This document shows positions 1 through 57,449 of a stretch of DNA of 57,449 bases, in pieces. The notes beneath the pieces are model-generated. The model saw nothing but the letters and a program-made list of their open reading frames with translations, searched no databases and had not been told where the DNA came from. The DNA is from an uncultured Spartobacteria bacterium (GTDB lineage Bacteria > Verrucomicrobiota > Verrucomicrobiia > Chthoniobacterales > Terrimicrobiaceae): NCBI GenBank assembly GCA_937919825.1, contig CALFPA010000024.1, forward strand, positions 1-57,449, read 5' to 3'. A program made the position numbers and the translations under genes. Numbering within the stretch: position 1 is the stretch's first letter; each line of letters starts with the position of its first letter.

Positions 1-2003
1 AGGAAAGCGAGGGGTTTTTTGCAACTGGCCGCTACGACCTCGCCTTCAAGCGATGTGAGCAAGTTTTGAATGTTGATAAATACAACATCTCTGCACGGAA
101 GTTGATGGAACGCATCAACGGGGCCCGCCAAAAATATGCGGACACCGCCTACAATGAAACCCGCGGCGATATGCTCATGCAGGTGCAAAAAGCCTGGGAG
201 CTGCCCGTCCGCAAATTCACCGATGGCGCGACCTCCATCGTCGAGCAACTGGAAATTCCCATCGGCGGCACTCAGGTCATCTCCGATAAGCTAGATACAA
301 TCATTATTCCGCGCATTGACTTTACAGATTCTTCGATTGTCGAGGCCATCGGCTTCCTCCGTAAACGCGCCATGGAACTTGATGACACGGAATCTGATCC
401 CTTGCGCAAGGGCGTGAATATTGTTCTCAAGCTCCCATTGGATTCTCCGGATTTGGCCTATCCAATTACTTTATCGCTTCAGGATATCCCGCTTGGTGCG
501 GCCCTCGACTATATCACTCGTGCCGCGAATATGAAAATCAAAGTGGAACGACATGCGATAGTGATAGTGCCCCAATCCGAGAATACAGATGTCATGTTCA
601 CCAAGGACTACAAAGTTCCCCCAGGCTTTGTGCAGTCGGCGCCCGGGAGTGCTCCGGAACCTAGTGAGAGCGGTCAACAAGTTGTCTCCAGCTCCAAGGC
701 CAAAAATTTTCTGGTGAATCAAGGTATTTCCTTCCCGGAAGGGGCCAGCGCGAATTACATCCCCAGCACCAGCCGCTTGATTGTTAAAAACACCCAGAAT
801 AATATAGGATTGATCGATAGTTTAGTGGAAACCGCCATAGCCACCCGCCCCACACAGGTGGAAATCGAGGCGAAGTTTTTGGAGATCACCCAAAATAACC
901 TCAACGAACTAGGGTTCGATTGGCTACTTGGCCAATTCGCTCTGGCTGGAGGATCGGGTGTTTATGGAAGCGGCGGAACCCAAGGATTTGGTCGGTCGCC
1001 TTCTCCTAATCAGTTTAACAATGGGGTAATTGACACGACGATTAATGATGGTTTTCCGCTTAATTTAAACGGCTATCCCATTGGATCTACCCCTCAAGGA
1101 GGTCCGGTTACTGCAGGAAACCGGGGTGGTTCCACTGCCATCAGCATGAATGTCGTGGATGCCCTCCTTTTAGGCGGCGGCGCCCCAGGAGCAGCTCCCG
1201 GCATCTTGAGTGTGGCTGGCGTTTTCACGAATCCCCAGTTCCAAGTCGTCCTTCGGGCTCTTAGCCAGCAAAAGGGCATTGATCTTGTGAGCTCCCCCAA
1301 AATCACTACCCAGAGCGGCAAACGCGCCACCATAGAAATCACCCGCGAGTTCCGCTACCCAGAAAACTTCGGAGCGCCGGAGCTATCGGCTCCTGCTGGT
1401 CAAATTTTTACCCCGATTGCCCCAGCCACGCCCACTGCATTTAAAACAGAATATCCCGGTATAACTCTAGAAGTTGAACCTACCGTAGGTCCAGACAACT
1501 ACACTATCGATCTCATTCTAGCTCCTAGGGTAATTGAGTTTGATGGCTTTATTAACTATGGAAGCCCAGTAAATGCTTCCGTTAGCGCTACAGAGAATAT
1601 TGGAGGTTTTGTTTTTACCCTTCCCAGCAAAACATTTGTAGCTACTGCAAATGTGATGAACCAACCCGTTTTCTCTAAGCGGGAGGTAATCACTCAGGTC
1701 TCTGTTTATGATGGTCAAACCGTCGTTATCGGCGGCCTCATGCGCGAAGATGTGCAAAAGGTTCAGGACAAAGTTCCCATCCTTGGAGATATTCCTTTAG
1801 CGGGAAGATTATTCCGATCCAGCGCGGATCAACATGTTAAACGGAATCTTGTCATATTTGTCACTGCTGGCCTAATGGATCCAGCTGGGCAACCCATCAT
1901 CAAGGCCGGTGGGGATGGCGAGGATGCGCCAGAACCAGACGCGCTTGGAATGTTGAACGATGCCATTCCAGACGATATCCTTACAGCCCCGTTGTCACAA
2001 TGA
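1..2003 (+). CDS. Secretin, Amuc_1098-type pilus outer-membrane channel (5' end outside window)
   Basis: Outer-membrane secretin, probably the export channel of a type IV pilus or type II-like system. The frame is open to the left edge. The first codons encode a TPR-like segment (ATGRYDLAFKRCEQVLN) that matches the TPR region of the next gene, so the gene starts upstream of the window and the TTG at 66 is not its start. A periplasmic domain follows, then a C-terminal secretin domain with NELGFDWLLG, NVMNQPVFSKREV, GQTVVIGGL and VPILGDIPLAGRLF. It shares long blocks with the downstream paralogue. Its stop overlaps the next start (ATGA). Codons end in A or T more often than in the genes after 4.7 kb. 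The family name rests on recognised motifs, not on a search. Confidence 0.85.
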   Translation, partial: ESEGFFATGRYDLAFKRCEQVLNVDKYNISARKLMERINGARQKYADTAYNETRGDMLMQVQKAWELPVRKFTDGATSIVEQLEIPIGGTQVISDKLDTIIIPRIDFTDSSIVEAIGFLRKRAMELDDTESDPLRKGVNIVLKLPLDSPDLAYPITLSLQDIPLGAALDYITRAANMKIKVERHAIVIVPQSENTDVMFTKDYKVPPGFVQSAPGSAPEPSESGQQVVSSSKAKNFLVNQGISFPEGASANYIPSTSRLIVKNTQNNIGLIDSLVETAIATRPTQVEIEAKFLEITQNNLNELGFDWLLGQFALAGGSGVYGSGGTQGFGRSPSPNQFNNGVIDTTINDGFPLNLNGYPIGSTPQGGPVTAGNRGGSTAISMNVVDALLLGGGAPGAAPGILSVAGVFTNPQFQVVLRALSQQKGIDLVSSPKITTQSGKRATIEITREFRYPENFGAPELSAPAGQIFTPIAPATPTAFKTEYPGITLEVEPTVGPDNYTIDLILAPRVIEFDGFINYGSPVNASVSATENIGGFVFTLPSKTFVATANVMNQPVFSKREVITQVSVYDGQTVVIGGLMREDVQKVQDKVPILGDIPLAGRLFRSSADQHVKRNLVIFVTAGLMDPAGQPIIKAGGDGEDAPEPDALGMLNDAIPDDILTAPLSQ

Positions 2004-4660
2004 ACGAACAACTTTTACAATCCCTATATTGGCGGAGGCTTCCCCACTGTGTTGGCATGACCCGGCGGGCGGGACGCCTGCCCTGCTCCGCTCTGGGCCG
2101 ATCCCTGATTTTTTTTGGGATTTTTCTCCTCTCGGTTCTAAAGTTCCCGATTTCAGGTCTGGCAACCGACCTTGTGCGTCTCGCCGAACGGGAGGAAATC
2201 CGCCGACAGGAAAATGTCGCGAAGGCTGATAGCCTGACATTCCGCGCCGAGCGGGCTGTGAAAGATAAAAATCTCAAGCTGGCCTACACGGAGTATTTGG
2301 AGGCTTTGCGATTAATTCCGGCTGGCTCTGCCGTCTCAACGACCCGCCATGCGGTTCTTAACGATTTCAGCAAGACCGCTGTAGATTATGCGCGAAATCT
2401 TATTAAGCAAGGTAAATACTCTGAGGCTGAGAGTGTCGCAAAAACTGTTCTCTCGCAAGAATTTAACCCAAACTACAAACCGGCCGCACGCGTTCTTTCC
2501 CAGCTGGAGCAAGGCAATTTCAACACCACACTTAATCCCAAATTTACAGCCAAACGCGAGGAGGTGGAGATGCTTCTGAATCAGGCCGAGGGTTATTATG
2601 CAACTGGTCGCTTTGATTTGGCCAACAAACGATATGAGCAGGTCTTGAACTTGGATCCCTACAACATCGCCGCCCGGAACGGCATGGAGCAAGTCAATAA
2701 GCAGAGAACTTCCTACTACCAAGAGTCCTATAACGAGACACGCAGCCGCATACTCTGGTTGGCGGATCGAAAGTGGGAAAGGCCTGTTCGCAAACTTGGA
2801 AGAGGGGATCGGACTACCGAGTCTGCATCATTCGCAAGCGGCGGCCAAGCCAGCAAAGAGGCGATCCTGAAAAAGCTGAAAACCATCGTCTTGGATCGCT
2901 TGGATCTCGACGATGTCACTATTCGGGAAGCTGTCGAGATTCTAAAACAAAAAAGCCGGGACCTCGACTCCACCACCACGGACCCTAACAAGCGTGGCGT
3001 CAATATCGTGTTGAAAATCCCGAATCAACCGGCTCCGGCAATAGCAACCGAGACTGAAGGAACTGCTGAATCTACAGCTCCCAACATCACGGAAAACACC
3101 AAGATCTCCCTCAATCTGAGATATGTTCCTTTGATAGAGGCCATTCGCTATCTCACCGAGGTTTCGGCATTGAAGTCGAAAATCGAGCCATTTGCCGTTT
3201 CTCTTGTTCCAGTTACTGAAAGCACGGAAGAGCTGCTGGTAAAGGAATATCGCGTCTCCCCAGGGTTCATTCCGTCCGTCCCACCCGGCGGATCCGCGAA
3301 TATGCCGATCTCAGAAACAGGATCCAATGAAAGCGGTAATCAACGATTGACCGGTGTGCGCAATGCGACTGAATACCTGATGGAGCAAGGTGTGCCATTC
3401 CCATCCGATGCCTTTGCTCATTACATTCCCTCGGGAAGTAAATTAATTGTTCGCAATACCCAAGGGGCCTTGGATGTTGTGGATACTTTGGTGGAAGGGG
3501 ATGTCGGCGTGGCACCTACCCAAGTCGAAATTGAATCCAAATTCGTGGAAATTTCTCAAAATAATGTCAATGAACTAGGCTTTGATTGGCTCTTGGGGCC
3601 CTTCTCGATCGGAGGCGGATTCAATGGCAATGGCGGCACGCGCGGTGGAGCTAGCCCACTGAATGAAGATTATTACAATAACTTTCCCTTCGGCTCTACG
3701 GGCAGCAATCCAGTAACCGCAGGAAATCGATCGGGAATAGGAACTGATGTGGACTCCGCAATTACAGCAAACAGCATTGATTCGCTTCTTGCTGGTATTC
3801 AGCAGGGGTCCAATTTGGTCAGTCCTGGGATTTTGGGAATTGCGGGTATTTTCACCAATCCCCAGTTCCAAATGGTGATCCGTGCCCTAAGCCAACAAAA
3901 GGGTGTGGATTTGATGTCTGCCCCCAAGGTCACTACAAAAAGCGGCAATTCAGCAATAATTAAACTTGTTCGGGAATTTCCTTATCCCTCGGAGTTTGAT
4001 CCACCGGTATTGCCTGATGGAAGCAGCCCCAGTTTGCCTGATAATGAGGGCGGTGGCGTGTCGGTTGTGACAACAACAGGACAAGTCGCGCCAGCCACCC
4101 CAACAGCTTTTGAATTTCGCGATTTGGGAGTTGTTCTGGAGGTCGAGCCCCAAGTCGGTGCTGACAACTATACTATTGACCTATCCTTGACGCCCTCGGT
4201 TACTGAATTTGAGGGATTTATAAATTATGGATCTCCGATTATTGGCCCTGCATACGATCCCGGATTAATTGCTCTTGGTGATCCCTCGGGAATAGGTATA
4301 TTTACAATCACCGCCAATGTCATGAACCAGCCAGTCTTCTCGGTGCGCAAAGTCACTACCCAAGTGAGCGTGTGGGATGGTCAAACTGTTGCGTTGGGCG
4401 GTCTGATCCGAGAGGATGTGCAGAAGGTTAACGACAAGGTGCCGATTCTTGGAGACATCCCGTTAGTGGGAAGACTCTTCCGCTCCAATGTGGATCAGAA
4501 GATCAAAAAAAACCTGATAGTCTTTGTTACCGCTCGCCTTTTGGATGCATCCGGCCAGCCGCTGATCCAAGGGGATGAAGCCGAGGAAATCGTCGAGCCC
4601 TTTGGCGCACCGGAAAACCTCCCCGCCCCAAGCCTCGAAGCCCGAGCAGCCGGAAAATAA
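2000..4660 (+). CDS. Secretin, Amuc_1098-type pilus outer-membrane channel, second copy
   Basis: Full-length secretin of 886 residues. A basic N-region is followed by a hydrophobic signal segment (SLIFFGIFLLSVLKFPISGLA), a TPR region at about residues 85-250 and a periplasmic region. The C-terminal secretin domain carries NELGFDWLLG, NVMNQPVFSVRKV, GQTVALGGL and VPILGDIPLVGRLF (about 814-827). The start at 2000 is supported by the ATGA overlap with the upstream stop. Met20 (2057) is an alternative that gives a shorter signal peptide. The N-region is partly encoded by a GC-rich motif (2064-2083) that recurs in a non-coding gap near 40.8 kb. The two secretins are a tandem duplication, or subunits specialised for one machine. 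Pilus assembly partners, if any, lie left of the window. Confidence 0.88.
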   Translation: MNEQLLQSLYWRRLPHCVGMTRRAGRLPCSALGRSLIFFGIFLLSVLKFPISGLATDLVRLAEREEIRRQENVAKADSLTFRAERAVKDKNLKLAYTEYLEALRLIPAGSAVSTTRHAVLNDFSKTAVDYARNLIKQGKYSEAESVAKTVLSQEFNPNYKPAARVLSQLEQGNFNTTLNPKFTAKREEVEMLLNQAEGYYATGRFDLANKRYEQVLNLDPYNIAARNGMEQVNKQRTSYYQESYNETRSRILWLADRKWERPVRKLGRGDRTTESASFASGGQASKEAILKKLKTIVLDRLDLDDVTIREAVEILKQKSRDLDSTTTDPNKRGVNIVLKIPNQPAPAIATETEGTAESTAPNITENTKISLNLRYVPLIEAIRYLTEVSALKSKIEPFAVSLVPVTESTEELLVKEYRVSPGFIPSVPPGGSANMPISETGSNESGNQRLTGVRNATEYLMEQGVPFPSDAFAHYIPSGSKLIVRNTQGALDVVDTLVEGDVGVAPTQVEIESKFVEISQNNVNELGFDWLLGPFSIGGGFNGNGGTRGGASPLNEDYYNNFPFGSTGSNPVTAGNRSGIGTDVDSAITANSIDSLLAGIQQGSNLVSPGILGIAGIFTNPQFQMVIRALSQQKGVDLMSAPKVTTKSGNSAIIKLVREFPYPSEFDPPVLPDGSSPSLPDNEGGGVSVVTTTGQVAPATPTAFEFRDLGVVLEVEPQVGADNYTIDLSLTPSVTEFEGFINYGSPIIGPAYDPGLIALGDPSGIGIFTITANVMNQPVFSVRKVTTQVSVWDGQTVALGGLIREDVQKVNDKVPILGDIPLVGRLFRSNVDQKIKKNLIVFVTARLLDASGQPLIQGDEAEEIVEPFGAPENLPAPSLEARAAGK
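2064..2083. repeat. GC-rich motif with GGCGGGACGCC core, copy 1
   Basis: A GC-rich stretch containing GGCGGGACGCC (2068-2078). The same 11-base core occurs at 40837-40847 in a non-coding gap. Here it lies inside the signal-peptide codons of the second secretin. With two copies and a short core this is weak evidence for a dispersed element. Confidence 0.3.
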
Positions 4661-4673
4661 ATTCCCGCTGCTC

Positions 4674-5528
4674 TCAGCGACTCCGCCCGTCGAGCCACTC
4701 CTCGATGTCGATCATCACCAACTCGCGATCCCAATCGTGCCAGAGAAGGTGATAGGCGTCGGAATACAGCCGATGGGTTTTGTCTGCCGACGGGATGCGC
4801 TCGAACCATGATGAAATCTGCTCCGGTTTCACGAAGCAATCCTTCCCTGCGGAAAGCACCAACGCCGGCCGCTGAAGCCGCTCGGCCAAGCGGTGACTGG
4901 AATCAATCAACTCCCCCAGCTCGGCTAGAAACCCCAGGCTGAAACCCCGCAAGTGGTGAGGTTTTTTGCGCAGCGATTCTTGATACTCCGAATCCCGGGT
5001 GAGTGGGGGAGCGATTTTTTTGCCATTCACAAATCGACTCGGTGACAAGCGGGCCTTCGGAAAATGACGGGCTAAAAAGGCGAGCGCCGTTTTGAGAAAT
5101 CGCGGCACCTCCCTTTGCAATCCCACCACCGGAACGGAGAGGACCACGCCATCGATTTCGGCCTCGGGCGTTAGGGTGTCGCGTGCGGCATAGGCCGTGG
5201 ACAGCAAGGCCCCCATGCTCTCACCCATTAGAAAAACAGGCCGCCCCTCGTGCGCTCGGCGCAGGGCAGCAACAAATCGTCCGATGTCGAGGAGTTGGGT
5301 TTCCAGGTCCAGCGTCATCCCTCGCCGCTCCACAACGGGATCGCTCCCCTGCCCCCTCAGATCCAGCGCGTAAAAGGAATACCGGCCCAACCGCGCCGGA
5401 AGCGGATGGAATTGTTCGCCGGATCCACTCAAGCCATGAATGCAGGCCACCACCGCGCGCGGGTTCTCGACCCTCCACGCATGCGCCTCTCGATTCTCGC
5501 CGTCATGCGTCCGCCATGAAAATCTCAT
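4674..5528 (-). CDS. Alpha/beta hydrolase, monoacylglycerol lipase / serine aminopeptidase S33 type
   Basis: Cytoplasmic serine hydrolase of 284 residues, likely an esterase or lysophospholipase. The HG oxyanion motif (CIHGLSGSG) is near residue 31. The nucleophile elbow GESMG has Ser104, Asp230 lies in SAGKDCF and His260 in DAYHLLWHD, giving a complete triad. The start at 5528 is chosen because GGTGGA lies about 9 bases upstream. An upstream in-frame ATG at 5564 would overlap the divergent gene's start codon and adds only basic residues. It converges on the secretin with a 13-base gap. The substrate cannot be told from the sequence. Confidence 0.82.
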   Translation of the reverse strand: MRFSWRTHDGENREAHAWRVENPRAVVACIHGLSGSGEQFHPLPARLGRYSFYALDLRGQGSDPVVERRGMTLDLETQLLDIGRFVAALRRAHEGRPVFLMGESMGALLSTAYAARDTLTPEAEIDGVVLSVPVVGLQREVPRFLKTALAFLARHFPKARLSPSRFVNGKKIAPPLTRDSEYQESLRKKPHHLRGFSLGFLAELGELIDSSHRLAERLQRPALVLSAGKDCFVKPEQISSWFERIPSADKTHRLYSDAYHLLWHDWDRELVMIDIEEWLDGRSR

Positions 5529-5562
5529 TGTCATTTTCCACCGACGCGATAGACCCGCGCCC

Positions 5563-6069
5563 ATGAAGCTCTTCGCCGCCGTTTTTTTGTTTCACGCCAT
5601 TGCCGCATTCGCGACCGAAATTGATCTCGCCCTGATCCAATTTCCAGAACCAAAAACCGCCGAAGCCCTGAACGAGGCTTTGGCCAAAGTAAACCTCGCC
5701 GAGATCACAAACTCCAACCGCACGATGACCAAAGAACGCGCTTTGAAAAACGGTTCCGTCCTCTTTGCCCAAAGCACAGCCGCATCGAATCTCGTCTCGT
5801 CCACTCGCTTGGAAAACCTCCGCGCCGATGTCTTGGGTTCTTACAAAAACGGTCGCCTCGAAGTTCAAATCACCCTTTCCGAAGGCGTGGACTCTGGCCT
5901 GCGAAACTTCTCGAAGCGCACCTACCAAGGCGCCGCTGCTCTTCCTCCTGGATCCACCAGCGTGATCGCCCTGCGCCAAATCACGACTAAGAAAACCGCC
6001 GCCGTGAAAGGCCGTATCGAGGTCCGCGAATTGGAAACCACCACTGCGATCATCGCCCGCGCCCGTTGA
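5563..6069 (+). CDS. Small secreted protein of unknown function
   Basis: Protein of 168 residues with a clear Sec signal peptide (MKLFAAVFLFHAIAAFA, cleavage before TEIDLAL). The mature part looks alpha/beta, with no cysteines and no catalytic motif I recognise. Its C-terminal part (LRNFSKRTYQGAAALPPGS...) ends in a basic tail. The ATG at 5563 is the first codon that makes a proper signal peptide; the frame is open further upstream, but that part is the complement of the hydrolase gene. It is transcribed divergently from the hydrolase, with about 35 bases between the starts. Function unknown, probably periplasmic. Confidence 0.65.
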   Translation: MKLFAAVFLFHAIAAFATEIDLALIQFPEPKTAEALNEALAKVNLAEITNSNRTMTKERALKNGSVLFAQSTAASNLVSSTRLENLRADVLGSYKNGRLEVQITLSEGVDSGLRNFSKRTYQGAAALPPGSTSVIALRQITTKKTAAVKGRIEVRELETTTAIIARAR

Positions 6070-6378
6070 TTCGACCCTCCGCACAACTTGTGAGCAACTT
6101 GTCGATCGATTGCGGTTCTTGCCAAAAACTCGGTTGCCTCGGCGGTTTCTCCACATCGTTTCTCGCCGCCTCATCTTTTCTTCACAGGTTGTCACTCGCG
6201 TGGAACGCCGACTGGTTCTGCGAGGAACAACTTTTGGCGGGCTTGTTCACATCGTTAAGAAGAAGATTCTGGGTTCCCTAAAAATTATTTTCTTAATACA
6301 GCGTGTGAACAACCGCTCTACGCTTTCGGTAAACGAAAGACCTTTTTTCTCTCTCAACCACCCATAGAATTCGCCACC
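6070..6378. promoter_or_regulatory. Gene-free stretch with nested dyads upstream of the deoxyhypusine-synthase-like gene
   Basis: No convincing coding sequence. It holds two nested inverted repeats: outer arms TTGTTCACA (6243-6251) and TGTGAACAA (6304-6312), inner arms TTAAGAA (6255-6261) and TTCTTAA (6290-6296). The AT-rich stretch between the inner arms, about 90 bases before the next start, is the best place for a promoter. The symmetry could be a regulator site or an mRNA structure. No known riboswitch class was recognised. Confidence 0.4.
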
Positions 6379-7356
6379 ATGCAACCCGGTCCCGTCTCGC
6401 AATTCATCGACCTTCACTATCGTCACTTCAATGCCGCCGCACTCAAAGACGCCGCGGAAGCCTACTCCCGCCACCTCGATCAGGGCGGTATCATGCTCAT
6501 GACCCTCGCTGGCGCCATGAGCACGGCCGAGCTGGGCATTTCCCTCGCTGAAATGATCCGCCAGGGAAAAGTTCACGGCATCGTCTGCACCGGCGCCAAC
6601 CTCGAAGAGGACATCTTCAATCTCGTCGCCCACGATTTCTACGAGCGCATCCCCCATTACCGCGACCTCACCGCCGCCGACGAGCAAGCCCTCCTAGAGC
6701 GCCACATGAACCGCGTCACCGACACCTGCATTCCCGAAATGGAAGCCATGCGCCGCATCGAAAATGTCATCCTCAAAGAGTGGATGGACGCCGACGCCAA
6801 AGGGGAGCGCCTTTTCCCGCACGAATTCTTCTGGCGCATCCTTGACTCGCCCGAACTCCAAAAATCTTTCCAGATCGACCCCAAAAACAGCTGGATGATC
6901 GCTGCGAAGGAGAAAAACCTCCCCATGTTCGTCCCCGGTTGGGAAGACTCCACGCTCGGCAACATGTATGCCGGCCACTGCATCGAAGGAGATGTGAAAA
7001 ATGTCCACACCGTCCGCTCCGGCATCGAATACATGATCGCCCTCGCCGACTGGTATGCCCCCACCAGTTTCAAAAACCCCATCGGGTTCTTCCAAATCGG
7101 CGGCGGCATCGCCGGCGACTTCCCCATCTGCGTCGTCCCCATGCTCCACCAGGACCTCCGCAAGACCGATGTCCCCCTCTGGGCCTACTTCTGCCAAATC
7201 AGCGACTCGACCACGAGCTACGGCAGCTACTCCGGCGCCGTCCCCAATGAAAAAATCACCTGGGGTAAACTCGGCGAACAAACTCCGAAATTCATCATCG
7301 AATCCGACGCCACCATCGTCGCGCCTTTGATTTTCGCAAAGATTCTGGGCTGGTAA
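6379..7356 (+). CDS. Deoxyhypusine synthase family protein
   Basis: Protein of 325 residues homologous to deoxyhypusine synthase, the NAD-dependent enzyme that moves the aminobutyl group of spermidine to a lysine of eIF5A in eukaryotes and archaea. Family blocks visible are LTLAGAMSTAELG, GIVCTGANLEEDIFN, FQIGGGIAGDFPI and TTSYGSYSGAVPNEKITWGK. Lys297 in WGK matches the lysine that carries the aminobutyl intermediate (human Lys329). Bacteria lack eIF5A, and bacterial and plant relatives are known or proposed to act in polyamine synthesis, for example homospermidine formation. The true substrate here is open. It stands alone, followed by a palindromic repeat and metF. Confidence 0.85.
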   Translation: MQPGPVSQFIDLHYRHFNAAALKDAAEAYSRHLDQGGIMLMTLAGAMSTAELGISLAEMIRQGKVHGIVCTGANLEEDIFNLVAHDFYERIPHYRDLTAADEQALLERHMNRVTDTCIPEMEAMRRIENVILKEWMDADAKGERLFPHEFFWRILDSPELQKSFQIDPKNSWMIAAKEKNLPMFVPGWEDSTLGNMYAGHCIEGDVKNVHTVRSGIEYMIALADWYAPTSFKNPIGFFQIGGGIAGDFPICVVPMLHQDLRKTDVPLWAYFCQISDSTTSYGSYSGAVPNEKITWGKLGEQTPKFIIESDATIVAPLIFAKILGW

Positions 7357-7363
7357 AAAATGA

Positions 7364-7453
7364 TTAACCACAGAGAACACAGAGAGCACAGAGGGCTAAA
7401 AAACATGAACTCCCAACTCCTCTTCTCCGTGTCCTCCGTGCTCTCCGTGGTTA
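7364..7453. repeat. CACAGAG-type palindromic element, copy 1
   Basis: Inverted repeat between the deoxyhypusine-synthase-like gene and metF. The left arm (7364-7395) has three 9-base units, CCACAGAGA, ACACAGAGA and GCACAGAGG (7368-7394). The right arm (about 7423-7453) is their near reverse complement and ends in GTGGTTAA. Related copies lie at 18685-18802 and 20691-20786. In RNA it would fold into a long hairpin, so it may act as a terminator or stability element, or be a non-autonomous mobile repeat. Confidence 0.8.
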
Positions 7454-7475
7454 AAAAATCTTCACAGAGCTAACC

Positions 7476-8369
7476 ATGCACATCCGCGACATTCTCCAAC
7501 CGGGCAAGCCGACCGTCTCCTTCGAGTTCTTCCCACCGAAGACGGCGGAGTCGCAGGAACAGCTCTACACCACGATTCGGGACTTGGAAAAAATCCACCC
7601 GAATTTTGTCAGCGTCACCTACGGCGCGGGCGGCTCCACTCGCGAACTCACCCACGAACTCGTCCTCCGGCTCAAGACCTCCTCAACACTCGATCCCGTT
7701 CCCCACCTCACCTGCGTTGGCCATACCGAAGCAGAGATCGCGGCAATTCTCGAACGATATGCCGCCGCTGGAGTCAGCAACATCCTCGCCCTCCGCGGCG
7801 ACCCGCCGCGCGACCAACCCGACTACGACCACTCCCGCGATACTTTCCCTCAAGCCGTTGATCTGGTTCGCTTCATCAAAAAATTCACCGGCCATCCCGA
7901 CAAGCGAGGATTTGGCATCGGCGTAGCGGGATTTCCCGAAGGTCACCCAGCCACGCCCAACCGCCTGCTCGAAATGGACCACCTCAAAGCCAAGGTGGAC
8001 GCTGGCGCGGACTACATCTGCACCCAGCTTTTCTTCGACAACCACGATTTCTATGACTTCCGGGACCGCTGCGCCCTCGCGGGCATCGAAGCACCGATCA
8101 TCGCCGGAATCATGCCGGTCACCAGCCTCTCTTCGATGAAGCGCATGGCGGAACTCGCCGGCGGCAGCCGTTTCCCCGCAAAACTCCTCAAAGCCCTCCA
8201 GCGCGCCAACGGCACCCCCGAAGCCGTCCGCGAGATCGGCCTCCACTACGCGACGGAACAATGCGCCGACCTCCTCGACAATGGCGTTGCGGGCATCCAC
8301 CTCTACACCCTCAATCAATCCACGGCGACCCGAGAAATTTGCCAACGGCTCGGGCTCGTTCGGGGGTAG
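7476..8369 (+). CDS. metF: Methylenetetrahydrofolate reductase
   Basis: FAD-dependent reduction of 5,10-methylenetetrahydrofolate to 5-methyltetrahydrofolate, the methyl donor for methionine synthesis. The protein has 297 residues, the usual bacterial MetF length. Motifs in order: TVSFEFFPPKT with the catalytic Glu17 (E. coli Glu28), SVTYGAGGSTRE, ALRGDPP, GVAGFPEGHP, KVDAGADYICTQLFFD, PIIAGIMPV and GIHLYTLNQS. No strong ribosome site precedes the ATG. It probably forms its own unit, with a palindromic repeat upstream and a hairpin just after its stop. Confidence 0.96.
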   Translation: MHIRDILQPGKPTVSFEFFPPKTAESQEQLYTTIRDLEKIHPNFVSVTYGAGGSTRELTHELVLRLKTSSTLDPVPHLTCVGHTEAEIAAILERYAAAGVSNILALRGDPPRDQPDYDHSRDTFPQAVDLVRFIKKFTGHPDKRGFGIGVAGFPEGHPATPNRLLEMDHLKAKVDAGADYICTQLFFDNHDFYDFRDRCALAGIEAPIIAGIMPVTSLSSMKRMAELAGGSRFPAKLLKALQRANGTPEAVREIGLHYATEQCADLLDNGVAGIHLYTLNQSTATREICQRLGLVRG

Positions 8370-8383
8370 TTTTTGTGCCACAC

Positions 8384-8481
8384 GGCGCAGTTTTTGCGCC
8401 AAAGTGTGACATTGTGTCACGGATTTGCGGGCAGCGTGATTCCGCGCCGGCTACAAAAATCGCTTTCATACATAATATAAT
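8384..8481 (+). promoter_or_regulatory. Hairpin, dyad and -10-like box before dnaK
   Basis: Three elements lie between metF and dnaK. A hairpin GGCGCA-GTTTT-TGCGCC (8384-8400) has no T-tract and may end metF transcription or act on dnaK. A dyad GTGACA-TTG-TGTCAC (8406-8420) looks like an operator. A perfect -10 box TATAAT (8476-8481) sits 60 bases before the dnaK start, without a good -35. The hairpin includes half of a direct repeat (GTTTTTGTGCCA and GTTTTTGCGCCA). No CIRCE element was seen. Confidence 0.4.
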
Positions 8482-8483
8482 AA

Positions 8484-10472
<1,989 letters not shown>

Positions 10473-10484
10473 TCCGCTCACCAC

Positions 10485-10528
10485 TTTAACAAAACGCACC
10501 GGTCCGCACAGGGCCGGGGCCTGTTAAA
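10485..10528 (+). promoter_or_regulatory. Nested dyad/hairpin between dnaK and groES
   Basis: Outer arms TTTAACA (10485-10491) and TGTTAAA (10522-10528) enclose a GC-rich stem CCGGTCC-GCACA-GGGCCGG (10499-10517, one G-T pair). There is no long T-tract. It could be an operator, a leaky terminator or an mRNA processing site that separates dnaK from groESL. Confidence 0.45.
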
Positions 10529-10561
10529 AACAGAAACAAGAAAACAAAACACACACCAAAA

Positions 10562-10858
10562 ATGGCAAATCCCAACATCAAACCTCTCTCCGACCGCGTG
10601 CTCGTAAAGCCGCTCGAAGCCGAGGAGAAAAGCAAGGGCGGAATCATCATTCCCGACTCCGCTAAAGAAAAACCACAAGAAGCCCAAGTCGTAGCTCTCG
10701 GCACAGGCAAACGCGACGAAAACGGCAAACTCATCGAGTTCTCCGTCAAGGCCGGCGACAAAGTCCTCATCTCCAAATACGGCGGAACCGAGGTCAAAGT
10801 CGAAGGCGAAAGCTACCTCATCATGCGCGAGGACGACATCCTCGGCGTCATCGGCTAA
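10562..10858 (+). CDS. groES: Co-chaperonin GroES
   Basis: Heptameric lid of the GroEL cage. The protein has 98 residues, the usual length. Typical sequence: [32 protein letters not shown], which includes the mobile loop that binds GroEL, then [19 protein letters not shown] and the C-terminal [10 protein letters not shown]. It lies 43 bases before groEL in the standard groES-groEL order. The leader is AT-rich with no clear Shine-Dalgarno sequence. Confidence 0.98.
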
Positions 10859-10883
10859 TCGAAACTCAATACTTAATTCTTAA

Positions 10884-12542
<1,659 letters not shown>

Positions 12543-12582
12543 GTCCAGCCAATCAGGCCTAATAAAGCCAAACTCAACAACT

Positions 12583-12617
12583 CAGCCGGGTTCGCAAGAA
12601 CCCGGCTGTTTTGTTAT
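12583..12617 (+). terminator. Rho-independent terminator of groESL
   Basis: A perfect 11-base stem CAGCCGGGTTC / GAACCCGGCTG (12583-12593 and 12598-12608) with a GCAA tetraloop, followed by TTTTGTTATT. It lies 40 bases after the groEL stop. Confidence 0.92.
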
Positions 12618-12642
12618 TGTAGAAAGAAAGGAAGAAGCAAAG

Positions 12643-12673
12643 ACGCGCGCCCGCAACTTTTTGGGCGGCGCGT
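12643..12673. other. GC-rich hairpin before the repeat-protein gene
   Basis: Arms ACGCGCGCCC (12643-12652) and GGGCGGCGCGT (12663-12673) can pair with one bulge around a 10-base loop. It sits about 45 bases before the next start codon, so it may lie in that gene's leader or be a second barrier to read-through from groEL. Confidence 0.35.
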
Positions 12674-12718
12674 TGTTCAACCTCCTGATATGAAATTCTG
12701 ACACCTTCGCCGCTTTGC

Positions 12719-14119
12719 ATGAAAAAGACCCTCTTCTTTCTTCTCTTCTGCGGGTTGGGATTTTGCGCGGGCTACCTCGCGGGAATCCCGTTTTCCAAAA
12801 CCTCCGCCTCCATCGTTTCCGGAATGCAAGGAAACCCGGAAAATGTCGAAAATCTCGGCCACAAAGCCATTCCCCTGACTCCGCAGAAGGACACACCAGA
12901 AGCAAAGCGGCCTGCCAAGGTTTCGCAACCACCCCGGTCTGCCCCGCCATCAAATCCAGCCAACGAAATCGCGAAACTCTCGCTCCCTGAGGTTCAAGCC
13001 CGCTTGCAGGCGATGGATGGGATGGTGGTGTCGGCAGACACCGAGGAGATGGAGCAACTTTTGGTGAACCGCTGGTCCAAGCTCGATCCAATCGGCGCGT
13101 CTCAATTTGCCGCCGACGCAGTCGCCCAGGGAGGAAATCCACGGCTTTTGCAAACCGCCTCCGCCGCTTGGGCAAAAACCGACCCGGCTGGCGCGGCCCA
13201 ATGGGCCGCAAACCTCGACTCCCCGCTCGCGAGGGACACGGCGATCGGGCAGATTTTCAACACTTGGTCATCCACTGACCCCATGCTGGCGTCCGGAGCC
13301 ATCAATGCACTGCCTTTGGGCTCCGCACAGACAGTGGCAACCACCGCCGTGGCGAAAAATTTTATCAAAGGAAACCCGGATGCCGCTTTGAATTGGGCCG
13401 AGGGGCTCACAGGCCCGCTCCAAGTGGCCGCAACACGTGAGATTGTGAACAATTGGTCCGTCGCCGATCCCGGGGCAACCGCTGCGTGGATTTTGCAACA
13501 ACCATCCCAGCAGACACGCAACGAAGCTATGCGCCAACTCGCGGGAAATTGGGTGGCTCGCGATCCCGGCACCGCCTTCGACTATGCGCAGAGTATTTCC
13601 GACCCAAGCCTGCGCACGGAGTTTATGCAATCCGCCATGCAGAGGTTTTCCAGCATGGATCCCTTGGCGGCGGCCAACTGGCTGTCGAGCGAGCCCGCAA
13701 GGCCGCATGCGGACGCCTTGGTGGGTGGAGTTTCCTCGCGCTGGGCGGCCTTCGATCCTGGGGCCGCATCAAATTGGGCCGCGTCCTTCGCTAATCCCGC
13801 GCTCCGCAACCAAGCCATCTACGCGGTCTCGACCTCATGGGCTCAGTCCAACCCCGCCGCGGCGGCACAATGGATTGGCTCCATCGGGGAGGCTAAATCA
13901 CGCGACACCGCCACGGCCGCATTCAGTATTCAGATGGCCAAGTCGGACCCGGCCAACGCCGCCCAGTGGGCCACAAGAATTTCCGATCCCGCCAGGCGAA
14001 GCAGCTCCATACAACGCATCGTGGGAGATTGGAAAAAAACCGATCCCAACGCCGCAAGACTCTTCGTCCAATCCTCCAACGCCCTGCCAGCGGATTTGAA
14101 GCAGCGGCTCCTGCGCTGA
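12719..14119 (+). CDS. Exported helical-repeat protein with about 11 WxxxDPxxA units
   Basis: Protein of 466 residues with an N-terminal membrane anchor or signal (LFFLLFCGLGFCAGYLAG), a Pro/Lys-rich linker to about residue 85, then about eleven repeats of 31-34 residues. Each repeat has W-x3-DP-x-A-A-x-W-A followed by a P-x2-R-x3 turn, for example WAKTDPAGAAQWAANL and WAAFDPGAASNWAASF. The pattern predicts paired helices stacked into a solenoid. I know such repeats from Verrucomicrobia proteins without an assigned function, and infer a periplasmic binding or scaffold role. It is flanked by hairpins and appears to be a single-gene unit. Confidence 0.75.
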   Translation: MKKTLFFLLFCGLGFCAGYLAGIPFSKTSASIVSGMQGNPENVENLGHKAIPLTPQKDTPEAKRPAKVSQPPRSAPPSNPANEIAKLSLPEVQARLQAMDGMVVSADTEEMEQLLVNRWSKLDPIGASQFAADAVAQGGNPRLLQTASAAWAKTDPAGAAQWAANLDSPLARDTAIGQIFNTWSSTDPMLASGAINALPLGSAQTVATTAVAKNFIKGNPDAALNWAEGLTGPLQVAATREIVNNWSVADPGATAAWILQQPSQQTRNEAMRQLAGNWVARDPGTAFDYAQSISDPSLRTEFMQSAMQRFSSMDPLAAANWLSSEPARPHADALVGGVSSRWAAFDPGAASNWAASFANPALRNQAIYAVSTSWAQSNPAAAAQWIGSIGEAKSRDTATAAFSIQMAKSDPANAAQWATRISDPARRSSSIQRIVGDWKKTDPNAARLFVQSSNALPADLKQRLLR

Positions 14120-14194
14120 CAGGCGCGCCGAGCTCTGCCCTTTGGTTTTCGAGCCGGCCTGCGAGCGCGCGCCAGAACACCCAAGGGCGCGTCT

Positions 14195-14230
14195 CTCCCC
14201 GAGACCCTTCGTGTAAGAACGCTCGGGGAG
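14195..14230 (+). terminator. Hairpin after the repeat-protein gene
   Basis: Arms CTCCCCGAG (14195-14203) and CTCGGGGAG (14222-14230) form a perfect 9-base stem with an 18-base loop. No T-tract follows, so it is only a possible terminator. It lies about 30 bases before the next gene. Confidence 0.45.
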
Positions 14231-14261
14231 CGGCAAGAATTTATTTGAAAACCTTCATTTG

Positions 14262-15539
14262 ATGGTTGATTATCAGCCAATGATCGACCGACATCTTTAT
14301 TTCACTTGCCATGCCGCACTGGGAGATACACCGGTTGTTTTGCTGGCTGGGGCGAGGCAGACCGGCAAGAGCACGCTGGCGAAGCAGTTGGCTGGTTCGT
14401 TGCAAGAGGCGATGCCATTTTTGACATTGGATGACCCAGCGACCTTGGGTGCGGCCAAGCGTGGCCCGGATGCGTTTTTGGAGGATGCGGGAACGCGGTG
14501 TTTAATCGATGAGGTGCAACGGGCACCCGAACTTTTCTTGCCGATGAAGAAGCGAGTGGATGCCGAGCGACTGCCCGGACGGTATTTGCTGACGGGGTCG
14601 GCAAATGTGCTCACGCTGCCCAAAATCGCAGATTCGCTGGCGGGTCGCATGGAGGTGCAGGTGCTGTGGCCTTTTTCACAAGGGGAACTCGATGGCAGGC
14701 CGGAGGGTTTTGTGGATGCGTGCTTTGGTGCTCCGGAAGCCCTATCGTCGGAGATCGTGGATTGGCCCGAATTTCTCGAGCGGGTGGCCCGAGGCGGCTA
14801 TCCCGAGGTGGTTCAACGAACCCAAGCGGATCGACGACGCGCATGGTGGGAGGCCTACCTGAAAACGCTTCTGGAGCGGGATGTGAGGGATTTGGCGAAC
14901 ATCGAGGGCCTGCATGAATTGCCGCGCCTGCTGAACATCCTCGCCGCACGCACCGGAGGATTGCAGAATTTTGCCGAGGTGGGCCGACTCGCTGGCATTA
15001 GCACGAGCACGCTCAAGCGTTATGTCGCGTTGCTGCGGGCATTGTATCTCCATCTCGAAATTCCGGGCTGGCACAGAAATCTCGAAAAGAGACTCATCAA
15101 AGCACCAAAGACCTACCTCAACGACTCCGGCCTGGCCTGCCACTTGCGGGGAGTGGATGCCAAAGCCCTCGCGGAGGACCGCAACCGCGCCGGCGCTGTG
15201 GTGGAAAATTTTGTGGCGATGGAATTGGTGAAGCAGATTTCCTGGAGCAAGACGCGCCCGACGCTCCACCACTTCCGCGATGTCACAGGGAACGAAGTGG
15301 ATTTCGTGATGGAGGCTCCGGATGGTCGAATCGTCGGCATCGAGGTGAAATGCTCCTCCGACCTCGGAAGCCGCGACTGGCGTGGATTGCAGACCCTCGC
15401 CGCGGTGGCAGGAAGGGATTTCGTGCGAGGGATCATTCTCTACACGGGACAGCAGCGCCTTGCGTCAGGAAAAAACCTGCTCGCCCTCCCGCTCGCCAGC
15501 CTCTGGAAAACTCCCATGTCAGAGACAAAAACAAACTGA
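14262..15539 (+). CDS. AAA_14/DUF4143 ATPase
   Basis: Stand-alone ATPase of 425 residues of the common AAA_14 plus DUF4143 architecture. The Walker A motif is LLAGARQTGKSTLAKQ, with LTLDDP after it. The Walker B region is LIDEVQRAPELF, and the sensor-like motif is YLLTGSANVLTLP. A winged-helix-like middle follows (IEGLHELPRLLNILAARTGG). The C-terminus resembles a PD-(D/E)xK fold (GNEVDFVME...IVGIEVKCSS). The ATG at 14262 is preferred to the TTG directly before it. Family function is unknown; a link to defence or mobile DNA is often suspected. No partner gene is adjacent. Confidence 0.88.
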   Translation: MVDYQPMIDRHLYFTCHAALGDTPVVLLAGARQTGKSTLAKQLAGSLQEAMPFLTLDDPATLGAAKRGPDAFLEDAGTRCLIDEVQRAPELFLPMKKRVDAERLPGRYLLTGSANVLTLPKIADSLAGRMEVQVLWPFSQGELDGRPEGFVDACFGAPEALSSEIVDWPEFLERVARGGYPEVVQRTQADRRRAWWEAYLKTLLERDVRDLANIEGLHELPRLLNILAARTGGLQNFAEVGRLAGISTSTLKRYVALLRALYLHLEIPGWHRNLEKRLIKAPKTYLNDSGLACHLRGVDAKALAEDRNRAGAVVENFVAMELVKQISWSKTRPTLHHFRDVTGNEVDFVMEAPDGRIVGIEVKCSSDLGSRDWRGLQTLAAVAGRDFVRGIILYTGQQRLASGKNLLALPLASLWKTPMSETKTN

Positions 15540-15833
15540 TTCTTCAACCTTGCGGTTCCTTTGACACGCTCGCAGCGGCAGGCATTCGGTTTCCGTTCGC
15601 CGGAATGACCGCCGCCATTCTGCAAGGATTCCCCGCCACCACTTTGAATACCGATAATTGGCTGGAGTTGCCGGAACGCCAGTAAGGCATTTGAGAGGTT
15701 CTTTTTGGCCTTAGCGGCGCAATTCATTGATTGCGCCATTACGATAGCCATGTCGGTTGGGGAGCTTGGTTATGCCTTGCCGCTTGCCATCGCGGCGGCT
15801 CGGGGTTTTTCTAGCGCGCTCACTCCAAAAATC
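15540..15833. promoter_or_regulatory. Intergenic region upstream of transketolase, with hairpin
   Basis: No credible gene: the transketolase frame stays open through part of it, but those residues do not fit the family. A perfect 8-base inverted repeat GGCGCAAT-TCATTG-ATTGCGCC lies at 15716-15737, about 100 bases before the start. It may be an operator or leader hairpin. I could not assign a promoter. Confidence 0.35.
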
Positions 15834-17816
15834 ATGAACCTCGATACCACCTCTCTCGAACTCGCCGCCCGCGATGCACGCGGTCTGGCCATGGATGCCG
15901 TTGCCAAATGCAAATCCGGCCACCTCGGTCTCCCGCTTGGAGCTGCCGACATCGGCGCCGCGCTCTTCGGAGCGTCCATGTCCTTCCATCCCGCCGATCC
16001 TCGCTGGCTCAACCGCGACCGCTTTGTCCTCTCCGCAGGCCACGGCAGCATGTTCCTTTACGGCTGGCTACACCTCGCGGGCTACGGCGTGTCGTTGGAT
16101 GATCTGAAAAATTTCCGCCAACTCCACAGCATCACGCCGGGCCATCCAGAGTTTCACGAAACACCAGGCGTCGAGGCGACCACCGGCCCGCTTGGGCAGG
16201 GCGTATCGAACGCCGTGGGTTTTGCGATTTCCGGCAAGATGAGCGAGGCGCGTTTCAACACACCGACGCACCGGATTTTCGACCACCATGTCATTGCGCT
16301 CGCTGGTGACGGTTGTTTGCAGGAAGGCGTGGCCCAGGAGGCCAGCGCGCTCGCCGGCCACCTCGGTCTCGACAACCTCATTCTCATTTTTGATTCCAAC
16401 AATGTGACGCTCGACGCCATGGCGCCTGTGTCGCAGAGCGAGGACACCGCCGCGCGCTATGTGGCCCTTGGCTGGGATGTCCAGCAGATCGACGGTCACA
16501 ATCTCTCGGAAATTGCCAACGCCGTTGCCAAGGCGAAGGCCGCCACCAGCGGAAAGCCTCAATTCATCGTCGCCAAGACGATCATTGGAAAAGGCATCGC
16601 CGAAGTGTGCGGCACGAACAAGGCCCACGGCGAAGCCGGCGTGAAATTCGTCGCGGAATCCCGCAAGGCGCTTGGCCTGCCCGAGGAGACCTTTTTTGTG
16701 GCGCCGGAGACGAAAACCTATTTCGAAAAACACCGCGCGACCCTTGTAGCAGCCCATTCCGCTTGGGAAAAAACCTACTCCGCCTGGCGCTCCGACAACG
16801 CTGAACTCGCCAAGGAACTCGACGACGCCATCGAGTGCAAAGTGCCCGACCTGCTCGCCGCCATCCCTCCATTCGATCCGGCGGTGAACATCGCCACGCG
16901 CAAAGCCGGCTCCGATGTGCTCCAGCCCATTTGCGCCGCCATGCCGCTTGTAACCAGCGGCAGCGCGGATTTGCACGGCTCGACGCTGAACTACATCAAG
17001 GACGGCGGCGACTTCAACCGCCAGAACCGCTCCGGCCGCAATCTGCACTTCGGCATTCGCGAGCACGCCATGTGCGGCATCATGAATGGCATCGCCTACG
17101 ACGGCATCTTCCGCGCGAGCGGCGCGACTTTCCTCGTCTTCAGCGACTACGGCCGCCCCTCGATTCGCGTCGCCGCATTGTCGAAACTCCCGACCGTATA
17201 CATCTTCACACACGACTCCGTCGGTGTGGGCGAAGACGGCCCGACGCACGAGCCTGTGGAAACCGTGGCCGCTCTCCGAGCCATTCCCGGCCTCGATGTG
17301 ATTCGTCCCGCCGATCCCGAGGAAACCGCCGGTGCGTTTGCCGCTGCGTTCCAGAAAAATGACGGCCCCACGATGCTGGTTCTCTGCCGCCAAAACATCC
17401 CGACGCTCAATGCCATTCCACTCCAGGAGCGGCGCGAGGGCGTTCTTCGCGGCGGCTACATCGCCAAAAAAGAAACCGCGAAACTCGAGACAATCCTTCT
17501 CGCAACGGGCAGTGAACTCCAACACGCCCTCAAAGCCGCCGACGAACTCGGCGCAGGAACTCGCGTTGTCTCGATGCCATGCTTCGAGCGCTTCGAGCGC
17601 CAGAGCGCCGACTACAAAGAAAGCGTCCTGCCGAAATCCTGCCGCAAACGCGTCTCGATCGAAGCTGGCATTTCCGATCCGTGGTTCCGATATGTCGGCC
17701 TCGATGGAAAAGCTGTCGCCATCGACCGCTTCGGCCTCAGCGCGCCTGGAAATATCGTGATGGAACAACTCGGCATGACCGCCGCCAAGGTGATCGAAGC
17801 CGCGAAGTCGCTTTGA
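15834..17816 (+). CDS. tkt: Transketolase
   Basis: Thiamine-diphosphate enzyme that moves two-carbon units between sugar phosphates in the pentose phosphate pathway. Length 660, normal. Motifs in order: [49 protein letters not shown], the ThDP motif [16 protein letters not shown]...[25 protein letters not shown] with the catalytic Glu, and [17 protein letters not shown]. The start at 15834 ([17 protein letters not shown]) is chosen because the family begins there. It stands alone; a palindromic repeat follows 25 bases after its stop. Confidence 0.96.
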
Positions 17817-17840
17817 GAATAGTCCACCCGACGCTCTTTA

Positions 17841-17916
17841 AGGAGGGCTCTGCTTGTCAGAGCCGCAACAGTCAGGTTGCGAAAGCCGCCGCTATCCTTA
17901 CAAGCAGGCCCCTCCT
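17841..17916. repeat. 76-bp AGGAGGG palindromic element, copy 1
   Basis: Arms of about 20 bases (17841-17862 and 17896-17916), starting AGGAGGG and ending CCCCTCCT with CTTGTCAG/CTTACAAG inside, surround a loop containing TTGCGAAAGCC. A second copy of exactly the same length lies at 51352-51427. Stem bases vary in both arms while pairing is mostly kept. It is probably a REP-like dispersed hairpin. Confidence 0.82.
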
Positions 17917-17943
17917 GAGTTTCCGCAAAGTCTCTTTTTTGGC

Positions 17944-18672
17944 ATGCCCTCGTTGAACGACCGCGAGATGGTTCGGCGCAAGGCCGAGGAATTCGAAGGC
18001 GCGAGCCTGCGCGAAATCCTCGCTTGGGCCTGGGAGACTTTCGGCGAGCGCGCGGCGTTCGGCACGAGCTTTCAAGGCGCGGGCCTCGTCGCCATGCACA
18101 CCGCCTACACCAACGGATTCCGCTTCCCGGTTTTCACCATCGACACCGGCCTTCTCTTCCCCGAAACGCTCGAATTGAAAACCCAAATCGAATCCCGTTT
18201 GGGCATCTCGATTGAATCCCTGCATCCCGAGCAAACCGTCGCCGAGCAGGCTGCCGAACTCGGTCCCGAGCTTTGGAAAACTAAGCCCGACCTGTGCTGT
18301 TCGCTCCGAAAGGTCATTCCTCTCCAAAAAAAACTCGCCACGCTCGATGTCTGGATCACCGGTCTTCGCCGCCAGCAAAACGACACGCGAGAGAACACCC
18401 GCATCGTCGAGCTTTACCACTTCGATGTCCTCCGCGACCGCTACATCATCAAATTGAATCCCATGGCCTCATGGTCCCGCGACCAAGTCCAGGCCTACAT
18501 CCGCGAGCACGACCTCCCCGTCAACGCCCTAGCCGCGCGCGGCTACCGCTCGATCGGTTGCCAACCCTGCACACGCCCTGTGGCCGACGGCGAAAGCGAG
18601 CGCGCCGGCCGCTGGACCGGCTTCGACAAAAGCGAATGCGGCATCCACACCTTCCTCGGGAACAACATTTGA
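17944..18672 (+). CDS. cysH: Adenylyl-sulfate (APS) reductase, Fe-S type CysH
   Basis: Assimilatory sulfate reduction: reduces APS to sulfite with thioredoxin as donor. The protein has 242 residues. SFQGAGLVAMH and the FTIDTGLLFPET block belong to the PAPS/APS reductase fold. Cys118-Cys119 (PDLCCSLRK) and Cys206/Cys209 (GCQPC) are the four [4Fe-4S] ligands that mark the APS-using type, and Cys232 in ECGIH is the catalytic cysteine. The ATG at 17944 is chosen: an upstream TTG at 17854 would put the palindromic repeat inside the coding region and add 30 residues that do not fit. No other sulfate genes are nearby. Confidence 0.93.
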   Translation: MPSLNDREMVRRKAEEFEGASLREILAWAWETFGERAAFGTSFQGAGLVAMHTAYTNGFRFPVFTIDTGLLFPETLELKTQIESRLGISIESLHPEQTVAEQAAELGPELWKTKPDLCCSLRKVIPLQKKLATLDVWITGLRRQQNDTRENTRIVELYHFDVLRDRYIIKLNPMASWSRDQVQAYIREHDLPVNALAARGYRSIGCQPCTRPVADGESERAGRWTGFDKSECGIHTFLGNNI

Positions 18673-18684
18673 CGCCGACTGAGG

Positions 18685-18802
18685 GATTGACCACAGAGGA
18701 CACAGAGAGCACAGAGAATTTCTAACGGAATTGTTTTATGCGAAATTCCTCCCTCAAAGCTCTTCTCCCCTCCGTGTGCTCTGTGTCCTCTGTGGTCAAT
18801 TC
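18685..18802. repeat. CACAGAG-type palindromic element, copy 2
   Basis: Left arm 18685-18720 starts GATTGACCACAGAG; right arm 18770-18802 ends CTCTGTGGTCAATTC, its near reverse complement. It begins 12 bases after the cysH stop and ends 6 bases before the next start, so it fills the whole intergenic space. Confidence 0.8.
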
Positions 18803-18808
18803 TTCTAA

Positions 18809-19483
18809 ATGATCCTCGAGCTGCTGGAATGGATCGCGACGCCTTGTCCCTGGTCCGCACGAACGAACAGGCTTCTCGCCGCTCAGATTGGCATTCGCCA
18901 TCGCGCGAAACGCTGCCGAGCGGCTTGGAATGGTCATCTGGAGGCATGTAGAAAATTTGTCGCAGACTCTGTTGGCGCACTGCCCGCCGACGAAAACCTC
19001 GTGATTCTCGGGAGCGGACACTTGAATGATTTCGACCTCCAATTTCTCCTGCGACGCTTTCAAAAAATCACGCTCGTCGATGCGGTCCACCCGATCGAAA
19101 TTCAAATCCAAGCGAGTCTTTCCCGAGGCCGCCTTCGCCTGATCGCGACCGATCTCTCCAGCCCCAGCGCCGAGATCGAGGATTTGGTCTCGCGTTCGAG
19201 TTGGTCCATTTCAAGCTGCCTGTTTTCCCAGCTCCCGCTCTTTTCCAATGAGGACTCCCCCACCCTCTTCGATCGACACCTTGCGCTGTTGCGAAAATCT
19301 CCCCGCGCTGTGCTCATCACCGATGTTGCGAAACGCCTCGGTTCGGGTCCTTGGCAATCATTGATCGAAAACCATCCCCTCCCCCACCCCGCCGCCGAGT
19401 GGCTGTGGACGATTGCTCCAGCGGGCGAGTCCGGGCCGCTGGTCGAAGAACGACTTGTTCACGCTTTCGTGATGAACGGTTGA
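18809..19483 (+). CDS. Putative SAM-binding Rossmann-fold protein
   Basis: Protein of 224 residues not assigned to a named family. A possible class I methyltransferase motif is seen at LVILGSGHLNDFDLQFLLRR (about 64-83), followed by KITLVDAVHP as the acidic beta-2 end. The C-terminal half has RAVLITDVAKRLG and a final HAFVMNG. The N-terminus contains several Cys and Arg residues (TPCPWSARTNR). The start lies right after a palindromic element, so its promoter must lie in the repeat or the gene is read through from cysH. Function unknown. Confidence 0.6.
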   Translation: MILELLEWIATPCPWSARTNRLLAAQIGIRHRAKRCRAAWNGHLEACRKFVADSVGALPADENLVILGSGHLNDFDLQFLLRRFQKITLVDAVHPIEIQIQASLSRGRLRLIATDLSSPSAEIEDLVSRSSWSISSCLFSQLPLFSNEDSPTLFDRHLALLRKSPRAVLITDVAKRLGSGPWQSLIENHPLPHPAAEWLWTIAPAGESGPLVEERLVHAFVMNG

Positions 19484-19569
19484 CCTGTGAATAAGTTTTC
19501 GCTGGTTTTTCACATAAAGTCAGGAAAAGTGTTGGCGCGACTAATAAAAACACAAAATAATATCATTAA

Positions 19570-19899
19570 ATGGGTTACATATATCTAGCTATTGCGGTTC
19601 TTGCTGAGGTGGCGGGAACATCGCTACTTAAAGCCACCGAGGTGTTTACCAAGCTGGTGCCAACGGCGATCGTTCTTATCGCCTACGGGTTGGCTTTTTG
19701 GATGTTATCTTTGTCTTTGAAAACCATGGCCGTGGCGATTGTCTATGCGCTTTGGTGCGGCGCGGGGATTGTGCTCATAGCCGTTATTGGCTGGTTTGTT
19801 CTCAAGCAACAACTGGATATTCCTGCACTGATCGGGATTGGTTTGATTTTAGCTGGGGTGGTCGTGATCAACCTCTTTTCCTCTTCGGTCCGTCATTAA
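19570..19899 (+). CDS. Small multidrug resistance (SMR) family transporter
   Basis: Inner-membrane proton-coupled exporter of the EmrE/Qac/Gdx family, 109 residues with four membrane helices. The essential acidic residue is Glu13 in AVLAEVAGTSLLK (EmrE Glu14). The second signature is VYALWCGAGIVLIAVIGWF. The exported compound (guanidinium or cationic drugs) cannot be told from the sequence alone. The gene and its 86-base leader are clearly more AT-rich than the neighbours, and codons often end in T or A, which may mean acquisition by transfer. A weak promoter (TTGGCG at 19532, AATAAT at 19556) precedes it. Confidence 0.9.
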   Translation: MGYIYLAIAVLAEVAGTSLLKATEVFTKLVPTAIVLIAYGLAFWMLSLSLKTMAVAIVYALWCGAGIVLIAVIGWFVLKQQLDIPALIGIGLILAGVVVINLFSSSVRH

Positions 19900-19924
19900 C
19901 AATTCCCCTCCCCCACCCTACCCA

Positions 19925-20695
19925 ATGAGCGCGGAATATTTTTCGGCTGGATCCTCGGACTACGCGAGATACCGCCCGCGTTATCCTGAGGATTGGTTCG
20001 ATTGGCTTGCTGCTCAGTGTGCCGAGCGGAGTTTGGCATGGGATTGCGCCTGCGGGAGTGGTCAAGCCACCGAGGAATTGGCGCGGAGGTTTGAAAAAGT
20101 CATCGCGACCGATGCCAGCGCCGCCCAACTGCAAAACGCTCCCCTCCTCCCCAATGTCGAATGGAGATTGGCTTCCGGCGAAGCGAGTGGATTGGGGGCC
20201 GGTCGCGTGGATTTGGTAACGGTGGCCCAAGCTCTCCACTGGCTGGACCTGCCGAGGTTTTTGCAAGAATGCTACCGCGTTTTGAAGCCCGAGGGGATTA
20301 TCGCGGTCTGGGGATATGGCATTGCGAGTCTGAGTCACCCATCGGCCAACCAGATTTTCCAGGATTTCTATCACGGGGTGGTTGGCGAATATTGGCCGAA
20401 GGAACGGCGGATGGTCGAAGAGGGCTATGCAGGCATCGATTTTCCATTTCAAGAAATCCCGGTGTCGGCCTTTGAGATGGTGCAATCTTGGGATGTCGAG
20501 CATCTCGCGGGATACTGCTCGAGCTGGTCCGCCACGGACCGCTACCGCAAGGCAACGGGCCACGATCCGATCCCCGAGTTGAGGGCGAAACTAACGCGAG
20601 AACTCGGTTCTGCACCCACTGAAATCCGCTGGCCGTTTTTCGCTAGAGTCGGCCGAATGTTCCATGTGGAACAAAACGCAGAAGAAGAAAATTAA
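19925..20695 (+). CDS. Class I SAM-dependent methyltransferase
   Basis: Cytoplasmic methyltransferase of 256 residues. Motif I is LAWDCACGSGQATEELA, motif II ends at VIATDASAAQL, and VAQALHWLDLPRFL is the post-motif of the trans-aconitate/Crg1-type group. The substrate is probably a small molecule. The family usually ends near the IRWPFFARVGR block; here about 13 more residues (MFHVEQNAEEEN) are encoded by a parS-like palindrome and the start of a repeat. So the 3' end seems to have been altered by those elements. It follows the SMR gene by 25 bases. Confidence 0.87.
   Translation: MSAEYFSAGSSDYARYRPRYPEDWFDWLAAQCAERSLAWDCACGSGQATEELARRFEKVIATDASAAQLQNAPLLPNVEWRLASGEASGLGAGRVDLVTVAQALHWLDLPRFLQECYRVLKPEGIIAVWGYGIASLSHPSANQIFQDFYHGVVGEYWPKERRMVEEGYAGIDFPFQEIPVSAFEMVQSWDVEHLAGYCSSWSATDRYRKATGHDPIPELRAKLTRELGSAPTEIRWPFFARVGRMFHVEQNAEEEN
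20658..20673. other. parS-like site 1
   Basis: TGTTCCATGTGGAACA differs by one central base from the ParB-binding parS sequence TGTTCCACGTGGAACA known from Pseudomonas. It lies in the last codons of the methyltransferase gene. An identical 16-mer occurs about 800 bases downstream. No parA or parB gene is in the window. Confidence 0.55.
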
Positions 20696-20786
20696 CCACG
20701 GAGGCACGGAGGGCACTTTGAATCAAGGAAGAATTGCACTCGCTCTCTTGATTTTCCTCTGTGCTCTCGGTGTCCTCTGTGGTCAA
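20691..20786. repeat. CACAGAG-type palindromic element, copy 3
   Basis: Left arm ATTAACCACGGAGG... (20691-20716), right arm ending CTCTGTGGTCAA (20756-20786). It starts on the methyltransferase stop codon and ends 15 bases before trmL. It is the most diverged of the three copies. Confidence 0.75.
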
Positions 20787-20801
20787 ATCTTCGGACAACC
20801 G

Positions 20802-21278
20802 ATGAACCCCACGCTCCATGTCGTTCTCGTCGAACCCGAGATTCCACCGAATACCGGCAATGTCGCGAGGCTTTGCTTGGCGGTCGGGGCGCGTCTGCAT
20901 CTCGTGGGGCCGTTGGGATTTTCCTTGGATGAAAAGGCGCTCCGTCGCGCGGGGATGGATTATTGGAAGGAATGCGATGTGAGGCTTTGGGATTCCTTTG
21001 AAGCTCTCCGGGCTGAAGCGGGCGAGGGGACGAGATTTTGGTTTTTCACTACGAAGGCCAAGCAGGGCTTATGGGAGGGGGAATTTCAGAAAGGTGATTG
21101 GTTGGTTTTCGGTAGGGAATCGAAGGGACTTCCGGAGTCGTTGCTTCATGCGAACGCGGAGTCGTGCCTGAGAATTCCGATGCGAACTCAGGCCCGCAGT
21201 TTGAATCTGGCGACCTCGGTGGGGATCGGTGTTTTCGAGGCATTGAGGCAAATCAACAAATCCGGCGAATTTTTCTAG
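20802..21278 (+). CDS. trmL: tRNA (cytidine(34)-2'-O)-methyltransferase TrmL
   Basis: SPOUT-class methyltransferase that modifies the ribose of the wobble base in certain leucine tRNAs. The protein has 158 residues, normal for TrmL. Motifs: EPEIPPNTGNVARLC, the knot motifs LVFGRESKGLPE and IPM..ARSLNLATSVGIGVFEA. The start at 20802 (MNPTLHVVLVEPEIPP) is chosen because the open frame upstream is made of repeat-derived residues. The gene sits between the two parS-like sites and converges on secA. Confidence 0.94.
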   Translation: MNPTLHVVLVEPEIPPNTGNVARLCLAVGARLHLVGPLGFSLDEKALRRAGMDYWKECDVRLWDSFEALRAEAGEGTRFWFFTTKAKQGLWEGEFQKGDWLVFGRESKGLPESLLHANAESCLRIPMRTQARSLNLATSVGIGVFEALRQINKSGEFF

Positions 21279-21454
21279 GATTGCCCGAAAAAACAGCGCT
21301 CTAAAACGGCCGGAAACGGGTGTTTCGCCGCGAGGGAAGGGGATTGCCGCGGAATGAGGGGTCGATCGATTTTAGACGCGTTTACGGCGATCAGAGGGGG
21401 TGGGAGTTTTTAGGCGCTTTTTTCCAACCAGCAAAAGTCGTGGAGATATGAATT

Positions 21455-21470
21455 TGTTCCATGTGGAACA
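21455..21470. other. parS-like site 2
   Basis: Same 16-mer as at 20658, TGTTCCATGTGGAACA. Here the dyad extends to 12 base pairs per arm (21450-21475, from GAATT to AATTC around a central TG). It lies between the convergent trmL and secA genes. There is no T-tract on either side, so it does not look like a terminator. Confidence 0.6.
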
Positions 21471-21480
21471 AATTCCGAGA

Positions 21481-24444
<2,964 letters not shown>

Positions 24445-24528
24445 GATGAAAATTTGAACCAGCTATCTAAAGGGCAAGGCGGGTTTTTTGGAATGAGGAA
24501 ATTCTCAGGAGAAAGCCCTAGAAAAGTT

Positions 24529-24562
24529 ACAGCCCACCGCAGCGAATGCTACAGTGGGCTGT
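24529..24562 (-). terminator. Hairpin between folA and secA
   Basis: Perfect 9-base arms ACAGCCCAC (24529-24537) and GTGGGCTGT (24554-24562). Read on the minus strand the stem is followed by AACTTTTC, a short T-rich run. It may end the thyA-folA transcript, so secA would need its own promoter in the remaining 85 bases. Confidence 0.5.
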
Positions 24563-24621
24563 TGTTCCCCCCAGAACGCTGATGACAATATCGGGATTTG
24601 TTTTCCCGGCAAGAGATTTTT

Positions 24622-25074
24622 TTATTTTTTTCTGAGGTGCCGGCGGATTTCGAATTCGGCGGTGGTCAGAAGGATTACGCCGGAGTCGAATTGGTCCTCG
24701 AAGGAAGGAAAGAAGGCGTCGCCGGGGGTTTCCAGGTTCACGCGGGTGAGGAGGATTTCGGTGCAGCGTGGAAGGAGCGCGGCGTAGAGTTCGGCGCCGC
24801 CGATGAGGTAGAGATTTTTTCCCTCGGGCGGGCTAGGGATTTCCTCGAGCGAGCGAAAAACTTGTGCGCCGGGGATTTCGGCATGGCGGGAGAGGATCCA
24901 ATTTTCGCGGCCGGGGAGGGGTTTTCCGATCGAGTCGTAGGTCTTGCGTCCCATGAGGACGACCTGGCTGAGCGTGGTGCGTTTGAAAAATTTCAAATCC
25001 TCGGAGAGGTGCCACGGGATGCGGCCCTCGAGGCCGATCGCGCGGTTGCGGGACATCGCGACGATGGCGATCAT
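24622..25074 (-). CDS. folA: Dihydrofolate reductase
   Basis: NADPH-dependent reduction of dihydrofolate to tetrahydrofolate, the target of trimethoprim. The protein has 150 residues. It begins [23 protein letters not shown]; Asp26 (SEDLKFFK) matches the catalytic Asp27 of E. coli. Others are [22 protein letters not shown] and [14 protein letters not shown]. Its start overlaps the thyA stop by four bases, so the two are translationally coupled. ThyA makes dihydrofolate and FolA recycles it. Confidence 0.96.
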
Positions 25075-25865
25075 ATCGAGATCGGGGCTTTGATGGCGGG
25101 GTGGGGGTCGTAGCCTTCGAGCGTGAAATCCTCGAAGACGAAATCCTCGAGGCGGCGGCGCTCGGGATTCAGGATCATGCGGGGGAGGGGACGGAGCTCA
25201 CGGGAGAGTTGCTCGCGGGCCTGGTCGAGGTGGTTGGTGTAAAGATGGAGGTCGCCGAAGGAGTGGACGAAGTCGCCGGGGCGGAGGTCGCAGACTTGCG
25301 CGACCATCATGGTGAGGAGCGCGTAGGAGGCGATGTTGAAGGGCACGCCAAGGAAGAGGTCCGCGCTGCGCTGGTAGAGTTGGCAACTCAACTCGCCGTC
25401 CTGCACAAAAAATTGGAACAGCGCGTGGCATGGCGCGAGGGCCATGAGGTGGAGTTCGGCAGGATTCCAGGCCGAGACGATCAGACGGCGGCTGTCGGGA
25501 TTTTTTTGGATGTCGGCGACGACGCGGGCGATTTGGTCGATTACGGTGCCGTCGAATCCGCGCCAGGAGCGCCACTGCGCGCCATAGACTCGGCCGAGGT
25601 CGCCGTTTTCATCGGCCCATTCGTCCCAGATCGTGACTGTGTTTTCGCGGAGATAGCGAATGTTGGTGTCGCCTTGGAGGAACCACAGCAACTCATGGAT
25701 GATTGAGCGGAGGTGTAGTTTTTTAGTGGTGAGAAGGGGGAATCCTTCGCGCAGATCAAAGCGTTCCTGCGCGCCAAAGATCGAAATCGTGCCGGTGCCG
25801 GTGCGATCGGATTTGGGACGACCCTTATCCAGGACGAGACGGAGAAGGCGGTGGTATTGCTGCAT
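25071..25865 (-). CDS. thyA: Thymidylate synthase
   Basis: Methylates dUMP to dTMP using methylenetetrahydrofolate and releases dihydrofolate. The protein has 264 residues, the same as E. coli ThyA. Motifs are [42 protein letters not shown], the active-site Cys146 in [31 protein letters not shown], and [12 protein letters not shown]. It is followed by folA with an ATGA overlap and preceded by ugd with a 19-base gap. Confidence 0.97.
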
Positions 25866-25884
25866 GGTCGCCTGCCGTATGTCC

Positions 25885-27189
25885 CTAGCTCCGACCGATG
25901 CTGGTGTATTGGAACCCGGCAGCGCGGACGGTGTCGGGGTTGAGGAGATTGCGGCCGTCGAAAATCAAGGAGGTGTGCATGACCTTTTTGAGTTCGCCAA
26001 GATCAACGGTGGTGAATTCCTTCCATTCGGTGGCGATGATGAGGGCTTCCGCTCCGCTGGCGGCTTCGAGCGGAGTCTTGGCGACCTTGGCTCCCTTGAT
26101 GAGATCGAACTCGAGGGCCTTTTCCGTGCCTTTCGGATCATAGACGGTGACCTCGGCTCCTTCTTTGAGGAGGTCGTTGACGAGATCAATCGCAACAGAG
26201 CAGCGGACATCGTCGGTGTCGGGCTTGAAGGCGAGTCCCCAGACGGCGATTTTTTTGTCCTTCAGAACCCAGAGCGATTCGCGAATTTTGGAAAGGAAAC
26301 GCTCGCGCTGGGAGTGATTGATTTTTTCGACTTCCTTAAGAAGCGTGAAGGGAACTCCGAGGTCCTCGCTGATGGCGATGAAGGCGGCGATGTCTTTCGG
26401 GAAGCAGGACCCTCCGTAGCCGATGCCAGCATTCAGGAAATTGCGGCCGATGCGCTTGTCCGAGCCAATGCCGTCGGCGACTTTTTCGACATCCGCGCCG
26501 CTGGCTTCGCAGATGCGGGCGACGGCGTTGATGTAGGAAATCTTAAGAGCCAAAAAGGAATTCGCAGCGTGCTTGATGAGTTCAGCCGAGTTGATGTCCG
26601 TCACGAGAACCGGAGCCATGAACGGCTCGTAGATTTTCTGCATCATCGCAACGGCACGCTCGCTGTTGCCGCCGATGACGATGCGGTCGGGCTTCATGAG
26701 GTCCGGCACCGCGCAGCCTTCGCGGAGAAATTCCGGATTACTCACGACATCAAATTCCGCGCCGCCCTTGTTATAGCGGCGGATCGTGTCGGCGACTTTC
26801 TCGCCGGTTTTCACGGGCACGGTGCTCTTGTCCACAATCACGCGGTATTGGCCGGGCTTGAGAACTGCTGAAATCTCGCGGGCGACTTTCTCAATGTAGG
26901 AAAGATCGACGCTGCCATCTGGCTGTGGCGGCGTGGGGACAGCGATGAAAACGACATCTGAGCCATCCACACCTTCTTCGGTGCTGGTGGTGAAATGCAG
27001 GCGCTTGGCAGCGACATTGCGGTGGAGAAGGTCCTCGAGGCCAGGTTCATAAATGGGAACTTTTCCGGCACGGAGTTGTTCGACTTTTTTCGCATTGTTA
27101 TCGACGCAAATCACATTGTGGCCGACTTCGGCGAAGCAAGCGCCGGAGACGAGACCGACATATCCGGATCCAATAATGCAGAGTTTCAT
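25885..27189 (-). CDS. ugd: UDP-glucose 6-dehydrogenase
   Basis: NAD-dependent oxidation of UDP-glucose to UDP-glucuronate, a precursor for surface polysaccharides. The protein has 434 residues. The N-terminal Rossmann motif is [20 protein letters not shown]; then [29 protein letters not shown] and NPEFLREG. The catalytic Cys262 is in [12 protein letters not shown], and the C-terminal domain has [17 protein letters not shown]. The start at 27189 places the Rossmann strand at the N-terminus. A related family member, UDP-N-acetylmannosamine dehydrogenase, is less likely given these motifs. It sits 26 bases after lptD. Confidence 0.94.
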
Positions 27190-27215
27190 GGGTGTTTTTA
27201 GGAAATGAAAGATTC

Positions 27216-29531
27216 TCAATCAACGGCGCTGGCAGGTTGCCCGTCGTCTGGCCCTTGGCTGAATGCCACAGGGAGGGAGAATTGAGGTGCATCCTTGAGA
27301 GTCATCATCAGAAGAAATCCATATTCCTGGTCGCCGCCTAGGTTGTCGCGCACCTCGGCGCCGATTGAAGCCACCCAGCTGGTGAGGTCGCGATTGACGA
27401 AATAGCGTTGGTATTGGAGCACCTGGCTCTCGAACTCGTATTGCTCGTAAAGGCTCACGCTCCAGTTGTCATTGATGCGCCAGTAGGCGAAGAAATTTAC
27501 CTGGCTGTTGTCATTGTAATAATAATTTCCATCAATGTAACGGTGGCCGAGGGAAATCCGTGTATCGCGCGTCGGCATGACGCTGAAAGTCGTGTTCACC
27601 TCGGTGAATCCTTCAGTCACCACCGGCAGCTGCGACTCAATGCCCAGTGAGGCCCAAGGCAGAGGATAAAAGCGCACGACATTGAATAGATTCGATACAG
27701 GCGCATCCGTGTAGGGGTTTTCAAAATTGGCATCCATGAAGGTATTCCATGTCAGCCATTGGTAGGTGTCGTTATTGCGGCGTGTCTGGAAGCGCTGGTT
27801 GAACCCCATCCGGGTGATATTCCAAGTCCCGATCGAATCGATCGCGTAAAATTGAGGAAAATCGAGAGGCAAGGGTTGAGTTGTCGGGGCAATGCGGTCG
27901 AATTGGTAGATGTCTTCCGGCCCTGGGCCCATATTATAAACCCCAGAATAGTTAATGTAAGGCTCGAGCACATGTCGGACACCGTCCAAAGCCAAAGCAC
28001 GGCTTTGAATCTGCTCAAAAGCGCGGGAGAATTTGGTCGAAACGGAAACTCCGTAATTTGCAATCGGCCGGAATACCGCGCCATTCGAATCCAGGTTTGT
28101 GGAGGGGTTGTTCGGCGGATTAATAGAGGCACCGACATTATTGGGATTTACCGAAACAACTTCACCGCTCACTGGATCGAGCACTTCCTCGCCCCCGGCG
28201 GGCTGAATGAACGAGCCGCTCGCGCTGTAGTAGGTGCCGCGAATGCCCGCCCGCGGATTCACATTCAACCAACCGAACAACTGCGAGGGCAGGGACCACT
28301 GGTGGAAGGTGTCGAAGCGCGTGGCTTGGTAATCAGGGAATTCGGTTTCACCGAACTGGGGGGTGTTCGAAAATGCACGGCGGAGTTGAGCCACGCCCGT
28401 CTCGCCGTCGTATTGGAGCGGCAGCCCGAAGAACGATTGGTTCTTAAAGTCAAAGACCAGCTCGGGCTTTCGCTCGGTGGTGTCTTGAAAATCATTGACC
28501 TGCCAGCGGCCGAGGAGCGTGAGCGTGTAGTCCTCATCCCATTTGGTGAGGGAGAGCGAGGTGTCGGGCTGGGGGTCGTTGCGGTAATCTTGCGGATAGA
28601 AATCTTCGAGAAAATCGACATCGCTGATCCAGTTCACATCGGCGGTGCCATAGATGTCATCGGTGAGGAAAAGTCGTTGCTGGAAGGAAACCCGGTAGCG
28701 GTCCGTAGTGCGCGTCTCGGCTGGCTCGCCGGGGGCTTCGACGGTCGTCACATCTTTCGTTTCAAACACATAGTCCGCGACGAGATTTCCAAAATTTCGA
28801 CCACCCGGGCCGTATTTCATATTGAGATCGAGGCCGATGGAGGGACCAAATTCCGTGCGTTCCTCGAGGCGGACGGCGGCATCGATTCCCTCGGTGACGG
28901 GAAACGAATACGACAGGAGCAAATAAGCCCCCCAGCGGGAATCATAACCGGGGAGGAATTGGAAACCGGAGCGATTCAGATCGGCATAGAGGAGAGGGAA
29001 CCAAAGGATCGGTGTCTGCCCGACATAGAGCGTTGTGTTCGTCATCACGACACGGTCGCCGGGATAAAAGCGAATCGAGCGGGTCTTCACATGATAATCC
29101 GGCTGGGAAGAATCGTGCGTGGTCAGCGTGCCATCGCGGACACGAAATTCCTTGGGAGAAACGGCGCGAAAATTAAAGGCGCGAAAGTAGAAAGGATATT
29201 GAGAACCGGAAAATTCCAGCGCGCGCATTTGTTTGCTCTCGAGATTAAAAAGGGCGCGCTGGCCCGTCAGGACTTGGTCCGGCGTGTAAACTCGAATGTC
29301 GCCCACGAGCAGGATATCGCGGGTGTCGGGGTTGTATTCCGCGTAGTCGCTGAAGATGCTGTATTCGCCGTAGTGGATTTGGACATTGTCCTCGGCGATC
29401 GCGATGCCTTCGTCGAACCGCGTGCCTCCATCGGCCGTGATTTCCACAGGAAAATCCCCGAAACTCCCGAACTGCGCACGGGCTGTCGACAGCGCCGCAA
29501 ACAGGCACAGACTGAGCAGGAACTTCCTCAT
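27216..29531 (-). CDS. lptD: LPS-assembly protein LptD
   Basis: Outer-membrane protein that inserts lipopolysaccharide. The protein has 771 residues with a signal peptide (MRKFLLSLCLFAALSTARAQ), which fixes the start at 29531. The N-terminal OstA/LptA-like jellyroll is at about 25-120 (VEITADGGTRFDEGIAIAEDNVQ, then YNPDTRDILLVGDIRVY). A large C-terminal beta-barrel follows, with many alternating strands rich in aromatic residues (TPILWFPLLYADL, GFQFLPGYDSRWGAYLLLSY). It implies that this organism makes LPS. LptE and other Lpt genes are not in the window. Confidence 0.88.
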   Translation of the reverse strand: MRKFLLSLCLFAALSTARAQFGSFGDFPVEITADGGTRFDEGIAIAEDNVQIHYGEYSIFSDYAEYNPDTRDILLVGDIRVYTPDQVLTGQRALFNLESKQMRALEFSGSQYPFYFRAFNFRAVSPKEFRVRDGTLTTHDSSQPDYHVKTRSIRFYPGDRVVMTNTTLYVGQTPILWFPLLYADLNRSGFQFLPGYDSRWGAYLLLSYSFPVTEGIDAAVRLEERTEFGPSIGLDLNMKYGPGGRNFGNLVADYVFETKDVTTVEAPGEPAETRTTDRYRVSFQQRLFLTDDIYGTADVNWISDVDFLEDFYPQDYRNDPQPDTSLSLTKWDEDYTLTLLGRWQVNDFQDTTERKPELVFDFKNQSFFGLPLQYDGETGVAQLRRAFSNTPQFGETEFPDYQATRFDTFHQWSLPSQLFGWLNVNPRAGIRGTYYSASGSFIQPAGGEEVLDPVSGEVVSVNPNNVGASINPPNNPSTNLDSNGAVFRPIANYGVSVSTKFSRAFEQIQSRALALDGVRHVLEPYINYSGVYNMGPGPEDIYQFDRIAPTTQPLPLDFPQFYAIDSIGTWNITRMGFNQRFQTRRNNDTYQWLTWNTFMDANFENPYTDAPVSNLFNVVRFYPLPWASLGIESQLPVVTEGFTEVNTTFSVMPTRDTRISLGHRYIDGNYYYNDNSQVNFFAYWRINDNWSVSLYEQYEFESQVLQYQRYFVNRDLTSWVASIGAEVRDNLGGDQEYGFLLMMTLKDAPQFSLPVAFSQGPDDGQPASAVD

Positions 29532-29597
29532 TGGAGGGCGAAGGCTAAATATCGACCGGATCGAGATCAAGATGGGATTTGGCGATTCACGCGGCGC

Positions 29598-30659
29598 TCA
29601 AGCTTTCGCGGGCGGCGCTTTGGGTTTGAGCGAGGCGAGCGGTTTTTCCATAAGATACCAACTCAACGACGCCGCGAGATAGGAGAGAGCGAAGACCACC
29701 AGGATTACGCCGAGTTTGTCTGGAGTATTCGGCAGGCCCCCTTTGCCGAATGCCCACATGACGAAGCTGTGGAGGATCGGGTGGAAAATATACAACGCGT
29801 AGCTGATCATGCCGGTGTAAACGAGGATCGGGGAGGTGAGGCCTTTTTCCCAAAAGTCGGAAAACCCCACCGCCGTGCGGAGAATCAGCCAACCGAAGAA
29901 AAGAGCCTCCAGAGTCTCTGACAAATGCGTGTGAGGCGTTTCCGAGAATCTCATCCGGATCAGCGTGCCGAGGATTAGAACAATCCATGCGAGCAGGGCG
30001 ACCCAGGGCTTGAGGGCTACCTTGGAAATCGCCTCCTTGTCCGAACGGTAGAACAGCCCCAGCAGCGCGCCCAGCGCGATCGAATCCATCGACGAGAGAG
30101 GCGAGAACCAGACCAGCATCGGATCGAGCCCCCACTCCGTGCCGAGCCAGCGGTGAAGCCATGCTCCAACAAATAGAACCACCAGCGCCGGAGCCAAGAA
30201 TCGCCCCGGTAGCCAGAGCAGAATCAGGGCGAGCGCAAAAACCATTTGCTCACTCGTGGCGAGGAACCAGTAATGCGACAAATTGCCTGGCCATTGTCCG
30301 GTAAGGCCCATGTGCAGATTGATCGTGAAGGTCGTAATCCAAGGCCAGACGGCCTTCGCCGACTCAACGCCGACAAGACACAGGACACCGAACGCGAGGA
30401 AATAAACCGGTAAAATCCGGATACTCCGCTTTTGGTAGAAGACCTTGAAAATTGAAAAAGGCCTCTGACCGCGGTCCTTTTGCTGGAGCAGGTTGCCGAT
30501 GAGCAAAAACCCGGTCATCACGAAAAACAAACGCACTCCGAGGGGGCCGAGCGCGATGTGGCTGCTCGCCCCGGGCACTAGATGATGGAAGAGAACCATG
30601 AGGCACGCGATGCCTCGCAGGGCATCGAGCTGGTGGAAGTAGTTTTTCGCTTGCGCCAT
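29598..30659 (-). CDS. Membrane acyltransferase family 3
   Basis: Multi-pass inner-membrane O-acyltransferase of 353 residues, about ten membrane helices. The N-terminal family motif QLDALRGIACLMVLFHHLV includes the conserved Arg and His pair; RLFFVMTGFLLIGNLL follows. Family members O-acetylate LPS, peptidoglycan or other glycans. The neighbours lptD and ugd make a surface-glycan substrate likely, but this is inference. The start at 30659 (MAQAKNYFHQLDALRG) places it 4 bases after nnr. Confidence 0.88.
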   Translation of the reverse strand: MAQAKNYFHQLDALRGIACLMVLFHHLVPGASSHIALGPLGVRLFFVMTGFLLIGNLLQQKDRGQRPFSIFKVFYQKRSIRILPVYFLAFGVLCLVGVESAKAVWPWITTFTINLHMGLTGQWPGNLSHYWFLATSEQMVFALALILLWLPGRFLAPALVVLFVGAWLHRWLGTEWGLDPMLVWFSPLSSMDSIALGALLGLFYRSDKEAISKVALKPWVALLAWIVLILGTLIRMRFSETPHTHLSETLEALFFGWLILRTAVGFSDFWEKGLTSPILVYTGMISYALYIFHPILHSFVMWAFGKGGLPNTPDKLGVILVVFALSYLAASLSWYLMEKPLASLKPKAPPAKA

Positions 30660-30663
30660 GGGT

Positions 30664-32106
30664 TCAAAGGGGATTGCGACGCAGATCATCAAAGGCGGCG
30701 CCGAGCCGGTCAATCACATCTGATGCCCGAAGAGATTCCTGTGAGGCGTCGCCGTCGCGGAGGGCGATTTCGGCGGAGCGGCCGCAGACCCACGCGCCGA
30801 GTTTTGCAGCCTCGAGCGGGGATTTACCTTGGGCGAGAAGCGCGGCGCAGACGCCGGTGAGCACATCCCCCATGCCGCCGCTGCCCATGCCGGGATGGCC
30901 GGTGGAATTGTAGGAAGTCGCGGAACCAGATTCGCCCACGAGCGTGCGCGAGCCTTTAAGCAAAAGGGTAACTGGGAATTCGCCGACGAACGCCTCGAGC
31001 CAGTCGCGGCGGGGGAGGTTTTGGCGGGTAAAGATCCGCTCCATCTCGAGAGGGTGGGGGGTGAGCAGGCGAGGGCCCGCGCAGGTTTTCAAAATTCCCG
31101 GCGATTCCGAGATCGCATTCAGCGCATCGGCATCCACCACGCAGGGTGCGGCGCAGCGCCGCACAAAATTCCGAACCATCGCGTCACGCTCGCGTCCCAG
31201 ACCCGGGCCAATCGCCACGGCGGTGAATTGATCCACGGGCACATCGGCGAAATCCTCGATCTGCGAAACCATCACTTCGGGAATCACGGAGGCGGAGAGG
31301 ATTTGGGAAATTTCGGGCGGGCAGAAAAGAGTCACAAGGCCCGCCCCCGCATGAACAGCGGCGGCGGAACAGAGGCGCGCGGCGCCGGGGTAGTTTTGAG
31401 AGCCTGCCAAGATCGCCACCCGGCCGTAGGTGCCTTTGTGGGTGTCGAAGGATCGCGGCGGCAAAAGATGGCGCAAATTTTCAGCAGCCAAAACCTCGGC
31501 GGGGTCGGCGTTGGATGGAGCGTCCACGCCGGGAAGCGGGGCGATGGCGAGTCGACCGACAAAACGCGTTGCCTCATCATCGAGAAGAGAGGTTTTGGCG
31601 AAGCCCATCGCGAGCGTGGCATCGGCCTCGACGCCGTGATGGCCAAGCGCGCTGGGCAAGTCGGCTGCAAGAACCCAGGCGGCTTGCTCACGGCGGAGGG
31701 CGTTGATTCGCTGGATGGCGGAGGCTGCCGGCTCGCGCGGTTCGCCAGTGGAGCCGATGCCGAGAAGCCCATCCAACACCACCAAGGGATACGCTGGAGC
31801 ATCCGAGGATTTGGTCGGAAGTGCGGCCAGCTGCTTGGCGGTGAGTGGCGCGAGGTTTTGGGTGGAAAAGACGGGTTCGATTTCAATCCTCCAGCCCGAT
31901 TCGGCGAGGTATCGGGCGGCGACGAGCACATCGCCGCCATTGTGGCCCTTGCCCGCAAAAACGCGGCAAGTGCCGGGGCGCGGGTGGAATTGTCGAACGA
32001 ACTCCGCCAAGCGCCGCCCTGCGATTTCCATGAGGCTCTCTGCGGATTCGCCGGCGGCGAAGGCGGCCCTCTCCGCATCGACCATCTGGGCGGCGGTGAG
32101 GATCAT
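30664..32106 (-). CDS. nnr: Bifunctional NAD(P)H-hydrate repair enzyme Nnr
   Basis: Repairs hydrated NADH and NADPH. The N-terminal epimerase domain (about 1-210) has FAGKGHNGGDVLVAARYL. The C-terminal ADP-dependent dehydratase (about 220-480) has THKGTYGRVAILAGSQNYPGAARL and GHPGMGSGGMGDVLTGV, the nucleotide-binding glycine-rich motif. The 480 residues match the fused YjeF type. It follows dnaJ by 6 bases and precedes the acyltransferase by 4, so it belongs to the same transcript. Confidence 0.95.
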   Translation of the reverse strand: MILTAAQMVDAERAAFAAGESAESLMEIAGRRLAEFVRQFHPRPGTCRVFAGKGHNGGDVLVAARYLAESGWRIEIEPVFSTQNLAPLTAKQLAALPTKSSDAPAYPLVVLDGLLGIGSTGEPREPAASAIQRINALRREQAAWVLAADLPSALGHHGVEADATLAMGFAKTSLLDDEATRFVGRLAIAPLPGVDAPSNADPAEVLAAENLRHLLPPRSFDTHKGTYGRVAILAGSQNYPGAARLCSAAAVHAGAGLVTLFCPPEISQILSASVIPEVMVSQIEDFADVPVDQFTAVAIGPGLGRERDAMVRNFVRRCAAPCVVDADALNAISESPGILKTCAGPRLLTPHPLEMERIFTRQNLPRRDWLEAFVGEFPVTLLLKGSRTLVGESGSATSYNSTGHPGMGSGGMGDVLTGVCAALLAQGKSPLEAAKLGAWVCGRSAEIALRDGDASQESLRASDVIDRLGAAFDDLRRNPL

Positions 32107-32112
32107 GGCGGG

Positions 32113-33261
32113 TTATTTGAAGAACGACTTCACGCGGTCGTAGAAACTTTTGTGGATTGGGTTGTTCTCCTCGCCGCAAAGCTCCGCGAATTTCTGGAGC
32201 ACCTCGCGCTGACCGCCGTCAAGGCGCGTCGGCACCTCGACCTGCACATAGGTGAGGATGTCCCCCTTCGCCGTGCCTTGCAGAGCGGGCATTCCCAGGC
32301 CGCGGATGCGAAAGGTCGAGCCTCCCTGCGTGCCGGCGGGGATTTTCAAACTCACCGCGCCATTGAGTGTGGGAACGCGGATTTCGCCGCCGAGCGCGGC
32401 TGTGGTGAAGGGGATTGGAACCTCGCAGTTCAAATCCATGCCGTTGCGGGTGAAAACCTCGTGTTCCTTGATGTGAATGACCACATAGAGGTCGCCGGAG
32501 CCGCCTCCACGCAGGCCCGCTTCGCCGCCGCCGGTGCTCCGAAGTCGCGATTCGCTGTCGATGCCGGCGGGGATTTTGATTTTCACACGGCTTGTTTTTT
32601 CGACGCGGCCCTCGCCTTGGCACGAGTGGCAGGGTTTTTCGATGATGCGGCCCGTTCCGTGACAGGCGGGGCAGGTTTGGGCGACTTGGAAAAATCCGCG
32701 CGAGACGACGACTTGGCCGCGTCCACGACAGGTCGGGCAGGCCACGGCCTTCGAGCCCTTCTGCGCGCCGGAGCCGCCGCAGGGATCGCAGGCATCGAGT
32801 TTGCGAATTTCGATTTCCTTTTCGCACCCGCGCGCGGCTTCTTCGAGGGAGATTTGAAGATCGTAGCGAAGGTCGGATCCGCGCTGGCGGCCCGAGGAAT
32901 CCACTCCACCGCCCCCGCCGCCAAAAAACTGTTCAAAAATTCCACCGCCCCCGCCTCCGCTGAAAACCTCGCGAAAAACCTCGAAGGGATCGTGAAATCC
33001 ACCACCACCCCCGCCTCCGCCCCCCATTCCGCCTTGAAAGGCGGCGTGGCCGTAGCGGTCGTAGGCAGCGCGTTTGCTGGCATCGCTCAAGACCTCGTAG
33101 GCCTCGCCGACTTCTTTGAATTTCGCCTCGGCCGAGTTGTCGTCGGGGTTTTTGTCGGGATGGAATTTGACCGCGAGCTTGCGGTAGGCCTTCTTGAGGT
33201 CGTCCTCGGTGACGCTTCGCTCGACGCCGAGAATTTCGTAGTAGTCGCGCTTGCGGCTCAT
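32113..33261 (-). CDS. dnaJ: Chaperone DnaJ (Hsp40)
   Basis: Co-chaperone that brings substrates to DnaK and stimulates its ATPase. The protein has 382 residues of the full type. The J domain has [10 protein letters not shown] and the HPD motif (KFHPDKNP). A very Gly-rich G/F region follows. The zinc domain has four repeats, [24 protein letters not shown] and CHSCQGEG, and the C-terminal substrate domain comes last. Its start overlaps the grpE stop by four bases. dnaK is not adjacent; it lies about 23 kb away. Confidence 0.97.
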
Positions 33262-33779
33262 TGAGGGCCTTTGGAAACAATCACCGACGAGGCGCGGACG
33301 AGACGGTCCTTGATTTTATAACCCTTGCGAACTTGCCGGATGACATGACCCTCGGGGATGTCGGCACAGAATTCCTGCGAGACGGCGTCGTGCTTGTTCG
33401 GATCAAATGCTTCGCCCTCGGCTTGGACTTCCTCGAGGCCGTTGTTTTTTAAGAAATCGTGAAGCTGTTTTTGGACCATCGACATGCCTTGAAGGATCGA
33501 GGCGGTGTCGGCGGCGGACTTCGCCGCGTCGAGGCCGAGTTCGAAATTATCGATGACCGGGAGGAGTCGCTCGAGCAGGCCATTGTTGGCATAGCGGATG
33601 GCTTCCTCTTTTTCGCGCAGGGATCGCTTGCGAAAATTATCGAGATCGGCGCGGGCGCGGAGGGCGAGGTCTTTGAGCTTGGCGGCCTCGGCTTCGAAGT
33701 CCACCTCGGAGATTTCAGCTTCCTTCCCCGCGTCATTCGGTGCGGAGTCCTGTGTGTCGGATTCGGTAGGGTTATTCAT
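33258..33779 (-). CDS. grpE: Nucleotide exchange factor GrpE
   Basis: Releases ADP from DnaK. The protein has 173 residues. An acidic, disordered N-terminus and a long helix ([27 protein letters not shown]) precede the beta domain with [15 protein letters not shown] and the C-terminal [19 protein letters not shown]. Both ends overlap neighbours by four bases, the phosphatase upstream and dnaJ downstream, so the three are translationally coupled. Confidence 0.96.
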
Positions 33780-35185
33780 TTTTTAGAGATGGCGATGAGT
33801 GTGAAGTCGTCTTGTTTGGATTCTCGGCCGGTGAAGGCTTGGACATCCTCGGCCACATGTCGGAGGACAGCGACGGCGCCTTGAGCCGCGCCGGCTTCCA
33901 AGGCTTGGGCGAGGCGGTCGACTCCGTATTCCACGCCGTCGGCGTTCAGGGCCTCGGTGGCTCCGTCCGTGTAGAGCAGGATGCAATCTCCAGGCTCTAG
34001 GACGAGGCCTAAATCGGCGCAAACTCTATTAAAGACCTCCCCGCTGTCAATGCCGAGGGCCATGCCTTTGGGGCTGAGTGTTTCGACCTTGCGCGAGGCG
34101 GCGCGGTAGAGCAACGGCGCATCGTGGCCGGCCCGGGCGAGCACGAATTTTCCATCCGGGCCATCTAGGATCGCATAGGCCATGCTGATGAACATGTCCT
34201 CCTTGATATCGGGGTAAAGGAGGCTATTCACCCGACGCAGCACATCGCCCGGCATGGTGGCATCGAGGGCCTCGCGGCGGAGCACGCCACGGCACATGGC
34301 CATGATGAGAGAGGCTGGAACGCCTTTGCCGGAAACATCGGCGATCACGACAGCGAGGCGATCGGAGCCAAGGGGAATGAAATCGAAATAGTCGCCACTG
34401 AGTTGGCCGGCGGCGAGGCTCAGGCCGCTGATATCATATCCTGCAAAAACCGGATCCGCGTCGGGAAAGAGAACGCGCTGGATGTCGCGGGCGATCTCGA
34501 GGTCGCGGTCCAAGAGTTTTTTCTGTCCTGCGGCGAGGTAGATGGCCTCGTTGTAGAGGGCGAAGGCGCTTTGCTCCGCAATGGTGCGGAAGACGGCGAG
34601 GCTCTTGTCGTCGAAGGGGCGATTGCCGTGGCCTGCAAGGGCGAGCACGCCGAGGATTTTGTTTCGATAAACGAGCGGGCCGAATATCGCCGGGCACGAT
34701 ATATTTTTTCCAGTGTCGAACTGCGGGATGATGCGGACTTCGTTTGCGCGCCAGCAATCCGCGAGTGGACCGCGACTCTCGGGGCGAACGGGCTGAATGC
34801 CGAGCAGGCCTTGGAGCAAGCTGGGCGAGCCTTTGGTTTGAGCGAGGAGCTCGGCGGGCACTTCAAAAAATGCGGGGCAACCTTGGGAGAGATGGGATGG
34901 AGTGAGGCTGGTGCCTGCGTTGTTCGCTATGTAGAGCGCGCCGTGGTCGGCATTCACGATGCGCATCGCGCTTTCGACAATCAGCCGGTGGAGCTCCGAG
35001 CTGCGGACCCCCTCCGAAAAGGCGGCGCCGATCCCATGGAGAAAATCGAACACGCGTGTCTCCTCGGTCTGCAACTCCTTCAAACGGACGCGAAGGCGGT
35101 GGGAGCGGATTTGCGACCACAAAAGGTAGAGAGCGAATAGCGCGACGACGAGCGCCAGGGTCGTCAGATTGTATGCGGTCCACAT
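33776..35185 (-). CDS. Membrane-anchored GAF - SpoIIE (PP2C) serine phosphatase, RsbU-like
   Basis: Protein of 469 residues. One N-terminal membrane helix (LTTLALVVALFALYLLW) is followed by a short helix, a GAF-type sensor domain (about 45-215) and a PP2C/SpoIIE phosphatase domain (about 235-469). Metal-binding motifs are VVIADVSGKGVPASLIMA and CILLYTDGATEALN. Such enzymes dephosphorylate STAS antagonists in partner-switching pathways that release sigma factors or other targets. A STAS gene lies 60 bases upstream on the same strand, and grpE overlaps its 3' end. No anti-sigma kinase (RsbW type) or sigma gene is in the window. Confidence 0.9.
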   Translation of the reverse strand: MWTAYNLTTLALVVALFALYLLWSQIRSHRLRVRLKELQTEETRVFDFLHGIGAAFSEGVRSSELHRLIVESAMRIVNADHGALYIANNAGTSLTPSHLSQGCPAFFEVPAELLAQTKGSPSLLQGLLGIQPVRPESRGPLADCWRANEVRIIPQFDTGKNISCPAIFGPLVYRNKILGVLALAGHGNRPFDDKSLAVFRTIAEQSAFALYNEAIYLAAGQKKLLDRDLEIARDIQRVLFPDADPVFAGYDISGLSLAAGQLSGDYFDFIPLGSDRLAVVIADVSGKGVPASLIMAMCRGVLRREALDATMPGDVLRRVNSLLYPDIKEDMFISMAYAILDGPDGKFVLARAGHDAPLLYRAASRKVETLSPKGMALGIDSGEVFNRVCADLGLVLEPGDCILLYTDGATEALNADGVEYGVDRLAQALEAGAAQGAVAVLRHVAEDVQAFTGRESKQDDFTLIAISKK

Positions 35186-35245
35186 GTAGCTTTAGGAGGA
35201 GTGGACTTTCTGAAATAAAGCCCCACCAATCAAGAACGGACCGCT

Positions 35246-35749
35246 TTAAGCGTCGGTTGCCTCGGATTTCAGAAAATCAATCACATCCTGGAACCGCACG
35301 GCATTTCGGGGGTCTGCCTCGATCAGAGCTTCGTGGGCCTCGAGGATGTGCACTCGAGCCTCTTCGGAATCCTTCTCCGGGGCGGAATCGGGATTTTTTT
35401 TCAGAGAGGATGGTGCGGGGTCGGAGGGCTCCGGCTCCACCGAGAAGAGGTGGTCAAGGCCGAGGTTCTCAAGAAGCGAGAAATTACGGGGGTTCGCCCG
35501 CACGACGCGGAGAAGCCCGTTCTCGATTTCGCGGAGGCTGAAAGCCAAGGCGGCGAGTGTCCCCATGAAAGTCGAGTCCATGAGTTCGCAATTTTCGAGA
35601 TCGAGAATGAACTCCACATGCCCCTTGGCGATCATGCGGCGTGAAAATTCCTTGAGGCCTTGGCAATTTTCAAAAGTGCCCCGCCCATCGACCTGCATCC
35701 AGATGATCCCCGCGGCGCTCCCGACGCGAATGCTCGATGACTTGCTCAT
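35246..35749 (-). CDS. STAS-domain protein, anti-sigma antagonist-like, with C-terminal extension
   Basis: Protein of 167 residues. The STAS fold covers about residues 5-100, and Ser59 in ELMDSTFMGTLAAL matches the serine phosphorylated in SpoIIAA/RsbV. Unlike those 110-residue proteins it has an extra charged linker and a helical C-terminal segment (HILEAHEALIEADPRNAVRFQDVIDFLKSE). It is the likely substrate of the adjacent SpoIIE phosphatase. The partner kinase is not nearby. Confidence 0.87.
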   Translation of the reverse strand: MSKSSSIRVGSAAGIIWMQVDGRGTFENCQGLKEFSRRMIAKGHVEFILDLENCELMDSTFMGTLAALAFSLREIENGLLRVVRANPRNFSLLENLGLDHLFSVEPEPSDPAPSSLKKNPDSAPEKDSEEARVHILEAHEALIEADPRNAVRFQDVIDFLKSEATDA

Positions 35750-35797
35750 GAAATCCTGAAAAAACCTAAAATCACGCGTCCCTTGTTAAGTCAACCC

Positions 35798-36331
35798 CTA
35801 GCGCCACATCGAAGACTGGCGGAGCCCCACGATGCGGCCATTCACGATCAGCAAAGCTCTCCAAGCGGAGACGAGGCCGTTTTCCAAAAAATCATCACCC
35901 GTGACTTGAAAGGTCGAGCGGTGAGAGCCGCGCGCGGCGGGATAGTAGCGCTCTTGGGCCATCACATAATTGCCGAGCCCGGCCTGGCGGTATTCCAAGC
36001 GAAGCGTGACATCTGAATCACTGGAGGTCCTCCAAAAGAAAGTAAAATACGATCCGTGGCGCTTGGAGACTTCGAGGCTGTCAACGGCTCCCCATGTCCG
36101 GCGCTCGCGCTCAAAATCAATCACCCCGCCCGTTCTTCCTTCCGGCGTGCGCTGTTCGACCAAATAGGGATCGAAGACCGAGGTGAGGATTTTCCGGAAT
36201 TGGTAGGCGTCGTCGAGTTCGAGAGGGAGGACATTGGCCTTGTCCAAGCGCGTGGCAGGACCTTCCGGAGTGGCACAACCCGCCAGCGCGACGGCAAACA
36301 CCGCACACAGCAGGAAAAACGGACGAATCAT
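35798..36331 (-). CDS. Lipoprotein of unknown function
   Basis: Protein of 177 residues with a lipoprotein signal (FFLLCAVFAVALAGC; lipobox LAGC, Cys19). The mature part is mixed alpha/beta with no named domain; it includes DFERERRTWGAVDSLEV and TLRLEYRQAGLGNYVMAQE. It probably sits in the periplasm. It is the first gene of the minus-strand block in this region, 48 bases downstream of the STAS stop in genome order but upstream of it in transcription order. Co-transcription with the STAS gene is possible. Confidence 0.7.
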   Translation of the reverse strand: MIRPFFLLCAVFAVALAGCATPEGPATRLDKANVLPLELDDAYQFRKILTSVFDPYLVEQRTPEGRTGGVIDFERERRTWGAVDSLEVSKRHGSYFTFFWRTSSDSDVTLRLEYRQAGLGNYVMAQERYYPAARGSHRSTFQVTGDDFLENGLVSAWRALLIVNGRIVGLRQSSMWR

Positions 36332-36462
36332 GGATGGCCATGAAAGCGAGTTTGGCGGGCGGTGTCAATTTTCAGGGCCTGATTTTATCTCGCATTGCAA
36401 GACCGGTGGGCGAGACCGGGAATTCCCTTTTCTTTTCCGAAGGGATGGAATTATTTGGCGCC

Positions 36463-36825
36463 ATGGATTTCCTCCAAATTATTCTCCAAGTCTTCGTAGG
36501 CCTCGGGATTTTGAATGTGTGGCTCATCCGCGCCAACTGGTCCACTGGATACCGAGGCGGAGACGCCAAGAATTTGAAAGAGGAGTTTGCCACCTATGGC
36601 CTACCGACTTGGTTTTTTTATTTGGTGGGCGCGCTCAAAATTACCTTCGCGCTCGCTTTGATTGCCGGCGTGTGGATTCCGATCCTGACACTACCCGCCG
36701 CGCTGGGAATGGCCGTTCTGATGGCGGGGGCTTTTGTGATGCACTTGAAGGTCAAGGATTCGTTCAATAAGGCCTGGCCATCGCTGACGGTGCTCGCTCT
36801 CTGCTTGGCGATCGCGGCCCTGTAG
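36463..36825 (+). CDS. DoxX-like membrane protein 1
   Basis: Four-helix membrane protein of about 120 residues of the DoxX-like group. Helices are seen at IILQVFVGLGILNVWLI, WFFYLVGALKITFALALIAGVW and ILTLPAALGMAVLMAGAFVM, plus a C-terminal one. The start is uncertain: ATG at 36463 (MDFLQ) puts the first helix at the N-terminus, ATG at 36445 adds six residues. It ends 9 bases from the stop of a second DoxX-like gene on the other strand. The two share EF.xYG...GALKI/GFLQI...LAGxWxP. The physiological role of this family is mostly unknown. Confidence 0.72.
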   Translation: MDFLQIILQVFVGLGILNVWLIRANWSTGYRGGDAKNLKEEFATYGLPTWFFYLVGALKITFALALIAGVWIPILTLPAALGMAVLMAGAFVMHLKVKDSFNKAWPSLTVLALCLAIAAL

Positions 36826-36834
36826 AGTGCGAAC

Positions 36835-37206
36835 CTAAGAGGTGAAGAGCGCCAGATAGGTATTCACAAAAAAGTAGAAGATCGCCGGCGTGGTCTTCAA
36901 CAAGCTATCGCGGATTCTGATCCGCACCAAGATGGCTACGAGCATCATCAAGGCGAGGCCCCCCGCGCTGCCTTTTCCTAGCCAGGGAAGCCACATGCCC
37001 GCGAGGAGCCCGAGCGATCCGCAGATTTGTAGGAACCCGATCAGGCGGCGTTCCCGAGAAAATCCATAGCGCACAAATTCATCCCGCAAATGCCGGGAGG
37101 TAAAACATCCCGTCCCATAAACGAGGAACGAGAGAGCCGAAAAGATAATGATCGCTTCTTTCAATTTGCGAACACTAGGCAGCGAACCCTCCACCTCCAA
37201 AAACAT
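36835..37206 (-). CDS. DoxX-like membrane protein 2
   Basis: Membrane protein of 123 residues with four predicted helices (AIIIFSALSFLVYGTGC, GFLQICGSLGLLAGMWLPWLG, ALMMLVAILVRI, IFYFFVNTYLALF). The loop LRDEFVRYGFSRERR matches LKEEFATYGLPTWFF in the convergent gene. The start at 37206 is preferred to an upstream ATG at 37239. It is tail-to-tail with its relative, and no terminator is seen in the 9-base gap. Confidence 0.72.
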   Translation of the reverse strand: MFLEVEGSLPSVRKLKEAIIIFSALSFLVYGTGCFTSRHLRDEFVRYGFSRERRLIGFLQICGSLGLLAGMWLPWLGKGSAGGLALMMLVAILVRIRIRDSLLKTTPAIFYFFVNTYLALFTS

Positions 37207-37426
37207 TCTGCATCTGTTCCGCAACGGAGCAGGCTGCAAAAATTAAAATTTTCTAAACCGCCAAATCCAGCGAGAGGTCGGTCAAATCACGAATCCGCCT
37301 GCCCGGTTGCCAGAAGGAGGGAGGGAACATTATCCAAAGGCATCAACATGGTGATTCTGGAGTCCAGCTTGACCTTGAGCTGGGACGCTGAAATCGCGGC
37401 ATCAATGATTTTTGGTGGCGGATTTA

Positions 37427-39991
37427 TCACGCCTCGGTCTTGCCTTCTTCGGCTTCCTCCTCGTCGCTGATGACGGGGGCGATGCCTTGGAGGACTTCGC
37501 CGGCGCGGAGGTCGATGAGTTTCACGCCTTGGGCGTTTCGGCCGGTTTCGCGGATTTCCTTGATGCGGGTGCGGACCATTTTGCCTTTGTTCGTGATCAA
37601 CATAAGCTCGTCTTCGTCGCGGACGGTGAGAGCACCGGCGACGCCGCCGGTTTTTTTGTTGGTCTTCATCGTGATGATGCCTTTTCCGCCGCGGCCTTGG
37701 AGTCGGTATTCCTCGAAGCTGGTGCGCTTGCCGATGCCTTCTTCGCCGGCGACGAGGAGTTGGCAGTCTTTATTCACGATGGCGGCGCCGACAATGTAGT
37801 CGCCTTTGTTGGGACGGATGCCCCAAACGCCGACGGTGTTTCGGCCTTGGTCGCGGAGTTCCTCTTCGGAGAAACGGATGCTCATGCCTTCGTGGGTGAT
37901 CAAAACAATCTCGTCGTGGCCGGTGGTGAGCTTGCAATCGATGAGGCGGTCATCTTCCTCGATCTGGATGGCGATGATGCCGCCTTTGCGGATGTTTTTA
38001 AAATCGTTGAGGTTCGATTTTTTGACGATGCCGCTGCGGGTGGCGAAGAGGATGTGGAGGTTTTCGTTCCAGGTTTCCTCGGGGGTTTTCTGGCCTTGGA
38101 TGCGGATGGTGGAGGCGATTTTCTCGTCCTGCTTGAGCTCGAGGAGATTCGCGATCGAGCGGCCTTTGCTGGCGCGGGAGCCTTCGGGAATCTCGAACAC
38201 GCGCTCGACATAGCAACGGCCCATGGTGGTGAAGAACATGAGGTAGTCGTGCGTTGTGGCGGTGAAGAGATATTCGACGAAGTCGCTATCCTCTTCCTTC
38301 TCGGACTCGCGGGCGGTCATGCCGATCACGCCTTTGCCACCGCGTTTCTGGGCGCGGAAGGAGCTGACGAGCGTGCGCTTGATGAAGCCGTTGTGGGTGA
38401 GGGTGACGATGACGCTGTCGTTGGCGATGAGATCCTCGATGGCGATGTCGCCTTCGGCAGGCACGATCTGGGTGCGGCGCGGTGTGGCGAATTTTTCCTG
38501 CAGGGCGCGGAGTTCGTTTTTGATGATGGTGAGAACGCGCTTCTCGCGGGCGATGATGTCGAGGAGGTCTTTGATCGTGGCGATGAGCTCGTCGTATTCC
38601 TTCTTGATGCTGTCGCGCTCGAGGCCGGTGAGTTGGTAGAGGCGAAGATCGACGATGTGGCCGACCTGCTTTTCCGTGAATTTGTATTTGCCATCCACGA
38701 TGCGGGCTTCGCTGCGAATGAGAATGCCGAGTTTTTCAACGGTCTTCTGTGGCCAGGAGAGGGCGAGGAGTTTATTCTTCGCGTCGTCGCGGTCAGCCGA
38801 GTTTTTGATGATCTTGATGAAGTCATCAATGTTGGCGAGGGCGATGAGGTAGCCTTCGAGTTTCTCGGCCTCGACTTCGGCTTGGTTGAGGAGGAAGCGG
38901 GTGCGGCGGAGGATGACCTCGCGGCGGTGCTCGATGTAGCAGTTGATGGCTTCTTTGAGCGAGAGGAGCTTTGGCTTGCCGCGGTCGATCGCCAGCATAT
39001 TCACGCTGAACGAGGACTCGATGGCGGTGTGCTTGAAGAGATTGTTGATGATGACCTTTGGGTTGCCATCACGCTTCAACTCGATGACCACGCGGGTGTC
39101 CTCGGCGCTCTCGTCACGCACATCGCTGATGCCGGTGAGAACTTTTTCATTCACGAGATCGGCGATTCGTTTGACGAGTTCCGCGCGGTTCACATTGTAG
39201 GGAATCTCGGTGACGATGATGCTCTCGCGTCCGCCTTTTCCTTCTTCGACGGCCACGCGACCGCGCACGCGCACTTGGCCGCGACCGGTCTCGAAATACT
39301 GGCGGATGCCAGCGCTGCCTTGAATCAAGCAACCTGTGGGAAAATCCGGGCCGGTGATGTGAACCATGAGGCCTTCGATGGTGATGTCGGGATCATCGAT
39401 CTGGGCGCAGATGCCGTTGATGCATTCGCCGAGATTGTGCGGGGCGATATTCGTGGCCATGCCGACGGCGATGCCAGTGCCGCCATTGACGAGGAGGTTT
39501 GGGAAGGCTGCTGGAAAGACGGTGGGCTCGGACTCGGTCTCGTCGTAGTTCGGCACAAAATCGACGGTGCCTTTGTCCATATCGGTCATCAGCACCGCGC
39601 CGAGATGATGGAGCCGTGCCTCGGTGTAACGCATGGAGGCGGGTGGATCTCCTTCGACGGAGCCGAAGTTGCCTTGGCCGTCGATGAGTTGTTCGCGCAT
39701 GGCCCAGTGCTGCGCCATGTGAACGAGGGTCGGGTAGATCGCTTGGTCGCCGTGCGGATGGTATTTACCCATCGTCTCGCCCACGATCCTCGCGCACTTG
39801 AGGTGTTTGCGGTTCGGTTGCACGCCGAGTTCGTTCATCGCATAGAGAATGCGGCGTTGGGAGGGTTTGAGTCCGTCGCGCGCATCCGGCAAGGCACGGG
39901 AGATGATAACCGACATCGAATAGTCGAGGAACGACTTCGACATTTCGTCGGCCACATTTACAGGATCTACTTTTTCGTTTTGCGTATACAT
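37427..39991 (-). CDS. gyrA: DNA gyrase subunit A
   Basis: Subunit of the enzyme that adds negative supercoils. The protein has 854 residues. The active-site Tyr122 in [10 protein letters not shown] keeps E. coli numbering. The GyrA box QKRGGKG in the C-terminal domain shows gyrase rather than topoisomerase IV. In the quinolone pocket [13 protein letters not shown], Gln83 and Pro87 replace the Ser83 and Asp87 that anchor the drug in E. coli. The acidic tail is [12 protein letters not shown]. The gene follows the PIN toxin after 18 bases and so is likely transcribed with gyrB and the toxin-antitoxin pair. Confidence 0.97.
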
Positions 39992-40009
39992 GGGCTAAGA
40001 GAGGTGAGG

Positions 40010-40444
40010 TTAGGAGGGAAGGGCTTCGGGGAAAATCGGAATGCCGAGTTTGGTGGCGGCGGCGCGCATGCGGGAGTCGGTGGCGCAGAGGGGAAATTCC
40101 TGGGAAATGTCGCAGGCTGCGAGGTGGATGGCGTCGAGGGTTCTGAGAGCGACAGCGGGATGACAAAATTCAATGAAGGATCGCGCCTTGGAATAAACAG
40201 GCGAATCCAAAGGAAGGATGACGATCTGTTCGTCCGCGAGTTTGTGCTGGAAAATTTGTCTGGCGACGAGGCGTTGCTTCTCACTGATGGATTTGGAGCG
40301 GACCTTTGAGAGGAGTGCCGATCCAACCTCCACCAGAGAAAGTTCGGAGGTATGTAGCACGATCTCTGCAAGCGAATCCTGAAAGAAATCACTGAGTTCC
40401 TCTTTAACCAGCAGTTTCACGATGATCGCGCTGTCTATATACAT
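40010..40444 (-). CDS. PIN-domain toxin, VapC-like
   Basis: Predicted Mg-dependent RNase of 144 residues. Acidic active-site residues are Asp4 (MYIDSAIIVKLL), Glu39 (SLVEV), Asp104 (RTLDAIHLA) and Asp123 (ATDSRM). The start is set at 40444, where the antitoxin stop and this start share a base (TAATG), a typical toxin-antitoxin coupling. The pair lies between gyrB and gyrA on the same strand. Substrates of relatives are tRNA or rRNA; here unknown. Confidence 0.9.
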   Translation of the reverse strand: MYIDSAIIVKLLVKEELSDFFQDSLAEIVLHTSELSLVEVGSALLSKVRSKSISEKQRLVARQIFQHKLADEQIVILPLDSPVYSKARSFIEFCHPAVALRTLDAIHLAACDISQEFPLCATDSRMRAAATKLGIPIFPEALPS

Positions 40445-40776
40445 TACCAACCTCTGGAATCGCGGTCCTCGCGAATGATTTCCTCGGCGGTGGGACCGCC
40501 GCGCCACGGGGGCATTTTGGCCAGATGCTCTCTGGTTCCCGTGAAAGGCTTGCCGCGTTTTTTGGGCAGTGAGGGGGAAAGGAATGCCTTGGGCTTGCCT
40601 CCACTGGTGATCGTTATCTCGCGACCGCTTGCAACCAAGTCGAGCAGCGCGGAGAGATGCGCTTTGGCGGAGCGGACACTGATCGTCGATCCAATCCCGG
40701 GCAGCACGGCGATTTCCTGCAGGACCGGAGAGGATTTCTCGTTGAGTCCGTCGAAATAGCTGATGGATTTTTTCAT
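40444..40776 (-). CDS. Phd/YefM-type antitoxin
   Basis: Protein of 110 residues. The Phd fold is seen in TISVRSAKAHLSALLDLVASGREITITSGGKPKAFLSP (about 31-68). The C-terminus with PTAEEIIREDRDSRGW is the part expected to block the toxin. The first 30 residues are an unusual extension. It probably also represses its own promoter: 10-base direct repeats lie 9 bases upstream of the start. Confidence 0.86.
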   Translation of the reverse strand: MKKSISYFDGLNEKSSPVLQEIAVLPGIGSTISVRSAKAHLSALLDLVASGREITITSGGKPKAFLSPSLPKKRGKPFTGTREHLAKMPPWRGGPTAEEIIREDRDSRGW

Positions 40777-40784
40777 GACTCAAT

Positions 40785-40802
40785 GTAGTCACGCGTAGTC
40801 AC
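40785..40802 (-). promoter_or_regulatory. Direct-repeat operator candidate of the toxin-antitoxin pair
   Basis: GTAGTCAC occurs twice (40785-40792 and 40795-40802), ten bases apart, one helical turn, right upstream of the antitoxin start. This is a natural place for autorepression by the antitoxin. Confidence 0.4.
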
Positions 40803-40832
40803 AGGGTCAAATTTTGTTGCTGTTTTTTCGAT

Positions 40833-40850
40833 GGCAGGCGGGACGCCAGC
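40833..40850. repeat. GC-rich motif with GGCGGGACGCC core, copy 2
   Basis: GGCAGGCGGGACGCCAGC lies in the 86-base gap between gyrB and the antitoxin, 12 bases after the gyrB stop. It shares 11 bases with 2068-2078. The arms GGC/GCC can pair weakly. Confidence 0.3.
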
Positions 40851-40862
40851 GCTATGTGTCGG

Positions 40863-43514
<2,652 letters not shown>

Positions 43515-43606
43515 TTAATGAAACGCGAAAGAGAGGTAAATAAATTTCAGTAATTTTCTGGCCTTTTCCAGAAGATGTAGTGATTGGGTGAGGCACCACC
43601 CACAAG

Positions 43607-45148
43607 ATGTTGGATAAAACCCGTCGCCACAGAAAAATCCTATTCCTGCTCGGTCGAGGGGCTCTTATGGCCATGATTGGCTGGCTCGCGCTCGGCGCAT
43701 TCACTTGGAACCAAGAGGCGGTTTTTTATGGAGGCGAGGTGTATTTTACCGATGGCGACTGCTACTCGCGCATGACTCGGGTGCGGATGATCGAGGAGGA
43801 GGGGCTGCGCTCGATTCGCTCACATACATGGGAGAATTTCCCGCAAGGAACGGCGCCGCACACAACAATGCCTCTGGACGCCTTAATCGCGGGGATGTCC
43901 GCCGCACTCGCGCCATTCACCGCGCGTCATCTCGAACTCGCAGGCGCTTGGATCTCTCCGGCGCTGGGAGTCGCAACGGTGTTTTTTCTGATGATCTGGG
44001 GGCTCGGTGTGAAATTGCCGCATTGGTGGGCTATGGGCTTGATGGCCGCCGTGTCACCGATTTTGGCGCATGGATTCGAGCTGGGTCGGCCTGACCACCA
44101 ATCGCTTCTGCTGCTGTTGATCGCCGTGGCGCTGGCGGCGGAGGTGGGGATTTGGAGAAAAAACGAAACGCCATGGAGCTATGTCTCTGCGGCGTCTTGG
44201 GGACTGGCGCTGTGGGTTTCGCTGTTCGAGCCGGCGGTTTTGCTCGGTGCGGTGCTCGCGGCGAGGGTCGTCGCGAGACGGCTCCGCATCGGCCTGAGGC
44301 CGCTGGGGGTATTTTTGGGAATTCTCGCGCTGGCCTTGGTCATCGACGGCTGGCGCGCTGCGGGATTCCACGAGGCCTTCGGACGCTGGGCGCTGAATAT
44401 CGGTGAACTTCGCAGCGCCGGCTGGAGTGTGATTTTTTCGTGGTGCGGTTGGCTGGTGGTCCCCGCAACCGCGATTCTCGCCTGGCGGGCCGTTCGCAAT
44501 GGCGGCGCCGTGGGTGGCCTGTTCGCGGCTTTGCTCGTTCTGCTCATGGCGCTGTGTCTCTGGCATTCGCGTTGGGGGTATTTTTTGGCACTGATTTTCG
44601 CCATGTCGCTTCCTTGGGTGCTGACGACATTCCGCTGGCGCTGGGTGGCAGCCGCGATCCTGCTGATTTCGCTATGGCCGGTGGCGGCGGAGTGGGAGGG
44701 GATGCTGTATCCGCGAGGAGAGGCATTCCAGGCGCGGATCGAAAAAATGGCGGACGCCGTGGCCTTACGCGAGGCCGCGCTTGCCATCCAAAACCTCCCC
44801 GAGGGCGGCGTGCTCGCGCCGTGGTGGTTTTGCCCGGCGATCGTGTGGTGGAGCGGCCAGCCGTGCATCGGCGGGAGTTCGCATCAAAGCCTCCCTGGGA
44901 TCGTGGACTCGGGCCGGTATTATTTGGCTTCTGATGACGCCGCCGCCCGCGAAATTCTGAGTCAGCGCAAAGTCTGCTATGTCTTCGCCTACGAGCCGGA
45001 GCGGGTCATTTCGAACTCCGAGCAAATTCTCGGAGAAAAATCCAACGGCAGCACTCTTGCGAAACGGCTCTACAAAACCTCCCCGCCGCCTGCGCTGGAG
45101 CCGTTATTACAGAATCGCTTCTTTCGAGTTTACCGAGTTGCCGATTAA
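43607..45148 (+). CDS. STT3/PglB-like GT-C membrane protein
   Basis: Protein of 513 residues with a dozen or so membrane helices and a C-terminal soluble tail. The first loop, VYFTDGDCYSRMTRVRMIEEEG, resembles the DxD loop of oligosaccharyltransferases. The second acidic motif is seen in HGFELGRPDHQ. The soluble part has APWWFCPAIVWWSGQPCIGGSSHQ, in the place of the WWDYG motif. So it may attach a lipid-linked glycan to protein or another acceptor, but the diagnostic WWDYG itself is absent. A hairpin TGGGTG/CACCCA (43585-43602) ends just before the start codon. It diverges from gyrB and converges on the aldehyde dehydrogenase. Confidence 0.6.
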   Translation: MLDKTRRHRKILFLLGRGALMAMIGWLALGAFTWNQEAVFYGGEVYFTDGDCYSRMTRVRMIEEEGLRSIRSHTWENFPQGTAPHTTMPLDALIAGMSAALAPFTARHLELAGAWISPALGVATVFFLMIWGLGVKLPHWWAMGLMAAVSPILAHGFELGRPDHQSLLLLLIAVALAAEVGIWRKNETPWSYVSAASWGLALWVSLFEPAVLLGAVLAARVVARRLRIGLRPLGVFLGILALALVIDGWRAAGFHEAFGRWALNIGELRSAGWSVIFSWCGWLVVPATAILAWRAVRNGGAVGGLFAALLVLLMALCLWHSRWGYFLALIFAMSLPWVLTTFRWRWVAAAILLISLWPVAAEWEGMLYPRGEAFQARIEKMADAVALREAALAIQNLPEGGVLAPWWFCPAIVWWSGQPCIGGSSHQSLPGIVDSGRYYLASDDAAAREILSQRKVCYVFAYEPERVISNSEQILGEKSNGSTLAKRLYKTSPPPALEPLLQNRFFRVYRVAD

Positions 45149-45151
45149 GAA

Positions 45152-46573
45152 TCAGCCTTTGTTGATTACAAGGCTGCGCGGCTCGGTCATTTCCTCCATC
45201 GCGTAACGAACTCCCTCGCGGCCGGCGCCGCTTTCCTTGACGCCGCCGTAAGGCATGTTTTCCACGCGAAAGGTCGGGACTTGGTTGATCATCACGCCGC
45301 CGACCTCGAGCTCCTCGAAGGCTTGAAGCGCCTTGGAGAGGTTGTTCGAAAAGATCCCGGCCTGGAGTCCGAAATGGGAATCGTTCACCAGCGCGAGCGC
45401 CTCGGCAAAAGTGTCGTAAGGCTGCAGCACGGCGAGCGGCGCGAACGCCTCCTCGCACAAAACCACGCTCCCCGCCGGCACATTTCCAAGCAAGACCGGG
45501 CCGAGTAGCGAGCGGCCCTCAGTAACCAGTGGCGTGAGCATTTCCGCACCAGCGGCGGTTGCGGCATTGATCCAGCCAAGGACTTTTTCGCGCGCTCCCG
45601 GCGTGATCATTGGGCCGACCAAAGTCTCGCTTTTCGCGGGATCACCAGCGGAAACTTTCTCTTTGATGTGAGAAACCAAAGCCTCGCGGAAGTCGGCGAA
45701 AATCTCACCGCTCACGAGGATTCGCTGAACGCTGATGCACGACTGTCCGGCATAGCCGAACGCGCCGCTCGCAATCTTTGGAATCGCAGCCCGCCAGTCG
45801 CCATCGGGCTCAACAATGACAGCGGCATTTCCTCCCAACTCCAGCGCGACTTTCATTTTCGCAGCGCGGCTCTTGAGTTGCCAACCCACCTCGGCACTGC
45901 CGGTGAAGCTCAGCATTTTGATGCGTGGATCGGTGAGCAGTCCCGCGACGAGCGAATGGTCAAAAGGGAGGATTTGGATTTGGCCGGCAGGAACGCCCGC
46001 TTCGTCCAAAACCTCGGCCAGCAACAGCGCCGTGAGCGGCGTGCGCGGGGAGGGTTTGAGCACCATCGTGTTTCCTGTGGCAAGGCACGGGGCGACTTTG
46101 TGGGCAACGAGGTTCAGCGGAAAATTGAACGGCGTAATGCCGAGGATCACGCCGATGGGAAACCGGCGAACCATGCCGAGATGCCCCGCGCCGGGCTTGC
46201 TGGCTTCCATGTTGATCGCATGGCCGTCATCGGTGAGCGCAAGCGCGGCGGCAAATTGAAAGGTCAACCGCGCGCGGTCCACTTCCGCCTCGGCAAAAGT
46301 CACAGGCTTACCGGCCTCGGCGACGATCACATCGAAAAATTCCTGCCGTCGCCTTGCGAGGATTTGGCAGATCGCCTGAAGTTTTTCGGCGCGCTCGTAT
46401 GCCGGAATTTTCCTGGTTTTCTGAAACGCCGCATGGGCTCCAGCCACGGCCGATTCGACATCTGCTAGCGAGGCCATGGAAACCTCGCCGAGCTTTTCGC
46501 CCGACCATGGGTTGTGAACAGGCTCCGAGGTTTTGGTCTCCACCCAATGACCATCGAGATAGAAAGGTTTCAT
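45152..46573 (-). CDS. NAD(P)-dependent aldehyde dehydrogenase
   Basis: Protein of 473 residues of the aldehyde dehydrogenase superfamily. Catalytic Cys279 (GYAGQSCISVQR), general base Glu245 (ALELGGN) and Asn150 (ITPFNFPLN) are all present, plus the cofactor motif LSFTGSAEVG. The ATG shares one base with the stop of the upstream gene (TGATG), so the two are coupled. With a saccharopine-dehydrogenase-like partner, oxidation of aminoadipate semialdehyde to 2-aminoadipate in lysine breakdown is a reasonable guess. The substrate cannot be read directly, and lactaldehyde-type activity is an alternative. Confidence 0.9.
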   Translation of the reverse strand: MKPFYLDGHWVETKTSEPVHNPWSGEKLGEVSMASLADVESAVAGAHAAFQKTRKIPAYERAEKLQAICQILARRRQEFFDVIVAEAGKPVTFAEAEVDRARLTFQFAAALALTDDGHAINMEASKPGAGHLGMVRRFPIGVILGITPFNFPLNLVAHKVAPCLATGNTMVLKPSPRTPLTALLLAEVLDEAGVPAGQIQILPFDHSLVAGLLTDPRIKMLSFTGSAEVGWQLKSRAAKMKVALELGGNAAVIVEPDGDWRAAIPKIASGAFGYAGQSCISVQRILVSGEIFADFREALVSHIKEKVSAGDPAKSETLVGPMITPGAREKVLGWINAATAAGAEMLTPLVTEGRSLLGPVLLGNVPAGSVVLCEEAFAPLAVLQPYDTFAEALALVNDSHFGLQAGIFSNNLSKALQAFEELEVGGVMINQVPTFRVENMPYGGVKESGAGREGVRYAMEEMTEPRSLVINKG

Positions 46574-47799
46574 CAGATCCGCTCGACCTCGCGCTTTTCA
46601 ACAAATGTCGGCAAGCCCTCGCGTGAGAAACACGACATCAACTCCTCGGGATCCAGCGCCTCGGGCATCATCACGCCGCGCTCGGGGATTTTTCCCGTGG
46701 CCAAAAGCCGCGCGGTGATCGCAGGCGGGATGCCGGTTTGCACGAGCGTGAGCGAGTAGCCGTATTTCTCGTAGGTGTCGCGGTGGCTATCCATCGAGTA
46801 GACGAAATACTCCACGCGTTTGCGGTCCTTGGTGCCGCGCACCTCGGTGCCGACGCACGAGTAGCCATCGACCGTCGCGCCAAGCTGGGCGGGCTTCGGC
46901 AGGTGGGCGCTTGCGACGCGCACCGGCGAGACCTCCACGCCGTCGACCTTCACTTTCTTCCAGGTATCGAGGTTCAAAAGTTGCAGCGTCTTCGAGATAT
47001 TTACCACCTTGTCGGGAACGCTGTATTTGAAGACCGAGTAGTGGACGCCTTTCTCCACGAATGGCGGGTAGATGCCCAGGCTGACGCCTTCCTCGTGCGC
47101 GACGGCGTAGGTTTTTTGCAGCCCAATCGGCTCGGGAAAACGCACCCACTCGACCTCGGTTTCCAGCGGTTTGCCACTCACCACGCGGCCGTCTTTCACA
47201 AAATACGGCGGCGCTCCCAACTCCTCGAAAAATGTCTCTGGCGAAAATAACACCGCAAACCGGTAGCCGCGCACCTCGGCGTTGTCGGCGTCGAGCACGC
47301 GAATGCTCGAGGCGGTGTCGAGTCGGTCCATGGCCCAACGCGCATAAACATTCACCGCGCCGGGGTCCATGCCCATGCAGAGGATGCCTGCGATGCCGCG
47401 GTCGATGTAGGCTTGGTTGAATTTTTCGATCTCCGCCTCGAACGAATTCTTGCCCGGCTTTTTCACGCCCGGCGCGGAATAAATGTCAGCCGCCATGTCG
47501 ATGTAGTGGGAACCCGCACGGAGGCACGCTTCCATCACCGAGTGGTTCGTGAGGCACACGCAGGCATTGCAGGTCACATCGATGCGGTGCTCCTTCATGA
47601 GCGCAGCCAATTCATCGGTCTGCATGGCGTTCGCTTGCACAACGACGAACCGGCTTTTCGGCGTCTTTGCCGCGAGTTGATTCGCAAAAACCGGATCCAT
47701 GTCCGCCAGCACGATCCGCTCGAAGCAATCGTATCCGTGCAATTTCTGGCCGATGACCGAACCCACGCCGCCGATGCCGATGACCATTGCGTTTGCCAT
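46573..47799 (-). CDS. Saccharopine dehydrogenase family protein, lysine 6-dehydrogenase-like
   Basis: NAD(P)-binding protein of 408 residues. The Rossmann motif is AMVIGIGGVGSVIGQKLHG; CNACVCLTNHSVMEACLRAGSHYIDMAAD and GMDPGAVNVYARWA are typical of the saccharopine reductase fold. The C-terminal domain has LFSPETFFEEL and TGIPPAITARLLATGK. Family members act in lysine metabolism (lysine 6-dehydrogenase, lysine-ketoglutarate reductase) or make carboxynorspermidine. The fused aldehyde dehydrogenase reading frame order favours the lysine route; the polyamine role stays possible. Confidence 0.85.
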   Translation of the reverse strand: MANAMVIGIGGVGSVIGQKLHGYDCFERIVLADMDPVFANQLAAKTPKSRFVVVQANAMQTDELAALMKEHRIDVTCNACVCLTNHSVMEACLRAGSHYIDMAADIYSAPGVKKPGKNSFEAEIEKFNQAYIDRGIAGILCMGMDPGAVNVYARWAMDRLDTASSIRVLDADNAEVRGYRFAVLFSPETFFEELGAPPYFVKDGRVVSGKPLETEVEWVRFPEPIGLQKTYAVAHEEGVSLGIYPPFVEKGVHYSVFKYSVPDKVVNISKTLQLLNLDTWKKVKVDGVEVSPVRVASAHLPKPAQLGATVDGYSCVGTEVRGTKDRKRVEYFVYSMDSHRDTYEKYGYSLTLVQTGIPPAITARLLATGKIPERGVMMPEALDPEELMSCFSREGLPTFVEKREVERI

Positions 47800-47864
47800 A
47801 AAAAATTGCGGACTCCCGCTAGGAAAACGCTAGACCAGCCCTGCGAAGCTGGCAAGCGGGGTGG

Positions 47865-48437
47865 TTACTTGTCCCTGAGTTTGCGAAGTTTCGGGTCGAT
47901 CACCCCGCGCACATAGGGGTGTCCGGGATTCCTCTCGCTGAAATCCTGATGGTAGTCCTCGGCGGGGAAAAACTCGGTGAAATCCACGATCTCCGTGACG
48001 ATGGGATTGCTGAATTTCGACTGCGCGGAGGCCTTCAATTTTTCCGCCGCTTCGCGCTGGGCGGCACTCTGCGCGATGATGATCGAGCGGTATTGCGTGC
48101 CCTCGTCGGCACCTTGGCGATTGAGCGTGGTCGGATCGTGAGCATCCCAGAAAAGCTCGATGATTTTTTCGTAGGAAATGACCGCCGGATCGTAAGCGAT
48201 CTCGACGACTTCGGCGTGACCCGAGTTTCCCGTGCATACCTCCTCGTATGTCGGATTGGCTTTTTTCCCAGCTGCGTAGCCGCTCAGCACCGATTTGATT
48301 CCGGGTTGGCTTTGATAAACCGCCTCAACACACCAAAAGCACCCACCGCCCAACACTGCGCGTTCTTCGTTCATAGCTTCAGCAAAACACAATCCAGACG
48401 CCAAAACCAGCCATGCCGCAAAGACACGCCCTGTCAT
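47865..48437 (-). CDS. msrA: Peptide methionine sulfoxide reductase MsrA, exported
   Basis: Repairs methionine S-sulfoxide in proteins. The protein has 190 residues. A signal peptide (MTGRVFAAWLVLASGLCFA) sends it to the periplasm. The catalytic Cys33 is in GGGCFWCVEAVYQ; GYAAGKKANPTYEEVCTGNSGHAEVVEIAYDP and EFFPAEDYHQDF are family blocks. Its start overlaps the stop of the preceding small gene by four bases. Confidence 0.95.
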   Translation of the reverse strand: MTGRVFAAWLVLASGLCFAEAMNEERAVLGGGCFWCVEAVYQSQPGIKSVLSGYAAGKKANPTYEEVCTGNSGHAEVVEIAYDPAVISYEKIIELFWDAHDPTTLNRQGADEGTQYRSIIIAQSAAQREAAEKLKASAQSKFSNPIVTEIVDFTEFFPAEDYHQDFSERNPGHPYVRGVIDPKLRKLRDK

Positions 48438-48751
48438 TTTCCCCAGCCCTCGGAAAGCATCGCCAAATCCTCCGCCACGCCCTGCAGTTTTTTCAGATCC
48501 TTGAGTCGGCCTTTCTCAAGATTCACTTTGTGGCCGCGAAGGATCGTCAGCATGTCTCGCAAATCACGCCCTCGACCCGAAGGCACCTTTTTTGATGCCG
48601 CGAGTGCCGTGACTTTCGCACCCACTGCATCCAGGTTCTCATCCATCCGGGCCGCGCAGGAATCCAGCGCTTGTCGAAACGAACGGCGGAAAGTCTTGAT
48701 CTCGTCGAGAACAGCCTTCGTGGGCAGGGAGTCGGCCTCTTGGGTTTTCAT
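48434..48751 (-). CDS. Small helical protein of unknown function upstream of msrA
   Basis: Protein of 105 residues, almost entirely helical and charged (KTFRRSFRQALDSCAARMDENL, RDLRDMLTILRGHKVNLEKGR). No signal peptide, no recognised domain. The start at 48751 (MKTQEADSLPTKAV) is chosen because the longer frame runs antisense through the cytidine deaminase gene. The ATGA overlap with msrA supports the stop and a two-gene operon. Confidence 0.6.
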   Translation of the reverse strand: MKTQEADSLPTKAVLDEIKTFRRSFRQALDSCAARMDENLDAVGAKVTALAASKKVPSGRGRDLRDMLTILRGHKVNLEKGRLKDLKKLQGVAEDLAMLSEGWGK

Positions 48752-48838
48752 CTTCGCCCCAATTAGCACGCCTAAGGTCTTTCCGCAAACGGAGGAAAAA
48801 AATCGACGGCGCGACCGACCGGCGCGATTTTGCTTCGT

Positions 48839-49234
48839 ATGGACACCATCGCTCTTGTTGAGTCCGCCAAAGCAGCGCGCGCATTGGCCCACGCGCCGTA
48901 TTCGAATTTCCCGGTTGGCGCCGCGCTCGAGTGTTCCGATGGCACGGTTTTCACCGGCTGCAATGTCGAAAATCTCAGCTTCGGCCTGACGATGTGCGCC
49001 GAGCGCGTGGCCGTGGGAAATGCAGTATCTGCTGGCCGGCGCGATTTCCGACGTATTGCCATTGCGGCCGATACCGATGCTCCGATCAGCCCGTGCGGCG
49101 CTTGCCGCCAAGTCCTCGCGGAGTTCCACCCCTCCCTGCAAATCCTCTCCGCAAATCTCAAAGGCCAGATCGAAGAATTCTCGCTCACTGATCTCCTACC
49201 GCGCGCTTCGACGGGCATCCTGAACCGCCCTTGA
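48839..49234 (+). CDS. cdd: Cytidine deaminase
   Basis: Zinc enzyme that converts cytidine or deoxycytidine to uridine forms for salvage. The protein has 131 residues, the homotetramer type. Zinc site: [11 protein letters not shown] (Cys and catalytic Glu) and [14 protein letters not shown] (two Cys). [23 protein letters not shown] is the substrate loop. The ATG at 48839 is preferred to an upstream TTG. The stop overlaps the TTG start of the copper ATPase (TTGA). Confidence 0.94.
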
Positions 49235-51321
49235 AAAACAAACCCTCCTGCTGCCACGGAGCGGAAAAACCCACTCCCGCCTCGTCGGCGAAGTTTTTCT
49301 GTCCGATGTGCCCCGGCGTAGTGAGCGATTCACCCGCAAATTGCCCGAAGTGCGGGATGCCGCTGGAACGAAATCCACTTTTCGCCGAGGAAACTCCCGA
49401 CCCGCTCTTGCGCAACTTCACGCGCCGCTTTGCGGTCAGCCTGGTTTTTACGATCCCACTTTTTGTTTTAGCGATGGCGCACATGGTTCCCGGTTTGGCT
49501 CATGTGCATTGGCTGGATAGCGAGGTGGCGAGGTTCGCCCAATTTCTCCTCAGCCTGCCAGTCGTTCTCTGGTGTGGCGCACCACTCTGGAAAGCCGGGT
49601 TCCAATCGATCCGCCGCCTGTCGCCAAACATGTTCACGCTCGTTCTGATTGGAGTGGGTGCGGCGTGGATCTTTAGCGTCGTGGCAGTTTTTGCCCCGGG
49701 AGAAAAGCCAGCCCTCTATTTCGAAGCCGCGGCCGTCATCACCGTCCTCGTCCTCCTCGGCCAAATCCTCGAACTCCGCGCCCGCGAAAAAACCGCCGGA
49801 GCCATCAAATCCCTCCTCGCCCTCTCGCCAAAGACTGCCCGCCTTATCGATGCCGGCACCGAGCGCGACATTCCCCTCACGGAAGTGAAACCCGGTGATC
49901 TGCTTCGCGTGAGGCCCGGCGAGAAAATCCCCGTGGATGGAATCCTCGCCGAAGGCTCAAGCTCGATCGACGAATCGATGCTCACCGGGGAGGCTTTTCC
50001 TGTTGAAAAAAACACCGGCGCCCAAGTTACCGGCGGAACCCTCAACACCACCGGCTCGTTTGTTATGCGCGCCGAGCACACCGGCTCCGAAACCGTTCTG
50101 GCCCGCATCATCGCGCTCGTTAGCGAGTCCCAACGCAGCCGCGCACCGGTCCAAAACCTCGCCGACAAAGTCTCGGCCTGGTTCGTGCCCGCCGTGCTTG
50201 GCATTTCCTTGCTCACATTCGCCGCGTGGATGGTGTTCGACCAAAATCTCCCGCTTGCGCTCACGAATGCCGTCTCGGTTCTCATCATCGCTTGCCCGTG
50301 CGCTCTGGGCCTCGCCACGCCCATGAGCGTGATGGTGGGGATGGGCCGCGGCGCCTCGCTCGGCATCCTTTTCCGCAATGCCGCCGTGATGCAAAACCTC
50401 GCCCGCCTCGACATCCTCGCGGTGGACAAAACCGGCACGCTCACCGAGGGGAAACCCCGTCTCGTTCGCTGCGTTCCGGCGGGAGGTTTTGGCGAAGACG
50501 AGCTTTTGACTGCAGCCGCCAGTCTGGAATCCGCGAGCGAGCATCCACTCGCCCGCGCGGTGGTGAATGCCGCCACAGACCGGAAGCTCGCACCAAAACC
50601 TCCCTCGAATGTTCAAACCAAAACCTCCCTCGGGATAACCGGCACGGTCGATGGACGCACAGTCGCCGTCGGGAAAATCGAGTTCCTGCAAAACCTCGGC
50701 ATCCCGTGCCCAACCCTCCCCGAATCGAATGCCACGGCGCTTGCGGTTGGTATCGAGGGGCGCTTCGCAGGTTTTTTGGAGGTTGCGGATTCGATCAAAT
50801 CCTCGACACCCGAGGCCATTCATGAACTCCGCGCGATGGGTGTGCGGCTTGTTTTGCTTACAGGCGACCACCCGCGCGTTGCCAATGCCGTGGCCACGCC
50901 CCTCGGCATCGATGAGGTCCACGCGAATATCACGCCCGAGGAAAAACACCGCCTCGTCGCGGGTCTAAAATCCCCCGGCCGCATCGTGGGCATGGCGGGC
51001 GATGGCATCAACGACGCCCCGGCTCTTGCCGCTGCAGATGTCGGAATCGCGATGGGCAGCGGCACCGACATCGCCATCGAGAGCGCCGGCGTTACGCTTG
51101 TTAAAGGCGACCTCCGTGCCATCACCCGCGCGGTGAAACTCTCCCGCGCCATGATGCGAAACATCCGCCAAAACCTCGCCTTTGCCTTTGCCTACAACGC
51201 GCTCGGCATTCCACTCGCCGCCACCGGGCTCCTCCACCCCATGATCGCCGCCTTGGCCATGAGCCTTAGCTCGGTTTCTGTGATCACCAACGCCCTCCGC
51301 CTTCGGAGCGTCCGCCTATGA
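49231..51321 (+). CDS. copA: Copper/silver-exporting P1B-type ATPase
   Basis: Inner-membrane ATPase that exports Cu(I) or Ag(I). The protein has 696 residues with a TTG start that overlaps the cdd stop. Instead of an HMA domain it has a Cys-rich N-terminus (CCHG, then [25 protein letters not shown]). The metal-binding CPC is in [14 protein letters not shown] (about residue 355). The phosphorylated Asp is in [13 protein letters not shown] (about 399); SEHPLARAV and [24 protein letters not shown] complete the catalytic domains. The 3' membrane pair is [23 protein letters not shown]. No copper regulator or chaperone gene is adjacent. Confidence 0.93.
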
Positions 51322-51351
51322 TCGAAGTATCCGAATTGCCACCGAACGCCC

Positions 51352-51427
51352 AGGAGGGACCTGCTTGTCAGGTCCGGAGCGGTGTGTTTGCGAAAGCCAC
51401 CTCGGTCCTGACAAGCAGGACCCTCCT
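51352..51427. repeat. 76-bp AGGAGGG palindromic element, copy 2
   Basis: Arms at 51352-51375 and 51404-51427, with CCTGCTTGTCAGG and CCTGACAAGCAGG as inner parts, surround the same TTGCGAAAGCC loop as copy 1 at 17841. Pairing is nearly perfect in this copy. It lies between copA and the flavoprotein gene. Confidence 0.85.
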
Positions 51428-51463
51428 CGCGAAGCGTAATGGCAGGCTTCTCGTTGATTTCCT

Positions 51464-52684
51464 ATGACCGGCCCCAAAACAATCCTCGTGGTCGGCGGTG
51501 GCGCAGCGGGTTTTTTTGGAGCCATCGCCGCAGCCGAGGCCGATCCGCGCACCAGCGTGACCATTTTAGAAAAAACCCGCCATGTCCTCGCGAAGGTTCG
51601 CATCTCGGGCGGCGGACGCTGCAATGTCACCCACGCTTGCTTCGACCCGCGCGAGCTTTCTCAACGCTACCCGCGCGGCGGCCGCGCTCTCATCGGACCG
51701 TTCACTCGCTTCGGCCCGCGCGAGACGATCGAGTGGTTCCGCCTGCGCGGCGTGAACCTGAAAACCGAGGCTGATGGACGGATGTTTCCCGTTACTGATT
51801 CCTCACAATCGATCATCGATTGCCTTACAGACTCTGCCACAAACGCCGGAGTTCGCATCCTCACCCAGACTGGCGTTGAGACGATTTCGCGCTCTGACGA
51901 TGGGAGCTTTTCGGTCACCCTGACCACCGGCGAAATCCTCGCGTGTGACCGCATTCTTTGGGCCGCCGGTGGATGTCGTGCCGAGAATCATCCGCTGGTT
52001 CCCCTCGGCCACAAACTCGTCCCGCCCGTGCCCTCGCTGTTTACCTTCCACATCGACTCTCCGTGGCTGCGCGAACTGCCGGGAGTTTCCGTCGAACATG
52101 TCGAAGTCTCCGTGCCAAGAACCTCCCTGAAACAACGCGGCCCGCTTTTGGTGACCCACGCTGGCGTGAGCGGGCCCGCGATCCTGCGCTTGTCCGCGTG
52201 GGGCGCTCGCGAACTCCACGAGCGGGATTATCGCTTTCCGCTCCGCATCCAATGGCTCCCTGGCGAGAAACCCGAGGTTTTGGCTGAGGAAATCCAGCGC
52301 CGCCGCGAGACCCAAGGCGGGCAGACCGTCCTGCGTGCACGCTGGAATCCCCTTCCCGCGAGACTTTGGGAACAACTCGTCCTGCAGTCGGGCATCGCGC
52401 CTGAAACCAAATGGTCCCGCCTCGCCAAGCCCGACGCCCAGCGATTGGTCGCGCTCCTCACCGCCACCGAACTCCCCGTCACCGGCAAAAGCATGAACAA
52501 AGAGGAATTCGTCACCTGCGGCGGCATTCCACTGCCGGAGGTCGATTTCAAAACCATGCAAAGCCGCCTCGTTCCAGGCCTGCATCTCGCCGGCGAAGCG
52601 CTCGACATCGACGGCATCACTGGCGGCTTCAACTTTCAAGCCGCCTGGACCACCGCTTGGACTGCCGGCCAAAACCTCGCTTAG
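51464..52684 (+). CDS. HI0933-family FAD-dependent oxidoreductase (YhiN-like)
   Basis: Flavoprotein of 406 residues of the HI0933/BaiN group. The FAD-binding motif is ILVVGGGAAGFFGAIAAAE; KVRISGGGRCNVTHA is the family signature, followed by RILWAAGGCR. A middle domain with GPLLVTHAGVSGPAILRLS and a C-terminal return to the FAD domain (TCGGIPLPEVDFKTMQS, LHLAGEALDIDGITGGFNFQAAW) follow. The biological reaction of most members is unknown. The gene follows a palindromic repeat and ends 35 bases before a convergent gene. Confidence 0.93.
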   Translation: MTGPKTILVVGGGAAGFFGAIAAAEADPRTSVTILEKTRHVLAKVRISGGGRCNVTHACFDPRELSQRYPRGGRALIGPFTRFGPRETIEWFRLRGVNLKTEADGRMFPVTDSSQSIIDCLTDSATNAGVRILTQTGVETISRSDDGSFSVTLTTGEILACDRILWAAGGCRAENHPLVPLGHKLVPPVPSLFTFHIDSPWLRELPGVSVEHVEVSVPRTSLKQRGPLLVTHAGVSGPAILRLSAWGARELHERDYRFPLRIQWLPGEKPEVLAEEIQRRRETQGGQTVLRARWNPLPARLWEQLVLQSGIAPETKWSRLAKPDAQRLVALLTATELPVTGKSMNKEEFVTCGGIPLPEVDFKTMQSRLVPGLHLAGEALDIDGITGGFNFQAAWTTAWTAGQNLA

Positions 52685-52719
52685 GGCTTCCTGAGGTTAC
52701 GCCAAAAAACGGGTCGCTT

Positions 52720-53361
52720 TTATTCCGCCGGAATTGGCTCGGGAGGGGCGGGGGGAGTTTTTTGTTGGAGAACATCGGCTAGGGATGGGTCGGCGGTGAG
52801 CATGGCATTGCGCATGGCCTCGCGGAATTCTTTCCCGGCGGCGGCTCGTTCTTCGGGGGTGGTGGCGGATTTGAGTTTCGCTTCGGCGGATTGCACGGCG
52901 GGGGCTTGCTTGGCGATCTCGCGGGCTTTTTCCATCCGGTCGCGTTGCTCGGGCGGGAGCGGGGGTTTGGAGGCTTCGCCTTTGTCTTTTTGTTTTTTTG
53001 GACGATCCCCGTCGTTTTTTTTGCGTTCCTCGAACTGCTTTTTGCGGCTTTCGAAAAAGTCCCCGACCTGTTTGGCGAGTTCGGGGTCGCGATTCATCAT
53101 GGCCTCCCGCATGGCCTCGCGGAATTCCTTGCCGGCTTGCTCGGCTTTTTCCTTCAGGGATTTCATCTCGGGGTCCTGAAGCAGTTCGTCGCGTGCGGCT
53201 TTGAATTTTTCTTTCATCTCCTCGGGCATGCCTTTCGAGAATTTGTCGCGCCATTTTCCGCCGGGCTTGTCGCCTGGAGGTGGCGGGGGATTTTGGGCTT
53301 GGGTGGTGAGGGTGGCTCCGAAGAGCGCGGCGGCGAGAAGGAGAGGGCGGTAGGTTTTCAT
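52720..53361 (-). CDS. Secreted charged helical protein with internal duplication
   Basis: Protein of 213 residues with a signal peptide (MKTYRPLLLAAALFGATLTTQAQ). The mature part is Lys/Glu/Pro-rich. Two similar segments, one with KEFREAMREAMMNRDPELAKQV and one with KEFREAMRNAMLTADPSLADVL, show an internal duplication. The linker between them is Lys-rich. It looks periplasmic and elongated. No known domain; the function is not visible. It shares about 110 bases with glyS as upstream region (divergent). Confidence 0.68.
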   Translation of the reverse strand: MKTYRPLLLAAALFGATLTTQAQNPPPPPGDKPGGKWRDKFSKGMPEEMKEKFKAARDELLQDPEMKSLKEKAEQAGKEFREAMREAMMNRDPELAKQVGDFFESRKKQFEERKKNDGDRPKKQKDKGEASKPPLPPEQRDRMEKAREIAKQAPAVQSAEAKLKSATTPEERAAAGKEFREAMRNAMLTADPSLADVLQQKTPPAPPEPIPAE

Positions 53362-53469
53362 TTCGAGAGGTTGAACCTCTGCGGCGGAGGAAAGTTGCGG
53401 ATTTTATTTGGTGGCGAGATTGGCGCGTGGATTGACGCCCCTGCCGAGGTCGGCTTTCATTCCGCCCCT

Positions 53470-54831
53470 ATGTCGAAGGACGCCACATCCACCCGAATGG
53501 AAAAAATCGTCAGCCTCTGCAAGCGGCGCGGGTTCATTTTTCAATCCTCCGAAATCTACGGCGGCATCAATGGATTCTGGGATTACGGTCCGCTTGGGGT
53601 GGAGTTGAAGAAAAACCTGAAGGACTTCTGGTGGCGCCGCAATGTGCGCGAGCGCGATGACATGGAAGGCATGGACGGATCGATCATTATGAACCGCGCC
53701 GTGTGGAAGGCCTCGGGCCACGAGGAGACTTTCAGCGATCCGATGGTGGACTGCAAAGAGTGCCATTCGCGCAACCGCGCCGATCAGTTGCCTGAGAAAA
53801 ATGGCGAAAAATATTGCCCGAACTGCGGCAGTCGCAACCTCACCGAAGCTCGCGATTTCAATCTGATGTTCAAATCCCACGCGGGTCCGCTCGAGAGCGA
53901 CGACAACCTCGTCTACCTCCGCCCCGAGACCGCGCAGGCGATCTTCGTCAATTTCCGCAATGTCCTCGACACCTCGCGCCAAAAGCTCCCCTTCGGCATC
54001 GCGCAAATCGGGAAGGCGTTTCGCAACGAGATCAATCCTCGGAACTACATTTTCCGCTCGCGGGAGTTCGAGCAGATGGAGATCGAGTATTTCTGCCGCC
54101 CCGAGGACGGCATGCAGCTCACCGACTACTGGCTCGAGGAGCGCCTGAAATTTTACGAGGACATCGGCATTCCGCGCTCGAAGATTCACATCAAGGACAT
54201 CTCGGACGGCGAGCGCGCCTTCTACTCGAAGAAAACCTACGACCTCGAATACGAATTCCCCTTCGGCGTGAGCGAGCTGGAGGGCATCGCCTACCGCACC
54301 GACTACGACCTCGGGAAGCACATCGAGCACTCTGGCAAGCCGCTCGATTATTTCGACGAAGCCACGAAGGAACGCCTCGTGCCGCATGTCGTCGAGCCCA
54401 GCGCCGGGGTGGATCGCACCACGCTCGCGCTCCTTTGTGAGGCCTTCGACGAAGAGACGGTCACCGACGAAAAGGGAAACTCCGAGACGCGCACCGTGCT
54501 GCGTTTCCATCCCCGCATGGCTCCGATCAAGTGCGCGATCCTGCCGCTTTTAAAAAACAAGCCGCCGCTGGTCGAAAAAGCCCGCGCCGTCGCCACCGCG
54601 CTCAAGCCGTTCATGAATGTCTTCTACGACGAAGCCGGTGCGATCGGCCGCCGCTACCGCCGCCAGGACGAAGCCGGCACGCCATTCTGCGTCACGATCG
54701 ACTTCGACACGATCGGCGAAAACGGCCCTGAAAAACAGGACACCGTGACGCTCCGTCATCGCGACTCGATGGCGCAGGAGCGGATCGCCATCGCGGACCT
54801 GAAGGCTTACCTGCTGGAGCACATTCTCTAA
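53470..54831 (+). CDS. glyS: Glycyl-tRNA synthetase, alpha2 dimeric class II
   Basis: Charges tRNA-Gly with glycine. The protein has 453 residues of the single-chain dimeric type found in eukaryotes, archaea and part of bacteria, rather than the two-subunit type. It begins with KRRGFIFQSSEIYGGINGFWDYGPLG. A zinc-like insertion has CKECHSRNRADQL and YCPNCGSRNL. Motif 2 is AFRNEINPRNYIFRSREFEQMEIEYF; motif 3 is VEPSAGVDRTTLALL; the anticodon-binding domain is at the C-terminus. The start at 53470 fits family N-termini; the frame is open upstream but antisense to another gene. Gene symbol conventions vary (glyS or glyQS). Confidence 0.95.
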   Translation: MSKDATSTRMEKIVSLCKRRGFIFQSSEIYGGINGFWDYGPLGVELKKNLKDFWWRRNVRERDDMEGMDGSIIMNRAVWKASGHEETFSDPMVDCKECHSRNRADQLPEKNGEKYCPNCGSRNLTEARDFNLMFKSHAGPLESDDNLVYLRPETAQAIFVNFRNVLDTSRQKLPFGIAQIGKAFRNEINPRNYIFRSREFEQMEIEYFCRPEDGMQLTDYWLEERLKFYEDIGIPRSKIHIKDISDGERAFYSKKTYDLEYEFPFGVSELEGIAYRTDYDLGKHIEHSGKPLDYFDEATKERLVPHVVEPSAGVDRTTLALLCEAFDEETVTDEKGNSETRTVLRFHPRMAPIKCAILPLLKNKPPLVEKARAVATALKPFMNVFYDEAGAIGRRYRRQDEAGTPFCVTIDFDTIGENGPEKQDTVTLRHRDSMAQERIAIADLKAYLLEHIL

Positions 54832-54882
54832 CGGAATTTTGCCCTTCCGTTTCGAGAGAAAGGGGGCCACATTTTCCTCCGC

Positions 54883-55299
54883 ATGAAAGTTCTCCTCTTC
54901 TCTTTTTTGGCCATTCTTTTGTCGGGTTGTGCCGCGATTGAGCAGGCCCAGCGCGCCAGCACCGAGCGCATTCTTTCCGCCGCTGGCTTCGAGCCGACTC
55001 CGGCCAACACCGCCGCCCGCCAAAAATCCCTCGCCTCGCTCACGCCCTACAAAGTCGAACGCAAGCTCCGCCACAACGAGTTCTACTACCTCTACGCCGT
55101 GCCCGAGCAGAACCTCGTCTACATCGGCAACCAAGCAGCCTACGGCAAATACCAGGAACTTCTCATCCAACAGGAAATCGCCAACGCGAACCTGAATGCC
55201 GCCCAGATGCAAATGAACACCGCCCAGCAATGGAATGACTGGTCCTGCTGGGGGACCGCCGGGGTGATGCTTCCTCCGCCGCGCATGCGAGTCCATTGA
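54883..55299 (+). CDS. Small lipoprotein of unknown function
   Basis: Protein of 138 residues with a lipoprotein signal (LLFSFLAILLSGC; lipobox LSGC). The mature part has a helix (AIEQAQRASTERILSAAGF), a beta part (NEFYYLYAVPEQNLVYIGN) and a Gln/Asn/Met-rich helix (NANLNAAQMQMNTAQQW). The helix-beta-hairpin order is compatible with a small envelope protein. Function unknown. It lies 50 bases after glyS and 57 before holB. Confidence 0.68.
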   Translation: MKVLLFSFLAILLSGCAAIEQAQRASTERILSAAGFEPTPANTAARQKSLASLTPYKVERKLRHNEFYYLYAVPEQNLVYIGNQAAYGKYQELLIQQEIANANLNAAQMQMNTAQQWNDWSCWGTAGVMLPPPRMRVH

Positions 55300-55356
55300 C
55301 CCGCCAAAGGGGAATAGGATCGACGCCACCGTCGATATTCGCGACATTCCGCACGA

Positions 55357-56316
55357 ATGGCACTCGCCAAGGAAAGAGCCTTTGAACGCCTGCGCGATGC
55401 CCGCAAGTCGGGCCGCCTCGCCCATGCCTGTTTGTTGAGCGGGCCTCCCGGTGCGGGAAAAAAATGGCTCGCTGCCGAGTTGGCCGCACTCGTTTTAGGC
55501 TCCAGCGCGAACGAGGTTTTGTCCCATCCGGACCTGCACCAGGTCGCGCCGGAATCGAAATCGCGCCGAATCCTCATCAGCCAAATGCGCGACCTCGAGC
55601 ACGCGATCCAGATGAAGCCACTCCTCGGAGCCAACAAAGTCGCCGTGATCCATGATGCCGACCGACTTCAGCCTGAGGCGGCGAACGCCTTTTTGAAAAC
55701 GCTCGAGGAGCCGCCCTCCGGTTGCCACATCGTCCTCACGACCACCCTGCGCGATGCCGTTCTGCAAACCATCCTCTCCCGCTGCATCACGATTCCACTC
55801 CTCGCCCCAGCCGGTGCTTCGCGGGACGAACTCTCCGCGGCCGTAGCCGCGGAATTCGAAAAGACCCTCCTCCAAGCCGGTGGAGCGGATGCGGGCGCCG
55901 CGTTTCGATTCACTCGATTTTTCCAAGCCACACTCGCCGGCGTTCGCGAAAATGTTTCCGACGGTCTCGATGCTGAATTGAAGGAACAAGTGAAGCGCCA
56001 CCGCGACTCGATTAACAAATCGTGGAAGGAAACACGGGAGGACCAAATCAAGGCGCAGACCGAGTCCGCTGCCTTGCGGGAGCGGGAACGCCTCCTCGCG
56101 GCAATCGGGGAAGTCATGGCCTCCGCTCTTCGCTACAAATTGCAGCCCGAAGAATCGGCCAGACCTGAAATCCGCCGCCTCGCCGAGGCCAATGACGCCC
56201 GAATTTTGCTCAAGCGCCACGATGCGCTCGAGCGGACGAGGCGTCTCCTGGCCTCGGGAACTCAAGAGGCGCTTGCGCTCGAGAGCGGATTTCTTCAAAT
56301 GATTTCCAATCCATGA
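55357..56316 (+). CDS. holB: DNA polymerase III delta' subunit
   Basis: Clamp-loader subunit of the replicase. The protein has 319 residues. Visible features are LSGPPGAGKKWLAAELAA, the DADRLQPEAANAFLKTLEEPP signature of the family (delta'/gamma), and ILSRC. The cysteine zinc module between the Walker A-like loop and the second motif is missing; the loop LGSSANEVLSHPDLHQ has no cysteine. The C-terminal half is a long charged helical region. It could be a generic clamp-loader-like AAA protein, but delta' is the best fit. It overlaps proB by four bases. Confidence 0.83.
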   Translation: MALAKERAFERLRDARKSGRLAHACLLSGPPGAGKKWLAAELAALVLGSSANEVLSHPDLHQVAPESKSRRILISQMRDLEHAIQMKPLLGANKVAVIHDADRLQPEAANAFLKTLEEPPSGCHIVLTTTLRDAVLQTILSRCITIPLLAPAGASRDELSAAVAAEFEKTLLQAGGADAGAAFRFTRFFQATLAGVRENVSDGLDAELKEQVKRHRDSINKSWKETREDQIKAQTESAALRERERLLAAIGEVMASALRYKLQPEESARPEIRRLAEANDARILLKRHDALERTRRLLASGTQEALALESGFLQMISNP

Positions 56317-57080
56317 AGAAACGGATCGTCATCAAACTCGGCACCGGGGTGCTCTCCACGCCCGCCGGAAAATCGCTGGATACCGACCAGTTCACACGCC
56401 TTACCGCCGAGATCGCCGCCCTCCAAAAAGAGGGTCACTCCTGCATCCTGGTGAGCAGTGCCGCGATCGCCGCTGGCGTGAGAGTCCTCAAGCTCAAACA
56501 ACGCCCCGACGACCTCTCGGGTAAGCAAGCATGCGCGGCGGCCGGCCAGCCCGAGCTGATGAGGCTCTACGCCACTTCATTTAAAAAACACGGATTCGCC
56601 GTTGCCCAACTTCTCCTCACGCACGGCGACATCGATAGCTTCATGCGCCGCGACAATGCCCGCAACACTCTCGACTGCCTGCTCGAGCGCGGAGCAATTC
56701 CGATCATCAACGAAAATGACTCCGTTGCGGTCGAGGAACTCCGGTTCGGCGACAACGACCGCCTTTCCGCTGAGGTCGCGATTCTCGCCGAGGCGGATCA
56801 TTTGATCATTTTGACGAGCGTCGATGGCCTCCAAGACTCCAATGGCAAGCGGGTCGGCAAAGTCCGAAACATCTCCGAGGCGCTCCGCTTCGTTCGTCCA
56901 GACAAAGGTGCGGAGTCCGTGGGTGGAATGAAAACGAAGCTTGAGGCGGTGCGCAAAGTCTGTGCGGCCGGTATCTCCGCGCACATCCTCGATGGACGCA
57001 AGCCCGGCCAAATTCTCGGTGCGCTCCACGGCAAAGATGTGGGCACCGCCTTCTCGGCCAGCCCGCGAATCAAGCCATGA
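56313..57080 (+). CDS. proB: Glutamate 5-kinase, short form without PUA domain
   Basis: First step of proline synthesis: ATP-dependent phosphorylation of glutamate. The protein has 255 residues and stops after the amino-acid kinase domain, so the C-terminal PUA domain of E. coli ProB (367 residues) is absent. Motifs are RIVIKLGTGVLS, LVSSAAIAAGV, IPIINENDSVAVEELRFGDNDRLSAEVA and GGMKTKLEAVRKV. Proline feedback may differ from E. coli. It overlaps holB upstream and the permease gene downstream by four bases each; proA is not in the window. Confidence 0.94.
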   Translation: MKKRIVIKLGTGVLSTPAGKSLDTDQFTRLTAEIAALQKEGHSCILVSSAAIAAGVRVLKLKQRPDDLSGKQACAAAGQPELMRLYATSFKKHGFAVAQLLLTHGDIDSFMRRDNARNTLDCLLERGAIPIINENDSVAVEELRFGDNDRLSAEVAILAEADHLIILTSVDGLQDSNGKRVGKVRNISEALRFVRPDKGAESVGGMKTKLEAVRKVCAAGISAHILDGRKPGQILGALHGKDVGTAFSASPRIKP

Positions 57081-57449
57081 GGCTCGCTGTCGTCGTTTGG
57101 GCGATCGGAAGAAACACCCTCACCGATCTCGTTCGCCAAAAGGTTTTTTATTTCCTGCTGATCTTCGCGCTGCTGGTCATCGGCAATTCCGCCTTCATCG
57201 CGAAGCTGTCATTCCAAGAACAATTTCAGATGTTAAAAGACATCTCGCTCGGGGCCATGTCGGTCTTCAGCTCGCTCCTCGCCATTCTCGCCACGGCAAA
57301 TTTTTTGCCGAAGGACATGGAGGACCGCACGATTTACACGATCCTCGCCAAGCCAGTGCCTCGGCATTGCTACTTGCTGGGAAAACTCTGCGGCATCCTC
57401 GCCCTGCTCGCCATCGCGATTTTGTTGATGAGCGGTTTGTTTCTCGGCG
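57077..57449 (+). CDS. ABC-2 type transporter permease (3' end outside window)
   Basis: An ATG at 57077 overlaps the proB stop (ATGA) and opens a frame that runs off the right edge. The translation starts MRLAVVVWAIGRNTLTDLVR and has a membrane helix (VFYFLLIFALLVIGNSAF). It continues with ATANFLPKDMEDRTIYTIL and AKPVPRHCYLLGKLCGILAL, the loop and second helix typical of ABC-2/NosY-type permeases. The ATP-binding partner is not visible. At least 124 residues are present. Confidence 0.82.
   Translation, partial: MRLAVVVWAIGRNTLTDLVRQKVFYFLLIFALLVIGNSAFIAKLSFQEQFQMLKDISLGAMSVFSSLLAILATANFLPKDMEDRTIYTILAKPVPRHCYLLGKLCGILALLAIAILLMSGLFLG

Follow-up and report, generated by a model that had tools for sequence, protein, structure and literature searches.

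A GGAG-footed, REPIN-like palindromic element, probably an orphan, in genomes of Terrimicrobiaceae

Two copies of a 76-bp palindrome

The window analysed in this study, the whole 57,449-nt stretch of DNA from an uncultured Spartobacteria bacterium of the Terrimicrobiaceae, a family of Verrucomicrobiota, contains two copies of a 76-bp palindrome, at positions 17841-17916 (copy A) and 51352-51427 (copy B). An earlier note on this DNA had described the pair, and its description holds: the copies are equal in length, start with AGGAGGG, end with CCCTCCT, have TTGCGAAAGCC in common and are intergenic, with gene neighbours on either side. Copy A lies 24 nt after a transketolase gene (ending at 17816) and 27 nt before a phosphoadenylylsulfate reductase gene (starting at 17944), and copy B is situated between the genes of a heavy-metal P-type ATPase (ending at 51321, 30 nt away) and of an FAD enzyme (starting at 51464, 36 nt away). 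Both copies fold better than any of 200 dinucleotide-shuffled versions, whichever strand is taken (z -3.8 to -8.4).

Copy A (forward strand, as set by its linker; covariance model score 75.2 bits) has an intact left arm at 17841-17864 (forward), a REP-like hairpin with an AGGAG foot, a 7-bp stem and a CTTGT loop, followed by a linker with GTTGCGAAAGCC at 17865-17892 (forward) and an inverted REP-like right arm at 17893-17916 (reverse), whose stem is partly decayed relative to the orthologue at locus L088 of a second genome, G006. Copy B (forward strand; 97.7 bits) has intact hairpins in its left arm at 51352-51375 (forward), which is of the NC type usually found on the right, and in its right arm at 51404-51427 (reverse), with a linker containing GTTTGCGAAAGCC between them at 51376-51403 (forward). 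Its left flank (51344-51351, unstranded), ending in GCCC, and its right flank (51428-51436, unstranded), reading CGCGAAGCG, represent the two sides of a recurrent flank motif.

Other repeats are present in the window. A second repeat, GACCACAGAGGACACAGAG, occurs in inverted pairs at 7366-7393, 18689-18797 and 20766-20784, with five matches at up to two mismatches compared to none in shuffles, and the gap corresponding to that of copy A is filled by related repeats in G109, G055 and G137. The 9-mer CAAAACCTC is found at 21 places between 1603 and 55521 (for example at 50594 and 50619), where 0.76 would be expected, and recurs 113 times across 880,765 bases of other loci, which overlap one another; it may be an uptake, segregation or repair signal.

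Distribution of the family

The earlier note suggested a REP/MITE-type family, to be doubted if the genome held only the two copies; 17 sites were found in this genome (G000) and 73 in the genus, and the suggestion was right. A BLAST search with copy A as query identified 15 places in G000, and the arm pattern GGGNNCTGCTTGTCAGNNCC was found there at 32 places with up to two mismatches (26 of them exact), compared to none for the reversed pattern. At up to one mismatch, 17 of the 197 genomes of the order contained the arm pattern, with counts of 28 in G000, 27 in G006, 37 in G073 and 2 in G125; the other 13 genomes had one match each, and the reversed control pattern also gives single matches in several genomes of the order. 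A covariance model built from 32 copies matched five of the 16 genomes of the genus, the family being absent by this model from the remaining 11, and with one entry per place the 73 sites are divided among G000 (17), G006 (17), G073 (37), G125 (1) and G084 (1).

Among 84,980 named species, a collection that may not include the window's own genome, the exact paired pattern was found in 12 stretches belonging to only three related assemblies, Verrucomicrobia bacterium LacPavin_0818_WC45_MAG_58_13 (6), REEB449 (5) and Terrimicrobiaceae bacterium HJW.13 (1). No match to the family was identified in viral contigs, plasmids or phages, and Rfam gave no match within the window. The family thus occurs in multiple copies and is restricted to a small number of related species.

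Structure and covariation of the arms

Each 24-nt arm reads A-GGAG-GGxyCTG-CTTGT-CAGy'x'CC and is a hairpin by itself, both arms having a 7-bp stem, a 5-nt loop (CTTGT) and the foot AGGAG directly 5' of the stem. The common unit is an inverted doublet with a spacer; the first loci examined contained 36 two-armed elements, each 76-77 nt long. The arms are unequal: when the unit is oriented by its linker, xy is mostly CT or CG on the left and mostly NC on the right.

The statement that stem changes keep pairing is true within each arm, where 129 of 144 variable-position pairs in the 36 elements are Watson-Crick, but fails between the arms (41 of 144). In the alignment of 32 copies, pairing in the intra-arm helices is 94.6%, compared to 85.4% in shuffles; two-sided changes number 39 (10.8 in shuffles), and their covariation score of 0.220 (0.061 in shuffles) was reached by none of 500 shuffles, a significance that is overstated because the copies are kin. 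Slid versions of these helices fall to 32-46% pairing. The inter-arm helix shows nothing beyond the shared consensus, with 88.0% paired compared to 87.5% and 9 two-sided cells compared to 8.4, and this contrast between intra- and inter-arm structure on the same alignment is a stronger argument than the shuffle significance. It is the two small hairpins that covary; a single long hairpin was therefore rejected as the conserved structure for want of inter-arm covariation, although it is the predicted more stable DNA fold in 26 of the 32 copies, which counts against the two-hairpin reading.

These patterns bear on two alternative explanations. A classical MITE, in which terminal inverted repeats are read as duplex DNA by a DDE transposase, would agree with a compact unit that has 24-nt inverted ends and no coding capacity for a transposase of its own; however, duplex recognition does not predict bases that are free but compensated, and the covariation observed is confined to the individual arms. 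A MITE is considered unlikely. A protein-binding dyad that is not mobile at all, such as a nucleoid or regulator site, might be proposed from the near-invariant core CTGCTTGTCAG, which forms a dyad of fixed spacing. A site of this kind would not predict that pairs at two stem positions vary freely with compensation, that copies occur in coding frames or that the family is confined to a few species, and we regard it as very improbable.

Copies between genes and change in place

The 55 intergenic copies are distributed over 33 tandem, 21 convergent and 1 divergent gaps. Among the remaining gaps, counted from a length of 20 nt upwards, the numbers are 76, 10 and 11, which gives p 0.0001 for the convergent and p 0.06 for the divergent class. 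These classes derive from a heuristic home-made gene caller that may have counted the menE copy as tandem after missing the gene. The same preference for tandem and convergent gaps has been reported for REPs in the available part of PMC3733652.

Ten sites, out of 17 in each genome, are common to G000 and G006, so that the copies of these sister species occupy partly different sites. Eight of the ten are colinear. At the other two, copy B (51352-51427) with L181 and L020 with L086, the elements have opposite orientations and diverged linkers, the linker at the G006 orthologue of copy B running the opposite way, which suggests replacement, inversion in place, conversion or re-insertion. Across seven colinear 76-nt pairs, the arms differ at 14 of 336 positions, the linkers at 13 of 196 and the 150-nt flanks at 157 of 2097; the arms do not differ significantly from the linkers (p 0.22) and change slightly less than the flanks (p 0.03). 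Family-wide, the arms differ by 5.4% (with the variable xy positions set aside) and the linkers by 39.8%, the arms thus being about sevenfold more uniform. As judged from only seven pairs, the uniformity of the arms would appear to come from copying history and not from conservation of resident copies.

The earlier note's other suggestion, a selected RNA hairpin, is disfavoured by this comparison. A hairpin in the 3'-UTR, kept at the ends of convergent and tandem genes to terminate transcription or protect the mRNA, would account for the gap bias, for the strong folding of both window copies and for arms that change slightly less than their flanks. It would not account for arms that are no more conserved in place than the linker between them, for the absence by model of the family from most congeners, or for copies inside reading frames, where such a role is not available, and a host-selected RNA element is therefore considered unlikely. 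A mobile element is preferred to a host RNA hairpin mainly because the arms are uniform across the family without being conserved in place.

Copies within genes

Copies also occur within genes, in the reading frames of proteins that look intact. There are eight distinct loci of this kind, and 4 of the 17 sites in G000 are intragenic and in frame. The interrupted genes are those of an exonuclease-DNA ligase fusion (G000 and G006), menE (G000), menD (G000 and G006), ygfZ (G000 and G006, with one arm decayed), valS (G006), a heavy-metal ATPase (G073), gcvP (G073) and a PknB-like kinase (G125, decayed in G084). The reading phase is identical at all eight loci. The two open phases lack stops with similar frequency (on the two strands, 32 and 26 of the 32 copies in phase 1, and 24 and 28 of the 32 in phase 2), so that the probability of eight out of eight by chance is approximately 0.006.

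Compared to G000, the valS product of G006 is 28 residues longer at the insert point and the gcvP product of G073 is also 28 residues longer, and congeners with uninterrupted valS and gcvP lack the copy that the one species carries. The uninterrupted relative of the metal ATPase is too diverged to fix the length of its insert. Judged from the limits of profile matches, six of the inserts lie between annotated domains or outside the catalytic domain, while those in menE and the ATPase lie inside a domain match. Comparison with solved structures shows that the E. coli enzyme has its own residues in the stretch that holds the menD insert, and a clean insertion is therefore not claimed for menD.

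Different palindromes are found in G006 at two of these points. The gcvP point (L215) has a GTAG-headed palindrome coding VGQASRLP...GRDARAT, and the menE point (L199) has another palindrome that differs from the 76-nt element, with both palindromes in frame and the frame left open; the two points are thus read as re-used insertion spots.

Flanks and element ends

The bases next to the element share a motif across 38 non-orthologous two-ended sites: one side has CGCNNNGCG and the other GGGC or GAGT. The EM score of this motif is 338.6, whereas 40 nulls averaged 156.3 (sd 12.9) and did not exceed 200.9. This motif may be part of the mobile unit or of its target. A target preference gains some weight from the CGCAAGG present at the insert point in valS of some uninterrupted congeners, although it is absent there in the sister G000. 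The exact ends of the element are uncertain, since the flank motifs recur and valS and gcvP are longer by a net 84 nt rather than 76. Inspection by eye of valS and gcvP, where the junctions are diverged, showed no target duplication of the kind that a MITE might have left.

Transposases and related repeats

The earlier note proposed looking for a REP-associated transposase; one is present, but it is flanked by a different repeat. The single Y1 transposase in G000 is an apparently complete RAYT (L021:1164-2042, contig C123) with GTAG-headed repeats on both sides, about 20 dispersed relatives or pieces of which occur in the genome. In a transposase search directed at the IS200-like type, none of the 10 Y1 loci in the four main carriers (G000, G006, G073 and G125) is flanked by GGAG arms, and the G006 copy that lies about 1.15 kb from the Y1 region is simply the insert in valS. 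The resident RAYT is unsupported as the cognate enzyme, its flanking repeats being GTAG-headed in G000, G006 and G073, and the congeners G024 and G093 have a RAYT of the same kind without GGAG elements. GGAG was also rejected as a general tag of hairpins: among 51 perfect hairpins in 427,813 bases of loci outside the elements (the loci overlap, and identical hairpins were counted once), one was preceded by GGAG, compared to 10 by GTAG.

A REP-associated tyrosine transposase domain was also observed in frame inside tRNA synthetase reading frames. In valS of G006 (L077:2223-5666) it covers residues 559-657 of 1148, with GTAG hairpins on either side (L077:3559 and 4228-4260), and leuS has such a domain in G113 (L048:106-3231) and G137 (L055:1-2640).

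The search rules for RAYT-associated REPs in the available text of PMC6006769 specify a hairpin with a stem of 7-20 bp, a loop of 2-5 nt and GTAG or GTGG 0-2 nt to its 5' side. The present arms agree with these rules in stem, in loop and in having a foot that ends in AG beside the stem, but the GTAG/GTGG head is absent, AGGAG preceding the stem instead, and none of the 10 Y1 loci is flanked by these arms. The resemblance to the REPIN/BIME arrangement, as far as the available part of PMC3116915 describes it, includes two inverted REP hairpins with a spacer, doublets that are commoner than intact singlets, and singlets that look like remnants; the differences are a GGAG foot in place of GTAG/GTGG, the lack of a RAYT with matching flanks, and copies in the tens instead of the hundreds. 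The same text suggests that a RAYT reads a 'clover' form with two hairpins, and it is in this form that the covariation of the present family lies. The unequal arms recall the Y and Z2 REPs of E. coli in the portion of PMC2817692 consulted.

The GTAG- and CGTC-tagged repeats in the available part of PMC3733652 share with the present family the phylum and the preference for tandem and convergent gaps, and the CGTC repeats are likewise without a dedicated transposase. In-frame intragenic REP dimers coding 20 to 30 residues have already been published there for Opitutus terrae (Verrucomicrobiota). The present family, however, has neither tag, a different sequence and one phase in all eight intragenic loci; it ends in AGGAGGG/CCCTCCT, not in the CGTC of the CGTC-tagged REP/RPE, with which it shares insertion into genes in frame. 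Rickettsia palindromic elements (RPEs), as compared in the same partial source, are also palindromes in frame in genes that probably still work, but the RPEs in that comparison are CGTC-tagged and belong to another lineage and sequence. The TnpAREP substrates of E. coli, S. maltophilia and Marinomonas in the part of PMC8266576 available likewise consist of a short hairpin beside a tetranucleotide ending in AG, and these enzymes differ in their tolerance of head changes; a GGAG head with a CTTGT loop is not among the substrates in that part. No word beginning with GGAG occurs in the main texts of PMC3733652, PMC2817692 and PMC6006769, and the literature search returned no publication recognised as dealing with the present GGAG-footed family.

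Interpretation and significance

The 76-nt element is probably a small non-autonomous mobile element resembling a REPIN or BIME, in which two inverted REP-like hairpins are joined by a short linker. It was not filed as a RAYT-associated REP, since both the head and the association with a RAYT were tested for and were lacking; on the best reading it is an orphan, GGAG-footed, REPIN-like element that works like a REPIN. We infer that the unit would move through single-stranded DNA, with a Y1 HUH (TnpAREP-like) enzyme supplied in trans reading the folded arms and cutting and rejoining at the edges, and that GGAG may take the guide role held by GTAG in ordinary REPs. Selection for pairing would act at the step where the enzyme reads the arms, which would explain covariation without conservation in place. 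The surviving copies would be those in the least harmful places, either at gene ends or in frame and mostly between protein domains, and the cognate enzyme may have been lost from the present genomes or may be unrecognised in them.

A broader possibility, put forward tentatively and with less than even confidence, is that GGAG marks a third tag class of REP-like element beside GTAG and CGTC, one that would spread in two-hairpin form with no RAYT dedicated to it. Such a class would repeatedly add the same kind of peptide of about 26 residues (xEGSACQSR...PALTSRALL), in one phase, to core enzymes, mostly between domains and at spots that other palindrome families also use.

The family separates two pressures that are easily confounded in REPs, the family-wide conservation of arms that reflects mobility and the in-place conservation that reflects host function. 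In addition, natural in-frame insertions with close uninterrupted relatives make the neutrality of the added peptide directly testable in valyl-tRNA synthetase or glycine dehydrogenase, and the orphan foot offers a way to test which enzyme is responsible for moving REP-like repeats without the usual tag.
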